The position numbers and the translations under genes were made by a program. A model generated the notes under the pieces. The model was not told the origin of the DNA. It did no database searches and saw only the letters and a program-made list of their open reading frames with translations. Shown here piece by piece: positions 1 to 64,000 of a stretch of DNA of 64,000 nucleotides. The stretch's first letter is position 1. Every line of letters starts with the position of its first letter. The DNA comes from Thermomicrobiales bacterium (GTDB lineage: Bacteria > Chloroflexota > Chloroflexia > Thermomicrobiales > UBA6265), in assembly GCA_019637585.1 (NCBI GenBank), contig JAHBVL010000008.1, positions 1 to 64,000 on the forward strand, written 5' to 3'.

Positions 1-355
1 GGAATGGCGGTGCCGGCTTGGGTGTAGCGGCAAGGCCCGCCTTGCCCGTCGACACGATGCCGGTATCTCGATCGCAACACCCTCTTCCCCTTTGCTCCTG
101 AACCGGCGTGCTACCACGGAATGTCGATGCCGGCTTGGGTGTGGCGGCAAGGCAGGCCTTGCCCGTCGACACGATGCCGGTATCGCAATCGCAAAGCCCT
201 CTTCCCCCTTTGCGCCCGAACCGGCGCACTACCACGGAATGTCATGCCGGCTTGGATGTAGCGGCAAGGCCTGCCTTGCCCGTCGACACGATGTCGGTAT
301 CTCGATCGCAACACCCTCTTCCGCTTTGCGCCTGAACCGGCGTGCTACCATCGAA
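1..355. repeat. Three tandem 117-118 bp repeats upstream of pgi
   Basis: Units begin at 1, 118 and 236, and the array may continue left of the window. Each unit carries a palindrome with arms GGCAAGGC and GCCTTGCC. The arms are identical in all three copies, but the two-base centre differs (CC, AG, CT). Each unit ends in a C-rich stretch, TTTGC-CC, AACCGGCG and CTACCA. The last unit runs into the pgi promoter. Reading frames across it are low-complexity and continue the pgi frame only by chance. Confidence 0.9.
343..351 (+). promoter_or_regulatory. Extended -10 promoter candidate for pgi
   Basis: TGCTACCAT fits an extended -10 (TGn plus TACCAT). Transcription would start near 358, leaving about 40 nt before the chosen pgi ATG. 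It lies in the last tandem unit. I see no good -35 box. The same nonamer pattern recurs ahead of other genes in the window. Confidence 0.4.
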
Positions 356-397
356 ACGATGCGGATTGGCCCCGGCTCGGCGAGTGGAGACAACCAG

Positions 398-1813
398 ATG
401 GCGACAGCGAAATCCCGACTCTCGATCGACTACGCGAACGTCATGGCGTCAGCCGTCGGTCAGGAAAATGGTCTGACCGATGCCGAGCTGAACGACGCCG
501 CCACGCAGGCCACCGCCCACATCGACCGCATCTGGAACGAGTACGACGCCGGTGACCAACGGTGGGTCGCCCTGCCGGACAATCGCCAACTCGTCGCCGA
601 TATCGAGTCGTTCGCCTCATCCGAAGGCAGAGCGTACGAGGATCTGATCCTTGTCGGGATCGGCGGCTCCTCGCTCGGCGCCATCGCCACGATCCAGGCG
701 CTCGCGCATCCCTTCCGCAACCTCCAGCCGCACAGCAATCGGGGCGGGCCACGTCTCTTCGTGCTCGACAATCCCGACCCGGAAAAGGTCGCCGCGACCC
801 TGGAAACCGTCGATCTGAGTAAAACGCTCGTCAATGTCGTGACAAAGAGCGGTCAGACGGCCGAAACGATGGCCAACTTCCTCGTAGTCAAGGACGCCCT
901 GGAACAGACCGTCGGACAGGACCAGGCTCGCAAACAGATCGTCGCTACGACCGATCCGAAAGACGGTCTGCTTCGCCAGCTCGCCGACCAGGAAGGCTAT
1001 CGAGACTTCCCTGTGCCTCCCGGTGTCGATGGCCGGATGACGGTGCTCAGCGCGGTCGGGATGCTGCCCGCGGCTCTCTGTGGTGTTGACATCGGGGGGC
1101 TGCTCGACGGCGCCGCCGCCATGCGGGAAGCGTCTCGCAATCGCGACGCCCGCCAGAACCCCGGCGCGCTCTTCGCCTCCATCGCCTGGCTCGCCGCCAC
1201 AAAGCGGGACAAGAGCATGCTGGTGATGATGCCCTACGCCGACTCCCTCTTCGGTATCGCCGACTGGTTCCGCCAGCTCTGGGCAGAGAGTCTGGGCAAG
1301 CGTCTTTCCACCGCCGACGACGAGGTCTTCGCCGGTCAGACACCGATCAAAGCGCTGGGAGCCATCGACCAGCATTCGCAGATTCAGCTCTACACCGAGG
1401 GACCGAACGACAAGCTGATCTGCCTCACCGGCGTTGGGACATACCGGAGCGGCGTGGAAATTGCCGCGACACCCGACTCGATCGACGAGTTGGGCTATCT
1501 CAGAAACGCCGAGCTCGGACAACTGCTCGATCGCGAGCGGATGGCCACCGCCTGGGCCCTGACCAACGCCAACCGGCCAAACCTGTCCATCTCCATCCCG
1601 GCGATCGACGCCGGAACGGTCGGCGAGTTCTTCTTCATGCACGAGTTCCAGACGGTTGTCGGCGGCGGTCTGTTCGATGTCAATCCGTTTGGCCAGCCGG
1701 GTGTGGAAGCGGGCAAGAACGCCACCTACGCTCTGATGGGCCGTGAGGGATACGAGACGTTGCGCGATGAGCTCACCGGCAGCGGCGGCGAGTCGCGGTA
1801 CACCCTCAGCTGA
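398..1813 (+). CDS. pgi: Glucose-6-phosphate isomerase
   Basis: Interconverts glucose-6-phosphate and fructose-6-phosphate in the cytosol (glycolysis/gluconeogenesis). The 471-residue product has the sugar-phosphate isomerase signatures: GIGGSS (about 87-92), SGQTAET (151-157), QHSQIQLYTEGPND (from 325) and NPFGQPGVEAGK (429-440). The start at 398 is chosen because GGAGA lies 7 nt upstream and the family-like sequence begins there. An upstream ATG at 359 would be almost leaderless, and the frame further left only translates the tandem repeat. The stop overlaps the next gene's ATG by one base (TGATG), so the two are probably translationally coupled. Confidence 0.95.
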   Translation: MATAKSRLSIDYANVMASAVGQENGLTDAELNDAATQATAHIDRIWNEYDAGDQRWVALPDNRQLVADIESFASSEGRAYEDLILVGIGGSSLGAIATIQALAHPFRNLQPHSNRGGPRLFVLDNPDPEKVAATLETVDLSKTLVNVVTKSGQTAETMANFLVVKDALEQTVGQDQARKQIVATTDPKDGLLRQLADQEGYRDFPVPPGVDGRMTVLSAVGMLPAALCGVDIGGLLDGAAAMREASRNRDARQNPGALFASIAWLAATKRDKSMLVMMPYADSLFGIADWFRQLWAESLGKRLSTADDEVFAGQTPIKALGAIDQHSQIQLYTEGPNDKLICLTGVGTYRSGVEIAATPDSIDELGYLRNAELGQLLDRERMATAWALTNANRPNLSISIPAIDAGTVGEFFFMHEFQTVVGGGLFDVNPFGQPGVEAGKNATYALMGREGYETLRDELTGSGGESRYTLS

Positions 1814-2100
1814 TGTCGCTCGGCCAACAACCAGAAAGCTGGATGCGTCCTGCCCTCGCCTGGCTCTTCGATCGTGGCGATCCGGTGCTGATGCGCCAGG
1901 CGATTCAGGATCAGGCGGCGCTTTCCACCTTGCGCAGTCAGATTGGCCGGGCACTCGCGACGCCATCCGGTACGCCGATTCCCACCGGCACCCGGGGCGA
2001 CAACCTCATTCTGGCGCTGGTTGCCCTCCGCCTGAAATTCCCCAGAGAAGAAGCCGAAGCGAAACTGGAGAAGAATCTTGCGCTGCGGCAGAGCTCCTGA
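1813..2100 (+). CDS. Small conserved-looking hypothetical protein
   Basis: This 95-residue soluble protein has no motif I recognise. It has no signal peptide, membrane segment or cysteine pair. It is helix-rich, with a charged C-terminal segment (EEAEAKLEKNLALRQ) that could form a short amphipathic helix. Its ATG overlaps the pgi stop (TGATG), so it is probably co-translated with pgi. Codon use matches its neighbours. It could be a small regulator or partner of sugar-phosphate metabolism, but that rests on position only. Confidence 0.7.
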   Translation: MSLGQQPESWMRPALAWLFDRGDPVLMRQAIQDQAALSTLRSQIGRALATPSGTPIPTGTRGDNLILALVALRLKFPREEAEAKLEKNLALRQSS

Positions 2101-2108
2101 ACGGAACC

Positions 2109-2270
2109 GTCATCCTGAGCAGCGCGTCCAACGCTATCTGCCCTGTCACCGCTCCAACTTCAGCGCCATCCTGAGCGTAGCGAAGGATCTCCTGCCGCAG
2201 CAGCCTCCAGGGAGACGATCGCCGTGGCAGAAGACGACGGAAGCTTCTTCCCTTCGTTCAGCATGACGAC
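2109..2270. repeat. Inverted-repeat element (GTCATCCTGAGC family)
   Basis: The main copy at about 2167-2270 runs from CATCCTGAGCGTAGCGAAGG to AGCATGACGA, with imperfectly complementary ends. A fragment of the same end (GTCATCCTGAGC) sits at 2109-2120. A truncated relative lies at about 52300-52370. It fills the gap between convergent genes and encodes nothing credible. Confidence 0.75.
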
Positions 2271-2272
2271 GA

Positions 2273-3256
2273 TCACCCCGCCAGCTGCCGCTGCCGCAGA
2301 CCGGCCAGAAAAGCCAGAATCACACTGCAACCCGACCTGGCCGTGAGATCCTTCACGTCGCGCGATGGATCGATCTCGACGACATCGAACGCCTGGACCT
2401 TCGGATCCTTCCCGGCCGCGAAGACCGCCTCCAGCAGCTGCCAGGCCGAGAGCCCTTCCGGCGATGCCGCCGATGTGCCGATGGTGAAGGGATAGGCCAG
2501 GCAGTCGATATCGACGCTGAGGTAGATGACATCCGTTCCGTCGCCGGCGCGTTGCAGCGACTCGGCGATGCACTCCTCCATGCCCCGCTTCTGGATTTGG
2601 CGGCCACTGATCACGGTGATGCCCTGCTCGGTGCACCAGGTGTGGTATGCCTCGGCATTCATGAAACCATGGATACCCAGTTCGACCACATTTTTGCCGT
2701 CGACCTGATCGAGTCCTTCCACAATCTGCCGGAAGGGGGTGCCGTTGTGCGGTCCGGAATCGAGGATTCTGACGTCCATATGGGCGTCGATGTTGATGAT
2801 GCCCACCTTCTTGCCGGCATGCGCCTTGCAGAAACCGCGCACCGCCGGCGCCGTCACCGAATGGTCTCCGCCGACCAGCAGGGGCACGAACAGGTTGCCC
2901 TTGGTCAACGCGGCCGCCATCGCGTCTTCGATCTGCTGATGCGCTTCCGTAACGCTGGTCAGGTGACCGGCGATGTCGCCAAGATCCCGCACCACCAGAT
3001 CGCGAATGTCGGTTTCCCAGTCGGGAGAATAGGTCGTGTTGTACCGAAACGCCATCCGGACAGCTTCAGGGCCACCTGCCGCTCCTGATGGTGAAATCGA
3101 GGCTGCCGAGTAGGGAGCGCCGATCAACCCGGCGTCGATCCGCTCATCCTGGTCCCAGGGCGTCATCCAGTTGCTGATCCGCAGCTCCGGACCATCCTGC
3201 CACGGCGCCCGCCGGGTCACTGACGCCGGCCGCAAAAAGGGAATCGCCTCACTCAC
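2273..3256 (-). CDS. Ureohydrolase (agmatinase/formimidoylglutamase family)
   Basis: A binuclear-manganese hydrolase that cleaves a guanidino-type C-N bond. The metal motifs are visible: GGDHS (H132), NIDAHMD (D157, H159, D161) and SVDID (D249, D251). Length (327 residues) is normal for arginase, agmatinase or HutG. The loop after the last motif reads CLAYPFTIGTSAASPEGL instead of the usual DPxxxPGTG of agmatinases, so substrate is uncertain and a formimidoylglutamase or guanidino-acid hydrolase is possible. GTG start with GAGGGTG upstream. Its 3' end faces the pgi pair across a repeat. No polyamine or histidine-degradation gene is nearby to decide the substrate. Confidence 0.85.
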   Translation of the reverse strand: MSEAIPFLRPASVTRRAPWQDGPELRISNWMTPWDQDERIDAGLIGAPYSAASISPSGAAGGPEAVRMAFRYNTTYSPDWETDIRDLVVRDLGDIAGHLTSVTEAHQQIEDAMAAALTKGNLFVPLLVGGDHSVTAPAVRGFCKAHAGKKVGIINIDAHMDVRILDSGPHNGTPFRQIVEGLDQVDGKNVVELGIHGFMNAEAYHTWCTEQGITVISGRQIQKRGMEECIAESLQRAGDGTDVIYLSVDIDCLAYPFTIGTSAASPEGLSAWQLLEAVFAAGKDPKVQAFDVVEIDPSRDVKDLTARSGCSVILAFLAGLRQRQLAG

Positions 3257-3358
3257 AACACACCCTCATTTCCGATCTCATCCGATGGCCCCATGCCCGA
3301 CGCCCGCCTTCCAGCCACGCCCTCTTTTGCCCTTTGCCCTTTGCCTTCCGCCCTTCGC

Positions 3359-4003
3359 CTATTGCCCCTCATCGCACGGCACATTGAGCCAGCCCGATTT
3401 GAACGGTTTGACCACGTCCTCCTCGGGAACGAATTGATGCCGCCACAGGCAACCATTGTCGTTGCCGAGCAGGTGAAGCGAAACCGACGTGACCTCAGAG
3501 GTCGTGGTCACCCGGTGGATGTCGGTTTCCGGCAGGAGCTCATACATCTCGCCGGGGGCCAGCGATCGCCGCTCCATCGTCTCCAGGGTGGCGCGCCCGT
3601 CATCAGATCCATCGTCGGTTCTGGTGAAGACGACCTCGTCCTGATTTCCCTGATAGAGCCCGACGATTCCCCAGGCCAGGTGATCGTGCACGGGAGTCGA
3701 GGCCCCTGCCGGCACCACCAGACTGGAAAACGCCAGACCGCCATCTCCCGATCGGTAGAGGAGCCACATCCCGATGCCGCTCCCCATTCCGGAGTCCTCT
3801 TTCGGTTCCATGAACTCCGCGGGCAGCCAGTCAGGTGTCGACAGCAATTCGGCGAAGGCCGGTTCGATGGCCGCCACAATCGCGCGGCCGTCACGTTCCC
3901 GCCCCCGAATCTCGTTGACAGCGTCGATGAACTTCGTCATGGCCGGCGAGCCGACGAAATCCTCATCGATTCCAGTGGGAGCTGGCAGATTGGCAAGACA
4001 CAT
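3359..4003 (-). CDS. Cupin-like (double-stranded beta-helix) metal-dependent protein
   Basis: This 214-residue soluble protein resembles the cysteine-dioxygenase-like predicted metal enzymes. The core motif PVHDHLAWGIVGLYQG (H106, H108) and a later histidine (DIHRV, H163) give the usual 2-3 His metal site of a cupin barrel. Substrate unknown; small-thiol oxidation is only a family-level guess. The first 20 residues look unconserved, so an internal ATG at residue 22 (MTKFIDAV) is an alternative start. It lies about 80 bp beyond the 3' end of the liv operon on the same strand and may receive read-through. Confidence 0.75.
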   Translation of the reverse strand: MCLANLPAPTGIDEDFVGSPAMTKFIDAVNEIRGRERDGRAIVAAIEPAFAELLSTPDWLPAEFMEPKEDSGMGSGIGMWLLYRSGDGGLAFSSLVVPAGASTPVHDHLAWGIVGLYQGNQDEVVFTRTDDGSDDGRATLETMERRSLAPGEMYELLPETDIHRVTTTSEVTSVSLHLLGNDNGCLWRHQFVPEEDVVKPFKSGWLNVPCDEGQ

Positions 4004-4082
4004 TCGCGATCATCTCCTCGAGACAGTCGATCAGGCTGCGATTGTCTCACGAGGGGATGAGGCGCACCACCAAACGGTGCGT

Positions 4083-4787
4083 TTACTCGCCGAGATATGC
4101 CTTGCGGACAGATTCATCCTTGCGGAGATTCTCTGCGGTATCGCTGAGGACGATCTCGCCGGTTTGCAGCACATATCCGCGATTGGCCACGGTCAGCGCC
4201 ATCAGCGCGTTCTGTTCGACCAGCAAGACGGTGGTGCCCTGCGCGTTGATCTCCTGGATGATCGAAAAAATCCCTTCGACCAAGATCGGGGAGAGTCCCA
4301 TCGACGGCTCGTCGAGGAGCAGAATCTGCGGTTTCCCCATCAGGGCGCGGCCCATGGCCAGCATCTGCTGCTCGCCGCCGGAGAGGGTGCCCGCTTTCTG
4401 CGACTCACGCTCCTTCAGCCGGGGAAAGAGATCGAACACGCGATTGAGATCGTTCGGATCGGCTTTGCCGTGGACGAATGCCCCCATCTCCAGATTTTCG
4501 AGCACCGTCATGCGCGAAAAAACACGTCGCCCCTCGGGAGACTGGACGATTCCGAGTCTGGTGACGTCGTGAGGCTGGGTCGCATCGATCCGGGCGCCAT
4601 TGAGGAGAATCGCACCCGAACGAGGATGCATCAGACCGGATATCGTGCGCAGCGTCGTGGTCTTTCCCGCTCCATTTGAGCCAATCAGGGTCACGATTTC
4701 CCCTTGATCGACATCAATGGTGATCCCTTTTAGCGCGTGGATATTGCCGTAGTAGGCATGCACGTCATGCAGTTGCAGCAGGGTCAC
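4083..4787 (-). CDS. livF: Branched-chain amino acid ABC transporter, ATP-binding protein LivF
   Basis: Second ATPase of the high-affinity LIV-type importer, at the inner face of the membrane. It has Walker A GSNGAGKTT, signature LSGGEQQ and Walker B LLLDEPS, and the 234-residue length typical of LivF (LivG is longer). Its start overlaps the livG stop by 4 bp (ATGA). It is the last gene of livK-H-M-G-F. Downstream there is only a short hairpin (CGCACC/GGTGCG) without a U tract, so I do not call a terminator. Confidence 0.93.
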   Translation of the reverse strand: MTLLQLHDVHAYYGNIHALKGITIDVDQGEIVTLIGSNGAGKTTTLRTISGLMHPRSGAILLNGARIDATQPHDVTRLGIVQSPEGRRVFSRMTVLENLEMGAFVHGKADPNDLNRVFDLFPRLKERESQKAGTLSGGEQQMLAMGRALMGKPQILLLDEPSMGLSPILVEGIFSIIQEINAQGTTVLLVEQNALMALTVANRGYVLQTGEIVLSDTAENLRKDESVRKAYLGE

Positions 4788-5695
4788 TGGAGCGCCTCCT
4801 GCGGCGTCTGAGCCGGTCCGGAGTTGATGTCGTGCCGGACGGAGGTCGACTGTGCAGCCGCTTCTGCTCCCGATTTCCCGAGATAGGCTTCGATCACCTG
4901 CTGGTTCCGCTGCACTTCGATCGGCAACCCCTGCGCGATCTTTTCGCCATGGTCCAGAACCGCCACGTTGTCCGAAATCCCCATGACCACCCGCATGTCG
5001 TGTTCGATGAGCAGAACGGTCAGATCGAGCTCGTGCCGCATTCTGTCGATGAACTGCGTCATCTGAACCTTTTCCGTGGGATTCATACCAGCGGTTGGCT
5101 CATCAAGCAGCAGCAGATGCGGCCAGCTGGCAAGAGCCCGGGCGATCTCCAACCGGCGCTGGTCGCCATAGGAGAGGTTTTTGGCCGTTTCATTCCCCTT
5201 GCCTTTGAGGCCAACATAGGCCAGCCACTGGAAGGCTTGCCCCCGCGCCTGCTGTTCCTCCCGGCTGACGCTTGGCAACTTGAGCAACGCACCGAGCGGA
5301 CTGGAACGCATTCGTGTATGCATGCCGATCAGCACATTCTCCAGCGCCGTCATGTTGGCGAAGAGGCGAATATTCTGGAACGTTCTGGCGATACCTCGTT
5401 CGGCAACCTGATCCGGCCGGGAGGACCGCCCGCCGCCATCATGGATCACCATATCCTCGAAAATGATCCGTCCCTCAGTCGGTTGGTAGATACCGGCAAC
5501 CATGTTGAAAAAAGTCGTCTTGCCGGCGCCGTTTGGGCCAATGACCCCCTGAATCGACCCACGGTAGATGTCCAGGTCTACGGCATTTACCGCGGTCAGA
5601 CCTCCGAACTGTTTCGTGATCTTCTCGGCTCGCAGAATGATGGAATCAGATCCAACATGCGCGCCGGGCTTTACCTCCGCCATGGTCGCCGTCAT
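4784..5695 (-). CDS. livG: Branched-chain amino acid ABC transporter, ATP-binding protein LivG
   Basis: First ATPase of the LIV importer. Walker A GPNGAGKTT, signature LSYGDQRRLEIARAL and Walker B LLLDEPTAGMNP are typical of LivG, including the GMNP after Walker B. It has about 25 extra residues at each end compared with a minimal LivG; the C-terminal tail (after IEAYLGK) is Ala/Gln/Ser-rich. It overlaps livM by 4 bp upstream and livF by 4 bp downstream, indicating translational coupling. Confidence 0.93.
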   Translation of the reverse strand: MTATMAEVKPGAHVGSDSIILRAEKITKQFGGLTAVNAVDLDIYRGSIQGVIGPNGAGKTTFFNMVAGIYQPTEGRIIFEDMVIHDGGGRSSRPDQVAERGIARTFQNIRLFANMTALENVLIGMHTRMRSSPLGALLKLPSVSREEQQARGQAFQWLAYVGLKGKGNETAKNLSYGDQRRLEIARALASWPHLLLLDEPTAGMNPTEKVQMTQFIDRMRHELDLTVLLIEHDMRVVMGISDNVAVLDHGEKIAQGLPIEVQRNQQVIEAYLGKSGAEAAAQSTSVRHDINSGPAQTPQEALQ

Positions 5696-6906
5696 GCCCG
5701 CTCTCCCACAGCAGGTTCATCCATTTCCCGGATGTCGTACATCTGCTGCTGCTCGTGCTCGGAGATTTTGTCCTCTTCCGGGTGAAACTCCGCCTTGCGC
5801 CTTGCGCTGGGGAAGAGTCCTTCCGGTCGAAGCAGCATGGTCAGAACCAGCGCGAGCCCGAAAATCAGGAACTTGTCCTGCGTCAGGTTGTGATTGGCAA
5901 GAAAATCGATGCTGAGCGCATCGCCGAGACTGTTCAACGGCGGGGTGAGTTCCTCAGTCAAAATTCGGTCGAAGAATCCGATCAGCAGGGCTCCTGCGAT
6001 AACGCCGTAGATGTTGCCAATTCCACCGAGTACGACCATCGAGAGGATCGTGATCGAAACAATGAACTCGAAATTGGCCGGGTGGACGTACTGGAAATAG
6101 GCCGCGGAGAGCGACCCGGCAAATCCGGCAAACGACGCGCCCAGGGCGAACGCCCAGAGTTTCGTTCGCACCAGATTGACCCCCATGCTTGCCGCAGCGA
6201 TCTCATCTTCACGCACGGCTTGCCAGGTCCGCCCAAGTCTCGAGTTGTAGAACCTTCGAATCATGAACAGCGAAAGCACACAGATAGCGAGGATCAGCCA
6301 GTACCAGTTGTCCTGATCGGTCGGAGCAAATGCAAACTTGTGCCCAAAAATGGTGAAGGTCGACGGTTTTCCAACGGGATTCAGGCCGAGTGTTCCGTTG
6401 GTGATCTTTTCCGCATTGAGAAAGAAGTTGGGAACGATTTCGCCGAAACCCAGCGTCACAATCGCCAGATAGTCGCCCCGCAGCCGCAACGTCGGCGCTC
6501 CCAACAGCACACCGAAAATCGCTGCAACCACCCACGACACCGCCAGAGCGGGCCAGAAATGTTGCAGCCACTCGGGGACGTAGCCTTCCTTGATGAAAAA
6601 ACTCTTCGGCGAGGTCAACAACCCCATTGTGTAGGCGCCGATGGCAAAAAAAGCCGCATATCCCAGATCGAGCAGCCCCGCGTAACCAACGACGATGTTC
6701 AGACCCATCGCCAGCAGGACATAGATCATGATCGAGCCCATCGACCCGAGTCTGCCGATATCGAAGAGTTCGTCGACTAGCGGATAGAGCGCGAATACCG
6801 AAATCGCGAGACAGAGAAGCAGATTCTCCTGCCGTCCGCTCATGATTCGCTGCAGGATCGATCCAGATGCAAGCTCACCAGGGGCAGTGGGCATGGAGGA
6901 GGCCAT
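5692..6906 (-). CDS. livM: Branched-chain amino acid ABC transporter permease LivM
   Basis: Integral membrane permease that pairs with LivH to form the translocation channel. The 404-residue sequence has many hydrophobic helices, the LivM-type segment GYAGLLDLGYAAFFAIGAY and the EIVPNFF/VREDEIAA region contacting the ATPases. The C-terminal 40 residues are hydrophilic (HPEEDKISEHEQQQM) and probably cytoplasmic. Only 2 bp separate it from livH, and it overlaps livG by 4 bp. Confidence 0.92.
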   Translation of the reverse strand: MASSMPTAPGELASGSILQRIMSGRQENLLLCLAISVFALYPLVDELFDIGRLGSMGSIMIYVLLAMGLNIVVGYAGLLDLGYAAFFAIGAYTMGLLTSPKSFFIKEGYVPEWLQHFWPALAVSWVVAAIFGVLLGAPTLRLRGDYLAIVTLGFGEIVPNFFLNAEKITNGTLGLNPVGKPSTFTIFGHKFAFAPTDQDNWYWLILAICVLSLFMIRRFYNSRLGRTWQAVREDEIAAASMGVNLVRTKLWAFALGASFAGFAGSLSAAYFQYVHPANFEFIVSITILSMVVLGGIGNIYGVIAGALLIGFFDRILTEELTPPLNSLGDALSIDFLANHNLTQDKFLIFGLALVLTMLLRPEGLFPSARRKAEFHPEEDKISEHEQQQMYDIREMDEPAVGERA

Positions 6907-6908
6907 GA

Positions 6909-8015
6909 TCAGACCTTCTCCGCCGTGGTCTCACCGAGGATGCCGCTTGGCCGAAAGACCATCGTCACCACCAGCAAGCCGAAAATCAGCGCCGGAGTCC
7001 ATTGCGCTCCCCACCAGCTGAAATGACCGCCAGGATATGTCTTCAGAAAGCCATCACTCAGCGACCAGGCTATGCCGATGATGAACCCGCCGATCACCGC
7101 ACCATTCAGATTGCCGATACCGCCAACCACAGCCGCGGTAAAGGCATAGAGACCATATCTGAATCCCATTCCGGGCCGGGCAGAGTTGATGTAGTAGACG
7201 GCGATCATTCCCGCCGCGCCCGCCAGCGCTCCACCGACGATGAACGCAATCGAAATCGCTCGATTGACGTCGATGCCCATCAGCGCTGCGGCGTCACGAT
7301 CCTGGGCTGTGGCGCGCATGGCTTTGCCTGTGCGCGTCCGCTGAATAAACCATTGCAGCAAGATCAGGAGAGGGATGGTGATCAGGACAACCGCCAGATC
7401 GAGGGGCCGAATGCGAATCCGCGTTTCGAGCCCGAACCACTCCTGCAAGATGTTGTACGCACGGTACTCCGAAGGAATCAGCGCCGGCGGCGAAAGCGGA
7501 TTTCCGCCCTTCCAATAGACCGCCATCTGTTGCAGGATGAAGCTGAAGCCGATGGCACAGATCAATGGCGCCAGGCGTGGCGCATGCCGCAGCCGGCGAT
7601 AGGCCACTCGATCGATACCCCAGTTGATCGCAGAACTGAACACCATCGATCCCAGCAGAGCCAGAATCGCGGCGGCGGCCAGAATCAACCAGCCTTTCTC
7701 GGTGGTGACACCTGTGGTCGCGACAACGGTCAGTGCGAAGTAGGCGCCCATCATGAACACTTCGCCGTGGGCGAAATTGATGAGCTCGACGATGCCGTAG
7801 ACGAGCGTATAGCCAAGCGCAATCAGCGCGATCAACGCCCCGTTCGCCACGCCAATGATGATGTACTGGGCGAAGAGCTCCGGCCGGTCGTAAGCGCCGT
7901 AAATCAGCCCGATCGCCAACAGGACAAGGAGCACCGCTCCCGTCCACCGGACGAGTCCGCTCGCATCTATTCGACTCATCGTTCTGGTTCGATGGGATTC
8001 TGCGATTGTCGACAC
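6909..8015 (-). CDS. livH: Branched-chain amino acid ABC transporter permease LivH
   Basis: Partner permease of LivM. The hallmark INFAHGEVFMMGAY of LivH is present, along with ALIALGYTLVYGI and VVGGIGNLNGAVIGG. At 368 residues it is longer than the usual 290-310. The extra length is mainly in an insertion around ISEWF-like residues (YNILQEWFGLETRIRIRP) and in the N-terminus. The start is uncertain: GTG at 8015 or ATG at 7979, neither with a strong Shine-Dalgarno sequence. It is separated from livK by 79 bp containing a perfect 15-bp stem. Confidence 0.9.
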   Translation of the reverse strand: MSTIAESHRTRTMSRIDASGLVRWTGAVLLVLLAIGLIYGAYDRPELFAQYIIIGVANGALIALIALGYTLVYGIVELINFAHGEVFMMGAYFALTVVATTGVTTEKGWLILAAAAILALLGSMVFSSAINWGIDRVAYRRLRHAPRLAPLICAIGFSFILQQMAVYWKGGNPLSPPALIPSEYRAYNILQEWFGLETRIRIRPLDLAVVLITIPLLILLQWFIQRTRTGKAMRATAQDRDAAALMGIDVNRAISIAFIVGGALAGAAGMIAVYYINSARPGMGFRYGLYAFTAAVVGGIGNLNGAVIGGFIIGIAWSLSDGFLKTYPGGHFSWWGAQWTPALIFGLLVVTMVFRPSGILGETTAEKV

Positions 8016-8048
8016 TCGTTCAATCCATGCGTCATCTCAATGGACGGC

Positions 8049-8080
8049 AACGCGGACCAGCGATGTCGCTGGTCCGCGTT
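8049..8080 (-). promoter_or_regulatory. Perfect 15-bp stem-loop between livK and livH
   Basis: The arms (8049-8063 and 8066-8080; AACGCGGACCAGCGA and its exact complement) leave almost no loop. No U tract follows on the minus strand. Such structures after a binding-protein gene usually protect its mRNA 3' end or partly attenuate read-through, giving more binding protein than permease. That role is inferred from position. Confidence 0.7.
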
Positions 8081-8094
8081 CGCATCAGCATCGG

Positions 8095-9459
8095 CTAGTT
8101 CGCGGTTCCCTGGAAGGTGAGGACACCATCGACCACCCGGATCAAACCGATCACTGGGTTGTCGATATCACCCTCGTCGTTGAAACTCCACGTCGTTCCG
8201 GCCAGTGTCACGAACCCTTCGGTTCCGAACATCTGATCGAGGATGGCGGTACGATCGGCTGCGCCCGCCCGCTCGATCGCCTGCAGCACCACGACCATCG
8301 ATTCGTACGCATACACCGCGTAGGAATCGGGCTGGCCGGTCTCACCGAGGTCGAGTCGCTCGCGAATGCGCGCGACATAGTCAGCGCCCGGGCCACCCAG
8401 CTCGACCAGTGCGTCTGCGCTGAATCCACCAAAGGTGATCCATGCACCCTCGGCAGCATCGGCCGCACCCTGGACGAACGTGTCGGTGTTCAGGCCGTCC
8501 GGACCGAGGAATGTCACATCATCGGCTGACATGACGCCGCGCATGTCCTGAAGCAGCTTTGCCGCATTGTTGTCGACTGTTGCACCGACGTAGATGATAT
8601 CTGGACCGGCGTCAGCAATCGACGTCATCAGTGACTGATAGTCGGAGGCTCGTGGGTCATACCCGTCATTCCCGAGCACTTCGCCGCCTTCTTGCGCGAA
8701 GATCAGCGCAAACACGTTGGCCACGCCTTTTCCATACAGACTGTTGTCATGGAGAATATACGCCTTGGAGCGGCCGTTCTCGTGGATTGCCCACCGCGCT
8801 CCGGCGTCGCCCTGGACGTGGTCGGCAGGGCAAACGCGCATGTAGTTTCGCGTTCCGGTCGGATAATACAGATCCGGCTCACCCTCTTCGGTGGCGCCCT
8901 CGAACGATGTCGTCAGACCCGGATAGGTATTGGCAAAGGAAATCTGCGCGAGCCCTGCAACGTTTGTCAGCGGGACGGAGATCGCTGCCGATCCGGAGTT
9001 GTAGGTGCCCAGATAAGCCATGCAGGACTCGTCATTGATCGCCCGGTTGGCGTTCTCCGTTGCCTTGCCCGGATCCCATCGGCCCTCATTCGCCGCGATG
9101 CCTTCGTCGAGCGGCTCGTACTCGATGGCAAATCCACCGGCGGCGTTTCCGAAGTCCTCGAGGCACATATACGTCGCCTCAATGGCGTGACCACCGATCC
9201 GCTCCATAGCACCGGTGAACGGCCAGGATGAGTAGAGCTTAATTGTGCCCTTGCTCGTGTCAGTGGTATGCGGCGTACCAGGTATGCCAATCGTGGCGGC
9301 CTCGGGAAGATCCTGCGCCTTGGCCGCATGCACGGCAAGGACGTTTCCGACGAGTCCGGCGGAAAGCCCGGCCACGGCGGCTCGCTGCGTGAACTCCCTG
9401 CGTGTGATCTTCGACTGATGGAGTTGCGCGATAAGACCGGCAATCGATTCTCGTGCCAT
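8095..9459 (-). CDS. livK: Branched-chain amino acid ABC transporter substrate-binding protein with Tat signal
   Basis: Extracellular LIV-type periplasmic-binding-fold protein delivering a branched-chain or related amino acid to LivHM. Length 454, longer than classic LivK. The N-terminus is a twin-arginine signal: TRREFTQRAAV (R20, R21, F23), a hydrophobic stretch, then AKAQD as a likely cleavage region. The body has ABC-SBP features such as KAYILHDNSLYGKGVANVF. It is the first gene of the operon, with GGAGG about 10 nt before the ATG. Substrate cannot be fixed from sequence; urea or short-chain amides are alternatives for this family. Confidence 0.92.
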   Translation of the reverse strand: MARESIAGLIAQLHQSKITRREFTQRAAVAGLSAGLVGNVLAVHAAKAQDLPEAATIGIPGTPHTTDTSKGTIKLYSSWPFTGAMERIGGHAIEATYMCLEDFGNAAGGFAIEYEPLDEGIAANEGRWDPGKATENANRAINDESCMAYLGTYNSGSAAISVPLTNVAGLAQISFANTYPGLTTSFEGATEEGEPDLYYPTGTRNYMRVCPADHVQGDAGARWAIHENGRSKAYILHDNSLYGKGVANVFALIFAQEGGEVLGNDGYDPRASDYQSLMTSIADAGPDIIYVGATVDNNAAKLLQDMRGVMSADDVTFLGPDGLNTDTFVQGAADAAEGAWITFGGFSADALVELGGPGADYVARIRERLDLGETGQPDSYAVYAYESMVVVLQAIERAGAADRTAILDQMFGTEGFVTLAGTTWSFNDEGDIDNPVIGLIRVVDGVLTFQGTAN

Positions 9460-9845
9460 GTTCCTGGTTCCTCCTCGAGTGCGCTCCGCGGTCCCGACCA
9501 GTCCCTACCGGCATCACGCCGCGGAAATGCAACACACCAGTTCGCCGTCGCTACTCGCCGGTCGAAGCGTCTGCAATGCCCAACGTTTCCGTGGTGATCG
9601 GTCGTCTGCGGGGCGCGGCAGAGCCGCTATCGGTGGCGAATGACGCTTTGCGAATTCTGGTCTGGGAGAATACTGGCGCGTTCCTCCATTGTCAACCAAT
9701 CACCGCGTTCCACGGCGGCCCATTCCTTTGCAACGCCACACGAGCCAGTACAGAGCCCCCAATCTCTCCTCCAGGGAAGGCATACTTATCATTCGATGCG
9801 CGCCCTTCCACGGGCGGAGTTCCATCTGCCGAAAGAACCACTGTG
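9460..9845. other. Divergent intergenic region, liv operon leader
   Basis: This 386-bp gap lies between the liv operon (leftward) and the gene at 9846 (rightward). It holds the liv promoter and a leader of about 200 nt. I found no credible gene. Short reading frames here have atypical composition, and no promoter for the rightward gene stands out. Confidence 0.7.
9667..9695 (-). promoter_or_regulatory. Sigma-70-type promoter of the liv operon
   Basis: On the minus strand TTGACA (9695-9690) and TATTCT (9672-9667) are separated by exactly 17 bp. The -35 matches consensus and the -10 matches at four of six positions. Transcription would begin near 9660, leaving an untranslated leader of about 200 nt before livK. 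Confidence 0.75.
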
Positions 9846-10361
9846 ATGACCGAGAACGCCGATCCTTCATCCACGCCGGGCGAGCCCGCAACGTCTCTCG
9901 CCGCCATACCCGATTTCTCTCCCGACGAGCGCTATCTCCTTCAGCTCGCGCAACAGTTCCTGCAGGACGCCGGCTTCTATTCGTACCTGATGATCGATGA
10001 CGAGCAGCGCTGGGTCGCCGCCGCCGATGATGAAGCCGGCCGGGTCGATGTGCGAATCGACGCAGCGGCATACCAGATCGAGGTGTGCAGTTCCTCCCCT
10101 GGTCTCTTCATGGAAGAAGAGAGTGAATGGCGCCGAACGGCACTGGAACGCCTGGCCCGCCGCGTCGTGCCCAATGTGGCTCGCGGTATGCTCGTCGAGC
10201 ATGAATCGGCATTCTGGAGCGAAGAGGATCGCGGCGTCGCGGTCTGCATTGCACGGCATCTACCGCTGGACGATGCTCAGCAGGTGCCGCTCGTCGTGCG
10301 CCAGGGGCTCGATCAGCTGGAAGAATTGCTCACACGCGTCGAATCGGAGCTGAGAACCTGA
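9846..10361 (+). CDS. Hypothetical acidic protein upstream of adenine deaminase
   Basis: This 171-residue soluble, acidic protein has no membrane segment or signal. An alpha/beta pattern (DAGFYSYLMIDDEQRWVAAA, then VDVRIDAAAYQIEV) with a helical C-terminal half recalls small YbjN/secretion-chaperone-like folds, but I cannot assign a family. The frame extends upstream, but that part looks non-coding; ATG 9846 is the first start followed by protein-like sequence. Its stop overlaps the adenine deaminase ATG by one base (TGATG), so the two are probably co-translated. Confidence 0.65.
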   Translation: MTENADPSSTPGEPATSLAAIPDFSPDERYLLQLAQQFLQDAGFYSYLMIDDEQRWVAAADDEAGRVDVRIDAAAYQIEVCSSSPGLFMEEESEWRRTALERLARRVVPNVARGMLVEHESAFWSEEDRGVAVCIARHLPLDDAQQVPLVVRQGLDQLEELLTRVESELRT

Positions 10362-12136
10362 TGTCCGAAAGACCAACCAACGGCTACGCCAGCGGGTCCG
10401 GTAATCCGGAGCTGTTGCCATCGTTCGAGCGGAAGAGCCTCGCGTTCAACAGCCAGGACTGGCGACGGCGCATCGTCGCGGCCCGCAGCACCGGTCCCGC
10501 CGATGTGACACTGGCCGGCGGCCAGGTGGTCAATGTCTTCACCGGCGAGCTGGATGAAGCGAATGTCGCCATCACCGCCGGGCGAATCTCCGGCGTGGGC
10601 AGCTACAACCGCCCCGGCGAATACATCGACTGCCGGGGCAAGTACATCGCGCCTTCCTTTGTCGATCCGCATATCCATCTGGAGAGCTCGCTGGTCTGGC
10701 TGCCGGAGTTCGCCCGGGCGGTCGTTCCTCACGGAACGGGCGCCGTCGTGACCGATCCGCATGAAATCGCCAACGTCGCCGGTCTCCCCGGCGTCGAGGC
10801 CATGCGCGAGGCCGCGGCGATCTTGCCGCTCCACGTTGGTTTCACCGCTCCATCCTGCGTTCCCGCCAGCGCGATGGAGAGTCCCGGCGCCAGATTCGGC
10901 CACAAGGAAGTCGAGGCAATGCTGAGCTGGCCGGAAACACTCGGTCTCGGCGAGCTCATGAATGTGATGGGCGCTGGTTCCGGCGACTCGGCAATGGGTA
11001 TGAAGCTCGCCGCGGCCGAGGGGCGCCGCCGCGAGGGCCACGCCCCCAGCGTGCGGGGCGCCACCCTGCAGACCTATCTCGCCGCCCGGGTCCATTCCGA
11101 CCATGAGTCGACCTCCCTCGAAGAAGCCTACGAGAAGCTCCGCAACGGACTGATGATCATGATTCGGGAGGGCACGAGCGAGCGCAACCTCGACGAGCTC
11201 CTGCCGCTGGCCACCGGGTACACCCAGTCTCGATGCACCTTCTGCTCAGACGATCGCGATTGCCATACCCTCCTGCAAACCGGACACATCGATTCGATCG
11301 TCAGGGCGGCGATCCGCGGCGGCATCGATCCCGCCCAAGCCATCCGGATGGCCACCTGGAACGCCGCCGACTACTGGCGGCTCGATGGCATCGGCGCGGT
11401 GGCGCCCGGATTCGAAGCGAATCTGGTGGTGCTGGACAGCCTGGAAGAGGTCACGGTGCATATGACTCTCTTCCAGGGTCAGGTCGTGGCCAGGGACGGG
11501 AAGATGGCCGTCGACCTGCCCGATTCACCGGCCCCGGACTGGCTGACGTCGTCGGTGCATGTCCCGTCACTCGACCGTGAGTCGCTCCGCCTCGATCCGA
11601 AAGCGGCCACCAGCGCGGTCGTTGTCGAAGTTGGTCAGATCGTGACCCAGCATGAGCGAAGACTGGAACCGCTCGTTGTCGATGGCGCTGCCGTAGCCGA
11701 TCTCGACCGCGATCTGCTCAAACTCGTCTGCGTCGAACGACACAAGGGGACCGGCCGTGTCGGCGCCGGATACGTGCGCGGCTTCGGTCTGCGACGCGGC
11801 GCCATCGCCAGCTCCATCGCCCACGACGCGCACAATATCGTTGTCGTCGGCGCGAACGACGACGACATGCTCGCCGCAATCGAGGCGATCGTGGCCATGC
11901 AGGGTGGATTGGTTGCGGTCGATGGCGGCGAGGTCAAAGCGTCGCTGCCCCTGCCCATCGGTGGAATCATGTCCGACCGGCCACTCCAGGAGGTTTCCGG
12001 GGCGATCCAGCGGCTCGAAGGAGCGGCGCACCACCTCGGCAGCCCGCTGTCGTCGCCATTCGGCATCCTGGCATTCGTCGCGCTCTCGGTCATCCCCTAC
12101 GCTCGCGTCACCGACAAGGGATTCGTGTCGTTCTAG
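10361..12136 (+). CDS. ade: Adenine deaminase
   Basis: Hydrolyses adenine to hypoxanthine and ammonia in purine salvage. It is an amidohydrolase-superfamily enzyme of 591 residues, the usual Ade length. The metal motif VDPHIHLESS (H104, H106) is followed by TDPHEIANV, ARVHSDHES and CSDDRD, and by the C-terminal Ade domain with GVVAPG-like and SSIAHDAHNIVVVG segments. The SSIAHDAHN motif separates Ade from other amidohydrolases. Co-translated with the preceding unknown gene. No other purine-salvage gene is adjacent; purD lies 39 kb away. Confidence 0.95.
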   Translation: MSERPTNGYASGSGNPELLPSFERKSLAFNSQDWRRRIVAARSTGPADVTLAGGQVVNVFTGELDEANVAITAGRISGVGSYNRPGEYIDCRGKYIAPSFVDPHIHLESSLVWLPEFARAVVPHGTGAVVTDPHEIANVAGLPGVEAMREAAAILPLHVGFTAPSCVPASAMESPGARFGHKEVEAMLSWPETLGLGELMNVMGAGSGDSAMGMKLAAAEGRRREGHAPSVRGATLQTYLAARVHSDHESTSLEEAYEKLRNGLMIMIREGTSERNLDELLPLATGYTQSRCTFCSDDRDCHTLLQTGHIDSIVRAAIRGGIDPAQAIRMATWNAADYWRLDGIGAVAPGFEANLVVLDSLEEVTVHMTLFQGQVVARDGKMAVDLPDSPAPDWLTSSVHVPSLDRESLRLDPKAATSAVVVEVGQIVTQHERRLEPLVVDGAAVADLDRDLLKLVCVERHKGTGRVGAGYVRGFGLRRGAIASSIAHDAHNIVVVGANDDDMLAAIEAIVAMQGGLVAVDGGEVKASLPLPIGGIMSDRPLQEVSGAIQRLEGAAHHLGSPLSSPFGILAFVALSVIPYARVTDKGFVSF

Positions 12137-12170
12137 GGCGGGACGGATCCCGGCTTCGACTCGCCCGCAT

Positions 12171-12290
12171 CGTCATTCCGAGCAAAGTCGAGGAATCTCT
12201 CGTTCGCGTCCGGAGACCTGCTCATGTGCAGCGTTCCCAGACTCGACCGAGAGATCCCTCCACTCCGCTTCGCTCCGGTCGGGATGACGA
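12171..12290. repeat. Inverted-repeat element (CGTCAT...ATGACG family), copy 1
   Basis: It runs from CGTCATTCCGA to GGGATGACGA with complementary halves (AGGAATCTCTCG against CGAGAGATCCCT). It lies between ade and nadB, which are on the same strand. Related copies are at 54074-54182 and 57411-57518. Confidence 0.8.
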
Positions 12291-12318
12291 GCGAAGGGCG
12301 CGGTCGAGTTCGTGTCGG

Positions 12319-12352
12319 TGCTACACTAAGTCACTTCGGGCGAGACCGCCCG
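12319..12352 (+). promoter_or_regulatory. nadB extended -10 promoter and 5' hairpin
   Basis: TGCTACACT (12319-12327) is an extended -10 with no clear -35. The predicted transcript would start near 12334, directly at a hairpin, CGGGCG-AGAC-CGCCCG (12337-12352), followed by TTTCTT. This could be a weak terminator/attenuator or a stabilising 5' hairpin ahead of nadB. Confidence 0.4.
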
Positions 12353-12374
12353 TTTCTTCGTACCGGAGCATTCC

Positions 12375-14054
12375 ATGACATTTGGGACAGGTCCCCTTGT
12401 CGATCCAGCCTCTCTTTCTGGACCTGAATTGCGCTACGACGCCGTTGTCATCGGCGCAGGCGTCGCCGGGCTCTCTTTCGCGCTCCGGCTCCCCGCCGAC
12501 TTCCGCGTCGCCCTGCTGACCAAGGGCAACCTGGGAGAAAGCAACACCCGCTATGCCCAGGGAGGTATATCGGCGGCGGTCGGTCCGGACGACTCTCCCC
12601 ACTTGCATGAAGAAGACACCCTCGCCGCCGGTGCGGGACTCTGCGACCCTGCCGCCGTCCATGAGCTCGTCGAAGGAGCCCCGGAAGCGGTCGACTGGCT
12701 CATCTCGATCGGTGCGCAGTTCGATACCGACCCGGATGGCTCGATCGCGCTCGGCATGGAAGCCGCACACAGCCGGCATCGCGTCCTGCACGCCGGCGGC
12801 GACGCGACCGGATTCGAGGTCGAGCGGACAATGGTGGAAGCCGTCCATCAGCGCCCCAACATCGATATCTATGCCAATACCTTTGCCATCGACCTGATCG
12901 TCGACGAGGGCACCTGCCGGGGATTGATTGGCGTCCTGCCGGACGACGCTCACTCGCTCGTTCGTTTCACTGCTCCGGTCGTGGTTCTCGCCGCCGGGGG
13001 TGCTGGCCAGCTCTGGTCGGTGACCTCCAACCCGCCGGGAGCCACGGCAGACGGACTGGCCATGGCCTTGCGGGCCGGGGTGGCAGTCGCCGACCTCGAA
13101 TTCGTCCAGTTTCACCCTACCGTCATGGCCGTGCCCGGCTGGGAGTCATTCCTGGTCACCGAAGCCGTGCGGGGAGAAGGCGCCTATCTGCGCGATGAAG
13201 CGGGTAATCGCTTCATGACCGCCCTCCATCCCCTCGCCGAACTCGCTCCTCGCGATGTCGTCGCCCGCGGCATTCAGTCGACGATGGCATCGACCCCATC
13301 TGGGCAGGTCTTTCTCGACCTTCGTCATCTCGATCGCGACGCCATGCTCGCTCGCTTTCCCACCATCGCCCAGGAGCTGAAGCGGCGGGGGTTGAGCCTG
13401 ACCGACGATCTCATTCCGGTGGCGCCCGCCGCTCACTATTTCATCGGCGGCGTGGTTGCCGCTGCGAATGGCGTCACCAGCATGCCCGGTCTGCTGGCCC
13501 TGGGCGAAGCAGCCTGTTCCGGCGTCCATGGCGCGAATCGTCTGGCCAGCAACTCCCTCCTGGAGGGACTCGTGTTCGGCCGTGATGCCGCGGCATACGT
13601 CGCCGAAATGCAGACGCCCGCCGGCATTCCCTCCGCATCGCCGAAGGAGTCCGCCGGTCCTCCGGCAGAGGCTTCCGCTGAGGTGAGAGGCATTGTCGAA
13701 GCCGTGCAGTCGATCATGAGTCAGCATGTAGCTGTCGTTCGTGATGCCGGCGGCCTCCGAAAGGCCGAAGCGGCTGTCCGCGAACTGGCCTCGAAGCTCG
13801 ACGACATCCCCACATCCGGCAAAGCGGTCTGGGAAGCCCGCAATCTGATTCAGGCGGCCCTTGCCGTTGCCGGCGCTGCGACCTTCAGGGAGGAAAGCCG
13901 CGGCGCTCACTTCCGCAGCGACTACCCGGAGACCCTGACCGAGCTCGACGGTCAACACTCACTTCTCGTCTCTGCCGAATCAGGCTGGCAATTTGGTTCG
14001 CTCAGCGATCCCCTCCCCGCGCCATCACCCGTCACCGCGGCCGCGACCCGCTAG
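12375..14054 (+). CDS. nadB: L-aspartate oxidase
   Basis: FAD enzyme oxidising L-aspartate to iminoaspartate, the first step of de novo NAD synthesis. The 559-residue protein has the N-terminal dinucleotide motif GAGVAGL (27-33), the substrate-side NTRYAQGGISA, the HSRHRVLHAGGDATG active-site region, FVQFHPT, and the C-terminal helical domain of the fumarate-reductase/AspOx family. An AspOx-type Glu lies in FVTEAVRGEG-like sequence (LVTEAVRGEG). GGAG lies about 10 nt before the ATG. nadC lies about 32 kb downstream, and nadA is not in the window. Confidence 0.95.
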   Translation: MTFGTGPLVDPASLSGPELRYDAVVIGAGVAGLSFALRLPADFRVALLTKGNLGESNTRYAQGGISAAVGPDDSPHLHEEDTLAAGAGLCDPAAVHELVEGAPEAVDWLISIGAQFDTDPDGSIALGMEAAHSRHRVLHAGGDATGFEVERTMVEAVHQRPNIDIYANTFAIDLIVDEGTCRGLIGVLPDDAHSLVRFTAPVVVLAAGGAGQLWSVTSNPPGATADGLAMALRAGVAVADLEFVQFHPTVMAVPGWESFLVTEAVRGEGAYLRDEAGNRFMTALHPLAELAPRDVVARGIQSTMASTPSGQVFLDLRHLDRDAMLARFPTIAQELKRRGLSLTDDLIPVAPAAHYFIGGVVAAANGVTSMPGLLALGEAACSGVHGANRLASNSLLEGLVFGRDAAAYVAEMQTPAGIPSASPKESAGPPAEASAEVRGIVEAVQSIMSQHVAVVRDAGGLRKAEAAVRELASKLDDIPTSGKAVWEARNLIQAALAVAGAATFREESRGAHFRSDYPETLTELDGQHSLLVSAESGWQFGSLSDPLPAPSPVTAAATR

Positions 14055-14068
14055 CTCCGGATCGACCC

Positions 14069-15403
14069 ATAACGAATCGCTATCACGACATCACCGAAGA
14101 GATCGAGCGGCGCAGCGCGCTGAGCGCCGGGTTCGTTGCCGACCCGTTTCAGAATCACACGACACTCGCCCGGAATCTCGACCGTACCCGGTCGCTCCTC
14201 GCCGACCTCGGCAACCCGGGCGCTTCGCTTCGGATCGTGCACGTCGCCGGCAGCAAGGGAAAAGCCACAACCTCCGCCCACATCGCCAACATCCTGACCG
14301 CCGCCGGCTTTCGAACCGGGCTGTTCACCTCACCCCACCTGCACAGCTGGCGAGAGCGAATCTCCATCGACGGCGCGATGATCGCGCAGAGCGAATTCGG
14401 GCTGGCTGGCGACCGGGTTCTTTCGGCAATCCAGGATTTCGAACGTTCGGACCGGGGCATCGGTTCGATCAACGCGTCGGAGATGCTCCTGGCCATGGCG
14501 CTGACCCACTTCTCCCAGTCGCGGTGCCACTTTGCCGTGGTCGAGGTGGGGCTCGGCGGACGGTACGACGCGACCAATGTCGCCGACCCAGACGTGACCG
14601 TGATCACCGAGCTCGAACTCGAGCACGCGGCCATTCTGGGCCCCGCGCTGGCCGACATCGCCTGGAACAAGGGGGGCATCATCAAATCGCACATTCCCGT
14701 TGCCGCATTACGGCCTCCTGCGGAAGCGGAACGGGTCTTGCGGGAGATCGCCTCGGAGATGGAGGCGCCCATGCTCATGGAGGAGCGGGAGTGGGTCTGG
14801 AAAACCACAGACAACGGCGTTGTTGTCGAGATGCCGCACCGCACGATCGATGACATTGTTCCTTCGGCGCCTGGTCGGCACCAGCGACAGAACGCTGCCT
14901 TGGCGGCGGTCGCCGTTTCACAGCTCGAGGGTGCGAATCTGCCGCCATCGGACGACGCCATTCGGACCGGGATTCGGCGCACCCGGTTGCTGGGTCATTT
15001 CGAGATCGCCGAGACCGACCGGGGCAACTTCGTGCTCGACGTCGCTCATACGCCGCAATCGATCGATCTGTTGATCCAGGCGTTGCAGGAAGTGGGTATC
15101 GCACGGCCCCGCGTGGTCGCGGGACTTCTGAACGACAAGGAGATCGATGACATCGTCGGGAAACTTGCCGCTGTCGCGTCGTCGGTCACCCTGACGCCGG
15201 TGCGGAGCCCTCGCAGCGCCAGTCTGGAGCAGATCGTTCGCGCCGCGGCGCCATGGCCGTCGGTCGTGCGCGCGGTTTCCCAGATGTCGTCTGCGCTTTT
15301 CCCAGCAGATTCACAGACAGATGAACCAGACTGGACAGTAGTAACCGGTTCCTCTGCGCTGGTCGCCGAATCGCGGGAACGACTCGGCCTGGCCGAACGT
15401 TGA
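14069..15403 (+). CDS. folC: Folylpolyglutamate/dihydrofolate synthase with an unusual start
   Basis: Adds glutamate to (dihydro)folate in an ATP-dependent Mur-ligase-type reaction. The P-loop HVAGSKGKATTS and LFTSPHLHSWRERI, VEVGLGGRYDATNV and FVLDVAHTPQS mark FolC. The first ATG/GTG/TTG in frame is the GTG at 14237, directly before the P-loop, so it would delete the normal N-terminus. Upstream codons in the same frame encode a good FolC N-terminus (RYHDITEEIERRSALSAG, then LARNLDRTRSLLADLG). I therefore place the start at ATA 14069, 14 bp after nadB; this choice is tentative. Without it the protein would be 388 residues. Confidence 0.85.
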   Translation: MTNRYHDITEEIERRSALSAGFVADPFQNHTTLARNLDRTRSLLADLGNPGASLRIVHVAGSKGKATTSAHIANILTAAGFRTGLFTSPHLHSWRERISIDGAMIAQSEFGLAGDRVLSAIQDFERSDRGIGSINASEMLLAMALTHFSQSRCHFAVVEVGLGGRYDATNVADPDVTVITELELEHAAILGPALADIAWNKGGIIKSHIPVAALRPPAEAERVLREIASEMEAPMLMEEREWVWKTTDNGVVVEMPHRTIDDIVPSAPGRHQRQNAALAAVAVSQLEGANLPPSDDAIRTGIRRTRLLGHFEIAETDRGNFVLDVAHTPQSIDLLIQALQEVGIARPRVVAGLLNDKEIDDIVGKLAAVASSVTLTPVRSPRSASLEQIVRAAAPWPSVVRAVSQMSSALFPADSQTDEPDWTVVTGSSALVAESRERLGLAER

Positions 15404-15463
15404 AAGAAGTAGAGATTGGCGCGATGGGGCCTGCCAGAACCGCCGTTCAGGTAGACTGATGTT

Positions 15464-15634
15464 ATGGAGGGTAGTGCGGCAGATCGACCCTTCATCTGGG
15501 AAGGACATCCCAAAGTGGACATCGTGACGTATAGCAAGGTGAAACCCGCCGGCAGGAGGGGCGACCGCGCCGTCCTCCGCCGGGAGTGCAGCCAGATCGA
15601 AAGCTCGTGGTGCGAGGATGACCAAGCACCCTGA
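15464..15634 (+). CDS. Candidate 56-residue ORF overlapping the sigma-factor start
   Basis: It starts ATG-GAG-GGT, encodes a basic peptide with two cysteines, and ends 17 bp inside the sigma gene. The sigma ATG (15618) has GAGG directly abutting it, too close for normal initiation, so coupling to translation of this frame is conceivable. I see no homology. It may be only leader sequence. Confidence 0.25.
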   Translation: MEGSAADRPFIWEGHPKVDIVTYSKVKPAGRRGDRAVLRRECSQIESSWCEDDQAP

Positions 15635-16235
15635 AGCCCAGCTGGCGAGTGACGCGGAACTGATCGGACAGGCGGCCCTCGGGGATCCGGCGGCGCTGGA
15701 AGTCCTGTACGATCGATACTCGCGTGTGGTTTTTTCGTTTGCCCTGCGGATCGTCGGCGATCCGCAGATCGCTGAGGAAATTCTGCAGGAGGTCTTCTTC
15801 CGAGTCTGGCAGCAAGGGTCGTCTTTTCAGTCGAGCCGAGGCTCGCTGGTGACATGGCTGCTCAGCATCACGCACAATCTCTCGATCGACGAGATTCGTA
15901 AACGAAACCGCCGGCCACAGCGATCCGATTCAGCGGAACCGGAACAACTCCTGGCCTCGGTGAGCGACGAATCGGTCAATATCGAAGATGAAGTGTGGCT
16001 TGGCAGTCTCAGGCAATCGATCAACGACGCACTCGCCCAATTGCCTGACGCCCAGCGTGAACCCATCGAACTGGCGTACTTCCGAGGTTTGACGCAGCGG
16101 GAGATTGCCGATCAGCTGGGAGAGCCACTGGGCACCATCAAAACCCGGATGCGACTCGGAATGCTGAAGCTGCGGGAGTTTCTCGGTCAGGAAGCGAGCG
16201 ACATCATCGAACCCGCAGGGGCCGATGTCGCCTGA
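15618..16235 (+). CDS. ECF-family RNA polymerase sigma factor
   Basis: Group 4 sigma factor of 205 residues. Region 2 (ALEVLYDRYSRVVFSFALRI, then AEEILQEVFFRVWQQ) binds the -10, and region 4 (LPDAQREPIELAYFRG, then EIADQLGEPLGTIKTRMR) is the helix-turn-helix for the -35. The order and the serine-rich linker match the SigK/RpoE-like group paired with zinc anti-sigma factors. The anti-sigma gene follows after 37 bp. Its N-terminal TKHPEAQLASD is a short extension. The target promoters are not identifiable here. Confidence 0.93.
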   Translation: MTKHPEAQLASDAELIGQAALGDPAALEVLYDRYSRVVFSFALRIVGDPQIAEEILQEVFFRVWQQGSSFQSSRGSLVTWLLSITHNLSIDEIRKRNRRPQRSDSAEPEQLLASVSDESVNIEDEVWLGSLRQSINDALAQLPDAQREPIELAYFRGLTQREIADQLGEPLGTIKTRMRLGMLKLREFLGQEASDIIEPAGADVA

Positions 16236-16272
16236 GTCGGAGCCATCATCACGCGGTTGATGACTCCGGGAA

Positions 16273-17283
16273 GTGAGTCGTGCAGTGCGGTCAGAAAGCG
16301 GGCATGAAGTGGACTGCGGCAGTGTCCAGGATCTTGCAGAAGATTATGTCATGGCCGGTCTCGAACCAGATGTCCACGATGCCGTCGCCGCGCATTGCGA
16401 TTCCTGCTCCCACTGCCGAGAAGTCATCGACGAGCTGACTACCACCGTTTCCATGCTGGCATTCGCCAGTCGCCCTGTGGCTCCACCGGCGACCGCCAAA
16501 GCCGCGCTCTTTGCCCGGATTGCCCAAAATGCCGTGCCCGCCGAGCGACCAGCGCTCTGGACTGGCGATTCGCTCGATTCCTTTCGCACCCCCACCCTTC
16601 CGGCAGCGCCCATCATCCCGGCGCAACCGATAGCACCGGGTTCCGGGCTCGAAGCAGCGCCGAACCGCAGCTGGTCCCGCTTCGTCTCCTATGCCGCCCC
16701 CCTGGCCACCATTCCACTGATTCTCGCGCTCGGCTTCGTTGGCTACTGGGGCACGTCCAACCGAATTCAGCTCAACAACAGAACCGAAGCGGTCGACCAG
16801 CTCAATTCGACGGTCGAGCTCCTCAACTCCCGCATCGATTCTCTGTCGGTCGGTATGGGCGATTTCGAGCGATACCTCAATCCCGACACCTCGAAGCACT
16901 ACGCCATGCTCGATCCCAGCCCCTCGACCGGAGGATCGCAGGCCTATGGTCTCCTTCTGACCTATGCGTTCGGCGATGAAGCCGTGGTGATGACCTGGCG
17001 TCTCGATCCCGAGATCGATGCCTACGAAGTCGTCATCAGCGGCGTCGACGGCAGTGAGAAGTCGCTTGGCAATCTCTACCCCGACGCCGATGGCGACGCC
17101 ATGCTCCGGGTCGACTTTGGCATTCCGCTCAACGAAATCCAGTCGATCCACGTGCGCCCCAAAGCCGAACTCTATGGAACAGCCAGCGACTTGCGCGCCC
17201 AGCAGCCCGATGCTCTGACCGCGATTCTCTGGCCGGGACTCTCTGGCGTGCAGGACACGGTGACGCTGCAAAGCTACCCGTAA
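16273..17283 (+). CDS. Membrane-bound zinc-type anti-sigma factor
   Basis: It should sequester the sigma factor encoded just upstream. The N-terminal anti-sigma domain has the ZAS motif AAHCDSCSHC (H-x3-C-x2-C, about residues 40-48). A Pro/Ala-rich linker leads to one transmembrane helix (LATIPLILALGFVGYWG), then a coiled segment (NRTEAVDQLNSTVELLNSRI) and an extracytoplasmic beta-rich domain like the C-terminal part of RskA (AYEVVISGVDGSEKSLG). Start taken at GTG 16273; GTG 16285 is also possible. The topology suggests release by regulated proteolysis, but no site-2 protease is nearby. Confidence 0.88.
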   Translation: MSRAVRSESGHEVDCGSVQDLAEDYVMAGLEPDVHDAVAAHCDSCSHCREVIDELTTTVSMLAFASRPVAPPATAKAALFARIAQNAVPAERPALWTGDSLDSFRTPTLPAAPIIPAQPIAPGSGLEAAPNRSWSRFVSYAAPLATIPLILALGFVGYWGTSNRIQLNNRTEAVDQLNSTVELLNSRIDSLSVGMGDFERYLNPDTSKHYAMLDPSPSTGGSQAYGLLLTYAFGDEAVVMTWRLDPEIDAYEVVISGVDGSEKSLGNLYPDADGDAMLRVDFGIPLNEIQSIHVRPKAELYGTASDLRAQQPDALTAILWPGLSGVQDTVTLQSYP

Positions 17284-17290
17284 CTCCCAA

Positions 17291-17320
17291 TTGCGCCCGC
17301 AACCCCTCCGGGTCTATAGT
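17291..17320 (+). promoter_or_regulatory. Promoter candidate for the GT2 gene
   Basis: TTGCGC (17291-17296) and TATAGT (17315-17320) with an 18-bp spacer lie just after the anti-sigma stop. Transcription would start near 17327, about 20 nt before the ATG. This suggests the glycosyltransferase set has its own promoter. Confidence 0.4.
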
Positions 17321-17346
17321 CAACAGTCGTTTCCGCGATCCGCGGA

Positions 17347-18471
17347 ATGATTGAACGAACGGCGCACATGACCAATCTGACTGCCAGTTCACAGACCATC
17401 GCCGCGGGTGCTCCGGCCGCCACGCTCCCTGCAACAAAACCGCTCGACGAGTCGGCGGCGTTCGCGTCGGTCGCGCTGGCTGATCTGCCTCCCGCCGAGG
17501 GTCCGCTCAGTCTGGTGATTCCGGTCATGAACGAGGAAGGCAATCTCCGCGAGCTTCACAGCCGCCTCACCACGTCTCTGCAGGCGATTGGCCGGCCCTA
17601 CGAAATCCTCTTCATCGACGATGGATCGACCGATGGCACCTGGGCACTGATCGAAGCGCTCCGGAAGGAGGATCCATCGATCGTCGCCCTCCGGCACCGC
17701 CGCAACTTCGGCAAGGCCACGGCGCTGGCCAATGGCTTTTCGGTCGCCCGGGGCGATCTTGTCATCACCATGGATGGTGACCTGCAGGACGACCCGGCCG
17801 AGATCTACCGGATGATCGACTACCTCAACGAGGGATACGATCTCGTTTCCGGATGGAAGCAGAACCGCCAGGATCCCTGGGGGAAAACAGCACCGAGCCG
17901 CCTCTTCAACTGGACAGTCCGGCGAGTCACCGGAGTCCAGTTGCATGACTTCAACTGCGGTTTCAAGATCTACCGGCGGGATGTTACCGACACGATCCGG
18001 CTCTATGGAGAGCTGCATCGCTTCACCCCGGTGCTGGCCGCCGCCGAAGGCTTCCGCGTCGCGGAGCTGCCGGTCCGTCATCACCCGCGCACCTGGGGTT
18101 CATCGAAATACGGCATCAAGCGGCTGATCAAGGGATTCCTCGATCTGATCACCGTTTTCTTCCTGACCAACTATCGCCAGCGTCCGATGCATCTCTTCGG
18201 ATTGCCGGGCATTCTGGCCGTCGGCATCGGCGTGCTAATCGGACTCAAACTGACATTCGACCGGCTGGTCCAGGATCAGCAGATCGGCACACGCCCCCTG
18301 CTCATGCTGGCCGTCCTCCTCGTTGTCGTCGGAACACAGTTTTTCGCGCTTGGTCTGCTCGGCGAGTTTCTGGCCAACGGCCGGAACGCGGCGAAAAATG
18401 ATCCCGAGCGATATCTGCGATCTGCACTCGGCGTAACCGGGGAACGCCACTGGCCGACCGGCACGGTCTGA
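17347..18471 (+). CDS. Polyprenyl-phosphate-type family 2 glycosyltransferase
   Basis: Membrane-associated GT2 resembling dolichol-phosphate mannosyltransferase or undecaprenyl-phosphate sugar transferases. Visible features are LSLVIPVMNEEGNL, the DDGSTDGT nucleotide-sugar motif, TMDGDLQDDP with the catalytic DxD-like site, and FNCGFKIYRR. Two C-terminal transmembrane helices (LFGLPGILAVGIGVLIGL and LLMLAVLLVVVGTQFF) would anchor it. It likely makes a lipid-linked monosaccharide on the cytoplasmic face. The next gene starts 17 bp later and encodes a flippase-like protein, a common pairing. Start 17347 or 17368. Confidence 0.9.
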   Translation: MIERTAHMTNLTASSQTIAAGAPAATLPATKPLDESAAFASVALADLPPAEGPLSLVIPVMNEEGNLRELHSRLTTSLQAIGRPYEILFIDDGSTDGTWALIEALRKEDPSIVALRHRRNFGKATALANGFSVARGDLVITMDGDLQDDPAEIYRMIDYLNEGYDLVSGWKQNRQDPWGKTAPSRLFNWTVRRVTGVQLHDFNCGFKIYRRDVTDTIRLYGELHRFTPVLAAAEGFRVAELPVRHHPRTWGSSKYGIKRLIKGFLDLITVFFLTNYRQRPMHLFGLPGILAVGIGVLIGLKLTFDRLVQDQQIGTRPLLMLAVLLVVVGTQFFALGLLGEFLANGRNAAKNDPERYLRSALGVTGERHWPTGTV

Positions 18472-18488
18472 ACGGAATCATCTCGTCC

Positions 18489-19508
18489 GTGCTGAAGCGC
18501 TTCCTCGCGATCCCCACGCCCGTTGTCTTTCTCGTTTCCGTCGGTATCGCCATTCTCCTCCTCTGGCAACAGGGTGCGATGGGAGAGATCGGCCCTGCAC
18601 TGCGATCGGCCAATCCCTGGCAAATCGTGGCCGGGCTTCTCCTCTATCTCGCCGGATTGATCCTGCTCTGCGTCCGCTGGAGCGTGCTGGTGCGGATGAT
18701 CGGCGGCAAACCCGATTCGCTCCTGGCCAGTGAGGCGTTCGTCACGTCGGTCGCCATGAACTACGCGGCTCCCCTGAGTCTGGCAATCCCCGGCCGGGCG
18801 TTGCTCACGATGCGCGCGCTCGGTCTCTCCAAATCGGAAACCGCCGGACTTTCGTTTTGGGAAGTCGCCGCCGATCTTCTGGTGCTGGCCGCGGGCACCG
18901 GTCTCTGGATTCTGCTCGGCGGTTGGCGAGGCGAGGGGCTCGGCGATATCGATTCGACCTGGGCCATCGGCGGTCTTCTATTGGCGCTGATTGCGCTGGT
19001 CGCCATTGTGGCCGCCATCAGGAGCATCAAGCGACTGCGCACACTGGCCGCCTCATTGCTCGGCAAGATCGGTCCGAGTCTCCGTCATCCAATGCGGCGA
19101 CCGGGTCCAGCAGCGCTCGCTCTGGCGCTGACTATCCTCTTCTGGATCATCCAGGGCGTCGTCATCGGCATTCTGTTGACCGCGATCGACGGCGTCCGGC
19201 CGGCCGGTCTGCTGGTGCTGGGATTGACCACTTTTCCCATTCTCATCGGTATGATCAGCCCCGTCCCAGGGGGCGCCGGTATCCGTGAAGCCCTCATGAT
19301 CGCCGTCGCGGGGGTTCACAGCGCCAACGAGGCCTCGGTGTTGCTGGCTGGCGTCACCTATCGCATCGCGCTCTTCGCCGCTTTGCCGGTTCTCTATCTG
19401 GCCATCCGGCTCCTGATCGAGATGCGACCAGGAGGTCGTGGCACAATAGGCGGTGAGGCGGCCCCTTCTCTCCTGACCACACCAGGCGGTGAACGTGATC
19501 TCGACTGA
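18489..19508 (+). CDS. Lysylphosphatidylglycerol-synthase-like (UPF0104/AglD-type) membrane protein
   Basis: Polytopic membrane protein (339 residues, about eight helices) of the LPG synthase transmembrane superfamily, without the aminoacyl-transferase domain. Family hallmarks include the basic RWSVLVRMIGG loop, SEAFVTSVAMNYAAPL, and PVPGGAGIREALM in the C-terminal half. Members of this type sit next to GT2 genes and are proposed to flip lipid-linked sugars or other lipids. GTG start. Its last 20 bp overlap the next gene, supporting a GT2-flippase-methyltransferase operon. Confidence 0.85.
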   Translation: MLKRFLAIPTPVVFLVSVGIAILLLWQQGAMGEIGPALRSANPWQIVAGLLLYLAGLILLCVRWSVLVRMIGGKPDSLLASEAFVTSVAMNYAAPLSLAIPGRALLTMRALGLSKSETAGLSFWEVAADLLVLAAGTGLWILLGGWRGEGLGDIDSTWAIGGLLLALIALVAIVAAIRSIKRLRTLAASLLGKIGPSLRHPMRRPGPAALALALTILFWIIQGVVIGILLTAIDGVRPAGLLVLGLTTFPILIGMISPVPGGAGIREALMIAVAGVHSANEASVLLAGVTYRIALFAALPVLYLAIRLLIEMRPGGRGTIGGEAAPSLLTTPGGERDLD

Positions 19509-20121
19509 ATCCCCGACAGAAACGCTCGACACGAGCAACTTCCGAAAACACACCCACGCGAACCCGGTCCAGAAGAAGCTCATCGACCGGTTTCACCACG
19601 TCGTCGTCGGCAAGATCGCCGAGCTGGCGCCGGAGTCCTTTCTCGATGCCGGGTGCGGCGAGGGGTTCGTGTCCGGATATCTGCTGGACCGCATGCCTGG
19701 TCTGGAGATTCTCGGATTCGACTGGAATCCCGATTCGGTCCGCATGGCGGTCGAACGCAATCCCGCCGGCAGCTACATGGTCGCCGACATCACGCAGCTG
19801 CCGTTCGATGACAAGCAATTCGACGTTGCCGGTTGCTTCGAAGTGCTCGAGCATCTGTACGATCCGGAAAAAGCGCTGGGCGAGCTCCTGCGGGTATCAC
19901 GCCAGGCAATTGTGCTCAGCGTGCCGCACGAACCCTGGTTCTGCATGGCCAATGTCGCCCGGGGCAAGAATCTGGACATCACGCCAAAGGGAAGCGATCC
20001 CGATCACCGGCAATTCTGGAACCGCAGTGCCTTTCAGGCGTTTGTCTCCGCACAGGCCGAGATTCGCTGGCTGGGCGGCTCGTTTCCCTGGACCATCTGC
20101 GTCGCCGCTCCCCGCCGCTGA
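19489..20121 (+). CDS. Class I SAM-dependent methyltransferase
   Basis: This 210-residue soluble methyltransferase has motif I FLDAGCGEGFVSGYL, an acidic residue at the end of beta-2 (GFDWNPDSV), VADITQLPFDDKQFD and CFEVLEHLYDPEKAL (motif post-I to III). The last is typical of ubiquinone/menaquinone-like and sugar or lipid methyltransferases. It overlaps the flippase-like gene by 20 bp, so it probably modifies the same lipid or glycan. GTG 19489 is used; GTG 19495 also fits. Substrate unknown. Confidence 0.85.
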   Translation: MNVISTESPTETLDTSNFRKHTHANPVQKKLIDRFHHVVVGKIAELAPESFLDAGCGEGFVSGYLLDRMPGLEILGFDWNPDSVRMAVERNPAGSYMVADITQLPFDDKQFDVAGCFEVLEHLYDPEKALGELLRVSRQAIVLSVPHEPWFCMANVARGKNLDITPKGSDPDHRQFWNRSAFQAFVSAQAEIRWLGGSFPWTICVAAPRR

Positions 20122-20211
20122 CCCTGCCGGCCATAGCTGCGACCGTCGTTTCCCGGCAGGCATGGTGTATGCTCGAATGGTATCCACCTCCTGCGACGCT
20201 GGTCCCAGCTT

Positions 20212-21840
20212 ATGAGCAGCACGCCACGCCACCTCTTCAGACGCTCGATCTCCCAGAAACACTGTCCGGTGTGCGGCGCTGCCTGCCCTTCGGACAACCT
20301 CTTCTGCATTGATTGCGGGGCGTCGATCGTCAAAGCTCCCCGGGTGAACCGGACTCCGGCGAAGACCACGCCACAGCAGTTTCAGGTGCCCACCTATCTC
20401 TCGCGCGACAGCGCCCTCTTTCAATACGACGACACCCCGATGGGCACCGGTCTCGTCTGGCTGGGGCTCATCCTGATCGCCATTCCGACGATGACCCGAA
20501 ACATCTCGCCGATTTCGGTCGGCGCCTGGATCGCTGGTCTGGCAGCGGTGGTGGCCGGCATCGCCCGGACTCGCAGTGACGGACAGGCGCTCCTCAGGGC
20601 GGGTCTGGCCACCGGAGTCGCCGCGGTGATCTCCCTTGGGGTCATCGGTCAGGGATTGCTGCGAGGCCCGGACACCTCCCTCGACCAGGAGCAACTGGCC
20701 GCGGTCGTCACGGAATCTCCCGACGAAACCGAATCCGGGATGTCGCCCGCCCGCACATTCGATGGCTCGGTGCCCACGCTGCGCGGTTCAGCGGCGCACG
20801 TCGGCGAGAATCCCGGTCCGTTGCTCGAAGGCAATCCCTATCGAGCCTGGCGATACGATACCGGCCAGCTCCTCAACTCCACCCCGGCGATCGTCGAAGG
20901 ATCGGCCTACTTCGGCACCCGGGATGGCTATCTGATTGCCCTCGATCTCCTCACGGCGATGCCCCGCTGGACCTTCGACCTGAGCGGGTATCCCGTGTCG
21001 TCAGCCCCGGCGTACAGCAATCGCACCATCTATGTCGGCAGCGGGTACCACGTCTACGCCATCGATGCCGAACGGGGAACCGAGCGTTGGCAATTCGAGA
21101 TGAGCTACGCCGGGGAGTCTTCTCCCACCGTCGCGGAAGGGGTCGTCTACGTCGCCAGCAAGGAACATGTCCTCTATGCCCTCGACGCCGAAACAGGCGA
21201 GAAGATCTGGTCCTACCGCACCGATGGACTCATCTATGGCTCTCCGACCTTGTCGGATGAGCTCGTCCTGATCGGCACGGATGAGGGCCACATCTTTGCC
21301 ATTTCCCGGCAGACTGGTTTTGCCCTGTGGAAACATACGGCGGCGAGCGGCGTCTACTCGACGATCTCGGTTGACGACGGACTGGCGCTGGTCACCCTCT
21401 TCGACCAATCGGTGATCGCGCTCGATCTGCGAACCGGCGCGCAGGTTTGGGAGTTTCCGGTCGGCGGCAGCGCGTCGCCGGCTATCCGGTCCAGTCATGT
21501 CTATGTAGGGAGCGCCGACGGAGCGGTCTACGCACTCGACGCCAAGGAAGGCGGTCCGCCTGCCTGGCTCTTTCCCACGGGCAATGGTCAGGTTCAATCA
21601 CCGGTCATCGTCGGTGAAACGCTTGTCTTTGCCGCGGGTCCGACCCTCTACGCGGTGGAACGCGCGACCGGTGAGCTCCTCTGGCAATACCCTATCGGCT
21701 CACCGGCCACAACCGAACCGGTTGTCGTCGACGGCATGATTTACATCGGCGCCGAAGACGGCAATCTGTACGCGATCGCTGGCGATGCCAGCCTTCTGCC
21801 CGACGACGAGGAGAACGGCGCCCGGTCGCCCAAGTTCTAG
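20212..21840 (+). CDS. Zinc-ribbon membrane protein with PQQ-like beta-propeller
   Basis: The 542-residue order is: N-terminal zinc ribbon (HCPVCG, then FCIDCG; C18, C21, C32, C35); two to three transmembrane helices (about 80-150, with SPISVGAWIAGLAAVVAGI and ATGVAAVISLGVIGQG); then about 340 residues of PQQ/PQQ-like WD repeats such as YALDAETGEKIWSYRTDG and IALDLRTGAQVWEFPVG. The propeller would be outside and the ribbon inside. Quinoprotein catalytic residues are not apparent, so this is more likely a structural or sensing propeller like BamB than a dehydrogenase. Its TAG stop shares CTAG with the convergent next gene. Confidence 0.85.
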   Translation: MSSTPRHLFRRSISQKHCPVCGAACPSDNLFCIDCGASIVKAPRVNRTPAKTTPQQFQVPTYLSRDSALFQYDDTPMGTGLVWLGLILIAIPTMTRNISPISVGAWIAGLAAVVAGIARTRSDGQALLRAGLATGVAAVISLGVIGQGLLRGPDTSLDQEQLAAVVTESPDETESGMSPARTFDGSVPTLRGSAAHVGENPGPLLEGNPYRAWRYDTGQLLNSTPAIVEGSAYFGTRDGYLIALDLLTAMPRWTFDLSGYPVSSAPAYSNRTIYVGSGYHVYAIDAERGTERWQFEMSYAGESSPTVAEGVVYVASKEHVLYALDAETGEKIWSYRTDGLIYGSPTLSDELVLIGTDEGHIFAISRQTGFALWKHTAASGVYSTISVDDGLALVTLFDQSVIALDLRTGAQVWEFPVGGSASPAIRSSHVYVGSADGAVYALDAKEGGPPAWLFPTGNGQVQSPVIVGETLVFAAGPTLYAVERATGELLWQYPIGSPATTEPVVVDGMIYIGAEDGNLYAIAGDASLLPDDEENGARSPKF

Positions 21841-23507
21841 CGAAGTCCGAGCGCTTTCCATGGATCGGGCATCGGACCGACCGGCACCTCGATCAGCACC
21901 GGCTCATCCGCTTTGAACGACTCTTCCAGCGCGGTCTGCAACCCCTCCGGCGTCGTCACCTGCCGACCGGCCACGCCAAACGCATCGGCCAGTTTGAGGT
22001 AGTCCGGGTTCCTGAGGTCGGAAGCGATCACCTTGCCACCCAGATCGACCTGCTGGATGCGCCGCACGTTGCCGTAGGCGGAATCGTTGAAGACAACGGT
22101 GACCACCCCGATGTTGTGCTGGGCGGCGGTGGAGAGCTCGTTCAGCGTGAATCCGAATCCACCATCGCCATTCACCGAAAGCACCGGCACATCCGGTTTG
22201 CCGACCTTGGCGCCCATCGCCGTGGTAAAGCCGTAGCCCAATGTCCCCTGATAGCCCGGCGTGATCCAGGTCATCGGTTTGTAGACCGGAAACGCGATCC
22301 GGCCGAAGTAGCTGAGCTGGGTCATCTCGTTGACCACGATGCCGTCGTCGGGTAAGGCATTGCGCATCGCCCTGGAAAACGCGGCCTGAGGCTGAACCGC
22401 GTCGAGCCGCTCCTCGAGGGTGGCCCTCAGCGCCCGAATCTCGTCGGTTCGCGAGGCCCGCTTGCCACTCTGGCCGGCGACGGCGTCATAGAGTGCCGTC
22501 AGCGCTTCTCCCGCGTCGGCGACGATCGCGACGTCGGCAGACTGATTGCGGGTGATCTCCTCGGGATCGATATCGATGCGAATCAGCCGCTGGTCAGGAC
22601 CGAGCGGCAACGGATCGCTCATCGAACCGAGGAACCTCGTACCAATGGCCAAGATCACATCCGCCGCCGGTCGCAGGGTTGCATCGGCAAGGTTGCTGAC
22701 CACCAGGTCTTCCCGATCGGAAACCACACCCCGGCCGTTCGATGAAAGAATGATCGGCGCCTGCAGCAGTGTTGCCAGGGCCAATAACGTCTCGCCAGCG
22801 CCACTCCGCTGCAACCCCCCGCCGCCGTAGATGACGGGATTGAGTCCCGAAGCCAGCAGCCTGGCCGCGGCCTGGATCGCGTCCAGATCGAGCGCGGGCG
22901 AGCTCTGCCCGGCGACATCACCGCCCAGATCAACGCTCCCCTCGGCAAAGAAGGTGTCGGGCGGCACCTCCACCGTCACCGGGCGTGGTCGCCCCGACCG
23001 GAGCTGGCGGAACGCCTCATGCAGCATGCCGGGAATCTCGGCCGGCGTCGTGGAGCGTTGCTGATGTTTCGAGAAAGAACGGGCCATCTCCAGCTGGTAG
23101 GGCACCTCATGCAGCATGCCCCGGCCTACGCCGATCAAATCTGAGCGAATCTGCCCGGTCAGACAAAGCACCGGTGAATTGCAGGCGTACGCCGTGGCCA
23201 GACCAGCCGCGGCATTCATCAATCCGGGTCCGGGCACCACCAGGCAGACCCCTTCCCGGCCAGTCACCCGGGCATAGCCGTCTGCCATGTAGGCCGTCGC
23301 CTGTTCGTGCCGGGTATGAATCACCCGAAGGTCGTCTGTCGCGTCGTACAGCGCCGAGAAGAGCCCATCGAGCTGCACACCTGGCAGGCCAAAAATCGTA
23401 TCGACGCCATATCGCTGGAGCATGGCCACCATCGCCTGCCCACCGGTCATCGTGCGCGAATTCGAATCGAGATGCTGATCTGGTTTGGCGAGAACGGACG
23501 AGCTCAC
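21837..23507 (-). CDS. Thiamine-diphosphate enzyme, acetolactate-synthase-like
   Basis: TPP enzyme of the acetolactate synthase/benzoylformate decarboxylase/oxalyl-CoA decarboxylase superfamily, 556 residues. The N-terminal Pyr domain holds the catalytic Glu in TRHEQATAYMADGYARVTG. The middle domain follows. The C-terminal PP domain has NGDGGFGFTLNELSTAAQ and VVFNDSAYGNVRR (GDG-N motif). It lacks an adjacent ilvN or ilvC, so biosynthetic acetolactate synthase is not supported; substrate is open. GTG 23507 is chosen because AAGGAG lies 7 nt upstream, removing 25 residues of unlike composition. The stop shares a CTAG with the gene at 20212. Confidence 0.88.
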   Translation of the reverse strand: MSSSVLAKPDQHLDSNSRTMTGGQAMVAMLQRYGVDTIFGLPGVQLDGLFSALYDATDDLRVIHTRHEQATAYMADGYARVTGREGVCLVVPGPGLMNAAAGLATAYACNSPVLCLTGQIRSDLIGVGRGMLHEVPYQLEMARSFSKHQQRSTTPAEIPGMLHEAFRQLRSGRPRPVTVEVPPDTFFAEGSVDLGGDVAGQSSPALDLDAIQAAARLLASGLNPVIYGGGGLQRSGAGETLLALATLLQAPIILSSNGRGVVSDREDLVVSNLADATLRPAADVILAIGTRFLGSMSDPLPLGPDQRLIRIDIDPEEITRNQSADVAIVADAGEALTALYDAVAGQSGKRASRTDEIRALRATLEERLDAVQPQAAFSRAMRNALPDDGIVVNEMTQLSYFGRIAFPVYKPMTWITPGYQGTLGYGFTTAMGAKVGKPDVPVLSVNGDGGFGFTLNELSTAAQHNIGVVTVVFNDSAYGNVRRIQQVDLGGKVIASDLRNPDYLKLADAFGVAGRQVTTPEGLQTALEESFKADEPVLIEVPVGPMPDPWKALGLR

Positions 23508-23762
23508 GGCAACTCCTTGAACGGTGCAACGCGGTGCAGCATCAACGGCGATGTGACCCACAATCGCACCAGCAGACGGCAATTCTAATCGTTGTTGATC
23601 AGGGCAAGACTCTGCACGGGAAAGTGGCGCCAGCGTGGCTTTTCCCTGTGAGTGCTGTCGTTACAATAGCCGTTGAATCAGGAATCGCCCGGTGACGCGC
23701 TGCCGCTTGCGAAGTGACCGTGCGAGCATGAGGCTGGACCAGCAACCAGACAGGATCGCGCC

Positions 23763-24464
23763 TTGAGATCAGAAGCCGACAAGTGGAAAGTACCGGAAAG
23801 CGATCCGGCCGGACATGGCGCCTCCGGGCGGATCAATGTTCCGGGCGGAGCGTCCAGCGCCGATCTCCCCGTGATCGACGATGAGCGCGGTCTCCTGATC
23901 TTCTGCGGCATGTGTGGCGCGCTCAATCCCACGACCAGCTACTACTGCGCCGCCTGCGGGTCGACCCTCGTCGACGCATTTCACGCGACCGAGGGACTGC
24001 GCGTTTTCGAGCGGCCGGACGCCGCTTCCCGCATCATCGACATCGTTCCAACCGGCGCCACCCTCGATATCAACGAGGATCCGGATGCTCCCAGTGACTA
24101 CGTCCGCGTCCGCCTGGAGAATGGCAAGCTCGGTTATATCCGGCTGGCCGAAGTAGCGGCCATGGCCGCGGCGCCCGCTTCCGGCCCGACGGTTGGCGGC
24201 AATCCCGATATCAACACCAACGCGCGAGGCTGCGTTTCGACGACAGGCGCCCTTGCTTCTCTCGCCCTGCTGATCCTCCTGTCCTCTCTTGCGTTCTATC
24301 TGATCAATCAGGAAGACTCGGCGGAAGCGGGATTCCTGGCGCTGGTGACCTGCATGGTCGTCGCGCCACTCTGCCTGCTGATGATCATCCTCTACCTCAT
24401 GGCCCGGGATCGCGAAGACCGGACGCTGGAAGCCGAAGAAGAAGCCCTTCTCCGAGAAGAATGA
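23763..24464 (+). CDS. Zinc-ribbon, SH3-like membrane protein
   Basis: A 233-residue protein with a short disordered N-terminus, a double CxxC zinc ribbon (FCGMCG and YCAACG), an SH3b-like segment (LRVFERPDAASRIIDIVPTG, then DYVRVRLENGKLGYIRL) and two C-terminal hydrophobic helices (about 160-180 and 190-215). TTG start with AGGA about 8 nt upstream. TACAAT at 23662-23667 is a possible -10. It shares the ribbon-plus-membrane theme with the protein encoded at 20212, three kilobases away. Function unknown; likely cell-envelope or stress related. Confidence 0.75.
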   Translation: MRSEADKWKVPESDPAGHGASGRINVPGGASSADLPVIDDERGLLIFCGMCGALNPTTSYYCAACGSTLVDAFHATEGLRVFERPDAASRIIDIVPTGATLDINEDPDAPSDYVRVRLENGKLGYIRLAEVAAMAAAPASGPTVGGNPDINTNARGCVSTTGALASLALLILLSSLAFYLINQEDSAEAGFLALVTCMVVAPLCLLMIILYLMARDREDRTLEAEEEALLREE

Positions 24465-24484
24465 GGACGGGCCCGACACAACGA

Positions 24485-24518
24485 CCACCGGTTGAAAACC
24501 GGTGGCTAACACGCCTCG
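24485..24518. repeat. CCACCGGTT hairpin repeat, copy 1
   Basis: CCACCGGTT-GAA-AACCGGTGG followed by CTAACACGCCTCG. The same 34-bp sequence occurs inverted at 29273-29306 with two or three changes. Both copies lie in gaps between convergent genes. Confidence 0.85.
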
Positions 24519-24654
24519 TCCTCGACGCCAAGACTGTTGGCTATCCTGATCATGTGAACAGGAAAGGCTGGTCTATCCCAGGCGATGTCACCTCAGGACA
24601 AACCAACCCATCAGCGTGAACGAGGAGTCTCAGCCTTTGGCTTCAGCCATCGGA

Positions 24655-25143
24655 TTAGCTGGCCTGCTCCTGATCCCAGAGCTGGCGTTGCACCTGCATG
24701 TGACCGAGATGCTGCGCGGTGTGGTCAAGCGCATGGATGATGCCCTGCGCTTTCGGCATTTCCGCCCGGCTGACTCCCTGGGCGGGATTCGCCTCCCGGC
24801 GGTAGATCGATCGCAGATCGTCGTCGGTCAGATTGGCGAACAATGCGGCGAGCTCCGCCAGCCAGGCGTCATACCGCGCCCGGATCGACGCGATCGAACC
24901 GCTCGCCTCGAACTCCGCCAAGCGCTGCCGGTTCAGATCCCTGCCGCCGACGGCCTGTAGCGTCCAGAACTCTCCGGCTCCGGCGATGTGGGTCGCCATA
25001 CCGTACATCGTGCTGATATCCCCATGCGCCTGACTCGTTTTCCAGGTGGCCAGCGCATCCTCCGGCATCCCTTCCATCGTTTCGATGACCTGATTCAGGA
25101 GTTTTTCCAGCGTCGCGAGAACGGCATCGTTGTACGGATTCAT
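24655..25143 (-). CDS. DinB-like four-helix metalloprotein
   Basis: The 162-residue helical-bundle protein has the DinB/YfiT pattern: ATHIAGAGEFWTLQ (first His), a middle acidic segment and HALDHTAQHLGHMQVQRQLW (His triad end). This superfamily includes mycothiol- and bacillithiol-dependent transferases and many uncharacterised proteins. The specific substrate cannot be read. The gap to its left contains the CCACCGGTT repeat. Only 9 bp separate it from the metallo-beta-lactamase-fold gene upstream, so it is probably the last gene of a three-gene operon with the PHP protein. Confidence 0.8.
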   Translation of the reverse strand: MNPYNDAVLATLEKLLNQVIETMEGMPEDALATWKTSQAHGDISTMYGMATHIAGAGEFWTLQAVGGRDLNRQRLAEFEASGSIASIRARYDAWLAELAALFANLTDDDLRSIYRREANPAQGVSRAEMPKAQGIIHALDHTAQHLGHMQVQRQLWDQEQAS

Positions 25144-25152
25144 GGCACTCCT

Positions 25153-25779
25153 CTATCGATATGACTGCAACCAGGGTTCAGCGCCGATCGTCGTCGGCAA
25201 CCCATGTCCGGGATAGACCGTCACCTCTCCGGGCAGAACAGCCAACCGCTTCAAACTGGCTGCCATGTCGGTTTGCGACGCGCCCGGTATGTCGATTCTG
25301 CCGTGACCATTGGGAAAAAGCACGTCCCCGCCCAGGAAGACCCTGTCTGCCTCGGAGTACAGCGCCGTGTGACCCGGTTCATGACCCGGCAGATGCATGA
25401 TCGCGAAGTTCGTCTCACCGAGCTCGACCGTTTCACCGTCCGCCACCAACCCGTCGATCGCGGCCGGTGCGATCTCGAATGGCAGATCGAGCGCACTCGA
25501 TCCGGGCGAGGTCAAACCGGGAGCGCTCAGCGGATGCGCCAGAAGTGGCGCGCCGGTACGGTTCTTCATCTCGGCGGCATCTCCCACATGATCCCAATGG
25601 GCGTGGGTAATGTAGATCAGCTCGATCGTGGCGCCAGCATCCTCTGCCGCGCTGATGACGTCATCGGTCGATCCCATTGGCGCGTCGATGATCAACGCTC
25701 GTTTAGTGGCATCGTCGATGACCAGATAGGCATTGGTCTCCAGCGGACCGGCGGGAAATGTCTGAATCGTCAGACTCAT
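25153..25779 (-). CDS. Metallo-beta-lactamase-fold hydrolase (glyoxalase II-like)
   Basis: 208-residue hydrolase with the zinc motif THAHWDHVGD, a second His in HLPGHEPGHTALY, the bridging Asp in FLGGDVLF and the last His in VYPGHG. This is the glyoxalase II/YcbL layout. The likely reaction is thioester hydrolysis of a small-thiol adduct. ATG 25779 is used, not the longer upstream frame, because it has GGAAGGAG upstream and overlaps the PHP gene stop (ATGA). A DinB-like thiol transferase downstream would fit a low-molecular-weight-thiol pathway, by inference. Confidence 0.87.
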   Translation of the reverse strand: MSLTIQTFPAGPLETNAYLVIDDATKRALIIDAPMGSTDDVISAAEDAGATIELIYITHAHWDHVGDAAEMKNRTGAPLLAHPLSAPGLTSPGSSALDLPFEIAPAAIDGLVADGETVELGETNFAIMHLPGHEPGHTALYSEADRVFLGGDVLFPNGHGRIDIPGASQTDMAASLKRLAVLPGEVTVYPGHGLPTTIGAEPWLQSYR

Positions 25780-26792
25780 GCGGAAACAGCTCCTTCCTCG
25801 GTGCGTTCGTGATGGACATCCTGTTGCGGCTCTGCTGTCTGGCTCTCGTCCGGTCCGGGCGCGGGAGCGGGCGGCTGAGCAGGCAATGGCTCCATGCTGC
25901 TCGTCCAGACCGGACCATTGGTATCGACATCGACAATCAGCCCCAGCCGCTCGAGCAGAGCGGCGCACCAGGCAGCGCGCCAGGGTTTGGGATCGACCGG
26001 TTTGCCGGGAGCATGTGAATCGGAACCACAGGAAATAAGCAAGCCACGCCGCTCGGCGATCTCCCGGTAGAGTGCGGTCTGCTCAGCGGTGTGAGAACGA
26101 TAGTGCGCTTCCAGGCCATCCATCGGCGCGATCGGCAATAGCCGGTCGAGGTCCGCGTCGGTAACCACGCCGACCGCATCGTCCCGCCCGGGATGCGCCA
26201 CAACGCAGACTCCACCTGCCTCATGAGCGGCCGCGACAACCGCTTCGACCGGCAGATCGGCGGTGAATGTCCCTCCCAGCGAAACCAGCATCTCAGCGGC
26301 TTCCTTCAGATTCGGGGCATGTTTGTCCTGAATCACCGCCGAGAGCACATGGAATGGCCACAGGACCCGACCGTTGCGAATCTCTTCGAGCGACGGCAGA
26401 TCCCGCCCTGAAGCGATGAATCGCTCGCGAGCGTCGATGGCGTTGATGTTCAGCTGGTCGTCGATATCCCGCATCAGCGCCAGAAATGGCCGGGCCGCGG
26501 CATCATCGCGATCCGGCCGGATGCCGTAGACCAGGATGTGCAGTTGCCGCTCTTCCCATTTGCAGGTGACCTCGACGCCAGGGATGACCGTCACCCCTCT
26601 TTGCCGTCCCAGGTCGATCGCCTCGACGACCGATTTCTGAGAGTCGTGATCGCAGACGGCAGCGACCGCGAAGTCGTGCTCCGCCAGATAGGTTGTCAGG
26701 GTGTCGGGTGTCCAGAATCCGTCGCTGGCCAGGGTGTGGAGGTGCAGATCGACGCGATCGGTCCCGTGCAGCGATTCGTGTGGGTCAGCCAT
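25776..26792 (-). CDS. PHP-domain phosphoesterase
   Basis: Polymerase-and-histidinol-phosphatase fold, metal-dependent phosphoesterase of the TrpH/RNase AM-like group. Metal ligands are visible in VDLHLHTLASDG (H-x-H), AAVCDHDS, VIPGVEVT, VCVVAHPGR and LISCGSDSHAPG. The length is 338 residues. The C-terminal 45 residues are Pro/Glu/Gln-rich and probably disordered. The likely substrate is a nucleoside 3',5'-bisphosphate or short RNA 5' end, by family. The stop overlaps the next gene by 4 bp. Confidence 0.87.
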   Translation of the reverse strand: MADPHESLHGTDRVDLHLHTLASDGFWTPDTLTTYLAEHDFAVAAVCDHDSQKSVVEAIDLGRQRGVTVIPGVEVTCKWEERQLHILVYGIRPDRDDAAARPFLALMRDIDDQLNINAIDARERFIASGRDLPSLEEIRNGRVLWPFHVLSAVIQDKHAPNLKEAAEMLVSLGGTFTADLPVEAVVAAAHEAGGVCVVAHPGRDDAVGVVTDADLDRLLPIAPMDGLEAHYRSHTAEQTALYREIAERRGLLISCGSDSHAPGKPVDPKPWRAAWCAALLERLGLIVDVDTNGPVWTSSMEPLPAQPPAPAPGPDESQTAEPQQDVHHERTEEGAVSA

Positions 26793-26811
26793 GAATACCA
26801 GTTCTCTCTTC

Positions 26812-26833
26812 AGGACTCATCCGGTTGAGTCCT
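26812..26833. promoter_or_regulatory. Perfect 8-bp inverted repeat in a divergent promoter region
   Basis: AGGACTCA-TCCGGT-TGAGTCCT lies 19 bp from the PHP gene start and about 100 bp before the phosphohexomutase ATG. It could be an operator for a dimeric regulator, or a 5' hairpin in the PHP transcript. Confidence 0.45.
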
Positions 26834-26933
26834 CTACGAGAGTCTACTCCCACCCGAAAAGCTTGCGCGGCACGGCTTGAGCGTGTCACCATCGGTCCGG
26901 CCGTTGGCCCGCAACGTTGATCAGGAGTGCGAC

Positions 26934-28316
26934 ATGACCGTGACCCCGAATCAGAAACCGGAGACCTACGCGCTCTTCAAGGCGTACGACATCCGCGGCG
27001 TCGCTCCGTCCGAACTCGACCCCGATGTCGCCTATTCAGTCGGCCGGGCGCTCGTGGCCTATCTGCAACCGTCGGAAGTCGCAGTCGGTCGCGATATGCG
27101 TGTTTCGGGCGACGTGCTGGCCGCGGCGCTGATCGACGGCATTCGGGACCAGGGAGCGGACGTCGTTGATGTCGGGCTCGTATCCACCGATGCGCTCTAC
27201 TTCGCCGTCGGCAAGTTCGGGTATGCCGCGGGCGTGATGATCACCGCATCCCACAACCCGCCCCAGTACAACGGGTTCAAGATCTGCCGGGAAGAAGCGC
27301 GGGCGCTTTCGCTGGAAGATGGAATCGGCCAGATACGCGATCTGGTCGTCACCGGCAAGATCAGCGATCCACCGGGCGGACGTCGCGGCGACGTGATCCG
27401 CAAGGAAATCATCCAGGACTACGTCGATCAGGCGGTTTCGCTCGTCGATGTCTCCGCGTTCAAGCCGTTCAAAGTCGTGGTCGATGCCGGCAACGGCATG
27501 GCCGGCAAGACGATTCCGCCCCTCTTCGACAAGCTGCCCTGCGATCTGGTGCCTCTCTTTTTCGACCTCGACGGCACGTTTCCCAACCACCTGGCCAACC
27601 CGATCGATCCCAAGAACATGGTCGATCTGCAGGCGGCGGTCATCGAGCACAAGGCCGATCTCGGCGTGGCGTTCGATGGCGATGCCGACCGGATGTTTCT
27701 GGTCGACGAGCAGGGCAAGCTCATCGGCGGGGATATCACCACCGCCATGGTGGCCATCTCGATTCTGGAGAGCGATCCTGGCGCCGCGATCTGCTACAAC
27801 CTGATCTGCTCCCGCTCGGTGCCGGAAACGATCGCGGCCCACGGCGGCAGACCGGTCCGCACCCCCGTCGGTCACTCGCTGATCAAGAAGATCATGCGCG
27901 AAGAGGACGCCGTTTTCGGCGGTGAACACTCGGGACACTATTACTTCAGGGACAACTGGTACGCCGACTCCGGGCTCTTCGCCATGCTCCGCGTTCTGCA
28001 GCTGATGTCCAGCGCGGGCAAGCCGCTTTCCGAGGTGGCGGGGCCGATCGACACCCGTATCCGCAGCGGCGAGATCAATCTCGAAATCGAGGACAAGCCA
28101 GCCGCGATCGATCGGGTGAAGCGCTACTACGAAGACGCCGGCGCCGAGATCGACGAGTTCGATGGGCTGACCGTGCAACAGTCCGACCGGTGGCTCAACA
28201 TCCGCGCATCGAACACGGAGCCTCTCTTGCGGGTCAACGTCGAGGGGGACACAAACGAGGCGATGGAGTCGCTGCGAGACGAAGTCCTGTCGATCATCGC
28301 CCCCGCTCGTGGATAG
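26934..28316 (+). CDS. manB: Phosphomannomutase/phosphoglucomutase
   Basis: Alpha-D-phosphohexomutase converting hexose-6-phosphate to hexose-1-phosphate for nucleotide-sugar synthesis. Four domains are visible: FKAYDIRG, the phospho-serine loop MITASHNPPQYNGFK, the metal loop FDGDADRMF, the sugar loop GGEHSGHYYF, and the C-terminal phosphate-binding RASNTEPLLRVNVE. ATG 26934 has AGGAG 8 nt upstream and gives a 460-residue protein of normal length. The DUF402 gene overlaps its 3' end by 8 bp. It can supply precursors for the GT2 pathway at 17347, by inference. Confidence 0.94.
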   Translation: MTVTPNQKPETYALFKAYDIRGVAPSELDPDVAYSVGRALVAYLQPSEVAVGRDMRVSGDVLAAALIDGIRDQGADVVDVGLVSTDALYFAVGKFGYAAGVMITASHNPPQYNGFKICREEARALSLEDGIGQIRDLVVTGKISDPPGGRRGDVIRKEIIQDYVDQAVSLVDVSAFKPFKVVVDAGNGMAGKTIPPLFDKLPCDLVPLFFDLDGTFPNHLANPIDPKNMVDLQAAVIEHKADLGVAFDGDADRMFLVDEQGKLIGGDITTAMVAISILESDPGAAICYNLICSRSVPETIAAHGGRPVRTPVGHSLIKKIMREEDAVFGGEHSGHYYFRDNWYADSGLFAMLRVLQLMSSAGKPLSEVAGPIDTRIRSGEINLEIEDKPAAIDRVKRYYEDAGAEIDEFDGLTVQQSDRWLNIRASNTEPLLRVNVEGDTNEAMESLRDEVLSIIAPARG

Positions 28317-28848
28317 CCCACTTCGTCCGGTCGATCGGCTCACCTGGGCCAATCTGGCGCCCGGCACGGAGATCGAGATCGTCAAACTGGCGCCCGGTGG
28401 AGAGGAAGTCACTCGCTACCCGGGGATCATTCAGGCTGCGCCGCACAACAGCGAGGAGTGGATCGTCGCGGAGGCGTGGTGGACTCGCGAGTCGCTGCAT
28501 GTCGGCGAACTCCTCTTTGCCACCGGCGACAGGCTGCTGGAGTACTTCTCACCCAGTCATCCATACGACGCCTTTGCCGTCTTTTCTCCGGCAGGCGTAC
28601 TGCGCGGCTGGTATGCCAACGTCACCTGGCCGTCCTGGATGGACCTGGACGGCCACCAGCCCGTCCTCTACTGGCACGACCTCTACGTCGACCTCATCGC
28701 CCTCCCAAATGGCTCCTATACCATCATGGACGAGGATGAGCTGGCGGCGGCGCCAATCGCCGCCGACGTCAGAGCAATGGTTCAGACCGCACGCGACGAG
28801 CTGATCCGGCGATTCAAGAACCGAGAGCTGCCGTTCATCGACGGATAG
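28309..28848 (+). CDS. DUF402-family protein (FAU-1/YgaC-like)
   Basis: 179-residue soluble protein. The DUF402 core is clear: GVLRGWYANVTWPS, LYWHDLYVDLIALPNGSYT and IMDEDELAAA. Relatives include the RNA-associated FAU-1 and nucleoside tri/diphosphatases of the YgaC/Ntdp type; the D-L-Y-V-D and D-E-D-E acidic residues would bind metal. Start is a GTG inside the phosphohexomutase 3' end, so the two genes are likely coupled. Biochemical function cannot be chosen between RNA and nucleotide hydrolysis. Confidence 0.82.
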   Translation: MDSPLRPVDRLTWANLAPGTEIEIVKLAPGGEEVTRYPGIIQAAPHNSEEWIVAEAWWTRESLHVGELLFATGDRLLEYFSPSHPYDAFAVFSPAGVLRGWYANVTWPSWMDLDGHQPVLYWHDLYVDLIALPNGSYTIMDEDELAAAPIAADVRAMVQTARDELIRRFKNRELPFIDG

Positions 28849-28963
28849 CCTCAATCGGCCAGATTGATCTCGCAACGTGCGCGAGATCATCCGGGATCCA
28901 ACGGTCGTCACGCCGCATCAGCGGCGACGGAGTTGAGAGCCCCTGCTTGGACCGCGCAGGGTG

Positions 28964-29004
28964 CCCCCCTCTCCCGCGGTCGGGAGAGGGGCCGGGGGTG
29001 AGGG
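28964..29004. repeat. CTCTCCCG hairpin repeat, single copy
   Basis: A C-rich arm CCCCTCTCCCG, a short centre and a G-rich arm CGGGAGAGGGG, followed by CCGGGGGTGAGGG. The family recurs near 53973, 54018, 57541, 57577, 59761 and 59799. Confidence 0.85.
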
Positions 29005-29272
29005 AAGTTCCGTGGTCGGGAGTCCGGGGTCCAAAGCCCCAAACGCGTCTTCTACTCCCAACTATCCGCCTCGTCGGGCCACAGGTGCCCGAACTACGAT
29101 TGCACCTCTCCCTGGGTCATGAAATGCGGCGTGGTCGTTGAGGTTCCTTATCGACCTCCGGTCGATTGCTCCGGCAGAGCGCCGGAGCCTACGTTGACCG
29201 CCTGCCGCCAGCAGGGTGGGTTTCTCATCCAGAACAGATGGCAGAGTCAGCCAACGATCTCGTCACCTTAGC

Positions 29273-29306
29273 CGAGGAGTGTTAGCCACCGGTCTTCAAC
29301 CGGTGG
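29273..29306. repeat. CCACCGGTT hairpin repeat, copy 2 (inverted)
   Basis: Reverse complement of the element at 24485-24518. It lies 10 bp beyond the stop of the P1 peptidase gene, where it may act as a 3' mRNA end structure. Confidence 0.85.
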
Positions 29307-29315
29307 TTTCTCAGG

Positions 29316-30449
29316 CTAGACCCGGTTCAACCGTCCAAACCGCTCAACAACCTCCTGCAACCCATCGAGAGGAATCGATTCGCACAGGCGGTCGTTGACG
29401 CCGACCATCGTTTCGGCCATGCACAGGGCGTTGATGATCGCTTCTTCCGTTGCTTCGGCGGCGCCCTCGAAGAGGGGGCTGATTTCGCTGTTCGGGAAGT
29501 GCCGGACGCTCGTCAACGCACGAGCGCCGGCCGGGTCGGCACCGCGATTGCCGGTGCTGAAAGCCAGAAAGAGGTCGCCGCTGCCGTTCGAACCAAATCC
29601 ACCGACTCTGGCCAGTCCGATCGTGGCCCGCTGCGCGAGGCGCTTGCATTGGTGGGGCAGCAACGGTGCATCGGTCGCCAGGATCACGATGATCGAACCC
29701 GCGCCGGGATCCTGGGGCTTTCGGACGAATCTCGAACCGGACGACACCACATCGACGCCGATCGCTTCGCCGACGGGCGCGCCGTCGACACGCAGCAGGG
29801 ATCGCGAGCCGTAGTTGGCCTGCACCAGGGCTCCCACGATCCATTCGCCGCCAGCTGCGCTGACAACTCGCGAAGACGTGCCGATCCCACCCTTGAACTC
29901 ATGGCAGATCATGCCGGTGCCGCCACCGACATTTCCCTCCGGCACCGGTCCGCTCTTCGCGCCATCGAGCGCCGCGAAGACGTGTTCGGCGCGGACGTGG
30001 AATCCGTTGATATCGTTCAACCAGCCGTCATAGGTTTCGCCGACCACCGGCAACCCAAAGCTGAGATCTTCGTCATACACATTCGCCCGGGCTTCCCAGG
30101 CGATGATCGCGTCCCGCACCACCCCGACGCTATGGGTGTTGGTGATGCCGATCGGCGACGTCAGCAATCCCGACTCTTCGATCCAGGCGATGCCCGTCAT
30201 CTCCCCATTGCCGTTCAGCTGGTGATACCCGGCGAAGATCGGATCGCGAGCGATACCGTCGGGATGCGGACGAATCATGGTGACCCCGGTGCGCACCGGC
30301 CCCTGGCCAACAACTAGGTCACCCTCCCCTTCGATCAGCGTTGAATGCCCAACCGTGAGACCGGCGACGTCGGTGATGGCGTTCAACGGACCCGCTGGCA
30401 TCCGGCCGATCGTGATGCCCAGTTCTCGCGCTCGTTGCCTTTCCGTCAT
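29316..30449 (-). CDS. P1-family peptidase (DmpA/BapA-like aminopeptidase)
   Basis: Autoprocessing N-terminal-nucleophile hydrolase, typically an L-aminopeptidase/D-amidase or beta-peptidyl aminopeptidase. The N-terminal ITDVAGLTVGHSTLI, PIGITNTHSVG and GNVGGGTGMICHEFKGG are family markers. The cleavage/nucleophile site is in GGIGTSSRV, and EATEEAIINAL near the C-terminus also matches. The length (377) is normal. It overlaps the small carboxylase epsilon-like gene by 4 bp (ATGA) and ends an eleven-gene leftward array. Why it is coupled to propionyl-CoA genes is unknown. Confidence 0.9.
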   Translation of the reverse strand: MTERQRARELGITIGRMPAGPLNAITDVAGLTVGHSTLIEGEGDLVVGQGPVRTGVTMIRPHPDGIARDPIFAGYHQLNGNGEMTGIAWIEESGLLTSPIGITNTHSVGVVRDAIIAWEARANVYDEDLSFGLPVVGETYDGWLNDINGFHVRAEHVFAALDGAKSGPVPEGNVGGGTGMICHEFKGGIGTSSRVVSAAGGEWIVGALVQANYGSRSLLRVDGAPVGEAIGVDVVSSGSRFVRKPQDPGAGSIIVILATDAPLLPHQCKRLAQRATIGLARVGGFGSNGSGDLFLAFSTGNRGADPAGARALTSVRHFPNSEISPLFEGAAEATEEAIINALCMAETMVGVNDRLCESIPLDGLQEVVERFGRLNRV

Positions 30450-30676
30450 CGTTCCAGCCAGTTCGGAAGGTCAGCGCCGCGATTGCTCGACGCCAAGCGG
30501 TTCAGATGCGCGCGACGACGCCCCGCCATCGCCCATCGCGATGGGACCTCGCCACTCTCTACGTCATCCTCCTTCACCGCCCGCAAATGGAGCAGGAGCG
30601 TGGCCAGCACGGCATCTTCCTCGTCCTGCGACGGAACCGGATGGATCATGAGGCGAATATCGGGGATTTCACTCAT
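30446..30676 (-). CDS. Small acyl-CoA carboxylase epsilon-like subunit
   Basis: A 76-residue protein coded between the carboxylase beta subunit and the P1 peptidase, overlapping each by 4 bp. It has the shape of actinobacterial carboxylase epsilon subunits: a short hydrophobic beta/helix start (IRLMIHPVPSQDEEDAVLAT), a leucine-rich helix (LLLHLRAV) and a tryptophan plus basic patch (PSRWAMAGRRRAH). Position directly after the beta subunit is the strongest evidence. Sequence similarity is weak by eye. The start ATG 30676 is preferred to longer upstream frames inside the beta gene. Confidence 0.65.
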   Translation of the reverse strand: MSEIPDIRLMIHPVPSQDEEDAVLATLLLHLRAVKEDDVESGEVPSRWAMAGRRRAHLNRLASSNRGADLPNWLER

Positions 30677-32229
30677 AGCGGGATATTTCCGTGCTTGCGC
30701 GCCGGAACACTCACCCGTTTCGTTCGGGCGATTTCCAGCGACCGAATCAGCCACCGGCGCGTTTCGGCCGGTGCGATGACCCCATCGATGTACCCGCGCT
30801 GAGCCGCCTGGTAGGGGCTGGCAAAGAGCTCCTCATAGTCGTCGATGAGCTCGCCGCGCCGCCCAACAGGGTCAGCGTGCGCCGCCAGTTCCTTCCGGAA
30901 GAGCAATCCGACCGCCGCTTCGGCGCCCATGACCGCGATCTCGGCGGTCGGCCAGGCGACATTGAAGTCGGCGCCGATATGTTTCGAATTCATGACCACA
31001 TAGGCGCCGCCAAAGGCTTTGCGAGTGATCACAGTCACCTTCGGCACCGTCGCTTCGGCGAACGCGTAGAGGAGTTTCGAACCGTGCCGGATGATGCCGT
31101 CATACTCCTGCCGGGCGCCCGGCAAAAAACCCGGGACGTCCTCGAACACGACCAGCGGCACATTGAACGCGTCGCAACAGCGAACGAATCTGGCAGCTTT
31201 GATGCTGGCATCGATATCCAGTGTTCCGGCCAGCACATTGGGTTGATTGGCGACGACACCGATGCTGTGGCCATCGAGCCGGGCGAACCCGCAAACGATG
31301 TTCTGGGCGTGCCGCTCCTGCACTTCGAAAAAGTCCCCGTTGTCGACGACCGCCTCGATCACTGCCCGCATGTCATAGGGCCGCGTGGCCACCGCCGGCA
31401 CGATCTCCTCCAGCTCGGGAGCGAGCCGGTCGGGGTCATCACCCGTGTCGAATTGGGGTGGGTCGTCGAGGTTGTTCGACGGCAAGTAGGAGAGAAGCGA
31501 TCTGACGAGGGCGTTCATGTCCTCTTCGTCGGTCGCGGCGAAATGAGCGACGCCGCTTACCCGGTTATGCGTATCGGCGCCGCCCAGCTGCTCGTGGGTG
31601 ACTTCCTCACCAGTCACGGTGCGAATCACGTCCGGTCCGGTGATGAACATCTGACTCGTCTTCTCGACCATCAGAACGAAATCGGTCATCGCCGGTGAGT
31701 AAACGGCCCCTCCCGCGCAGGGACCGGCAATGACCGAAATCTGCGGCACCACCCCCGATGCCTGGACGTTGCGCATGAAGACCTCGCCATACCCGGCGAG
31801 TCCCTCTACCCCTTCCTGAATTCGGGCGCCGGCTGAATCGTTGATGCCGATGATTGGGCAGCCGTAACGAACGGCCAGATCCATTAGCTTGACGACCTTT
31901 TCCGCGAACGCTTCACCCAGCGACCCGCCAAAGACGGTGAAATCCTGGGAGAAGATGGCCACCTTGCGACCATCGATCGTGCCAAATCCGGTCACCACAC
32001 CATCGCCCAGGGGATGGGATTCTTCCATGCCGAAATCTCGAGCCCGGTGCCGGACGAAGGCATCGAGCTCTTCGAAGCTGCCCGGATCGGCCAACGCGAT
32101 CGCTCGTTCCAGTGCGCCTCGTTTGTCGCGACGCTCCTGTTTGGCGCTGGCCAGCCGGTGTTGCTCTTCATGTTTGGCGCGGAGCTCCGCCAGTCGATCG
32201 ACGGCTCCAGTGACGGTTTTCTCAGTCAC
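30673..32229 (-). CDS. pccB: Acyl-CoA (propionyl-CoA) carboxylase beta subunit
   Basis: Carboxyltransferase moving CO2 from carboxybiotin to propionyl- or acetyl-CoA. The 518-residue crotonase-fold dimer shows the N-half oxyanion region (IIGINDSAGARIQEGV, GPCAGGAVYSPA) and the C-half (FEDVPGFLPGARQEYDGI, TRKAFGGAYVVM). Asp/Ile specificity positions cannot be placed by eye. GTG 32229 is chosen: it starts with TEKTVTGAVDRL, lies 20 bp after the mutase stop and gives normal length. The biotin-carrying alpha subunit is not in this window. Downstream mutase and epimerase genes support propionyl-CoA as substrate. Confidence 0.9.
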   Translation of the reverse strand: MTEKTVTGAVDRLAELRAKHEEQHRLASAKQERRDKRGALERAIALADPGSFEELDAFVRHRARDFGMEESHPLGDGVVTGFGTIDGRKVAIFSQDFTVFGGSLGEAFAEKVVKLMDLAVRYGCPIIGINDSAGARIQEGVEGLAGYGEVFMRNVQASGVVPQISVIAGPCAGGAVYSPAMTDFVLMVEKTSQMFITGPDVIRTVTGEEVTHEQLGGADTHNRVSGVAHFAATDEEDMNALVRSLLSYLPSNNLDDPPQFDTGDDPDRLAPELEEIVPAVATRPYDMRAVIEAVVDNGDFFEVQERHAQNIVCGFARLDGHSIGVVANQPNVLAGTLDIDASIKAARFVRCCDAFNVPLVVFEDVPGFLPGARQEYDGIIRHGSKLLYAFAEATVPKVTVITRKAFGGAYVVMNSKHIGADFNVAWPTAEIAVMGAEAAVGLLFRKELAAHADPVGRRGELIDDYEELFASPYQAAQRGYIDGVIAPAETRRWLIRSLEIARTKRVSVPARKHGNIPL

Positions 32230-32248
32230 GCTTCTTCTGCACTCCAAA

Positions 32249-33838
32249 TCAGGATCTGGCCCGATACTCGCCAAAAACATCACGCAGGGCGTTGCCCGCT
32301 TGTCCCAGTGTCGCACCCGCTTCGAATGCCGATTTGATCACCGGCAACAGATTCGTTTCTCCTGCCGCGGTCTCCCGCAGGCGAACCAGCGCGTCATCGA
32401 CCTTCGCCCGGTCCTGCGCCGCTTTGTATGTCTTCACTCGCTCGATTTGCCGGTCGACCTTGTGTTGATCGATCGACAGGATCTCCACCGCCGGATCGTG
32501 TTCGTCGACAAACGCATTCACTCCGACAACCTTGATCTCACCGGCATCGACCGCCAGTTCACGGCGATAGGCGTTTTCCGCGATGGCATTTTGGACGTAT
32601 CCGGCTTCGATAGCGGAAACGGCGCCACCCAGATCGTCGACACCCTCGATCCACTCCCGCGCCTTCGATTCCAGCTCGTCGGTCATCGCTTCCACGTAGT
32701 AGGAACCGGCCAGCGGATCGGCCGTATCCGCAGCGCCCGATTCGAGACTGACGATCTGCTGGGTTCGCAGCGCAAGGGTCGCCGACTCTTCGGTCGGCAG
32801 AGCCAGCGCTTCGTCATATCCGTTGGTGTGCAGACTCTGGGTGCCGCCCAGCACCGCCGAGAGCGCCTGCAACGACGTCCGCACCACATTGTTCAGCGGT
32901 TGCTGGGCGGTCAGCGTCACTCCCCCGGTTTGCGTGTGAAATCTCAGCATCCAGGACTTGGGATCTTTCGCGCCGAACTCCTCGCGCATCATCCTGGCCC
33001 ACATCCGCCGGGCCGCTCTGAACTTGGCTACCTCTTCCAGGAGATTCGAGTGGGAAGCGAAAAAGAAGCTGATGCGCGGCGCGAAATCGTCGATATCCAT
33101 TCCCGCCTCGAGCGCTGCCCTGACGTAGGCCCTCCCGTTGGCCAGCGTGAATCCGATCTCCTGCGCAGCCGATGCTCCCGCTTCCCGCATGTGGTATCCG
33201 GAAACCGAGATCGAGTTCCAGTTCGGCAGCTGCTCGCTGCACCAGGCGAAGGTATCGACTACCAGCCGCATCGAGGGGCGGGGCGGGAAGATATAGGTGC
33301 CTCGGGCCGCGTACTCCTTCAGGATGTCGTTCTGGATGGTGCCGCCCAGCAGTTTCGGGTCGACCCCGCGCTCTTCGGCAACGATCTGGTAGAGGAGCAA
33401 GAGCATCGACGCCGGCGCGTTGATCGTCATCGACGTCGTCACCGCGGCCTGATCGATGCCATCGAAAAGGCGCCGCATATCGTCGAGGGTCGAGATAGGC
33501 ACACCGACCCGGCCGACTTCGCCAATGGCCCGGTCGTCGTCGGAATCGAGACCAAGCTGAGTCGGCAGATCGAACGCCACACTCAACCCCGTCTGTCCCC
33601 GTTCGAGCAGGAGCCGATAGCGCTCGTTGCTCTCTTCCGCAGTGCCGAAACCAGCGTACTGCCGCATGGTCCAGCGACGGCCCCGATACATCGTCGGGTA
33701 AATACCTCGCGTGTACGGGTAGGTGCCGGGATCTTCCAGGTCGCCGGTACGGCTCTCCTGCCGGTAGACCGGCTGGACCTCGTAACCCGAGTCAGAGACG
33801 ACCGGCGGGGTTCCTTTTTTGGCTTCGTTGCTGGGCAT
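32249..33838 (-). CDS. mcmA1: Methylmalonyl-CoA mutase, large (catalytic) subunit
   Basis: TIM-barrel subunit of the B12-dependent mutase converting methylmalonyl-CoA to succinyl-CoA. Core motifs are [52 protein letters not shown] (active-site His) and [17 protein letters not shown]. The 529-residue protein ends before any DxHxxG cobalamin domain, so it needs a separate small subunit, which is not in the window. ATG 33838 has AGGAG upstream; the longer frame adds 46 Arg-rich residues. A split mutase resembles the archaeal and Chloroflexota arrangement. Confidence 0.92.
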
Positions 33839-33903
33839 GCGGCACTCCTGCCAGCGCATTCGAATCGCTACCGGAGTGTACTGGCTTTGGACCTGAGAAG
33901 GCT

Positions 33904-34320
33904 CTACTGACGATCGTCGACGAGCTCGATGAGCACCCCGTTGCACGACTCGGGATGGAGAAATGCGATCCGCCATCCGTGGGCGCCGGTGCGGGGCGAT
34001 GCGTCGATCAGCCGCACGCCGTCAGCGGCCAGTCGGGCCAGCGTTCCCTCCAGGTCATCGACCCGCATCGCCATGTGGTGAACGGTGTTGCCCCGCTTGG
34101 CCAGGAATCGGGCGATCGGTCCCTCGGGATCGGTGGGGTGGATCAGTTCGACATATCCCGCACCAGTCCGGTAGGTGACGGCCTCGATCCCCTGCGATTC
34201 CATGACGAACCGCTCGGGATCCTGGAAACCCAACAGCGCGTATTGCGCCATTGCTGCGTCGAGATCGTCGACAACGATGCCGACATGATGGAGTCCAAGT
34301 GCGCCTGGAATGCTGGTCAC
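33904..34320 (-). CDS. mce: Methylmalonyl-CoA epimerase
   Basis: Vicinal-oxygen-chelate protein that interconverts the methylmalonyl-CoA epimers between carboxylase and mutase. The 138-residue sequence has two beta-alpha-beta-beta-beta modules. Metal ligands are H12 ([11 protein letters not shown]), E of YVELIHP, H of [12 protein letters not shown] and E of [11 protein letters not shown] start. Only 3 bp separate it from mrdA upstream, and 65 bp lie between it and the mutase. This closes a near-complete propionyl-CoA to succinyl-CoA module. Confidence 0.92.
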
Positions 34321-34323
34321 TGA

Positions 34324-36825
34324 CTACTCCCCGGCCTCGCTGTCTGCTTCATCGCCGGCATCTCCGGCTTCCGGAGACGCCTCAGAAACTGGCTCGCCAG
34401 AGGGAGCCGGGGTGTCACGGCCGATGGGCTGCCCGTCACTTCGCAGCACCTGGCCCCGCGGCCGCTTCCCGGTCATTTCCATCCATGCCCGCACGACCTT
34501 GTCCGCCACGGGCACGGCATAGCTCGACCCTTCGCCACCTTCTTTGAGGAAAACGGTCACCACCACTTCTGGATTGTCGAATGGCGCGTAGCAGGTGAAC
34601 CAGGCGTGCGAGGCTTCGTGCGTGCCATCCTCGCGTTTGACGCCGACTTCGGCCGTTCCCGTCTTGCCGGCCATCACGATCTGCTCGGCGTCCGGCGGAT
34701 TGGAAAGGGGCCACTTGGTGGTTGTCTGACCAGTGACCGGATCGGGACCTTCGTACGCCGTGCCGGTCGGCAGATTGATCACCCGCCACATACCGTCCCG
34801 CACCAGGTCCAGCTCACTCTGGCTGGCGTTGATTTTCCGGTTCGTTTCCGGGTTGTACGCCTTGGTTGGTTCGCCCTTGTCGTCGACGATCTGGTGAATG
34901 AGCCGCGGACGGTAGATCGTGCCCCCATTGGCCACTGCAGCGGTGTTGATGGCGATCTGCAGCGGTGTGGCCAGGAAATAGCCCTGACCGATCGACGTGT
35001 TGATCGTGTCGCCGGCCGCCCAGGCCTGCCCTTCCAGCTCTCGCGCTTTCCATTCCGGATCGGGCACCAGCCCGTATGCCTCAAAGGGCAGCTCGATTCC
35101 GGTCGGTTCGCCAAACCAGAATCGCTCGCTCAACTGATGGTGGATCTTCTGAATACCCATGCCCCGGAAGTAGTGAAGCTCTCCCTTTTCCTGGGTCGAA
35201 TAGTAGAGATCCCGATAGTGCAGGTTCCGCTCGGCCCCTTCGGGCTTCTGCTCGGGAGTACCGAGGTTGTAGAAATAGACGTCGCACGACCGCTCCAGCG
35301 CTTCGACCAATCCGAGCGTGCCGTGACCATCCCCCTCGCGCAACCAGCAGAGATACGAGTCTCCCTTGGACTCGTCCCAGGTGTAGGGCACCCAGATCCC
35401 GCTGGTGCAGGTGAAGTAGGTCTGATCGTTGACCACGTTCTCCTTGAGCGCCGCCAGCGCCAGGAATATCTTGAGCACGGAACCGGGTGGAAAGTGGTCG
35501 GCGGCCGCTTTGTTCACCAGTGGCCGGTTGGGATCGCCGGTGAGCGCCTCATACTTCCGGGTCGAGATTCCGTCGACAAAGAGCTGGTTGTCGTAGGTGG
35601 GATAGCTGGCCAGCGCCAGCACTTCACCACTGTTGGGATCGAGCACCACAACCGCTCCCGCGCCCGCGTCGTACTGCCCATCCCGGCCCGCCGCCCGGTC
35701 TTTGGCTTCCCGGTCGGCATTGGAGAATGCCAGCCCTTCCCGCAGCGCTTCCGTCGCCAGCGATTGTAGCTCGAGATCGATGGTCAGTTTCAGATTGCGG
35801 CCGGGCATGGCGGGATTCGTGTAGATCGTCTGCGTTTCGACGCCGAAGCTGTCGATTTCTGTGAGACTTCCACCCCGGGTGCCGCGCAACGCTTTCTCCA
35901 TCTGCAGCTCGAGTCCGAGCTTGCCGATGATGTCCTCATACTCGTAGAGGGAGGTCCCGCCCGCGGTCTGGTTCGATGGATACTCCCGCTCGATATCGGT
36001 CACCGGACCGACGTAGCCAAGGATGTGCGACATCGCCTCGCCACCCGGATACTGCCGGATCAGGGCGGTGTCGTCGAGCTCGATCCCCGGCAGATAAAGC
36101 CGGTTCGCCTCCAGCGTCAAAGCGATGTCACGAGAAACGTCTCGCTTCAGGACCACCGGCATGTCAGGAGCCGCGGTATTGGTGACCATATAGTCGAACC
36201 GGTTGATCACCTTGACGCCTGGCAGCTCCTGCGCCGCCGCCCGGAAGAGTGGCGCTTCGTCGTCGGAAAACTGCTCGACCTCGACCAGATAGTTGTATTT
36301 GGCCCTGATCTCGATGATCTCGATGAACCGGTCCACATCCTTGATTTCGAGCAGCGCCGCCACTCGCCGGTAGATCGTTTCCTCAGAGCCAGCAGGCACC
36401 GCATCGGGATCGATGACCAGCACTTCGGGGAGATGGAGCGCGGAAATGATGATGCTGCGCACCCGCTCCCGCTCCGGTGTGCCGCGCTTGGGCAGTTCGG
36501 CCGGAACAGCCCGGACCTCCCAAACGCGCCGGTTCTCAGCAAGCGAGCGCCCTTCCCGGTCGACGATCAATCCGCGCACCGGTTTTTCCACCTGCCATTG
36601 CCTGGTAGTGTTGGCGGTCCGCGCTTCGTAGAAATCGCCCTTGTAGATCTGCATGTAGCCGAGGCGAGTCGCCAGCGCGGCGAATCCGCCCAGTACGAAC
36701 CCCTTGAGCACAAAAACGCGCCGGTTCAGGAAAACCTGATCGGCTCGCTTCCATTCACGGCGTTTGCCGTTCTTCTTGCGTTGCCCTGGCGGGTCGTAAG
36801 GAATTCGCTTCTTGCGCCTAAACAT
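34324..36825 (-). CDS. mrdA: Penicillin-binding protein 2 (elongasome transpeptidase)
   Basis: Class B PBP cross-linking peptidoglycan during lateral growth. The 833-residue protein has a basic N-terminus, one signal-anchor helix (VFVLKGFVLGGFAALATRLG), a PBP-dimer domain with RGLIVDREGR, and a transpeptidase domain with SVLK (S449 nucleophile, K452), SCD (S513) and KTGT (721-724). It is longer than E. coli PBP2. The extra length includes an insertion around 360-400 and an acidic Pro/Ser/Glu tail of about 40 residues. Its start overlaps mreD by 8 bp. Beta-lactams would be expected to acylate S449. Confidence 0.94.
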   Translation of the reverse strand: MFRRKKRIPYDPPGQRKKNGKRREWKRADQVFLNRRVFVLKGFVLGGFAALATRLGYMQIYKGDFYEARTANTTRQWQVEKPVRGLIVDREGRSLAENRRVWEVRAVPAELPKRGTPERERVRSIIISALHLPEVLVIDPDAVPAGSEETIYRRVAALLEIKDVDRFIEIIEIRAKYNYLVEVEQFSDDEAPLFRAAAQELPGVKVINRFDYMVTNTAAPDMPVVLKRDVSRDIALTLEANRLYLPGIELDDTALIRQYPGGEAMSHILGYVGPVTDIEREYPSNQTAGGTSLYEYEDIIGKLGLELQMEKALRGTRGGSLTEIDSFGVETQTIYTNPAMPGRNLKLTIDLELQSLATEALREGLAFSNADREAKDRAAGRDGQYDAGAGAVVVLDPNSGEVLALASYPTYDNQLFVDGISTRKYEALTGDPNRPLVNKAAADHFPPGSVLKIFLALAALKENVVNDQTYFTCTSGIWVPYTWDESKGDSYLCWLREGDGHGTLGLVEALERSCDVYFYNLGTPEQKPEGAERNLHYRDLYYSTQEKGELHYFRGMGIQKIHHQLSERFWFGEPTGIELPFEAYGLVPDPEWKARELEGQAWAAGDTINTSIGQGYFLATPLQIAINTAAVANGGTIYRPRLIHQIVDDKGEPTKAYNPETNRKINASQSELDLVRDGMWRVINLPTGTAYEGPDPVTGQTTTKWPLSNPPDAEQIVMAGKTGTAEVGVKREDGTHEASHAWFTCYAPFDNPEVVVTVFLKEGGEGSSYAVPVADKVVRAWMEMTGKRPRGQVLRSDGQPIGRDTPAPSGEPVSEASPEAGDAGDEADSEAGE

Positions 36826-37309
36826 GTCTCATCGCCGGAGGTTTCTGTGCCATGCTGGCAAAAAGATAGATCGGAGGGACCAGAATGACATTCAACATCG
36901 ATTGAAAGAATATCAGCCGGCCGACGGCGCTCAACTCGAGACTCGCGCCTCCCGAGCTTCGAATGAGCAAAAGCAGAATCGTATGAAAAAAGGTCGCCAC
37001 GATCGCGGACAGAATCGGCACGATCAGACCGCTATTGAAAAACCGCTGGCTCGTCATGCCCCCCAGCAGCACCGCCGGCAACAACGCCAGTGCGTTCGCT
37101 CCCAGTGGATCGAGCGCCAGCGTGTCCAGGAGAATCCCGATGCCGAACGCCCAGATCAGCCCTTCCTGGGTACCGCGCACCGCGCTCCAGATCAGCACGA
37201 TCACCATTGTGAAGTCAGGGAAGATCGTGGTGAAGCTGAAATCGGGGAACACGACGGCCTGAACCACCGCGAAAACGACGAGCATCAGGCTGACGATCAC
37301 TGTCGACAC
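36818..37309 (-). CDS. mreD: Rod-shape-determining protein MreD
   Basis: Small polytopic membrane protein (163 residues, five to six helices) of the elongasome, linking MreC and PBP2. Features include FPDFTMVIVLIWSAVRGTQEG, GIGILLDTLALDPLGANAL and a hydrophobic C-terminus, all standard for MreD. GTG start. It is coded immediately before mrdA, as usual, but is separated from mreC by murT and gatD. The 77-bp gap to gatD holds a stem-loop. Confidence 0.88.
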   Translation of the reverse strand: MSTVIVSLMLVVFAVVQAVVFPDFSFTTIFPDFTMVIVLIWSAVRGTQEGLIWAFGIGILLDTLALDPLGANALALLPAVLLGGMTSQRFFNSGLIVPILSAIVATFFHTILLLLIRSSGGASLELSAVGRLIFFQSMLNVILVPPIYLFASMAQKPPAMRHV

Positions 37310-37350
37310 GGGTCGCGCTTCCTTACACAGCGAATCAACGATTCCGGCGG

Positions 37351-37376
37351 AGACTCACGCGTCAACACGCGAGTCT
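37351..37376 (-). promoter_or_regulatory. Stem-loop between gatD and mreD
   Basis: AGACTC pairs with GAGTCT and CGCGT with ACGCG around a CAAC loop, with one bulged A. No U tract follows. It is probably an intercistronic processing or stability element. Confidence 0.5.
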
Positions 37377-37386
37377 ACCACGCGGG

Positions 37387-38109
37387 TTAGCGGGTTTTGA
37401 CCGCCCGGTCCATGGCCGAAATCTTGGCTTCCCGTTCGAACTGGTCGTCGAGCTCGAGCAGTGGAAGCTGAAATCCCCGCCGCTCCAGAGCGGCGCCGAT
37501 CAGCCAGTCGGTCAGCACCGGGTTCTTGGGCAGCAGCGAACCGTGCAGGTAGCAGCCGATCGCATTTCGGTAGAGCACGCCTTCGCTTTCGTCGACTCCA
37601 TTGTTGCCCCGGCCCACCCGCACCGTTCCCATGGGTCTGGCATCACCCTTGAGGAAGGTCAGCCCGGAATGATTCTCGAACCCCACGAGCTCGCCCCATT
37701 GGGTGTCGACGATGACATTGCCGATGAACCGCTCGGAACCGGCAACCGTTTCGACGTCGAACAACCCGATACCGGGGAGCGGCTCGGCATCATGCGGCCG
37801 GTACTCCCTGCCCAGCAGCTGATACCCACCACAGACGGACAGAAGCGCCGCACCCGATTCGACCGCGGCTTTCAGGGCGTCACCCTTGCGTCCGGCCAGA
37901 TCCCGCGCCACCGCGATCTGTTCCTGATCCTGCCCGCCGCCGAAAAAGAAGAGATCGATCTCCTCCGGAACCGGATCGCCCAGCTCGATATGCCGCACAT
38001 CGGTTTCGAGACCACGCCACTCGGCGCGACGTTGCATTGCGATGACATTGCCCCGGTCGCCGTAGATGTTCATTCGGGTGGGATAGAGCCAGCCGATCGT
38101 CAGGCGCAT
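37387..38109 (-). CDS. gatD: Lipid II amidotransferase, glutaminase subunit GatD
   Basis: CobB/CobQ-type class I glutamine amidotransferase that supplies ammonia to MurT for amidating the D-Glu of lipid II. It has 240 residues. The nucleophile is in LLSVCGGYQLLG (Cys about 94) and the catalytic His in IGCYLHGSLLPKNP. The N-terminal LTIGWLYPTRMNIYGDRGN is the GatD signature that separates it from cobyric-acid synthase. Coded 3 bp after murT, as in Gram-positive bacteria. No cobalamin genes are adjacent. Confidence 0.92.
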   Translation of the reverse strand: MRLTIGWLYPTRMNIYGDRGNVIAMQRRAEWRGLETDVRHIELGDPVPEEIDLFFFGGGQDQEQIAVARDLAGRKGDALKAAVESGAALLSVCGGYQLLGREYRPHDAEPLPGIGLFDVETVAGSERFIGNVIVDTQWGELVGFENHSGLTFLKGDARPMGTVRVGRGNNGVDESEGVLYRNAIGCYLHGSLLPKNPVLTDWLIGAALERRGFQLPLLELDDQFEREAKISAMDRAVKTR

Positions 38110-38112
38110 CGC

Positions 38113-39531
38113 CTATTCCTCCCAGTACGCACGAGCGACGCCGTCGTCCACCAGCACCTGCCGCAACCCCAACATAGCGGTATACGTCGCCAGCACGAAT
38201 CCGCGCTCCCCCTCGGGAACGCTTGCGACGAATGCGTGGAGGCCGGCGCGCAGATCCTGGCTCAGCAGGCGAATCCGTCCGATGTCCAGACCGGCGTATT
38301 TCAGCCTGTTGGCCATATCGGCGGCCCGGATGCCTGTCGTCGAAACGACCGACTCCCCCGAATCCAGAATCTCGAAGTCGACATCCCAGAGCCAGGAGAC
38401 GTCCCGACCATCGGCGTCGAGATCGTTGATGGCGATCAAGGTGGGCAACGAGAGCCCCTCCGGCCCACCGGCCAGCATGCGCAGCGTTTCGTTGAATGCG
38501 ACCGGATTTTTGACCAGGGCCAGGGTGATGTTGCGTCCGTTGACCGTGAAACGCTCCAGACGGCCAAATGGCGTCGAGAAGTCACCGACGGCCCGGGAAA
38601 TCGTGCCGGCCGGAACGCCAAGCTCGCGAGTGGCCGTCGCCGCGACCGCCATGTTGTAGACCGAATAGAGCCCGGGTATCTGGATCCGCAGATCGATCAG
38701 CGGCTCCTCGCCAAATCGAAGCGTGGCCCCGGCAGCGTCGACGCCATCGAGGCGCACATTCGTCGCCAGAGCATCTGGCTCCGGCCGTTTCCACGAACAT
38801 GCCGGACAGTACCAGTCGCCCAAATGCGAAATCGTCAGGGTGGTGTAGGACAGGTCGGTTCCGCAGACCCGACAGGTCGCCGAGTCGGCCGCGTGCGGCA
38901 GCTCCGCCAGGGCGTAGCCTCCCGGATCGACACTGACATGGATCTTCCTGGCCGGCGAATCCGCGGCCACCGCAACGAGCCCTGGATCGTCGCCGGTCAG
39001 CACGATCGACGCTTCGGGGTCGAGGGTCGCCAGCGCCGGCGCCCACAGATTGGCGATCGTGGCCAGTTCTCCGTAGCGATCGAGCTGGTCGCGGAAGAGA
39101 TTGGTCAGCACCACCATCCGCGGTTTGGTCAGACTGACGAGCTGCGGAAACGCCGCCTCGTCCGATTCGATGACCGCGATATCTGCCGGAATCTTTCCCG
39201 AAACCGATGCTTCCAGCGCCAGCACCGTCGCCACGCCCCGCACCAGATTCGAACCCGACCGGTTGTGAACCACCCGCTTTCCGCCGGCGTCGAGCAATGA
39301 CGCCACCAGCCGCGACGTCGTGGTTTTGCCATTCGTACCCGCCACGATCACCACACCGTCCGGCAGGGTCGAGGTGACGCTGGCGATGAGATTGGGATCG
39401 ATCCGGTCGGCAACCAACCCCGGCGTGGCCGTGCCGCCGCCTCGCCGCGAAACCCGAATGGCCAGCGACATCCCTTTGGCCGCGGCGACCGCAGCCATCA
39501 GGCGCACCCGGCCGATCCCCCCGGCGATCAT
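38113..39531 (-). CDS. murT: Lipid II isoglutaminyl synthase, MurT subunit
   Basis: Mur-ligase-like partner of GatD that activates lipid II with ATP for amidation. The 472-residue protein has the P-loop VAGTNGKTTTSR, HNRSGSNLVRG, LTNLFRDQLDRYGE, a four-cysteine zinc ribbon inserted in the middle domain (CRVCG, then YCPAC) and the C-terminal MurT domain (DGRDVSWLWDVDFE). Its ATG directly abuts the mreC stop (0 bp). Presence implies Gln-containing stem peptides, as in Gram-positive walls. Confidence 0.93.
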   Translation of the reverse strand: MIAGGIGRVRLMAAVAAAKGMSLAIRVSRRGGGTATPGLVADRIDPNLIASVTSTLPDGVVIVAGTNGKTTTSRLVASLLDAGGKRVVHNRSGSNLVRGVATVLALEASVSGKIPADIAVIESDEAAFPQLVSLTKPRMVVLTNLFRDQLDRYGELATIANLWAPALATLDPEASIVLTGDDPGLVAVAADSPARKIHVSVDPGGYALAELPHAADSATCRVCGTDLSYTTLTISHLGDWYCPACSWKRPEPDALATNVRLDGVDAAGATLRFGEEPLIDLRIQIPGLYSVYNMAVAATATRELGVPAGTISRAVGDFSTPFGRLERFTVNGRNITLALVKNPVAFNETLRMLAGGPEGLSLPTLIAINDLDADGRDVSWLWDVDFEILDSGESVVSTTGIRAADMANRLKYAGLDIGRIRLLSQDLRAGLHAFVASVPEGERGFVLATYTAMLGLRQVLVDDGVARAYWEE

Positions 39532-40380
39532 CTACGATCCCTCGACCGAGATGATGACAGCGACGATAGTCAGGTTGTCGAAATCGGCTGCCGGAAGCAC
39601 CTGGATAGTCTGGGAATCGGACTGATTGTCGAGCGCGGGTTCTCCTGACACCTTGCCGATGATCAATCCCGCGGGAACCCGCGCTGTCCGCGCTCCGGTT
39701 GCATCCGAGGTGACCACGGTTTCGCCGTCCAGGGGCTCGATCGATCGATCGACATGCTGCAGCTCCATACGGCCGCCAGCCTGCCACCGCCCATAGACCA
39801 CGCCGATCCCATTCGATTCGAGCAGTCGAGCGCCGACGGAGGAGGTGGCATCGATGGCCAGGGTGACCCGGGAGGTGTCTTCCTCCACCTCTGTGACCAG
39901 TCCCACGAAGTAGTAGGGAGAGACGACAGCCATGCCGATCTCAATCCCGTCTCGGGCGCCCCGGTCGATGATGATGAATTTCTGAAGCCCGGCTGGATCG
40001 TAGTTGATCACCTTCGCCGCCAGATGCTCCCGGCCAGGGTTTGCCTCCTCGACATCGAGGATCTTTCTCAGCTGTTCGTAGTCATCCGCGATGATTTTCA
40101 ACTGGGCGTTTTCGGCCAGCGCCGCATCGAGCGCTTCCTGTGTCTGCTGGAGCTCGATCTCGACGGTGGAGAGCGACCCATCCCGATCGAGGAGATCGTC
40201 GATGGCATTGACGACAGGGGATGTCACCGTCCGCAAACCCGATTTGAGCGGATCGAGGGTGTGCCGGTTGTCGAGGGCGATGAGGGTGACGGCAAGCAAG
40301 ACGAAAAGGATCACCAGCGCCATCGTATGCCGGATGCCGAGCGTGGTCACGCGAGATTCCCTGCTGTGTCTGCGGGTCAA
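39532..40380 (-). CDS. mreC: Rod-shape-determining protein MreC
   Basis: Bitopic elongasome scaffold. 282 residues: short cytoplasmic tail, one helix (ALVILFVLLAVTLIALDN), a coiled coil (STVEIELQQTQEALDAALAENAQL) read in two heptad blocks, and two beta-barrel domains (GLQKFIIIDRGARDGIEIG, VGLVTEVEEDTSRVTL). TTG 40380 or GTG 40350 could initiate. 115 bp follow mreB, with a stem-loop in between. murT follows at zero spacing. Confidence 0.88.
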   Translation of the reverse strand: MTRRHSRESRVTTLGIRHTMALVILFVLLAVTLIALDNRHTLDPLKSGLRTVTSPVVNAIDDLLDRDGSLSTVEIELQQTQEALDAALAENAQLKIIADDYEQLRKILDVEEANPGREHLAAKVINYDPAGLQKFIIIDRGARDGIEIGMAVVSPYYFVGLVTEVEEDTSRVTLAIDATSSVGARLLESNGIGVVYGRWQAGGRMELQHVDRSIEPLDGETVVTSDATGARTARVPAGLIIGKVSGEPALDNQSDSQTIQVLPAADFDNLTIVAVIISVEGS

Positions 40381-40445
40381 TGGTCGAGCGACTCAACTGC
40401 GCCACTCGTCCAGGCGGGCATCAGAGCATACCATCCGAGGTCTGA

Positions 40446-40466
40446 TTTCCGTGAAAGAAACGGAAA
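40446..40466 (-). promoter_or_regulatory. Stem-loop between mreB and mreC
   Basis: TTTCCGT-GAAAGAA-ACGGAAA, a perfect 7-bp stem without a following U tract. It may let mreB be expressed above mreC, by partial termination or 3' end protection. Confidence 0.45.
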
Positions 40467-40495
40467 CTGACGAGCGGAGGCCAGGAGCGCTGCTT

Positions 40496-41554
40496 CTACC
40501 CCGTCGGTCGCAACTCCTGGCCGCCTGCGAGCGCACGCTCGTACAGATGCAACGCTTCGGCAACCCTGCCGGTTCCTCGGGCAACGCAGGTCAGTGGATC
40601 TTCGGCCCGGTAGACGGGCATTTTCAGCTCGTTCTGCAGGCGCCGGTCGAGCCCATGCAGCAACGCGCCGCCTCCCGCCAGCACGATGCCGTTTTCCATG
40701 ATGTCGGCCACCAGCTCAGGGGGCGTTTCTTCGATTGCCGTCTTCACCAGCTCGACGATCGTGTTGACCGGTTGGGAAATGGCGTCGCGAAGCTCCACCG
40801 AGCTGACTTCGACAGCCTTTGGCAGACCGGTCAACAGATCGCGGCCGCGCAGCATCACCCGGATTTCCTCTTCGAGCGGGTAGGCCGAGCCAGCGGCGAT
40901 TTTGGCGTTCTCTGCCGTGCGTTCGCCGATGACCAGATTGTGGTCACGGCGGGCGTACTGAATGATGGCGTCGTCGATTTCGTCGCCGGCCACCCGAATC
41001 GAGTGGTTGACCACGATACCGCCCAGCGAGATCACGGCGACTTCCGTCGTGCCGCCGCCGATGTCGACGATCATGCTGCCGACCGGTTCGTTGATCGGCA
41101 AACCGGCGCCGATCGCCGCCGCCATCGGCTCTTCGATCGTGTACGCCTCCCGGGCGCCGGCGGAGAGCGCGGCATCCTTCGCCGCTCGTTTCTCGACTTC
41201 GGTGACGCCGCTGGGAATACCGATGACCACCCTCGGGTGAGGCGCCATCATCCGCTGCATATGAACCTTGCGGATGAAATAGTGGAGCATCATCTCAACG
41301 GTGTCGAAATCGGCGATCACGCCATCCTTGAGTGGCCGAACGGCGATGATGCTCTCAGGCGTTTTGCCGACCATCGCCTTGCCTTCGACCCCCACAGCCA
41401 GCGCGCGCTTCGTTTTCGTGTCGATGGCCACGACCGATGGCTCGGAGATCACGATCCCCTTGCCACGCACATAGACCAGCGTGTTTGCCGTGCCCAGATC
41501 GATACCAAGATCGCGGCTGAAGAATCCGAACAGAGCCGCAAGCGGACGAATCAC
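40496..41554 (-). CDS. mreB: Actin-like rod-shape protein MreB
   Basis: Bacterial actin forming membrane-associated filaments that orient wall synthesis. 352 residues with phosphate 1 DLGIDLGTANTLVYVRGKG, connect 1 (IIAVRPLKDGVIADFD), phosphate 2 (MIVDIGGGTTEVAVIS), VVNHSIRVAGDEID and the adenosine motif ENGIVLAGGGALLHGLD. The N-terminal IRPLAALFGFF is an amphipathic membrane-binding helix. It heads the mreB-mreC-murT-gatD-mreD-mrdA array. Confidence 0.96.
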   Translation of the reverse strand: MIRPLAALFGFFSRDLGIDLGTANTLVYVRGKGIVISEPSVVAIDTKTKRALAVGVEGKAMVGKTPESIIAVRPLKDGVIADFDTVEMMLHYFIRKVHMQRMMAPHPRVVIGIPSGVTEVEKRAAKDAALSAGAREAYTIEEPMAAAIGAGLPINEPVGSMIVDIGGGTTEVAVISLGGIVVNHSIRVAGDEIDDAIIQYARRDHNLVIGERTAENAKIAAGSAYPLEEEIRVMLRGRDLLTGLPKAVEVSSVELRDAISQPVNTIVELVKTAIEETPPELVADIMENGIVLAGGGALLHGLDRRLQNELKMPVYRAEDPLTCVARGTGRVAEALHLYERALAGGQELRPTG

Positions 41555-41677
41555 GTCATCGTTCCTCTAGGAGCATTCCGAACCTGCCCGCCGGATGTGT
41601 GCGCGGTGAGCGAATCGCCATTTCCAGAATTGCAGGAGTACAGATCGAATGCGGGTGGGTGTTGAAAAACCCTGCGG

Positions 41678-41686
41678 AGTATAGCA
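41678..41686 (-). promoter_or_regulatory. Extended -10 promoter candidate for mreB
   Basis: On the minus strand TGCTATACT (41686-41678) is an extended -10. A TTGACA (41717-41712) lies 28 bp further up, too far to pair with it. Transcription would start near 41671, leaving about 115 nt before mreB. Confidence 0.45.
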
Positions 41687-41730
41687 TAGCGAGGCGCTTG
41701 AATCACAGTTATGTCAATATCTTTCAGCGG

Positions 41731-42831
41731 TCAATTCAGGCTCTCCTGCCGCACCGACACCGGGCTGGCCTCGGGAGTTCCAGGCGCGCCCGCTGGTGGC
41801 TCCACGAGGATCTCGCCATCGACATCCGAGAACTCCGTAATCATGTAGTGAGCGCGGGAGATCATCGACTCTCGCTGCACCTGACCAGTCGCCTCATCGA
41901 TGCACCAGGCATACCAGGCGATCGCCTGCCGGTCGCTCTCCGGAACGACAAACGTGATGATGCGACACGGACCTGCTGGCGAATCGGCAACCGGGCCAAG
42001 CTGGAATCCGGTTGCCCCCAGGTACTCGCCACCCCACTCGCTGGGCGGGATCATCGCGTTCGTCGTGCGAACCTCCCACACCTCACCCGGATACCGGCTC
42101 CAGGCCGTTGTTCCCAGGACCACCGCCTCCAGCCCACCAGGCGTGAAATAGCGGAAACCGGCCGGAGAACCGTCTGAGCCATCATTGATCTCCCGAAAGG
42201 AAATGAGGGCCAAACCGTCCCCATTGCTCATCTGCTGTTCGTACCTGACTCGTTGCCAGGCAGCGATGTTCGCCGACGCCTGCTGATAGAGCGCCAGCGC
42301 ATCGGGATCGTCGCCGAGCACCGGAATTGCGTTATCACCAAACAGGTTCGGGTCGGGAATAAGCAGGAAGAAGGTGGCCAGCACCCCGTCGCTGCTGGAG
42401 ACCTGCGCTTCCCATTGGTCGCTGCCAGCCAGATCGACAGTCGCTGATCCCGACTGCCGGTCATCGAGCGCTACCGAGAGAGAAATTTGCTCCCCATCTC
42501 CCCGCAAGGGCAGAAGCCGAATCTGCACGTCCTCGACGGTGGTGAAAACCGAGCCGGCTTCCGGGTCGATGTCGACGCCGATCGTGTTCTTGCCTTCACT
42601 GGCCGGATCGACACTCAGCGTCACCGTTGCCGCCAGCGATTCGCCGTCGGCGATCGCCCACCCGATCCGCAAGGCGGCTGGTTCGGCAGGTTCATCGTCG
42701 CGACTGATCAGGATCAGCGCCGCCGCTCCCGCCAGAAGCGCCGCGGCGATCACCAGCAGCACGATCCAGGCACGCTGCATCGAGCGTGGTGGCGGCTCGT
42801 CGACGTCCGCCTCATTCGTCTGGTCGTTCAT
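41731..42831 (-). CDS. Membrane-anchored protein with YtkA/CopD-like beta domain
   Basis: 366 residues: acidic cytoplasmic start, one transmembrane helix (IVLLVIAAALLAGAAALILI) and a large outer domain. The first outer part (ATVTLSVDPASEGKNTIGV, VQIRLLPL, QWEAQV) follows the YtkA-like beta-sandwich found at the C-terminus of copper-resistance CopD proteins. The rest has two cysteines (GPCRI, AWCID) that could pair. Coded 4 bp overlapping a DtxR-type regulator, so a role in metal handling is plausible. Function not established. Confidence 0.65.
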   Translation of the reverse strand: MNDQTNEADVDEPPPRSMQRAWIVLLVIAAALLAGAAALILISRDDEPAEPAALRIGWAIADGESLAATVTLSVDPASEGKNTIGVDIDPEAGSVFTTVEDVQIRLLPLRGDGEQISLSVALDDRQSGSATVDLAGSDQWEAQVSSSDGVLATFFLLIPDPNLFGDNAIPVLGDDPDALALYQQASANIAAWQRVRYEQQMSNGDGLALISFREINDGSDGSPAGFRYFTPGGLEAVVLGTTAWSRYPGEVWEVRTTNAMIPPSEWGGEYLGATGFQLGPVADSPAGPCRIITFVVPESDRQAIAWYAWCIDEATGQVQRESMISRAHYMITEFSDVDGEILVEPPAGAPGTPEASPVSVRQESLN

Positions 42832-43523
42832 CCAGCACCGGCCGTGGCGTCGACGACAAAGACTGCCTCGGTCAGCTGGCGGCCCACCACATGCTCCGCC
42901 TCGCCGATCCGGATACGGAGCAGATCATCGAACGGCATCCGCTCGGACACCGATACGGCAGCCCCCGGCACCAACTCCATGGCGCCCAGGTAGCGCAGGA
43001 GCTCCGCATCGCGGTCGGAAACGCGGATAACCTGATAATCGCCGGCCTCAGCAGCATCCCGCAGCGGAATCCCCTGATCGCTGCTCACAGAGCCATCGGC
43101 CGCCGGTATCGGGTCGCCATGCGGATCGCGGGTGGGAAATCCGAGCGCGGAGTCCATACGGGCTTCGAGGTCGTCGGAAACATGATGTTCGAGCTTTTCC
43201 GCTTCGTCATGCACCTCATCCCAGCCATACCCGAGCGTTTCCAGGAGATAGAGCTCCAGCAGGCGATGATGCCGAATCACCTCCAGGGCGATCTTCTCCC
43301 CCGCCGGTGTGAGCTCGACACCCTGATATCGCGTATGGGTCAGGAGTCGCATGGCGTGCAGGCGTTTGACCATATTGGTCACCGATGGCCCGGTGATCCC
43401 GAGCTCTTCCGCCAGTGCCTGCGTGGTGGCCGGGATGCCTCGCTCGAGAATCCGGTAGACCGCCTTCAGGTAGTCTTCCATGGCATGGGTGACGATTGGA
43501 TTGTCTTCAGATTGCTCACCCAT
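42828..43523 (-). CDS. DtxR/MntR-family metal-dependent transcriptional regulator
   Basis: Iron- or manganese-sensing repressor of 231 residues with three domains: winged helix (MEDYLKAVYRI, then TTQALAEELGITGPSVTNMV), metal-binding dimerisation domain (HHRLLELYLLETLGYGWDEV, EAEKLEHHVSDDLEARMD), and a C-terminal SH3-like FeoA domain (LVPGAAVSVSERMPFDD). The FeoA domain favours the iron-type DtxR/IdeR branch over two-domain MntR. ATG 43523 is preferred over an upstream TTG. A palindrome at 43561-43578 may be its own operator. Confidence 0.9.
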   Translation of the reverse strand: MGEQSEDNPIVTHAMEDYLKAVYRILERGIPATTQALAEELGITGPSVTNMVKRLHAMRLLTHTRYQGVELTPAGEKIALEVIRHHRLLELYLLETLGYGWDEVHDEAEKLEHHVSDDLEARMDSALGFPTRDPHGDPIPAADGSVSSDQGIPLRDAAEAGDYQVIRVSDRDAELLRYLGAMELVPGAAVSVSERMPFDDLLRIRIGEAEHVVGRQLTEAVFVVDATAGAG

Positions 43524-43560
43524 GGCGTCCCCGAAACCCGGAAACAAATCAGCTGCAGCC

Positions 43561-43578
43561 TTCGGCTACGTAGACTAA
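43561..43578. promoter_or_regulatory. Candidate DtxR/IdeR-like operator
   Basis: TTCGGCTAC-GTAGACTAA is an 18-bp imperfect palindrome (seven of nine positions paired), 38 bp upstream of the regulator ATG in the gap shared with the divergent PIG-L gene. It keeps the TT-GG-TA / TA--CTAA skeleton of IdeR boxes, one base shorter in the centre. Confidence 0.4.
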
Positions 43579-43693
43579 TGCTGGTGTGGCGGCTACTGAC
43601 TGTCAAGCCACGAGCCGGACGGTCGCCACTCCTCTGGGCGATACTCTGTCCGATCGAGGAATCCGCGGTCCTGAAGCTTGAAAAGGGAGCATC

Positions 43694-44455
43694 GTGAGCG
43701 AAGTCGAACATATCGTCGCCGAACCCGGCGATGTTCCGGGAGATGAGAACCCGGTGTCGAAGCGGGTTCTGGCAATTTTTCCCCACCCTGATGATGCAGA
43801 GTTCTCGTGCGGCGGCACCATGGCCCGCTGGGCCCGGGAAGGCAACGAGGTCACCCTCTGTCTGGTGACGGACGGAGCCAGCGGCAGCGACGATCCGGCC
43901 ATGACTCCTGCCTTGCTGGCCGAAACCCGTGAGCGCGAACAGCGCGAAGCCGCCAGAATCCTGGGCATCAGCGACGTGCTCTTTCTCCGCAAACGAGACG
44001 GCACGATCGAGCACACCATGGAGCTCCGCCGCGAGCTGACCCGGGTGATGCGCAGGGTGCGGCCCGATATCCTGATTTGCGGCGACCCGAGCGTCTTCTG
44101 GCATGGCAACGAGTACATCAATCATCCCGATCATCGCGCCACCGCCGATGCCGTGCTCGCCGCGGCTTTTCCGTCGTCCGGCAATCGCCTCTACTTTCCC
44201 GAGCTGCTGGTCGAGGGTCTCGAACCCTGGAAGATCAAGGACATTTACGTTGCATCGCCCGCCGTGGCCGACACATGGGTCGACATCACCAGCACGATCG
44301 GTCTGAAAATCGATGCACTGAAAGCGCATGCTTCCCAGATGGGCGATTGGGATCCAACGGAAACCATCCAGGAGTGGGCGCGAGGTGATGGCGAAAAGCA
44401 CGATCCTCCCGTCGAATTCGCCGAGGACTTTCGTCACTTCACCACCAGCGGCTGA
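43694..44455 (+). CDS. PIG-L/LmbE-family deacetylase
   Basis: Zinc-dependent N-acetyl-sugar deacetylase-like protein, 253 residues. Metal motif FPHPDDAEFSCGG (H-x-D-D) and the second motif NHPDHRATADAV are intact. Family members act in mycothiol and bacillithiol synthesis (MshB/BshB) and on GlcNAc-containing glycans or antibiotics. Without MshA/MshC neighbours the substrate is open. DinB-like and glyoxalase-II-like proteins elsewhere in the window would fit a thiol pathway. GTG start with GGGAG upstream. Divergent from the DtxR gene. Confidence 0.88.
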   Translation: MSEVEHIVAEPGDVPGDENPVSKRVLAIFPHPDDAEFSCGGTMARWAREGNEVTLCLVTDGASGSDDPAMTPALLAETREREQREAARILGISDVLFLRKRDGTIEHTMELRRELTRVMRRVRPDILICGDPSVFWHGNEYINHPDHRATADAVLAAAFPSSGNRLYFPELLVEGLEPWKIKDIYVASPAVADTWVDITSTIGLKIDALKAHASQMGDWDPTETIQEWARGDGEKHDPPVEFAEDFRHFTTSG

Positions 44456-44464
44456 GCAGGCGAT

Positions 44465-44473
44465 TGCTATACT
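44465..44473 (+). promoter_or_regulatory. Extended -10 promoter candidate for pncC operon
   Basis: TGCTATACT, identical to the nonamer before mreB. Transcription would start near 44480, about 20 nt before the TTG start at 44501. No clear -35. Confidence 0.45.
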
Positions 44474-44500
44474 CGGCGCCAGCATAGGCAAGGATCCCTG

Positions 44501-45019
44501 TTGGAACAGGCACTACCCCTCTTTCCCGAATCACCCGAAGTCACCCTCTCTCGCTTGCTGAGTGGCGATTCTCGCGTCTCCATCGCAACGGCAGAGTCGT
44601 GCACGGGGGGAAACATCGCCGCCCGCATCACCTCCATCGCCGGCAGCTCCGCCTACTTTCAGGGGGGTGTGGTGGCCTATGACAATCGCGTCAAAACGGC
44701 GCTGCTCGGTGTGCCGGCTGAGATCATCGAACGCTACGGGGCCGTCAGCCAGCAATGCGCCCAGGCGATGGCCGAAGGCGCCCGGACGTTGTTCGACGTC
44801 GAGATCGCGGTGGCCAGCACCGGCATCGCCGGTCCCGGCGGAGGAACCCGGACCAAACCGGTGGGGCTGGTCTACGTCGGCGTGGCGACGGCCAGCGCAA
44901 CGAACATTCAGCAGTTCACATTTACCGGTGACCGCCGTGCGGTGGTCGACCAGGCGACCGATGCCGCGCTGAGCGCGCTGGTGGCCGAATTGTCATCGCC
45001 TCGATCGCAGGCGAAGTGA
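44501..45019 (+). CDS. pncC: Nicotinamide-nucleotide amidohydrolase (CinA C-terminal domain)
   Basis: Hydrolyses nicotinamide mononucleotide to nicotinate mononucleotide in pyridine-nucleotide recycling. 172 residues corresponding to the stand-alone CinA-C domain, with ATAESCTGGNIAARIT, YDNRVKTALLGVP and ASTGIAGPGGGTRTKPVG. The N-terminal molybdopterin-like CinA domain is absent. TTG start with AAGGA upstream. It is coded 10 bp before the M16 peptidase and near nadC in the same transcription unit, fitting an NAD theme. Confidence 0.92.
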   Translation: MEQALPLFPESPEVTLSRLLSGDSRVSIATAESCTGGNIAARITSIAGSSAYFQGGVVAYDNRVKTALLGVPAEIIERYGAVSQQCAQAMAEGARTLFDVEIAVASTGIAGPGGGTRTKPVGLVYVGVATASATNIQQFTFTGDRRAVVDQATDAALSALVAELSSPRSQAK

Positions 45020-45029
45020 GGAGCGTTTC

Positions 45030-46307
45030 TTGACTTCTCCCTATCAGAAAACCGTTCTGGAAAATGGAATCCGCGTCGTCACCGGACCGATGTCCGGGGT
45101 GCGATCGGCCAGTCTGATTTTCTACTTCGACATCGGATCCCGCTACGAGAAACCGGAAGTAGCCGGCGTTTCTCACTACCTCGAGCACATGCTCTTCAAA
45201 GGAACTGAGCAACGCCCTGATGCCTGGATGATCTCGGAGGAGATCGAAGGCGTCGGCGGCATGCTCAACGCCTCCACGAGCAAGGAAGCCACGAACTACT
45301 GGTGTAAGTGCCCGAGCACCCACTACGACCTGGCGTTCGATGTTCTGGCTGACATGGTGCGCAACTCGGTCATCGACAAAACGGAGCTGGACAAAGAGCG
45401 TTCGGTGATCATCGAAGAGATCCGCGGCTCGGAAGACTCGCCAGAGGATTACGTCCACGACATCATCGACGAGGTCATCTGGGGCACCCACAGCGTAGGA
45501 CGCTCCATCGCCGGCAGCGAGGAAACCGTCGGCGCGATCTCCCGCGACCAGATGGTCTCGTTCTGGAAACGGAACTATCGCCCGGAGCGACTCGTGATCG
45601 CCTCCGGCGGCGACGTTCAGCACGACCATGTCGTCGAGCTGGCAACGAACTACTTCGGCGCCATGGCGCCGGACGACAACGCCGATCGGTACGATGTCGC
45701 CGCAGTGACCCAGGAGGGAGCCCGGTCGCGCATCCACACCAAGGAAACCGAACAGGCCCACCTGTGTGTCGGCTTCCCCGCGCTTCCCTATACGAGCGAC
45801 CGTCGCTACGTCCAGGGCACGATCGAAGCGATTCTCTCCTCAGGGATGAGTTCGCGCCTTTTCCAGGAAATCCGGGAAAAGCGAGGACTGGTCTACTCCG
45901 TCTACGGGTATTTCCGGCCCTACGAGGATGTCGGGCAGGCGGTGATCTATGCCGGAACCGACGTTGCCCGCGTCGACGAAACGGTGACCGCCATCGTCGA
46001 TGAGCTTCGCAAACTGCGCGACATCCAGGTTCCGGAGGATGAGCTCCGCCGGACCAAGGAGCTACGCAAGGGCCGCCTGCTGATGGGGCTGGAAGACAGC
46101 CGCAGCGTCGCCTCGTGGGTCGGCAGCCAGGAACTCGTCTATGGAGAGATCAAGACCCCTGAAGAGGTCATGGAAGAGATCGAAGCCGTTACGGCGGAGC
46201 AGGTCCACGAGCTTTCGCAGGAGCTGTTCACACAGGACAAGCTGAACCTGGCGCTGATCGGGCCATACGACGACGAAGCGCACTTCACCGAGCTTCTGGC
46301 TCTGTAG
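45030..46307 (+). CDS. M16-family zinc peptidase (processing-peptidase-like)
   Basis: 425 residues, one beta-type M16 unit. The inverted zinc motif HYLEHMLFKG (HxxEH) and the distal Glu in ELDKERSVIIEEI are intact. The C-terminal half has the GMSSRLFQEIREKRGLVYSVY segment, shown here in two parts, that forms the substrate-facing wall. No partner alpha subunit follows, so it probably works as a homodimer. Its substrate is unknown. GAGGAG lies upstream of the TTG start. It sits between pncC and nadC with 10-bp gaps. Confidence 0.92.
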   Translation: MTSPYQKTVLENGIRVVTGPMSGVRSASLIFYFDIGSRYEKPEVAGVSHYLEHMLFKGTEQRPDAWMISEEIEGVGGMLNASTSKEATNYWCKCPSTHYDLAFDVLADMVRNSVIDKTELDKERSVIIEEIRGSEDSPEDYVHDIIDEVIWGTHSVGRSIAGSEETVGAISRDQMVSFWKRNYRPERLVIASGGDVQHDHVVELATNYFGAMAPDDNADRYDVAAVTQEGARSRIHTKETEQAHLCVGFPALPYTSDRRYVQGTIEAILSSGMSSRLFQEIREKRGLVYSVYGYFRPYEDVGQAVIYAGTDVARVDETVTAIVDELRKLRDIQVPEDELRRTKELRKGRLLMGLEDSRSVASWVGSQELVYGEIKTPEEVMEEIEAVTAEQVHELSQELFTQDKLNLALIGPYDDEAHFTELLAL

Positions 46308-46317
46308 CCCGACCGCC

Positions 46318-47172
46318 ATGAACGACGCTCGCAGCTATGCGCTGACCGCCATCATCGATCTCGCGCTGTCGGAAGACATCGGATCGGGAGATGTCACCTC
46401 CAACAGCACGATTTCCCCCAGCCGTGAGGCCACCGCCACCATGCTGGTCAAAGCGGACGGCGTGGTCTTCGGTCTCGACGTGGCGAGAGCAGTGTTCGAG
46501 CGGGTCGACAGCTCCCTCGAATTCGTCGCGCTGGTCGAGGATGGAAGCCGCGTGTCGTTCAGAACCGATATCGCCCGTGTACGAGGCAACGCCCGCTCGA
46601 TTCTGCTCGGCGAACGAGTCGCCCTCAACTTCATCCAGCGACTGAGTGGCGTCGCCACGGTGACCGCTGTCTACGTCGCGGCCGTCGAGGGCACGAACGC
46701 CCAGATCGTCGATACCCGAAAGACGACACCCGGTATGCGAACGCTGGAGAAAGCCGCGGTGCGGGCCGGCGGGGCCCGGAACCACCGGTTCGGGCTTTCC
46801 GATGGTGTACTGATCAAGGACAACCATCTGGCCGGCGTCGGAGGACCTGACCGGGTCAGCCGGGCAGTGAGGCTGGCGCGGTCGGCCGCCCCTCACACCC
46901 TGGCCATCGAGGTGGAGGTCACGACATTGGACGAAGTTGCCGAGGCGCTGGCCGCGGAAGCGGACATCATCATGCTGGACAACATGTCCATCGAGGATAT
47001 GAGCCAGGCTGTTGCGCTGGTCGCTGGCCGGGCGCTGCTCGAAGCCTCGGGGGGAATTACACTGAGCAATGTCAGCGACGTCGTCCGCACCGGCGTCGAT
47101 CTGATCTCGATTGGCGCGCTGACCCACTCCGCGCCATCGCTGGACATCAGTCTCGATTTCGAGCTGGTGTGA
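46318..47172 (+). CDS. nadC: Nicotinate-nucleotide pyrophosphorylase (carboxylating)
   Basis: Quinolinate phosphoribosyltransferase making nicotinate mononucleotide in de novo NAD synthesis. 284 residues: ALSEDIGSGDVTS, LNFIQRLSGVAT, DTRKTTPGMRTLEK, GGARNHRFGLSDGVLIKDNH, VEVEVTTLDE and EASGGITLSNV, the standard NadC set. It forms an operon with pncC, giving two enzymes that yield the same product by different routes. nadB is 32 kb away. Confidence 0.95.
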   Translation: MNDARSYALTAIIDLALSEDIGSGDVTSNSTISPSREATATMLVKADGVVFGLDVARAVFERVDSSLEFVALVEDGSRVSFRTDIARVRGNARSILLGERVALNFIQRLSGVATVTAVYVAAVEGTNAQIVDTRKTTPGMRTLEKAAVRAGGARNHRFGLSDGVLIKDNHLAGVGGPDRVSRAVRLARSAAPHTLAIEVEVTTLDEVAEALAAEADIIMLDNMSIEDMSQAVALVAGRALLEASGGITLSNVSDVVRTGVDLISIGALTHSAPSLDISLDFELV

Positions 47173-47464
47173 CAGAGAACGCATTGTATTGACTTGAAGA
47201 CACGTATCTGTACACCATGCGAAGAGGTGTACGGACATGCTAGAATTCGCACTCAAAGCTTATGTTCGGCGCCCCGCACCACACGCCCGGGAATTCGCTA
47301 TACCCGGATCACCTGTGACTCACGCCGACTTTCCAGACGCGCGTTACCAAATCCCGCTTTCGCGCGTCATATTCAGTAGGGCCGGTCGTTTCCGGTAGAT
47401 GTTTGGGATTCAGGCAGCCGGCAAGGGCGCCAGCTGCTCAGGGAATAAAAGGGGAGATCACAAA
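47173..47464 (+). promoter_or_regulatory. L,D-transpeptidase upstream region with promoter and palindrome
   Basis: This gap of about 290 bp is AT-richer than its surroundings. It contains TTGACT (47189-47194), a 7-bp inverted repeat GTACACC-N9-GGTGTAC (47210-47232) and an extended -10 TGCTAGAAT (47238-47246). The palindrome lies just upstream of the -10, a typical operator position. The leader would be about 210 nt. Confidence 0.45.
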
Positions 47465-48658
47465 ATGAAACGCACCGGGCTGAGCCGCAACGACTCTCCC
47501 GCAATTCGTGCGCGAAGAGGCAGCCGAAAAACGCCACGACTGATGGCGCTCGTCGCTGTTCTTCTCGCCCTGATCGCGCCGGCCATTCTCATGCCGGAGT
47601 CCGCATCAGCTCAGTGGTCTCCACCACGCACCGTCTACATTCCCGAAGCCGGCCAAAGCATCGATGGCTATTTCCTCGACACCTGGCGAAGCTGGGGTGT
47701 CGCCAATCTCGGCTATCCGGTCACCCCGGAATTCGAGGAAAACGGGCGGATCGTTCAGTACTTCGAATATGTGCGCATGGAGTACTGGCCCGAAGATCCC
47801 AACGGCGAATACGTCCACTTCGGCGCGATCGGACGCGAGCTCAAACCGGTCACGATCTTCCGCTCCGCCGTTCCCTCCGGGATCGTCAAATCGGACAACC
47901 CGCTGACCCCAACCAAGGATCTGGCGTTGGAGATTCGGGCCTGGGTGCCGCTCTCGGAAAAGGACGCCCAGCGGGAGAACACGGCCAACTGGCGCTACGT
48001 TCCGGAAACACAGCACGCGGTCCAGTTCGCCTTCAAGGACTTCTGGGAAGCAACCGGCGAAGCGACCTATCTCGGCAACCCCATCACCCAGGAGTACATC
48101 AAGAACGGCGTCACCTATCAGGTTTTCGAACGCGGTCAGCTGGCCTGGACATCGGCGAAGGGTGTCTGGATGATTCCGGTCGGCGAGGTGCTGGCGCAGC
48201 GCTACGGGGCCGTCATGGAATCGCAGCCGCAGGGTGACCTGCCGACCTACAGCGAAGACCTGTTCATTCCGCCAGGACCGCCCGCAAACGGCGAGCGCGT
48301 GATCGATATCAACCTTTCGTCGCAGTACATGATCGCCTACCAGGGTGGCTGGGTCGTCATGGAGTCGTATGTGAGCACCGGCCGGCCAGGTTTCGACACC
48401 CCGCCGGGCACCTACTACATCAACACCAAACTCCCCTCGCAGACGATGTCGGGTGTGCTGGGCGGTGAGTACTACAACGTGCCCGATGTCCCCTGGGTGA
48501 TGTATTTCACCGATGTGGGACATGCCATCCACGGCACCTACTGGCACAACAACTTTGGCGCCGTGATGAGCCATGGCTGCGTCAACCTGCCACTCGATGT
48601 GGCGGCCTGGATGTACGACTGGGCGCCAATCGGCACCAAGGTCGTCATTCACTGGTAG
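47465..48658 (+). CDS. Secreted L,D-transpeptidase (YkuD domain)
   Basis: Exported enzyme forming 3-3 peptidoglycan cross-links or attaching proteins to the wall. 398 residues: basic N-terminus and signal peptide (MALVAVLLALIAPAILMP, cleavage after ASAQ); two copies of a roughly 45-residue module with GVANLGYPVTPEFEENGRI and EATYLGNPITQEYIKNGVT; then a YkuD domain with HGTYWHNNF and SHGCVNLP (catalytic Cys about 373). ATG 47465 has GGGAG upstream. A strong terminator follows. It is unlinked to the mre/mur array but serves the same wall. Confidence 0.92.
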   Translation: MKRTGLSRNDSPAIRARRGSRKTPRLMALVAVLLALIAPAILMPESASAQWSPPRTVYIPEAGQSIDGYFLDTWRSWGVANLGYPVTPEFEENGRIVQYFEYVRMEYWPEDPNGEYVHFGAIGRELKPVTIFRSAVPSGIVKSDNPLTPTKDLALEIRAWVPLSEKDAQRENTANWRYVPETQHAVQFAFKDFWEATGEATYLGNPITQEYIKNGVTYQVFERGQLAWTSAKGVWMIPVGEVLAQRYGAVMESQPQGDLPTYSEDLFIPPGPPANGERVIDINLSSQYMIAYQGGWVVMESYVSTGRPGFDTPPGTYYINTKLPSQTMSGVLGGEYYNVPDVPWVMYFTDVGHAIHGTYWHNNFGAVMSHGCVNLPLDVAAWMYDWAPIGTKVVIHW

Positions 48659-48683
48659 AACGCCAGCGAACTCACGATTGCAG

Positions 48684-48720
48684 AAAATGCAGCCGGGAAG
48701 CCGGCTGCATTTTCATTTTC
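48684..48720 (+). terminator. Rho-independent terminator after the L,D-transpeptidase
   Basis: A perfect 13-bp stem (AAAATGCAGCCGG, loop GAAG, CCGGCTGCATTTT) ending in a T-rich tract TTTCATTTTCTTT. It is the best canonical terminator in the window. Confidence 0.9.
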
Positions 48721-48813
48721 TTTCCCGGGATGGGTGGCAGACATCCTGACTTCAGGGGATCATTGACCCAGTCAGATGCGGCGACGCGCGCCGCACCTCA
48801 AGGAGCGCTCCTC

Positions 48814-49422
48814 ATGGTTTTCCACTCTCTCAGAATCCTCGTCATCACCCTTCTCTGTCTTGGCCTCGCCGTCATCGGCGCATCCGCTCACGCCGATCTC
48901 GATCGATCGGATCCGGAAGCCGGATCGTCCGTCGAACAGGCTCCGGCCCAGATCGAGATGTGGTTCTCGGAAGAACTGGCCGACGGATCGACGGCTCAGG
49001 TTCTTGGCCCGGACGGTTCCCGCGTCGACAATGACGACGCCGCCATCGATCTTTTCGATCCCGACCGAAAGCATCTTGTCGTCACACTCGAAACGGGGCT
49101 CCCTGCCGGCGAATACACCGTCGAGTGGACGACCGTGTCAGGGGAGGATGACGACACCCACACCGGGTCGTTCTCCTTCACCGTCACGGTGGGAGCCACA
49201 CCCGTAGCATCTCCAGTCGCGTCACCGCAGGCATCGCCAGTCGCGTCTCCGGAGGCGTCTCCCGACGCTGATTCAGCGTCGAGTCACACGTTGGGTCAGG
49301 TCCAACTGTCGGAAGACCCAGCCGGACCCGACCTGACCGCACTGGGCATCGCGCTCGGCGTCGGTCTGCTGGCGACCGTTGGCATCTACCTCTTCTGGTT
49401 GCTGGTCAAACCACGCAAGTAG
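48814..49422 (+). CDS. copC: CopC-domain copper-binding membrane protein
   Basis: 202 residues: signal peptide ending ASA, so the mature protein begins with His26, the N-terminal ligand of CopC-type Cu(II) sites. The CopC beta-barrel follows (SDPEAGSSVEQAPAQIEMWF), with second-site Asp/His in DDDTHTGSFSF. After a Ser-Pro-Val-Ala repeat linker there is one C-terminal helix (ALGIALGVGLLATVGIYLFW). AAGGAGC precedes ATG 48814. CopD is not fused or adjacent. It may be a copper chaperone or store at the outer membrane face. Confidence 0.88.
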   Translation: MVFHSLRILVITLLCLGLAVIGASAHADLDRSDPEAGSSVEQAPAQIEMWFSEELADGSTAQVLGPDGSRVDNDDAAIDLFDPDRKHLVVTLETGLPAGEYTVEWTTVSGEDDDTHTGSFSFTVTVGATPVASPVASPQASPVASPEASPDADSASSHTLGQVQLSEDPAGPDLTALGIALGVGLLATVGIYLFWLLVKPRK

Positions 49423-49495
49423 CAACGCCGGTGGCCATGATGTCTCCGGAGACTCCAGGCACGCCCTGAGCGGCATCGAAAGGACGTTGGACGGC

Positions 49496-50773
49496 ATGGG
49501 GGATCGAGTCATCGTGGTCGGCAGCGGCGCCCGGGAACATGCGCTGGCCTGGTCGCTCTCCCGCAGCCCACTCGTCGATTCCGTTGTCTCCGCTCCCGGC
49601 AACCCAGGCACAGAGCGATTCGGAAGAAATGCGCCAGTCGACGTCCTTGACATCGAGGGATTGACCCAGCTGGCGCTCGACACCAGAGCCGATCTGGTGA
49701 TGGTCGGACCGGAGGCGCCGCTAGCTGCCGGTCTGGCCGACGCGTTGCGCGCCAGGGATCTCCTGGTGTGTGGTCCGTCCCAGGCGGCCGCACGCATCGA
49801 AAGCAGCAAATCGTGGGCCAAGGAGATCATGAACCAGGCCGGCGTGCCGACTGCCCGCGCCACCGTCGCAGCTTCACTCGACGACATCAGCGACGCCCTG
49901 GCAGCGCATGTGGCGCCGGTTGTGATCAAGGCCGACGGGCTCGCCGCCGGCAAAGGTGTGGTGATCGCCGAAACACTCGATCGGGCCGCCCAGGTTTGCC
50001 GCGAGATGCTCGATGGCACCCTCCTTGGCTCCACAGCCGGCAGCGTGCTCATCGAGGAGTTCCTCACCGGGCAGGAGGTATCCCTCCTGGCGCTGACCGA
50101 CGGCAACCATCTGATATCGCTTCTGCCGGCATGTGACTACAAACGGGCTCACGACCAGGATGAGGGTCCCAACACCGGCGGTATGGGCGCCTATGCTCCC
50201 GTTCCCGGCATCGACAGCAACGCAATCGCCGCCATCGAGCAGACAATCCTCCGGCCATCGATCGACGCGATGGCAGCGTCGGGCGCACTGATGAATGGCG
50301 TGCTCTATGCGGGTTTGATGATGACCAGCGACGGGCCCAAGGTGCTCGAATTCAACGCTCGATTCGGCGATCCGGAAACGCAGGTCATCCTGCCCCTTCT
50401 CGAAAGCGACCTCTACCCACTCCTGCGCGCCACCGCCGCGGGCGATCTCGCCAGCCAGCCGCCGCTGCGATGGTCGAACCACAAGGCAGTTGGCGTGGTC
50501 ATGGCATCCGGCGGGTACCCCGGCTCGTACCGGACGGAACACCCAATCGACGACCAGGGTCCCCTACCAGGCACCGAAGTCTTTTTCGCCGGCGTGAAGC
50601 GTGGTCAGGATGGCTCGTTGTTGACCGGAGGCGGACGCGTGCTCACCGCGGTCGGGGTGGGCGACACCTGGGAGGCGGCGACCGAGCGTGCCTATGCCCG
50701 AGCCGGCTGCATCACATTTCAGGACGGCTTTCACCGCACCGATATCGCGCGTCGAACACTCGCATCAGGCTAG
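49496..50773 (+). CDS. purD: Phosphoribosylamine-glycine ligase
   Basis: ATP-grasp enzyme of purine synthesis joining glycine to phosphoribosylamine. 425 residues from ATG 49496 (MGDRVIVVGSGAREHALAW). Other family motifs are KADGLAAGKGVVIA, EEFLTGQEVSLLAL, EGPNTGGMGAYAPVPG and EFNARFGDPETQ. The longer upstream frame runs inside the copC gene and is rejected. No other pur gene is adjacent. Its TAG stop shares CTAG with the convergent gene at 50770. Confidence 0.95.
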   Translation: MGDRVIVVGSGAREHALAWSLSRSPLVDSVVSAPGNPGTERFGRNAPVDVLDIEGLTQLALDTRADLVMVGPEAPLAAGLADALRARDLLVCGPSQAAARIESSKSWAKEIMNQAGVPTARATVAASLDDISDALAAHVAPVVIKADGLAAGKGVVIAETLDRAAQVCREMLDGTLLGSTAGSVLIEEFLTGQEVSLLALTDGNHLISLLPACDYKRAHDQDEGPNTGGMGAYAPVPGIDSNAIAAIEQTILRPSIDAMAASGALMNGVLYAGLMMTSDGPKVLEFNARFGDPETQVILPLLESDLYPLLRATAAGDLASQPPLRWSNHKAVGVVMASGGYPGSYRTEHPIDDQGPLPGTEVFFAGVKRGQDGSLLTGGGRVLTAVGVGDTWEAATERAYARAGCITFQDGFHRTDIARRTLASG

Positions 50774-51456
50774 ACGGAAATGCTCGACAGCTCGATCAAT
50801 TCGGCATTCGGTTCGATCAGCCGAACATCTGCCCAGAGCTGCTGGAGATGCGATTCGATCTCGGCTGCGGCCACGCCGGGAACGCCATAGACCGTGAACA
50901 GGGCCGCTCCGGTCGACTCCTGGATGCGCCCATGGTGCGAAGGCCCGCCGACGATACTCGACAGCACATCCACACCATCGCGGTAATACATATCGTTCTG
51001 ACGAACCTCCGCCTGATGCTCCCCATACCCCTGGTACGCCACCGGTTCAGCGGCACTGTCGAGCACCACCGGGAACGCGACATCAGCGAGATCGTGGACG
51101 CCGGTCAGGATGCCGTTGCGAAGCTCCCACTTGAAGCCGATCTCAACCAGGATCTGGCGGCGCGGGATCTTCCGGCCCTTCTTGGCGATCGATTCGATCT
51201 GATGCTGGACGTGGTAGTTCTGTCCGAACGACCGGTAGTAGCGGTGATAGTGGGCGATGTTGCCAGTCTGGCGAATCGCTTCACGCTCCAAAGGGGCGAA
51301 CTGGTCGATCAGCAGTTCTTCTGTTTCGGTCAGGCTTTCGTCGAATGGTTCCGGGCGGCCCGTGGGCTGAAAACCCCGGATAGCCAGGATACCGCCCGTC
51401 GCTCCCGGCCAGTTCTCTCGCCACGCCTCGGTGACGGTCCAGATCGATTCCGGCAT
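50770..51456 (-). CDS. B3/4-domain (PheT-like tRNA-binding) protein
   Basis: 228-residue soluble protein resembling the B3/4 editing domain of phenylalanyl-tRNA synthetase beta, found stand-alone in many bacteria. Pattern: YHRYYRSFGQNYHVQHQIES, IPRRQILVEIGFKWELRNG, then GVHDLADV and the C-terminal QESTGAALFTVYGVPGV. It may edit mischarged tRNA or bind another ligand. ATG 51456 has AGGAG 5 nt upstream. Coded 12 bp or so after the response regulator on the same strand, so possibly co-transcribed. Confidence 0.75.
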   Translation of the reverse strand: MPESIWTVTEAWRENWPGATGGILAIRGFQPTGRPEPFDESLTETEELLIDQFAPLEREAIRQTGNIAHYHRYYRSFGQNYHVQHQIESIAKKGRKIPRRQILVEIGFKWELRNGILTGVHDLADVAFPVVLDSAAEPVAYQGYGEHQAEVRQNDMYYRDGVDVLSSIVGGPSHHGRIQESTGAALFTVYGVPGVAAAEIESHLQQLWADVRLIEPNAELIELSSISV

Positions 51457-51471
51457 CACTACTCCTCAGGA

Positions 51472-52110
51472 TCAGGCTGTTCGCCTCGTTCCTGAATCAT
51501 ACGTGGCGTGGTTCCCAAAGGTCACCCAACCTCGCCGGACCGCTGTCAGCAGCGCCTGGACCCGATCCTCGACGTCGAGTTTTCGGAAAACCGACGTCAT
51601 GTGGTTCTTCACCGTCTTTTCCGTGACGAAAAGCGCCTCCGCGATCTCCCGATTCGAATAGCCCTGAGCCACGCAATCGAGAATCTCTAGTTCGCGCGTC
51701 GAGAGAGGCAGCAGGTTCGAGGTCTGCGAAACCCTGCTCGATTTGGCCAGGCAGCGCTGAATCACAGTTGCCAATTCCGCCGGCTCGACAGCCCGGCTGA
51801 CGATCCCGGCCGCTCCCGCTTGCCGCGCCATCTGGGCGGCCTCCGGTGTGATCTCCGACACCATAGCGACAGCCGCACAGGGAAGCCGCATCGCGGCCAG
51901 AGAGCTGATCAGGGTCATACCCGTCAGTCCTGGCAACGTATGGGAGACCAGCGCCACGTGAGGTCGCGCTTCCGTCGTCAGTTGCAGTGCCTGGTGTGCC
52001 GCGTCGACATCCCCCACCACCCGAAACTGGGGGAAGTCCTGCACCACGGCACAGATCCCCTGGCGGAAGAGCGGCTGTTCATCCACGATCAGCAAACGGC
52101 GCACGAGCAT
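51472..52110 (-). CDS. Atypical NarL/LuxR-family response regulator lacking the phospho-acceptor
   Basis: 212 residues: receiver-like domain (1-120) and LuxR-type helix-turn-helix (STRELEILDCVAQGYSNREI, TEKTVKNHM). In the receiver the phospho-acceptor Asp is replaced by Ser (VALVSHTLPG, position 56), and the conserved Lys by Arg (GIVSRA, position 106). The D10/E11 acidic pair and S85 remain. It should therefore work without phosphorylation, by ligand or protein contact. No histidine kinase is nearby. Downstream is the B3/4 gene. Confidence 0.9.
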   Translation of the reverse strand: MLVRRLLIVDEQPLFRQGICAVVQDFPQFRVVGDVDAAHQALQLTTEARPHVALVSHTLPGLTGMTLISSLAAMRLPCAAVAMVSEITPEAAQMARQAGAAGIVSRAVEPAELATVIQRCLAKSSRVSQTSNLLPLSTRELEILDCVAQGYSNREIAEALFVTEKTVKNHMTSVFRKLDVEDRVQALLTAVRRGWVTFGNHATYDSGTRRTA

Positions 52111-52445
52111 ACGGTTCGACTCCAGACGGCACGCCGGTCAATTCGGCAGCATGCAGAAACCGTAAAGGAAGAAAAACGGTGGGGGTATGAGTCAGAGGGT
52201 GGGTATACCGGCAAACAGGAGTACTAGTACGTACATAGGAAGTCTGTTCTGTGAACATCCCATTACGAGTCTAGGAACCTGCTCGGCACGAAAAAGGACC
52301 GTCATCCTGAGCAACGCGAAGGATCTCCTGCCGCAGCAGTCTTCAGGGAGACGACTGGTGCGGCAGAAAAGGCGTAGCCTCGCCATTTATGGCGTTTTCG
52401 CGCGCGGCAGAATTCCGGGAAATCGAGGGGGATCGACGTGTGATC
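52111..52445. other. Intergenic region with truncated repeat
   Basis: 335 bp between the response regulator and tRNA-Cys. The first 190 bp are AT-rich for this genome and may hold the response-regulator promoter. A truncated GTCATCCTGAGC-family element lies at about 52300-52370. No gene seen. Confidence 0.7.
52300..52370. repeat. Truncated GTCATCCTGAGC-family element
   Basis: It shares GGATCTCCTGCCGCAGCAG and CAGGGAGACGA with the element at 2167-2270 but lacks the right-hand end. Confidence 0.7.
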
Positions 52446-52519
52446 TGGAGGCGCCAGGCGGATTCGAACCGCCGATCAGGGTTTTGCAGACCCGTGCCTT
52501 ACCGCTTGGCTATGGCGCC
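52446..52519 (-). tRNA. tRNA-Cys (anticodon GCA)
   Basis: Read on the minus strand it begins GGCGCCATAGCC and folds into a cloverleaf. It has a 7-bp acceptor stem (GGCGCCA/TGGCGCC), anticodon loop CTGCAAA giving anticodon GCA, T-loop GGTTCGAATCC, discriminator U73 (a cysteine identity base) and an encoded CCA end (52448-52446). An extended -10, TGGTACACT (52544-52536), lies 16 nt before its 5' end, with no clear -35. Confidence 0.95.
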
Positions 52520-52671
52520 GTTCAGGGCACCGGTGAGTGTACCATGCCGCCCGTTCCACCCGGCCCGCACCCCCCTCTTTTCTTCCAGGCGGACCGCCAC
52601 AGGCGGCCATTCGCACGACCCGCCACAAGTACAATGCAAAGCGATATGGGAATGTCGGAGGAGTACGAACC

Positions 52672-53940
52672 GTGGGCGGATCAGAACGAAACGCGGAAGC
52701 CAAGCAGACACTGTTCGACGCGATCGATCAGCGTCACGACGAGCTGGTCGAAACCATCGCCAGTCTGGTCCGCATACCGAGTCTGCTCGGCGACGAACGG
52801 CCCGTCCAGGAGTGGGTGGCCGGCCACATGGAGGGATCCCGTCTCTCGCCCGAGCTCTGGGAGATCGACGATTCGGTTCTCACACTGCCAAACGCCGGCA
52901 ACAGTGGGGTTCCCTTCGCCGGACGACCGAATGTCACGGGGCGACGCCCCGGCAAAGGCGGTGGTCGCTCACTGATCCTCAACGGTCATGTCGACGTAGT
53001 CAGCCCCGATCCGGTCGACGCCTGGTCCTACGATCCCTGGGCCGCGACGATCGCCGGCAACCGGATGTTCGGTCGCGGCGCCAACGACATGAAGAGCGGC
53101 GTCGGCATGAACCTGATGCTGCCTCGCCTGCTGGCCGATAGCGGCATCGATCTGCTGGGTGACCTGACGGTGCACAGCGTCATCGAGGAGGAATGCACCG
53201 GCAACGGCTCGCTGGCGGCATCGCTGCGCGACCGGGCCGACGCGGCATTGGTCACCGAACCGCTCGGCGACACGATCGTCACCGGGCACCTGGGGGTCAT
53301 CTGGTTTCGCGTCCATATCACCGGTCAGTCGGCCCACGCCGGGTGGGCGTGGCAGGGCGTCAACGCCATCACCAAATCGATTCCGGTGATGCAGGCGCTG
53401 CAGCAGCTCGATGCCGACTTCAACGTCGATGTCCACCCCCTCTTCGCCCATCTCCACCACCCGGTCAATCTGAACATCGGCGTCATCACCGGTGGCGACT
53501 GGCCATCAACCGTGCCGGGCGCCTGCGACCTGCACTGCCGGGTCAGTCTCTATCCTGGCACCACCGTCCCCGAGCTTCGCGCCACGATCGAACAGGCGAT
53601 TGCCGCGGCAGCAGCAGGTGACGAATGGCTCGCCGCCCACCCGCCGGTCCTCACGTGGGATGGCTTCCAGACCGAAGGCGTTCTCCTGGATCAGGACTCC
53701 GACTTCGTGAGGGTGCTCGACGCCGCGAACCAGGAAGTCACCGGACGCCCTCTCGGCCGGGAAGTCGGCACCGCGGTCAACGACATGCGCTACTACCTCT
53801 TCGCTGGCGTCCCGTCGACATGCTTTGGCGCTGACGGCGGCGACAGCCACGCCGCAGACGAGTGGCTCGATCTCGATTCCCTCCAGCCGGCAATGAAAAC
53901 GATGGCCGCATTCATCGTCGACTGGTGCGGAGTGGCGTGA
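52672..53940 (+). CDS. M20-family metallopeptidase (ArgE/DapE-like)
   Basis: Zinc amidohydrolase of 422 residues. Metal ligands: LNGHVDVV, GANDMKSGV, VIEEECTGNG (catalytic Glu pair) and GDSHAADEWL. The dimerisation domain contains GQSAHAGWAWQG. Overall it resembles acetylornithine deacetylase/succinyl-diaminopimelate desuccinylase-like peptidases, but the exact substrate is unclear without arg or dap neighbours. GTG 52672 is chosen because GGAGGAG lies about 9 nt upstream; a longer frame would run to the tRNA promoter. TACAAT at 52630-52635 is a possible -10. Confidence 0.88.
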   Translation: MGGSERNAEAKQTLFDAIDQRHDELVETIASLVRIPSLLGDERPVQEWVAGHMEGSRLSPELWEIDDSVLTLPNAGNSGVPFAGRPNVTGRRPGKGGGRSLILNGHVDVVSPDPVDAWSYDPWAATIAGNRMFGRGANDMKSGVGMNLMLPRLLADSGIDLLGDLTVHSVIEEECTGNGSLAASLRDRADAALVTEPLGDTIVTGHLGVIWFRVHITGQSAHAGWAWQGVNAITKSIPVMQALQQLDADFNVDVHPLFAHLHHPVNLNIGVITGGDWPSTVPGACDLHCRVSLYPGTTVPELRATIEQAIAAAAAGDEWLAAHPPVLTWDGFQTEGVLLDQDSDFVRVLDAANQEVTGRPLGREVGTAVNDMRYYLFAGVPSTCFGADGGDSHAADEWLDLDSLQPAMKTMAAFIVDWCGVA

Positions 53941-53972
53941 GGGGCATTGGTCAAAGGGAAATGGGAAATGGA

Positions 53973-54053
53973 TTCCCCCCTCTCCCGCGGTCGGGAGAGG
54001 GGCTGGGGGTGAGGGACGTTCCCGCGGTCGGAAGAGGGGCCGGGGGTGAGGGA
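53973..54053. repeat. CTCTCCCG repeat, full plus half copy
   Basis: A full hairpin copy (53973-54014) is followed about 37 bp on by a copy lacking the outer CCCTCT part of one arm. Confidence 0.85.
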
Positions 54054-54073
54054 CTTTCCGCTCCCAATCCTAT

Positions 54074-54182
54074 CGTCATCCCGAGCCGGGCCGAGGGACC
54101 TCTCGTTCGCGTGAGCCGGGTCGCCCATCTGCAGCGTGGCCAGGTCCGAACGAGAGATTTCTCCACTTCGGTCGAAATGACG
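54074..54182. repeat. Inverted-repeat element (CGTCAT...ATGACG family), copy 2
   Basis: It starts CGTCATCCCGAGCCGGGCCG and ends TCGGTCGAAATGACG. Its reverse complement closely matches copy 3 at 57411-57518, including the internal GGCCACGCTGCAGATGGGC. Confidence 0.85.
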
Positions 54183-54333
54183 AAAGGGGACGGTCGGAGT
54201 GGAGAAGCGGGGATTCTTCGGGCGGATTGTCGGCTGACCCTCTATACTCCATTGGCCGTCGAAATGTCTGACGGTTTTGTACAAGCCGCGTCCACGATGA
54301 ACGTGGCCGGCCCACGGTGGGAGCAACACGGTA

Positions 54334-54564
54334 ATGCTCAATCTTTCGGCTGCTGATACACGCGTTTTTCTGTTCCACAGCCCCGGCGCGGCTACGGATC
54401 CCAAAGCAGCGATGGACAGCGTCAACAACTGGCTGAGTCGGGACCGCTCCACTGGGCAGTACCCGAACCTGAAAATCGCCGACATCTCCATCACGCCCGA
54501 CGGCAGTGGTGGCGTCTACACCGTCGTGATCTGCAGTCTCGGTGAGCCACGCACGGCTGACTAA
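54334..54564 (+). CDS. Small hypothetical protein before the ATP-grasp gene
   Basis: 76-residue soluble protein with an alpha/beta pattern (NNWLSRDRSTGQYPNLKIAD, then ISITPDGSGGVYTVVICSLG). No known motif, signal or membrane segment. It ends 25 bp before the ATP-grasp start, so the two may be one operon. It does not look like a repetitive precursor peptide. It could be a small regulatory or cofactor-binding protein. Confidence 0.6.
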   Translation: MLNLSAADTRVFLFHSPGAATDPKAAMDSVNNWLSRDRSTGQYPNLKIADISITPDGSGGVYTVVICSLGEPRTAD

Positions 54565-54589
54565 CCCGTCGAATTCGGAGTCGAAAACC

Positions 54590-55843
54590 ATGGAACAGCG
54601 CCCGCGAGTCATTCTGCTCGCGGGCGCTGGTTCGTATCGGTGCGCTCCCTTCCGCCGGGCGGCTGAGCGACTGGGTATCGACGTCATCGAAGCGGAAGAT
54701 ATCCCTCAACCATTGGGCGCGCTCTGGTCGTCCGATCTGGCCATCGACTATCTCGATGCCGACAGAGCTGCGGAGGCAGTTGCCGCAGCCTCTGACGCTT
54801 CCGGCGCATCGGCAATTCTGGCGCTCGACGATAGCGCGACGCTGGTCGCTGCCCACGCCAGCGAGAGAGCGGGCCTACCCCACAACGATCCCCGGGCATC
54901 GCTGGCCGCTCGAGACAAACGAGTGATGCGGGAAGCGCTGCGGGTTGCGGGCGCGCCGACCCCCTGGTTCATCCCACTGAGGCTCGATGCGGATCTCGAC
55001 GAGGTCGCCGGCGCCATCACCTACCCCTGCGTCGTAAAACCAACCCGTCTTTCCGGCAGCCGGGGTGTGATTCGGGCGAACAACCGCGACGAGCTGGACG
55101 CCGCTTTCGCGCGAGTGAACAGCATTCTGCGAAGCGAACAGGCGAGCGACGATCACGACCAGATTCTCATCGAAGCGTATCTACCGGGGGAGGAAGTGGC
55201 CGTCGAGGGCATTCTGACCACGGGAGCGTTGACGGTTCTGGCGATTTTCGACAAACCCGATCCCCTGGTTGGCCCCTTTTTCGAGGAGACGATCTACGTC
55301 ACCCCATCGCGGCACTCACCCCTGCTCCAGGAGCGCATTCATGCCCGAACCGCCGAAGCGGCGGCGGCGCTCGGCATCAAGCAGGGGCCAGTCCATGCCG
55401 AGCTGCGGCTGAGCGATGCAGACGCCTGGGTCATCGAAATCGCGGGACGGTCGATCGGCGGGCTCTGTTCGACGATTCTCGAATTCAGCGCCGGCCAATC
55501 GCTGGAAGAGTTGATCCTGCGCAACGCCATTGGTCAGCCGATCGATGACGCGATGCTGCGCGACGATGCGGCGGGCGTCATGATGATTCCGATTCCGCGC
55601 AGCGGTGTTCTCAAACGCGTCGACGGCATCGACGACGCCCGCCGGGTGCCGGGCATCACGGGCATCGAGATCAGCTACCGCCTCAACACACCAATCGACG
55701 CGTTGCCAGAAGGCGCCGCCTACCTCGGCTTCATCTTTGCCCGCGGAAGCTCTCCAGCCTGGGTCGAGTCACGCCTCCGCGAAGCTCATGCACTGCTGAG
55801 CATCCGGATCGATCCGCTCTTGCCCGTGATGCGGGTCGGGTGA
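54590..55843 (+). CDS. ATP-grasp carboxylate-amine ligase
   Basis: 417-residue ligase that activates a carboxylate as acyl-phosphate for attack by an amine. Recognisable parts: N-terminal Rossmann-like start VILLAGAGSYRCAPFRRA, ATP-grasp ITYPCVVKPTRLSGSRGV, IEAYLPGEEVAVEG and the Mg-binding HAELRLSDADAWVIEIAGR. The layout is like L-amino-acid ligases and carnosine-synthase-type enzymes, not PurK or CarB. Substrates unknown. ATG 54590 is preceded by GGAG. It ends 14 bp from the convergent YggX-like gene. Confidence 0.85.
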   Translation: MEQRPRVILLAGAGSYRCAPFRRAAERLGIDVIEAEDIPQPLGALWSSDLAIDYLDADRAAEAVAAASDASGASAILALDDSATLVAAHASERAGLPHNDPRASLAARDKRVMREALRVAGAPTPWFIPLRLDADLDEVAGAITYPCVVKPTRLSGSRGVIRANNRDELDAAFARVNSILRSEQASDDHDQILIEAYLPGEEVAVEGILTTGALTVLAIFDKPDPLVGPFFEETIYVTPSRHSPLLQERIHARTAEAAAALGIKQGPVHAELRLSDADAWVIEIAGRSIGGLCSTILEFSAGQSLEELILRNAIGQPIDDAMLRDDAAGVMMIPIPRSGVLKRVDGIDDARRVPGITGIEISYRLNTPIDALPEGAAYLGFIFARGSSPAWVESRLREAHALLSIRIDPLLPVMRVG

Positions 55844-55857
55844 AGCTGGCCGACAGC

Positions 55858-56193
55858 TTATTTCTTCCTCGCCGGGCCGCCGCCCTTGCCTCCACCCGCT
55901 CCCGGCGGAACCCAGCCTTCCGGCATCCGGGCATGTTCGCCGAAGAAGAACTCCTCCATCTGCTCGCGCAGGATGCGGCGAGTCTCCGGATCAGCGGGGT
56001 TCAGACCATAGTGATTGATCAGAATCGTCATGTGCGGCTGCCAGAGCGCGAACCCCTCCGCCGACACATGCTCGTAGATACGCTGTCCCAATTCACCGGG
56101 GACCGGCGGGCGGTCCAGACCGGGAAGATCGCGCCCCAGCTTGACGCATGAGACGATCCGGGCGTCCGGGTTTTCCTGTTGTTGATCGGTCAC
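55858..56193 (-). CDS. YggX-like Fe(II)-trafficking protein with C-terminal tail
   Basis: Over about 75 residues it follows YggX: ARIVSCVKLGRDLPGLDRPP, then PGELGQRIYEHVSAEGFALW and MTILINHYGLNPADP. The conserved Cys lies in VSCVKLG. YggX protects iron-sulfur clusters and manages labile iron. This copy has about 25 extra residues, Gly/Lys-rich at the end. GTG 56193 has GGGAG 5 nt upstream; GTG 56199 is the alternative. The promoter region is shared with the divergent formyltransferase gene. Confidence 0.85.
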   Translation of the reverse strand: MTDQQQENPDARIVSCVKLGRDLPGLDRPPVPGELGQRIYEHVSAEGFALWQPHMTILINHYGLNPADPETRRILREQMEEFFFGEHARMPEGWVPPGAGGGKGGGPARKK

Positions 56194-56269
56194 GTTCACT
56201 CCCAACATTCTATCGACGGTAGTGTAGGCTGAACCAGCCGGTCGCACGATAGAGGTCGGGTGAAGACGG

Positions 56270-57262
56270 GTGAATGTCACATTTTTCGGGCGCCACTGCC
56301 GCTTCTCCGCGCGGATTCTGAGCGCACTGCTCGAACATGGTCACCATGTCGGACTGATCGTTTTGCCGGGCCGGCCAGGCACCGGCGCGCGAATCGCGCA
56401 AAGCCCTTCGGCGAAGCCACGGCTTGCTCTCACCCCGGTGGATCGCTCCGTCGCCGCGCTCCCCACGGTCAGCAGTCTCGCCTGGTCAGCGGGAGTCAAA
56501 GTCGCCGAAGTGAGCAGGGAAGAGCTGGAGAGCATTCCGCTGCGTTATCGCGAGCTGTCCACGGGCATCGCAGTTTCGGCCTGCTATCCCTGGCGGCTCC
56601 CCGAAAATGTTCTCGATGCGCCGCCAGCTGGCGCAGTCAACGTTCATCCCTCGCTCTTGCCCGCGCATCGAGGTCCCGATCCGGTCTTCTGGACACTCCA
56701 CGCCGGCGACCGTATGACCGGCTCGACCATTCACCAGATGACCGGCCGGCTCGATGGCGGTCCGATTCTGGCCCAACGACCGCTGGAGATCCCCCTGCGC
56801 ATTCGTTACCACGACCTGGAACAGCAATTGGTCGACCTCGGCGCACACCTGCTCTGCGAAACACTCGATCGCATCGCCACCGGCGCATCAAGCGCTATCG
56901 AACAGGCAGATACAGATGAGTCCTTCGAGGACTTCCCCAGTCGAACCGATCTCCAAATCGACCCAACCTGGCCCGCGGAACGCGCATTTCGCTTCGTCTA
57001 CGGCGCCGGAGCGTCGCATGGCCCGATCACACTCCTCCTACCAGACGGCGAGACCCGTCTCCTGCGCGACGCTCTCACGCTGCGGACAGGCAAGCAACCC
57101 CATCTGCCAGACGGCAAGACCCGTCTCCCTCACGACGCCCTCGCCCTACGGACAGGCAAGCAACCCCTTCCTGCCGAATCAGATGGCGACGGTCGTGTGG
57201 CGGTCCAGTTTTCCGATGGCGTCGTGGTATTTCGTGAATCGGCACAGGGCGCAAGCGGCTAG
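56270..57262 (+). CDS. Formyltransferase-family protein with an internal duplicated insert
   Basis: 330 residues resembling methionyl-tRNA formyltransferase: N-terminal MNVTFFGRHCRFSARILSAL, the catalytic AVNVHPSLLPAHRGPDP (Asn and His) and the Asp site STIHQMTGRLDGGPIL. The middle matches the family, but the C-terminal OB-fold region is interrupted by two 22-residue repeats (LPDGETRLLRDALTLRTGKQ and a near copy) coded by a 66-bp tandem duplication (57041-57172). It may be true Fmt or a nucleotide-sugar formyltransferase. GTG start. Divergent from the YggX-like gene. Confidence 0.8.
   Translation: MNVTFFGRHCRFSARILSALLEHGHHVGLIVLPGRPGTGARIAQSPSAKPRLALTPVDRSVAALPTVSSLAWSAGVKVAEVSREELESIPLRYRELSTGIAVSACYPWRLPENVLDAPPAGAVNVHPSLLPAHRGPDPVFWTLHAGDRMTGSTIHQMTGRLDGGPILAQRPLEIPLRIRYHDLEQQLVDLGAHLLCETLDRIATGASSAIEQADTDESFEDFPSRTDLQIDPTWPAERAFRFVYGAGASHGPITLLLPDGETRLLRDALTLRTGKQPHLPDGKTRLPHDALALRTGKQPLPAESDGDGRVAVQFSDGVVVFRESAQGASG
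57041..57172 (+). repeat. In-frame 66-bp tandem duplication inside the formyltransferase gene
   Basis: Two units begin CCAGACGG at 57041 and 57107. They share CAAGCAACCCC at the end and inner hairpin halves (AGACGG/CCGTCT). 66 bp equals 22 codons, so the reading frame is kept. Confidence 0.9.
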
Positions 57263-57410
57263 CCTCCCCGAAGGAAACACCCGCGTAGGGGCGCACGGCG
57301 TGCGCCCTCTCATCCGCAGCGACCATCATCCCGGCCCCCTACTTCGCCAGTCCGACTGTCTCCATGGTCATTCCGACCTCCGCCCTCACGTCATTCCGAC
57401 CTCTCCCTCA

Positions 57411-57518
57411 CGTCATTTCGACCAAAGTGGAGAAATCTCTCGTTCGGGCCTGGCCACGCTGCAGATGGGCCTCCGGCCTACCCCAACGAGAGGTCCCTCG
57501 ACCCGGCTCGGGATGACG
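57411..57518. repeat. Inverted-repeat element (CGTCAT...ATGACG family), copy 3
   Basis: Begins CGTCATTTCGACCAAAGTGG and ends GGCTCGGGATGACG, inverted relative to copy 2. Two extra copies of the left end (GTCATTCCGACCTC) lie just upstream. Confidence 0.85.
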
Positions 57519-57530
57519 ATGGGATTGGGC

Positions 57531-57617
57531 GCGGGATATCCCTCACCCCCGGCCCCTCTCCCGACCGCGGGATATCCCTCACCCCCAGCCCCTCTCCCGA
57601 CCGCGGGAGAGGGGGGA
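57531..57617. repeat. CTCTCCCG repeat, 36-bp tandem array
   Basis: Units start GCGGGATATC at 57531 and 57567, with a final GCGGGAGAGG at 57603, an exact 36-bp period. Only the last unit completes the hairpin. Confidence 0.88.
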
Positions 57618-57654
57618 ATCCATTTCCCTTTGCCCTTTGCCCTTTGCCCTTTGC

Positions 57655-58755
57655 CTACACCGACCGAAACATAATCATCGGCTTCCGCGGCTTCTTGATC
57701 GCCTCGACACTGAGCCGCCCTGCGACACGTGCGGCCGCGTGGGTGAAGGCTTGGGCGGTCGCGGAGTCGGGATCGGCGAGAACGGCCGGTTTTCCGGTGT
57801 CGCCGCCTGTCACGATGCCCGGTTCGATGGGAATCTGGCCCAGGAGCTCGACGCCGTTCTCCATGGCGATGCGCATGCCGCCGCCACTGCTGAAAATGTG
57901 ATGGGTCTCATTGCACGACGGGCAAATGAAGCCACTCATGTTCTCGATGATGCCAAGCACAGGAGTCTTGACCTCTTCGAACATCTTGAGCCCCTTCAGC
58001 GCGTCGGCAAGGGCTACCTCCTGGGGGGTGGTGACGATGACGGCGCCGGAAATCGGAATCTTCTGCGCGAGCGTGAGCTGTACATCGCCGGTGCCCGGCG
58101 GCAGGTCGACGATCAGGTAGTCGAGCTCGCCCCAGTCCACATCATTGAGAAATTGGGTGATCAGCTGCGCCACGAGCGGTCCGCGCCAGATCAGCGCCTT
58201 CTCCGGATCGAGAATGAACCCGATGCTCATCAGCTTCACGCCATACGCTTCGAGCGGCACGATCCGCTGTTCTCGCATGAGTGGCCGTCCATGCGCACCC
58301 ATCATGAGCGGGATGCTCGGGCCATAGACATCGGCGTCGAGCAGGCCCACGCTGGCCCCACCCTTCGCCAGTGCGGTGGCGATGTTGACGGCGACGGTCG
58401 ATTTGCCCACACCACCCTTGCCGGAGGCCACCGCGACTGCGTTCTTGACCCCTTTGATCGGTTGCGCGTCGCTCCTGCCCGTACCACTCGACCGGACCCG
58501 GAACGACCAGTCGATCTGCACATCGCCGAGATCCACGGCGGGTGTCAGCGCCGCCCGGATCTGCCGTTCGATCTTCTCCTGATGGGGCGAGAGCGGAGAG
58601 AGCATTTCGATGCTGATCACGGTGCTGCCGTTTTGCTGGACAACATCCTTCACCAGACCCAGATCGACCATTCCCTGGCCGGTTTCCGGTTCGACGACCG
58701 GCCGCAACAGGTCGATAACCTGCTCTTTGGCGGCCGAAACGTGAGACTGAGACAT
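57655..58755 (-). CDS. mrp: Mrp/ApbC-family iron-sulfur cluster carrier ATPase
   Basis: P-loop ATPase that carries Fe-S clusters to apo-proteins. 366 residues: N-terminal MIP18-like domain (VDLGLVKDVVQQNGS), deviant Walker A SGKGGVGKSTVAVNIA, DADVYGPSIP, IVDLPPGTGDVQLTLAQ, GIIENMSGFICPSC (the CxxC cluster site) and a basic tail. ATG 58755 has AAGGA upstream. The gene is divergent from the alpha/beta hydrolase and convergent, across repeats, with the formyltransferase. YggX-like and DtxR-like genes in the window also concern iron. Confidence 0.94.
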   Translation of the reverse strand: MSQSHVSAAKEQVIDLLRPVVEPETGQGMVDLGLVKDVVQQNGSTVISIEMLSPLSPHQEKIERQIRAALTPAVDLGDVQIDWSFRVRSSGTGRSDAQPIKGVKNAVAVASGKGGVGKSTVAVNIATALAKGGASVGLLDADVYGPSIPLMMGAHGRPLMREQRIVPLEAYGVKLMSIGFILDPEKALIWRGPLVAQLITQFLNDVDWGELDYLIVDLPPGTGDVQLTLAQKIPISGAVIVTTPQEVALADALKGLKMFEEVKTPVLGIIENMSGFICPSCNETHHIFSSGGGMRIAMENGVELLGQIPIEPGIVTGGDTGKPAVLADPDSATAQAFTHAAARVAGRLSVEAIKKPRKPMIMFRSV

Positions 58756-58877
58756 GCACGGTATCCTTGCACTGAGGATCGAATGACGGGCACTCGGAGG
58801 TGGCTTGTGGCCGGTGAGCAGCCCGTCGGGATTGTACACCTCGCACTCTTTTTGACCCGAGTTCAGGACCACCGGCG

Positions 58878-59939
58878 ATGGTCGCATCACCGTCAATTCA
58901 CAGCGTCGACCCGGTCACGAAACTGCCGGTCCGCCAGTTTGCCTATCTGGGCAGCGGCGGCTTGCGCCTGGCCGCCGCCTGCCGCCAAACCGCCGGACCA
59001 CCCGTGGCAATGGTGGCGTTTGCGCATGGATTCACGTCCTATGCGGATGCCTACGTGAACGTCCTTCGTGCTCTCGTCGATGCAGGCATTCTGGTCTACA
59101 CCGTCGACCATCGCGGTCATGGGCACAGCGAGGGGACGCGTGCCAGCCTCGATCATCTCGATCTGATGGTCGACGACTTCGAGCGTCTGGTTTCGATCGC
59201 TCGCGCCGAGCATCCCGATCTGCCCCTCTTTACGCTCGGGCACTCGATGGGCGGTTTGATCGTCGCCAGGCATGGCTACCGGTTCCAGGAAGGCCTGGCC
59301 GGCATGATCCCGGTCAGCGCGGCGTTCAGTGTCGGAGTCGACCGCTCCGCGCAGGAGGTCCGCTTGCTCGTCGGACTCTCCCGGGCTTTTCCATTTTTGC
59401 GGGCGTTGGGGAGCGAACTCCCCTCGCCGTCAACTGATACAGCACCTCGACCGCGCGCCAGGAATCTGCTCTCCGACAGAGGCAAGATCCGGCTGAACAT
59501 GGCGCGGGAGCTCTACCTCGGAGGCAGGGAGACGCTCGAACATGCCCCGGAGTGGCGCCTGCCGATTCTCCTCCAGCACGGGACTGCCGACATCGTCACG
59601 ATGCCCTCTGGATCGGAACAGGCATTTGAACGGGCCTCCAGCCCCGACCGCACCCTCGAGCTCTGGCCCGGCCGTCACCACAACCTGATCACCGATGAAG
59701 GCTGGGAGGAACCGGTTGGGCAGATTGTCGACTGGATCATTGTCAGAAGTCGGGGGAAATCCCTCACCCCCAGCCCCTCTCCCAACCGCGGGGAATATCC
59801 CTCACCCCCGGCCCCTCTCCCGACCGCGGGAGAGGGGGGATTCCATCCAGTGCCTAGTGCCCAATGTCCAGTGCCTAAACAGCCTCATCCCAGAAGAGCC
59901 GGCGAAACTCATTCGTATCGTAATAGCCGACGATGCTGA
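58878..59939 (+). CDS. Alpha/beta hydrolase (monoacylglycerol-lipase-like) with repeat-derived C-terminus
   Basis: Serine hydrolase of 353 residues as read. Catalytic Ser is in LFTLGHSMGGLIVARHG, Asp in LLQHGTADIVTMPSG and His in LWPGRHHNLITDEG. VYTVDHRGHGHSEG (oxyanion side) is typical of monoacylglycerol lipase/lysophospholipase. The fold ends near VDWIIVRSRG (about 59756). The last 60 or so residues are translated CTCTCCCG repeats and spacer (LTPSPSPNRGEYPSPPAPLP), so the original stop seems to have been lost. The tail overlaps the convergent NTF2-like gene by 65 bp. Confidence 0.85.
   Translation: MVASPSIHSVDPVTKLPVRQFAYLGSGGLRLAAACRQTAGPPVAMVAFAHGFTSYADAYVNVLRALVDAGILVYTVDHRGHGHSEGTRASLDHLDLMVDDFERLVSIARAEHPDLPLFTLGHSMGGLIVARHGYRFQEGLAGMIPVSAAFSVGVDRSAQEVRLLVGLSRAFPFLRALGSELPSPSTDTAPRPRARNLLSDRGKIRLNMARELYLGGRETLEHAPEWRLPILLQHGTADIVTMPSGSEQAFERASSPDRTLELWPGRHHNLITDEGWEEPVGQIVDWIIVRSRGKSLTPSPSPNRGEYPSPPAPLPTAGEGGFHPVPSAQCPVPKQPHPRRAGETHSYRNSRRC
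59761..59841. repeat. CTCTCCCG repeat, half plus full copy, inside a reading frame
   Basis: CCCTCACCCCC units start at 59761 and 59799 (38-bp period). Only the second completes the GGGAGAGGGGG arm. Followed by CAGTGCCTAGTGCCC, itself internally repetitive. Confidence 0.87.
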
Positions 59940-60279
59940 TGATCTTGCTGTTCACGACCCGGAAAACCGCGACCTGCTCGGAGAGCATCTCTTTGCCCAG
60001 GCGTGGGGAAAACTCGCGGAACACGAACTGGACCGACGCCCGGTCGGTCGTGGCGATGATGTCGCTCACCTCCCAATGGGCTTCGGGATAGGACGACACC
60101 ACCGTGCCGAAATAGGCGACGATCTCCTCCGCGGGGCGCACGGGCGCCGAGTGAGGCAGAGCGCGGAAGGTGGCATGGTCGGCAAGCGTCGCCATGAGAC
60201 GCTGGGGATCGCGCGCATCGATCGCCGCGAAGAACTCGCGCGCCAGGATTTCTGAGATGGCGGTTTCCCGATAGGACAT
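59875..60279 (-). CDS. SnoaL/NTF2-like protein
   Basis: 134-residue cone-shaped alpha+beta barrel protein: N-terminal helix (LAREFFAAIDARDPQRLMAT), LADHATFRALP, EEIVAYFGTVVSSYPEAHWE, and beta strands to IVGYYDTNEFRRLFWDE. Family members bind or transform small hydrophobic molecules; key residues vary, so no function is inferred. It is the last of a possible run with the two DinB-like genes (12 and 17 bp gaps). Confidence 0.82.
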   Translation of the reverse strand: MSYRETAISEILAREFFAAIDARDPQRLMATLADHATFRALPHSAPVRPAEEIVAYFGTVVSSYPEAHWEVSDIIATTDRASVQFVFREFSPRLGKEMLSEQVAVFRVVNSKIISIVGYYDTNEFRRLFWDEAV

Positions 60280-60291
60280 GATGGCCGCAGT

Positions 60292-60924
60292 CTAGCGGGG
60301 CTGCACGGGAATCAATCGCAGAATTTCATCGAGGTGCACGCCAGCCGCGGAGCTGATCGACTCCCGGGCCCCAGACCGGTCGAGCGCCAGGTCGATCTGG
60401 TAGAGGCAATCCAGGTCATGCTGCACCAGCCGTTCGGCCAGCGTGCGGACTTGCCAGTCATGTTCGATCCGGCTGGTGCCCACCCGTTTCCAGGCATTGT
60501 CGGGCAGCGCTCGCAACAGACTGCATGTGCTTTGCCGCAACCGGCGAAAATCGGCGAGAACCGAGATCCATGACTTGTCGAGCGCTGAGCTGAGGCGTTG
60601 GGGCGTGGTCAAGGGATCGGGAATGCGATCGAGATCCGGGTTGATCTCATTGACGATCGCATGCATATAGGCGAAAACCACCAGCTCTTCGTCCCGCATC
60701 CGCTGGAGCAGGTCGAGAACCGACGGCTCACCACGCCGAACCGATTGCTCGATCGGCATCGGGTCGGTGATGGGGGTGAGCCAGCGCGACAGGTGATTGA
60801 TGGTCATGTGCAACCGCAGAATGAGCGAGTCATTGCTGTGATCGGGAATCGGCAGCGTGGCGGCCGTTGGACCGGCCGGGAACCGGGGTGTGGGCACATA
60901 TGGTTGCTTGATCAGCGTCGACAT
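60292..60924 (-). CDS. DinB-like helical protein A
   Basis: 210 residues, mostly helical. The C-terminal HDWQVRTLAERLVQHDLDCL and the middle MRDEELVVFAYMHAIVNEI give a DinB-type pattern, with histidines placed as in the metal-binding members. The N-terminal 30 residues are Pro-rich. It is coded 17 bp after the second DinB-like gene, so the two could be paralogous partners. Substrate unknown. Confidence 0.68.
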   Translation of the reverse strand: MSTLIKQPYVPTPRFPAGPTAATLPIPDHSNDSLILRLHMTINHLSRWLTPITDPMPIEQSVRRGEPSVLDLLQRMRDEELVVFAYMHAIVNEINPDLDRIPDPLTTPQRLSSALDKSWISVLADFRRLRQSTCSLLRALPDNAWKRVGTSRIEHDWQVRTLAERLVQHDLDCLYQIDLALDRSGARESISSAAGVHLDEILRLIPVQPR

Positions 60925-60941
60925 TGGCGTATGATCTCCTG

Positions 60942-61436
60942 CTAGCCCGCCAGCACTTCCCTGGCCTGCGCCAGACGCTCGGCGTCATGATCGCAGACTT
61001 TGTCTTCCATCCACTGCAACGTAATCGACCCGAGCAAGCTGTGCTCGCCGGTCCGCTGCCAATCTTCCACAGCAAGACTCTTCAAGAATGCAACATGCTC
61101 GGCCCGCAGGTCCCGAAATTCGTCGAACACCTCTACCGGGTTCTGGCTGCTGTAGTCTCGTTCGATCGGCCAGAGGGAATCATCGTATCCAGGAATGTGC
61201 GGATCGTTCTCTTCCGCGATCCGCCTGGCCCGCTCGAAGTAGATCTCTTCCCAGTCACGCAGGTGCGGCAGAATTTCCGTAATGCCCCACCCACCGTCAT
61301 TGCCGGGTCGGTAGATGTCCTCCTCGGTTACATGGTCGGCGAAGACAACTCGCTCCAGGTCGGCTGGAAAAGACTCGAGCTGTTCCAGAATGGTCTCCCG
61401 CGATCGTGGCGCGTTCTCCACTGAACCACCTTGCAT
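60942..61436 (-). CDS. DinB-like helical protein B
   Basis: 164 residues from ATG 61436 (GTG 61421 has a better AAGGTGG). Features: RSRETILEQLESFPADLERV, GGWGITEILPHLRDWEEIYF (first His and acidic pair) and MEDKVCDHDAERLAQAREVL (last His). This fits maleylpyruvate isomerase/DinB-type bundles. Longer upstream reading frame is rejected because it overlaps the JAMM gene out of step with family length. Confidence 0.78.
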   Translation of the reverse strand: MQGGSVENAPRSRETILEQLESFPADLERVVFADHVTEEDIYRPGNDGGWGITEILPHLRDWEEIYFERARRIAEENDPHIPGYDDSLWPIERDYSSQNPVEVFDEFRDLRAEHVAFLKSLAVEDWQRTGEHSLLGSITLQWMEDKVCDHDAERLAQAREVLAG

Positions 61437-61531
61437 GAGGCTGACCGGGGACGCTGTCGCACAAAACCGCTCGTGCCCCCCGAGCAAACGGTCGGCCCCA
61501 TCATACAGGAAATGAGCCTCCGGCACCCTTT

Positions 61532-62032
61532 TCAGACATCCCCGATCAGGTCGATCGGACACTCGCGATATCGCTCCGCACCACCCTCCGTCAGCCATCG
61601 CCAGACCCGCATTTCCGCCAATCCGGTTTCGAACGAGACGATCAACGCCAGCGCGTCCGGGTAGTGCGACTCGCGGATGTCGGTAAGGGACGGGCGAGGC
61701 GGAGACGACGGATGACTATGAACGATAGCCGCCAGCTCGAGACCGGATTCCCGCATCTGGCGAAACGCCGCGACTACCTGGGCGCCATCCATCGTGAACC
61801 GGGTCGGCGACGCATCGACGTTCTCTCCCGGAAACCACCACGTCGCCTCGACAACGCCATCCGCGCCGATCGATCCTGCCAGCAGCCCGCACCCTTCATT
61901 CGGCAGCGATCGAGCCATCGCGTCGATCACCGCGTCGCGCAGCCCGAGCGGCAGGCGAAGCCGCGTGAGCGGACCTCGCCTCTCCTCGCCAGTCAGATTT
62001 GGCGTCATCTCCTCCACCGTTCGCAGTACCAT
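61532..62032 (-). CDS. JAMM/MPN-domain metallopeptidase (M67 family)
   Basis: 166-residue zinc peptidase with the JAMM motif complete: Glu in SLPNEGCGLLAG, then HSHPSSPPRPSLTD (H-x-H-x10-D with the catalytic Ser). Bacterial members remove ubiquitin-like sulfur-carrier proteins, for example in cysteine or siderophore synthesis. No ThiS/MoaD-like, E1-like or CysM-like gene is adjacent. ATG 62032 or ATG 62008 may initiate. Divergent from the M1 peptidase. Confidence 0.87.
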   Translation of the reverse strand: MVLRTVEEMTPNLTGEERRGPLTRLRLPLGLRDAVIDAMARSLPNEGCGLLAGSIGADGVVEATWWFPGENVDASPTRFTMDGAQVVAAFRQMRESGLELAAIVHSHPSSPPRPSLTDIRESHYPDALALIVSFETGLAEMRVWRWLTEGGAERYRECPIDLIGDV

Positions 62033-62115
62033 GATCCTGACTTCAGCGGGCGATGGTTTGCATCGGGTGATCTTGCCATTCCCCGCACTCAGCCGGCCAC
62101 CGACTGGACGTTCTT

Positions 62116-63687
62116 ATGCCTCGCAATGCCAGTGTGACTCCCCTGATCGCCGCTCTCGCGCTTTGTCTTGCGCTGCTTGCCACGCCGTTGCACCGGTACG
62201 CCAGCGCCAGCGAGATCCCAGCGCTCGACCTGACCACGTCGATCATTCCCTCCGAGCAGACCCGAATCGCCTCGCTGATCGATGGATCGATTCCGCACTA
62301 CGCGGTACAGGCTGAGCTGATTCCGGCGGATGGCGTCGCTCCCGCTCGCCTCATCGGGTCCACGACCCTCTCCTTCATCAACTTCACCCCCGACCCCATG
62401 ACCGACCTCTTCCTGCGCCTCTATCCAAATTCGCCCTTCTATGATGGCGAAGATTTCATGACGATTTCCAATGTGCTGGTCGACGGTCACCCGGTCGAGG
62501 CACTGCTCAGCGAGGAGAACTCGCTGGCAACGATCCCGCTCCCGACCGCATTGGCAAGTGGCGTAACCACCACGATCGAGTTCGATTTCGTCACCATCAT
62601 CCCCACCGATCCGGACGACAGCTATGCCATGCTCTCGTTCGACACCCGCACTGACTCGTTCAATATCGCCTACTGGCAACCACTCGTGGCCGGCTGGACG
62701 CCGGCGGATGGCTGGAACACCGGACCGATCCAGACGCGCGGCGACCCGGTTTTCACCAATATCGCCAGCTTCACCGTCGAGCTGACAACGCCAGGCGATA
62801 TCCAGTTCGCCACGACCGGCTCGGAAATCAACATCGTGGATTCCGGCGACGGTTCCGTGACGCGGACATTCGAGTCGGGACCGGTGCGCGATTTCGTGAT
62901 GATCGCCAGCGAGCATTACGAGGTGCTCGAACAGACGGTCGGTGAAACCACCGTTCGCTCGTTCACCTTCCCGGCAGACGCCGACGCCGCCCAGCTGGCA
63001 CTGGACGCCGCTGCCGGATCGCTGGCTTTTTTCAATGAACACGTGGGCATCTATCCCTACCGCGAGTTCGATCAGGCCGAATCGCAGATCGGTCCCGGCG
63101 CCGCCGGTATCGAGTTCCCGGGGCTGATCTACATCGACGAGGGTCTGTACCGGCCAGGCAGCCTCTCTCTCGTTTTCGTCATCGCCCACGAGGTCGCCCA
63201 TCAGTATTTCTACAATCTGGTGGGCAATAATCAATACGAACACGCATTTCTCGACGAAGCATTGGCCAATTACACCGCCGTTCTCTTCGTCGAACAGGAG
63301 GTTGGCGTCGACGCCGCCAATCAGGTGCTGGACGGCTACATCGTGCGTCCCTACCTGGCGACATTGTTCGGAACCAGCGGTGACGAGGTCGTCGATCAAC
63401 CCACCGCCGATTTCTCGTCCGAAACGGCCTACGGCAGAATCGTCTATGGCAAGGGCGCGCTCGGCATGCACGCCATCCGGGAGGCGATCGGACTGGAGGC
63501 ATTTCTGGAGGGACTCCGACTCTACGTCGAGCAACGGATGTTCGACGTCGCCACACCAGCCGATCTGCTGGCGGCGTTCGAAGCAGCATCGGGAGAAGAC
63601 CTTCAAGCGCTCTGGTCGGAGTGGTTCGACGAGCTCAACGGAACCGAACACTTCTCTCCTGGCCAGATCATCGAGCTCGGTCGCTGA
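62116..63687 (+). CDS. Secreted M1-family metallopeptidase
   Basis: Gluzincin aminopeptidase of 523 residues. N-terminal signal peptide (PLIAALALCLALLATPL), beta-sandwich domain, then the catalytic domain. The zinc motif is IAHEVAHQYF (H358, E359, H362) and the third ligand E381 in FLDEALANY, an exact HExxH-x18-E. The GAMEN-type motif reads GAAGIEFPG, so the usual Met-Glu is changed. C-terminal helices follow. Its stop overlaps the next ATG (TGATG), so it is coupled to the mannosyltransferase-like gene. Confidence 0.92.
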   Translation: MPRNASVTPLIAALALCLALLATPLHRYASASEIPALDLTTSIIPSEQTRIASLIDGSIPHYAVQAELIPADGVAPARLIGSTTLSFINFTPDPMTDLFLRLYPNSPFYDGEDFMTISNVLVDGHPVEALLSEENSLATIPLPTALASGVTTTIEFDFVTIIPTDPDDSYAMLSFDTRTDSFNIAYWQPLVAGWTPADGWNTGPIQTRGDPVFTNIASFTVELTTPGDIQFATTGSEINIVDSGDGSVTRTFESGPVRDFVMIASEHYEVLEQTVGETTVRSFTFPADADAAQLALDAAAGSLAFFNEHVGIYPYREFDQAESQIGPGAAGIEFPGLIYIDEGLYRPGSLSLVFVIAHEVAHQYFYNLVGNNQYEHAFLDEALANYTAVLFVEQEVGVDAANQVLDGYIVRPYLATLFGTSGDEVVDQPTADFSSETAYGRIVYGKGALGMHAIREAIGLEAFLEGLRLYVEQRMFDVATPADLLAAFEAASGEDLQALWSEWFDELNGTEHFSPGQIIELGR

Positions 63688-64000
63688 TGCTCCGGGCGTG
63701 GCGGCACGAGCTTCTGCCGCCTCTCTTTTTCACCCTGGCCACCCGGCTGGTCCTCTTTGTCACGGCCTGGCTATCGCTGCGAGCCGTGCCCCGGCTCGAT
63801 CTCTATCCCGGACAGCTGCCAGATTCGTTTCTTCCCGATCATCCCTTTCTGGACGGTTGGGCGCGTTGGGATGCCGCCCACTACATCGCCATTGCTGATC
63901 TCGGTTACGGCAACCCAGACTCGCCCAGCGTCAACGGCGGCTACGGCTTTCTCCCCCTCTTTCCGCTTCTGCTTCGCCTGATCGGGTACCTGCCCGGCGT
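63687..64000 (+). CDS. PIG-V-like mannosyltransferase (partial, runs off the window)
   Basis: The first 104 codons are open to the window end. The sequence begins MLRAWRHELLPPLFFTLATR, with a first transmembrane helix, then an outer loop with DGWARWDAAHYIAIADLGYG and GFLPLFPLLLRLIG. The W-D-A-x-H-Y-I-x-I-A pattern is the hallmark of GT76/PIG-V-like mannosyltransferases, which use a lipid-linked mannose donor. Such a donor could be made by the GT2 at 17347. The ATG overlaps the M1 peptidase stop. Confidence 0.8.
   Translation, partial: MLRAWRHELLPPLFFTLATRLVLFVTAWLSLRAVPRLDLYPGQLPDSFLPDHPFLDGWARWDAAHYIAIADLGYGNPDSPSVNGGYGFLPLFPLLLRLIGYLPG

Follow-up and report, generated by a model that had tools for sequence, protein, structure and literature searches.

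A folC gene lacking a standard start codon in a Thermomicrobiales bacterium, with AUA as its probable start

The weak AUU start codon of infC in Escherichia coli serves feedback through IF3. It has been cited as auto-regulation in a report on Staphylococcus aureus, where infC, ccpN and citZ have natural AUA starts (PMC13009471). These AUA starts were mapped by ribosome profiling and lie behind extended SD sequences, and in poor medium the ccpN and citZ sites yield about 10% as much reporter as AUG does, with ccpN reaching 30% in rich medium (PMC13009471). Among 61,358 annotated genes, AUG was replaced by CUG in 2 cases and by AUU in 1 (PMC5622118), and this rarity of near-cognate switches is to be read with the caveat that annotation itself hides them. 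An AUA start in bacteria is thus of a known kind, already described and rare, and the folC gene presented here would be a further case. Nothing relevant was found in the literature on folC start codons.

The window, which is the whole stretch of 64,000 nt analyzed here, carries on its forward strand nadB for L-aspartate oxidase (12375-14054; TIGR00551, 538 bits, over the cut-off) and folC directly downstream of it. The nadB reading ends with TAG at 14052-14054, and the folC frame, which is another frame than that of nadB, is open from 13745 to 15403. When the sequence was read in the folC frame from 13745 down to the first standard start, GTG 14237-14239, not a single ATG, GTG or TTG was met. 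The preliminary description had claimed just this lack of a standard start before the GTG, and the claim is confirmed with its coordinates. Even in all frames, these three codons are absent from the nadB stop to the first conserved residue, Tyr 14081, which rules out a start in another frame followed by an indel. With the codon usage of this genome, 56 coding codons without ATG, GTG or TTG have a chance of about 4%, so the start-free run of sense codons is unremarkable by itself. What is not a matter of chance is the conserved N-terminus lying 5′ of the first standard start. Further downstream, a sigma-factor-like gene (15618-16235) lies 3′ of folC, and many family relatives likewise have it in the neighborhood of folC.

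The folC product, taken to begin at the presumed AUA (14069-15403, 444 aa), matches TIGR01499 over the whole length with 324 bits (cut-off of 162.65). A structure model was built with 13 relatives (mean pLDDT of 89.3), and its predicted fold is of the Mur-ligase type as in FolC. The best PDB matches of the model, 2vor, 2vos, 1o5z and 1w7k, are FolC structures with TM of 0.78-0.85, and the predicted protein has the same fold and family as the solved 2vor, 1o5z and 1w7k. As judged from sequence and model, the window gene is a genuine FolC family gene for a predicted enzyme. It differs from the family in lacking a standard start and in its P-loop (HVAGSKGKATT at 14240-14272, as aligned with orthologues), which reads GSKGKATT where orthologues have GKGS.

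The 56 codons 5′ of GTG 14237 are real FolC sequence. The mean coding log-odds of the codons in 14069-14236 is 0.274, compared with a gene median of 0.276 in this genome, while the other two frames are negative over the same stretch, and the coding score in the folC frame no longer rises 5′ of about 14087. In an alignment, the pattern Y..AL..I..RS.Y.RGF...PF...GL.RT..LL before the P-loop is common to relatives of the same family and order. The model places two helices (residues 2-19 and 30-46) and a strand (residues 55-60) before the P-loop, with GTG 14237 as residue 57 in the middle of this first strand, beta-1. A protein started at the GTG would therefore miss both helices and half of this core strand. 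Because the GTG would cut strand beta-1 and none of the orthologues starts there, it was rejected as the start. The convincing FolC N-terminus that had been proposed 5′ of this codon is thus borne out by gene-like codon bias, orthologue alignment and a confident model.

Orthologues were taken from the order, and only the 43 with a complete 5′ end were counted. A standard start (ATG, GTG or TTG) lies 45-72 codons before the P-loop His in 41 of them, the two exceptions being the window gene (ATA, -57) and that of genome G029 (CTG, -55). None of the 43 begins at the P-loop, an outcome that the preliminary description had named as one that would speak against its reading. In G029, the folC frame (L030:1498) opens right after TAG, and CTG at -55 is the only sensible start. 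This CTG is homologous to the ATG of sister genomes (LNY versus MNY) and is preceded by AGGAAA.

The gene order with nadB directly 5′ of folC is also found in G001, G002 and G015. The nadB stop and the folC start overlap as ATGA in G001 (L003:771-774), and in G002, as read by hand, the nadB stop TAA is followed by a 12-nt gap and the folC ATG. The junction sequences are CCATGACC in G001, CCATGACT in G002 and CCATAACG in the window. ATA 14069-14071, which is 57 codons 5′ of the P-loop His, falls on the start ATG of G001 and G002, whose CCATGAC corresponds to CCATAAC in the window. A near-cognate codon is then found at the start position of relatives, and conserved coding sequence is found 5′ of the first standard start. 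In a scan of genome contigs, which may omit the window's own genome, the closest relative has an identity of about 39%, and the best matches that carry names point to Chloroflexota as the probable phylum.

We consider it rather likely that folC starts at AUA 14069-14071, a codon changed from AUG and used with reduced efficiency. Non-AUG initiation was among the readings proposed earlier, and the comparison supports it, as ATA 14069 appears to be the homologue of the ATG in relatives. From the three junction sequences, we infer that ATAA of the window arose by a G-to-A change. Such a change would have kept a stop in the nadB frame, TAA 14070-14072, which overlaps the ATA much as stop and start overlap in ATGA of G001, and would have weakened the folC start. 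The initiator fMet-tRNA would probably pair with AUA despite the third-base mismatch, FolC would be produced at a reduced rate, a fraction of that with AUG, and the predicted N-terminal peptide is (M)TNRYHDITEEIER. AUA is a rare codon in this genome, making up 97 of 68,918 codons (0.14%).

The site itself is modest. An SD-like GGA lies at 14059-14061, 7 nt 5′ of the ATA, with a pairing energy of -3.3 kcal/mol, whereas genes have a median of -5.8 and random sites one of -1.9; a strong or extended SD, which is not strictly required of genes with non-standard starts, is absent. The AUA falls within an unpaired stretch of an otherwise ordinary RNA fold, and no special mRNA structure was found at the nadB-folC junction (z = 0.49). 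Given the weak SD and a nadB end only 14 nt 5′ of the in-frame ATA, reinitiation by nadB ribosomes is likely, and ribosomes that have just finished nadB would be the probable source of most folC initiations. The coupling of nadB and folC is plausible from the geometry, which comprises the shared gene order, the ATGA overlap in G001 and the 12-nt gap in G002.

Compared with infC, ccpN and citZ of S. aureus, folC would likewise have a natural bacterial AUA start with an expected low yield, although it is a different gene in a different phylum. The S. aureus starts were profiled and have extended SDs, whereas the folC start is deduced from sequence, with a weak SD and a coding gene ending 14 nt 5′ of it. 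This difference in SD speaks against AUA, as does the next codon, ACG 14072, which is also one base off AUG and would give nearly the same protein. With infC of E. coli, folC would share a near-cognate start by which an otherwise ordinary protein is made in smaller amounts; feedback through IF3 is a feature of E. coli infC, to which folC is likened by its start codon alone.

The AUA codon comes from one assembly, the one genome of its genus covered here, and the gene could be an ordinary one starting with ATG at 14069 if base 14071 were miscalled in the consensus or came from a minority strain. A lone G at 14071 would recreate the ATG start seen in G001 and G002, with the same bases around it, and the rarity of near-cognate switches among annotated genes (PMC5622118) also favors an error. 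However, the own-genome background covers 324 kb with 243 coding ORFs, and apart from folC no credible gene in it is clearly coding ahead of its first standard start; this speaks against frequent frame errors. Near-cognate starts also recur at homologous sites elsewhere, one of them looking conserved across five species. We regard an error as unlikely, while granting it an appreciable chance as the main rival of the AUA start. In the same background, a genome-wide habit of odd starts was rejected, because the other strong candidates either lacked Pfam matches and looked antisense-like or of low complexity, or had the Pfam domain far inside the ORF.

Other near-cognate codons lie nearby in the folC frame, such as ACG 14072 and CTG 14120, and initiation at one of them instead of AUA is improbable. 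CTG is the likely start of folC in G029 and in G136 described below, and the SD-like pairing upstream of CTG 14120 is similar to that of the ATA. However, a start at CTG 14120 would delete most of the first helix, and ACG 14072 does not align with the ATG of G001 and G002, while the ATA does.

We give an equally small chance to incipient decay of this folC copy after loss of its start, with its function covered by a second FolC. The same genome does have a second FolC (G000:C28:232986-234218, or L154:12986-14218; TIGR01499, 289 bits), which shares about 36% identity with the one in the window. The window copy itself is long-branched and differs at four otherwise conserved positions, with GKGS to GKAT in the P-loop and Arg to His at residue 310 among the changes. 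These features may reflect reduced constraint on the window FolC, and a lower need for it would fit the presence of the second one, yet both FolC types are kept in most genomes of the order. Also against decay, the frame runs through 444 codons with no stop or frameshift and with normal codon bias throughout, and other intact orthologues carry equally many changes at conserved sites.

The least probable reading, with hardly any chance left to it, is that FolC is made as a NadB extension by a -1 frameshift near the nadB end and needs no start codon. The final 300 nt of nadB hold no stop in the folC frame, and a -1 shift leads into that frame. The fusion was nevertheless rejected because the nadB frame of the overlap has no slippery X XXY YYZ heptamer and the folC-frame coding signal stops at the presumed start; in addition, the junction RNA structure is ordinary, and G001 and G002 have a plain ATG despite the same gene order.

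Going back to near-cognate initiation, a survey of the phylum was made on high-completeness genomes with a mechanical criterion, the absence of ATG, GTG and TTG inside a set distance, each case resting on its assembly. No standard start was found in 2 of 99 FolC genes (G136 and G086, the latter a less clear case) and in 2 of 60 NadB-type genes (G115 and G152). For the downstream sigma factor, a separate count gave 0 of 19 genes. With FolC and NadB-type genes both at two cases, a habit specific to folC was ruled out; near-cognate starts are recurrent and not special to folC. In G136 folC (L282), CTG is homologous to TTG or GTG of relatives, and G104 folC (L294) has CTG at the homologous site in addition to a standard GTG further 5′.

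Among the nadB genes, that of G115 (L208) reads GAGGAGCCAAT-ATT-AAA. Here, the codons TAA CGA GGA GCC AAT precede the ATT, which comes after a GAGGAG run, and AAA AAG TAC follow it. In one genus, all five species with a match (G078, G110, G126, G141 and G152; loci L353, L229, L352, L230 and L354, respectively) have an apparent AUA, AUC or AUU start of nadB, where an SD-like run (GAGGG, GGGAG) is followed by the near-cognate codon and then TYDYIVIGSGIAG. In G110 and G141, a TTG just 5′ of the SD-like run is an arguable start. Judged by these sequences, the near-cognate nadB start is possibly conserved in this genus.

A Cytophagaceae MAG, which belongs to another phylum, has a folC (L122; PAUP01000010.1) that opens with TAG-GTT-ATT-ACA-TAT; a standard start is lacking up to the conserved helix, and ATT is the likely start. 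A Planctomycetaceae locus (L117) was dismissed as a further case because an ATG was found further 5′.

Gene finders limited to ATG, GTG and TTG would place the window FolC start at the P-loop and lose the N-terminal helices and half of the core strand. If the AUA start is real, folC joins the short list of bacterial genes with such a start. Comparison by a conserved N-terminus combined with an absent standard start also exposed the other near-cognate starts of folC and nadB. Near-cognate starts (AUA, AUC, AUU and CUG) might even be a recurrent, selected means of holding down FolC- and NadB-like enzymes in Chloroflexota and beyond, a class that would be under-counted since annotation by standard starts shortens or misplaces its genes; we hold this broad idea to be doubtful. 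If it is true, its best case would be the nadB genus, with AUA, AUC or AUU in five species. The wider pattern, above all in this genus, is a more interesting lead than folC itself.
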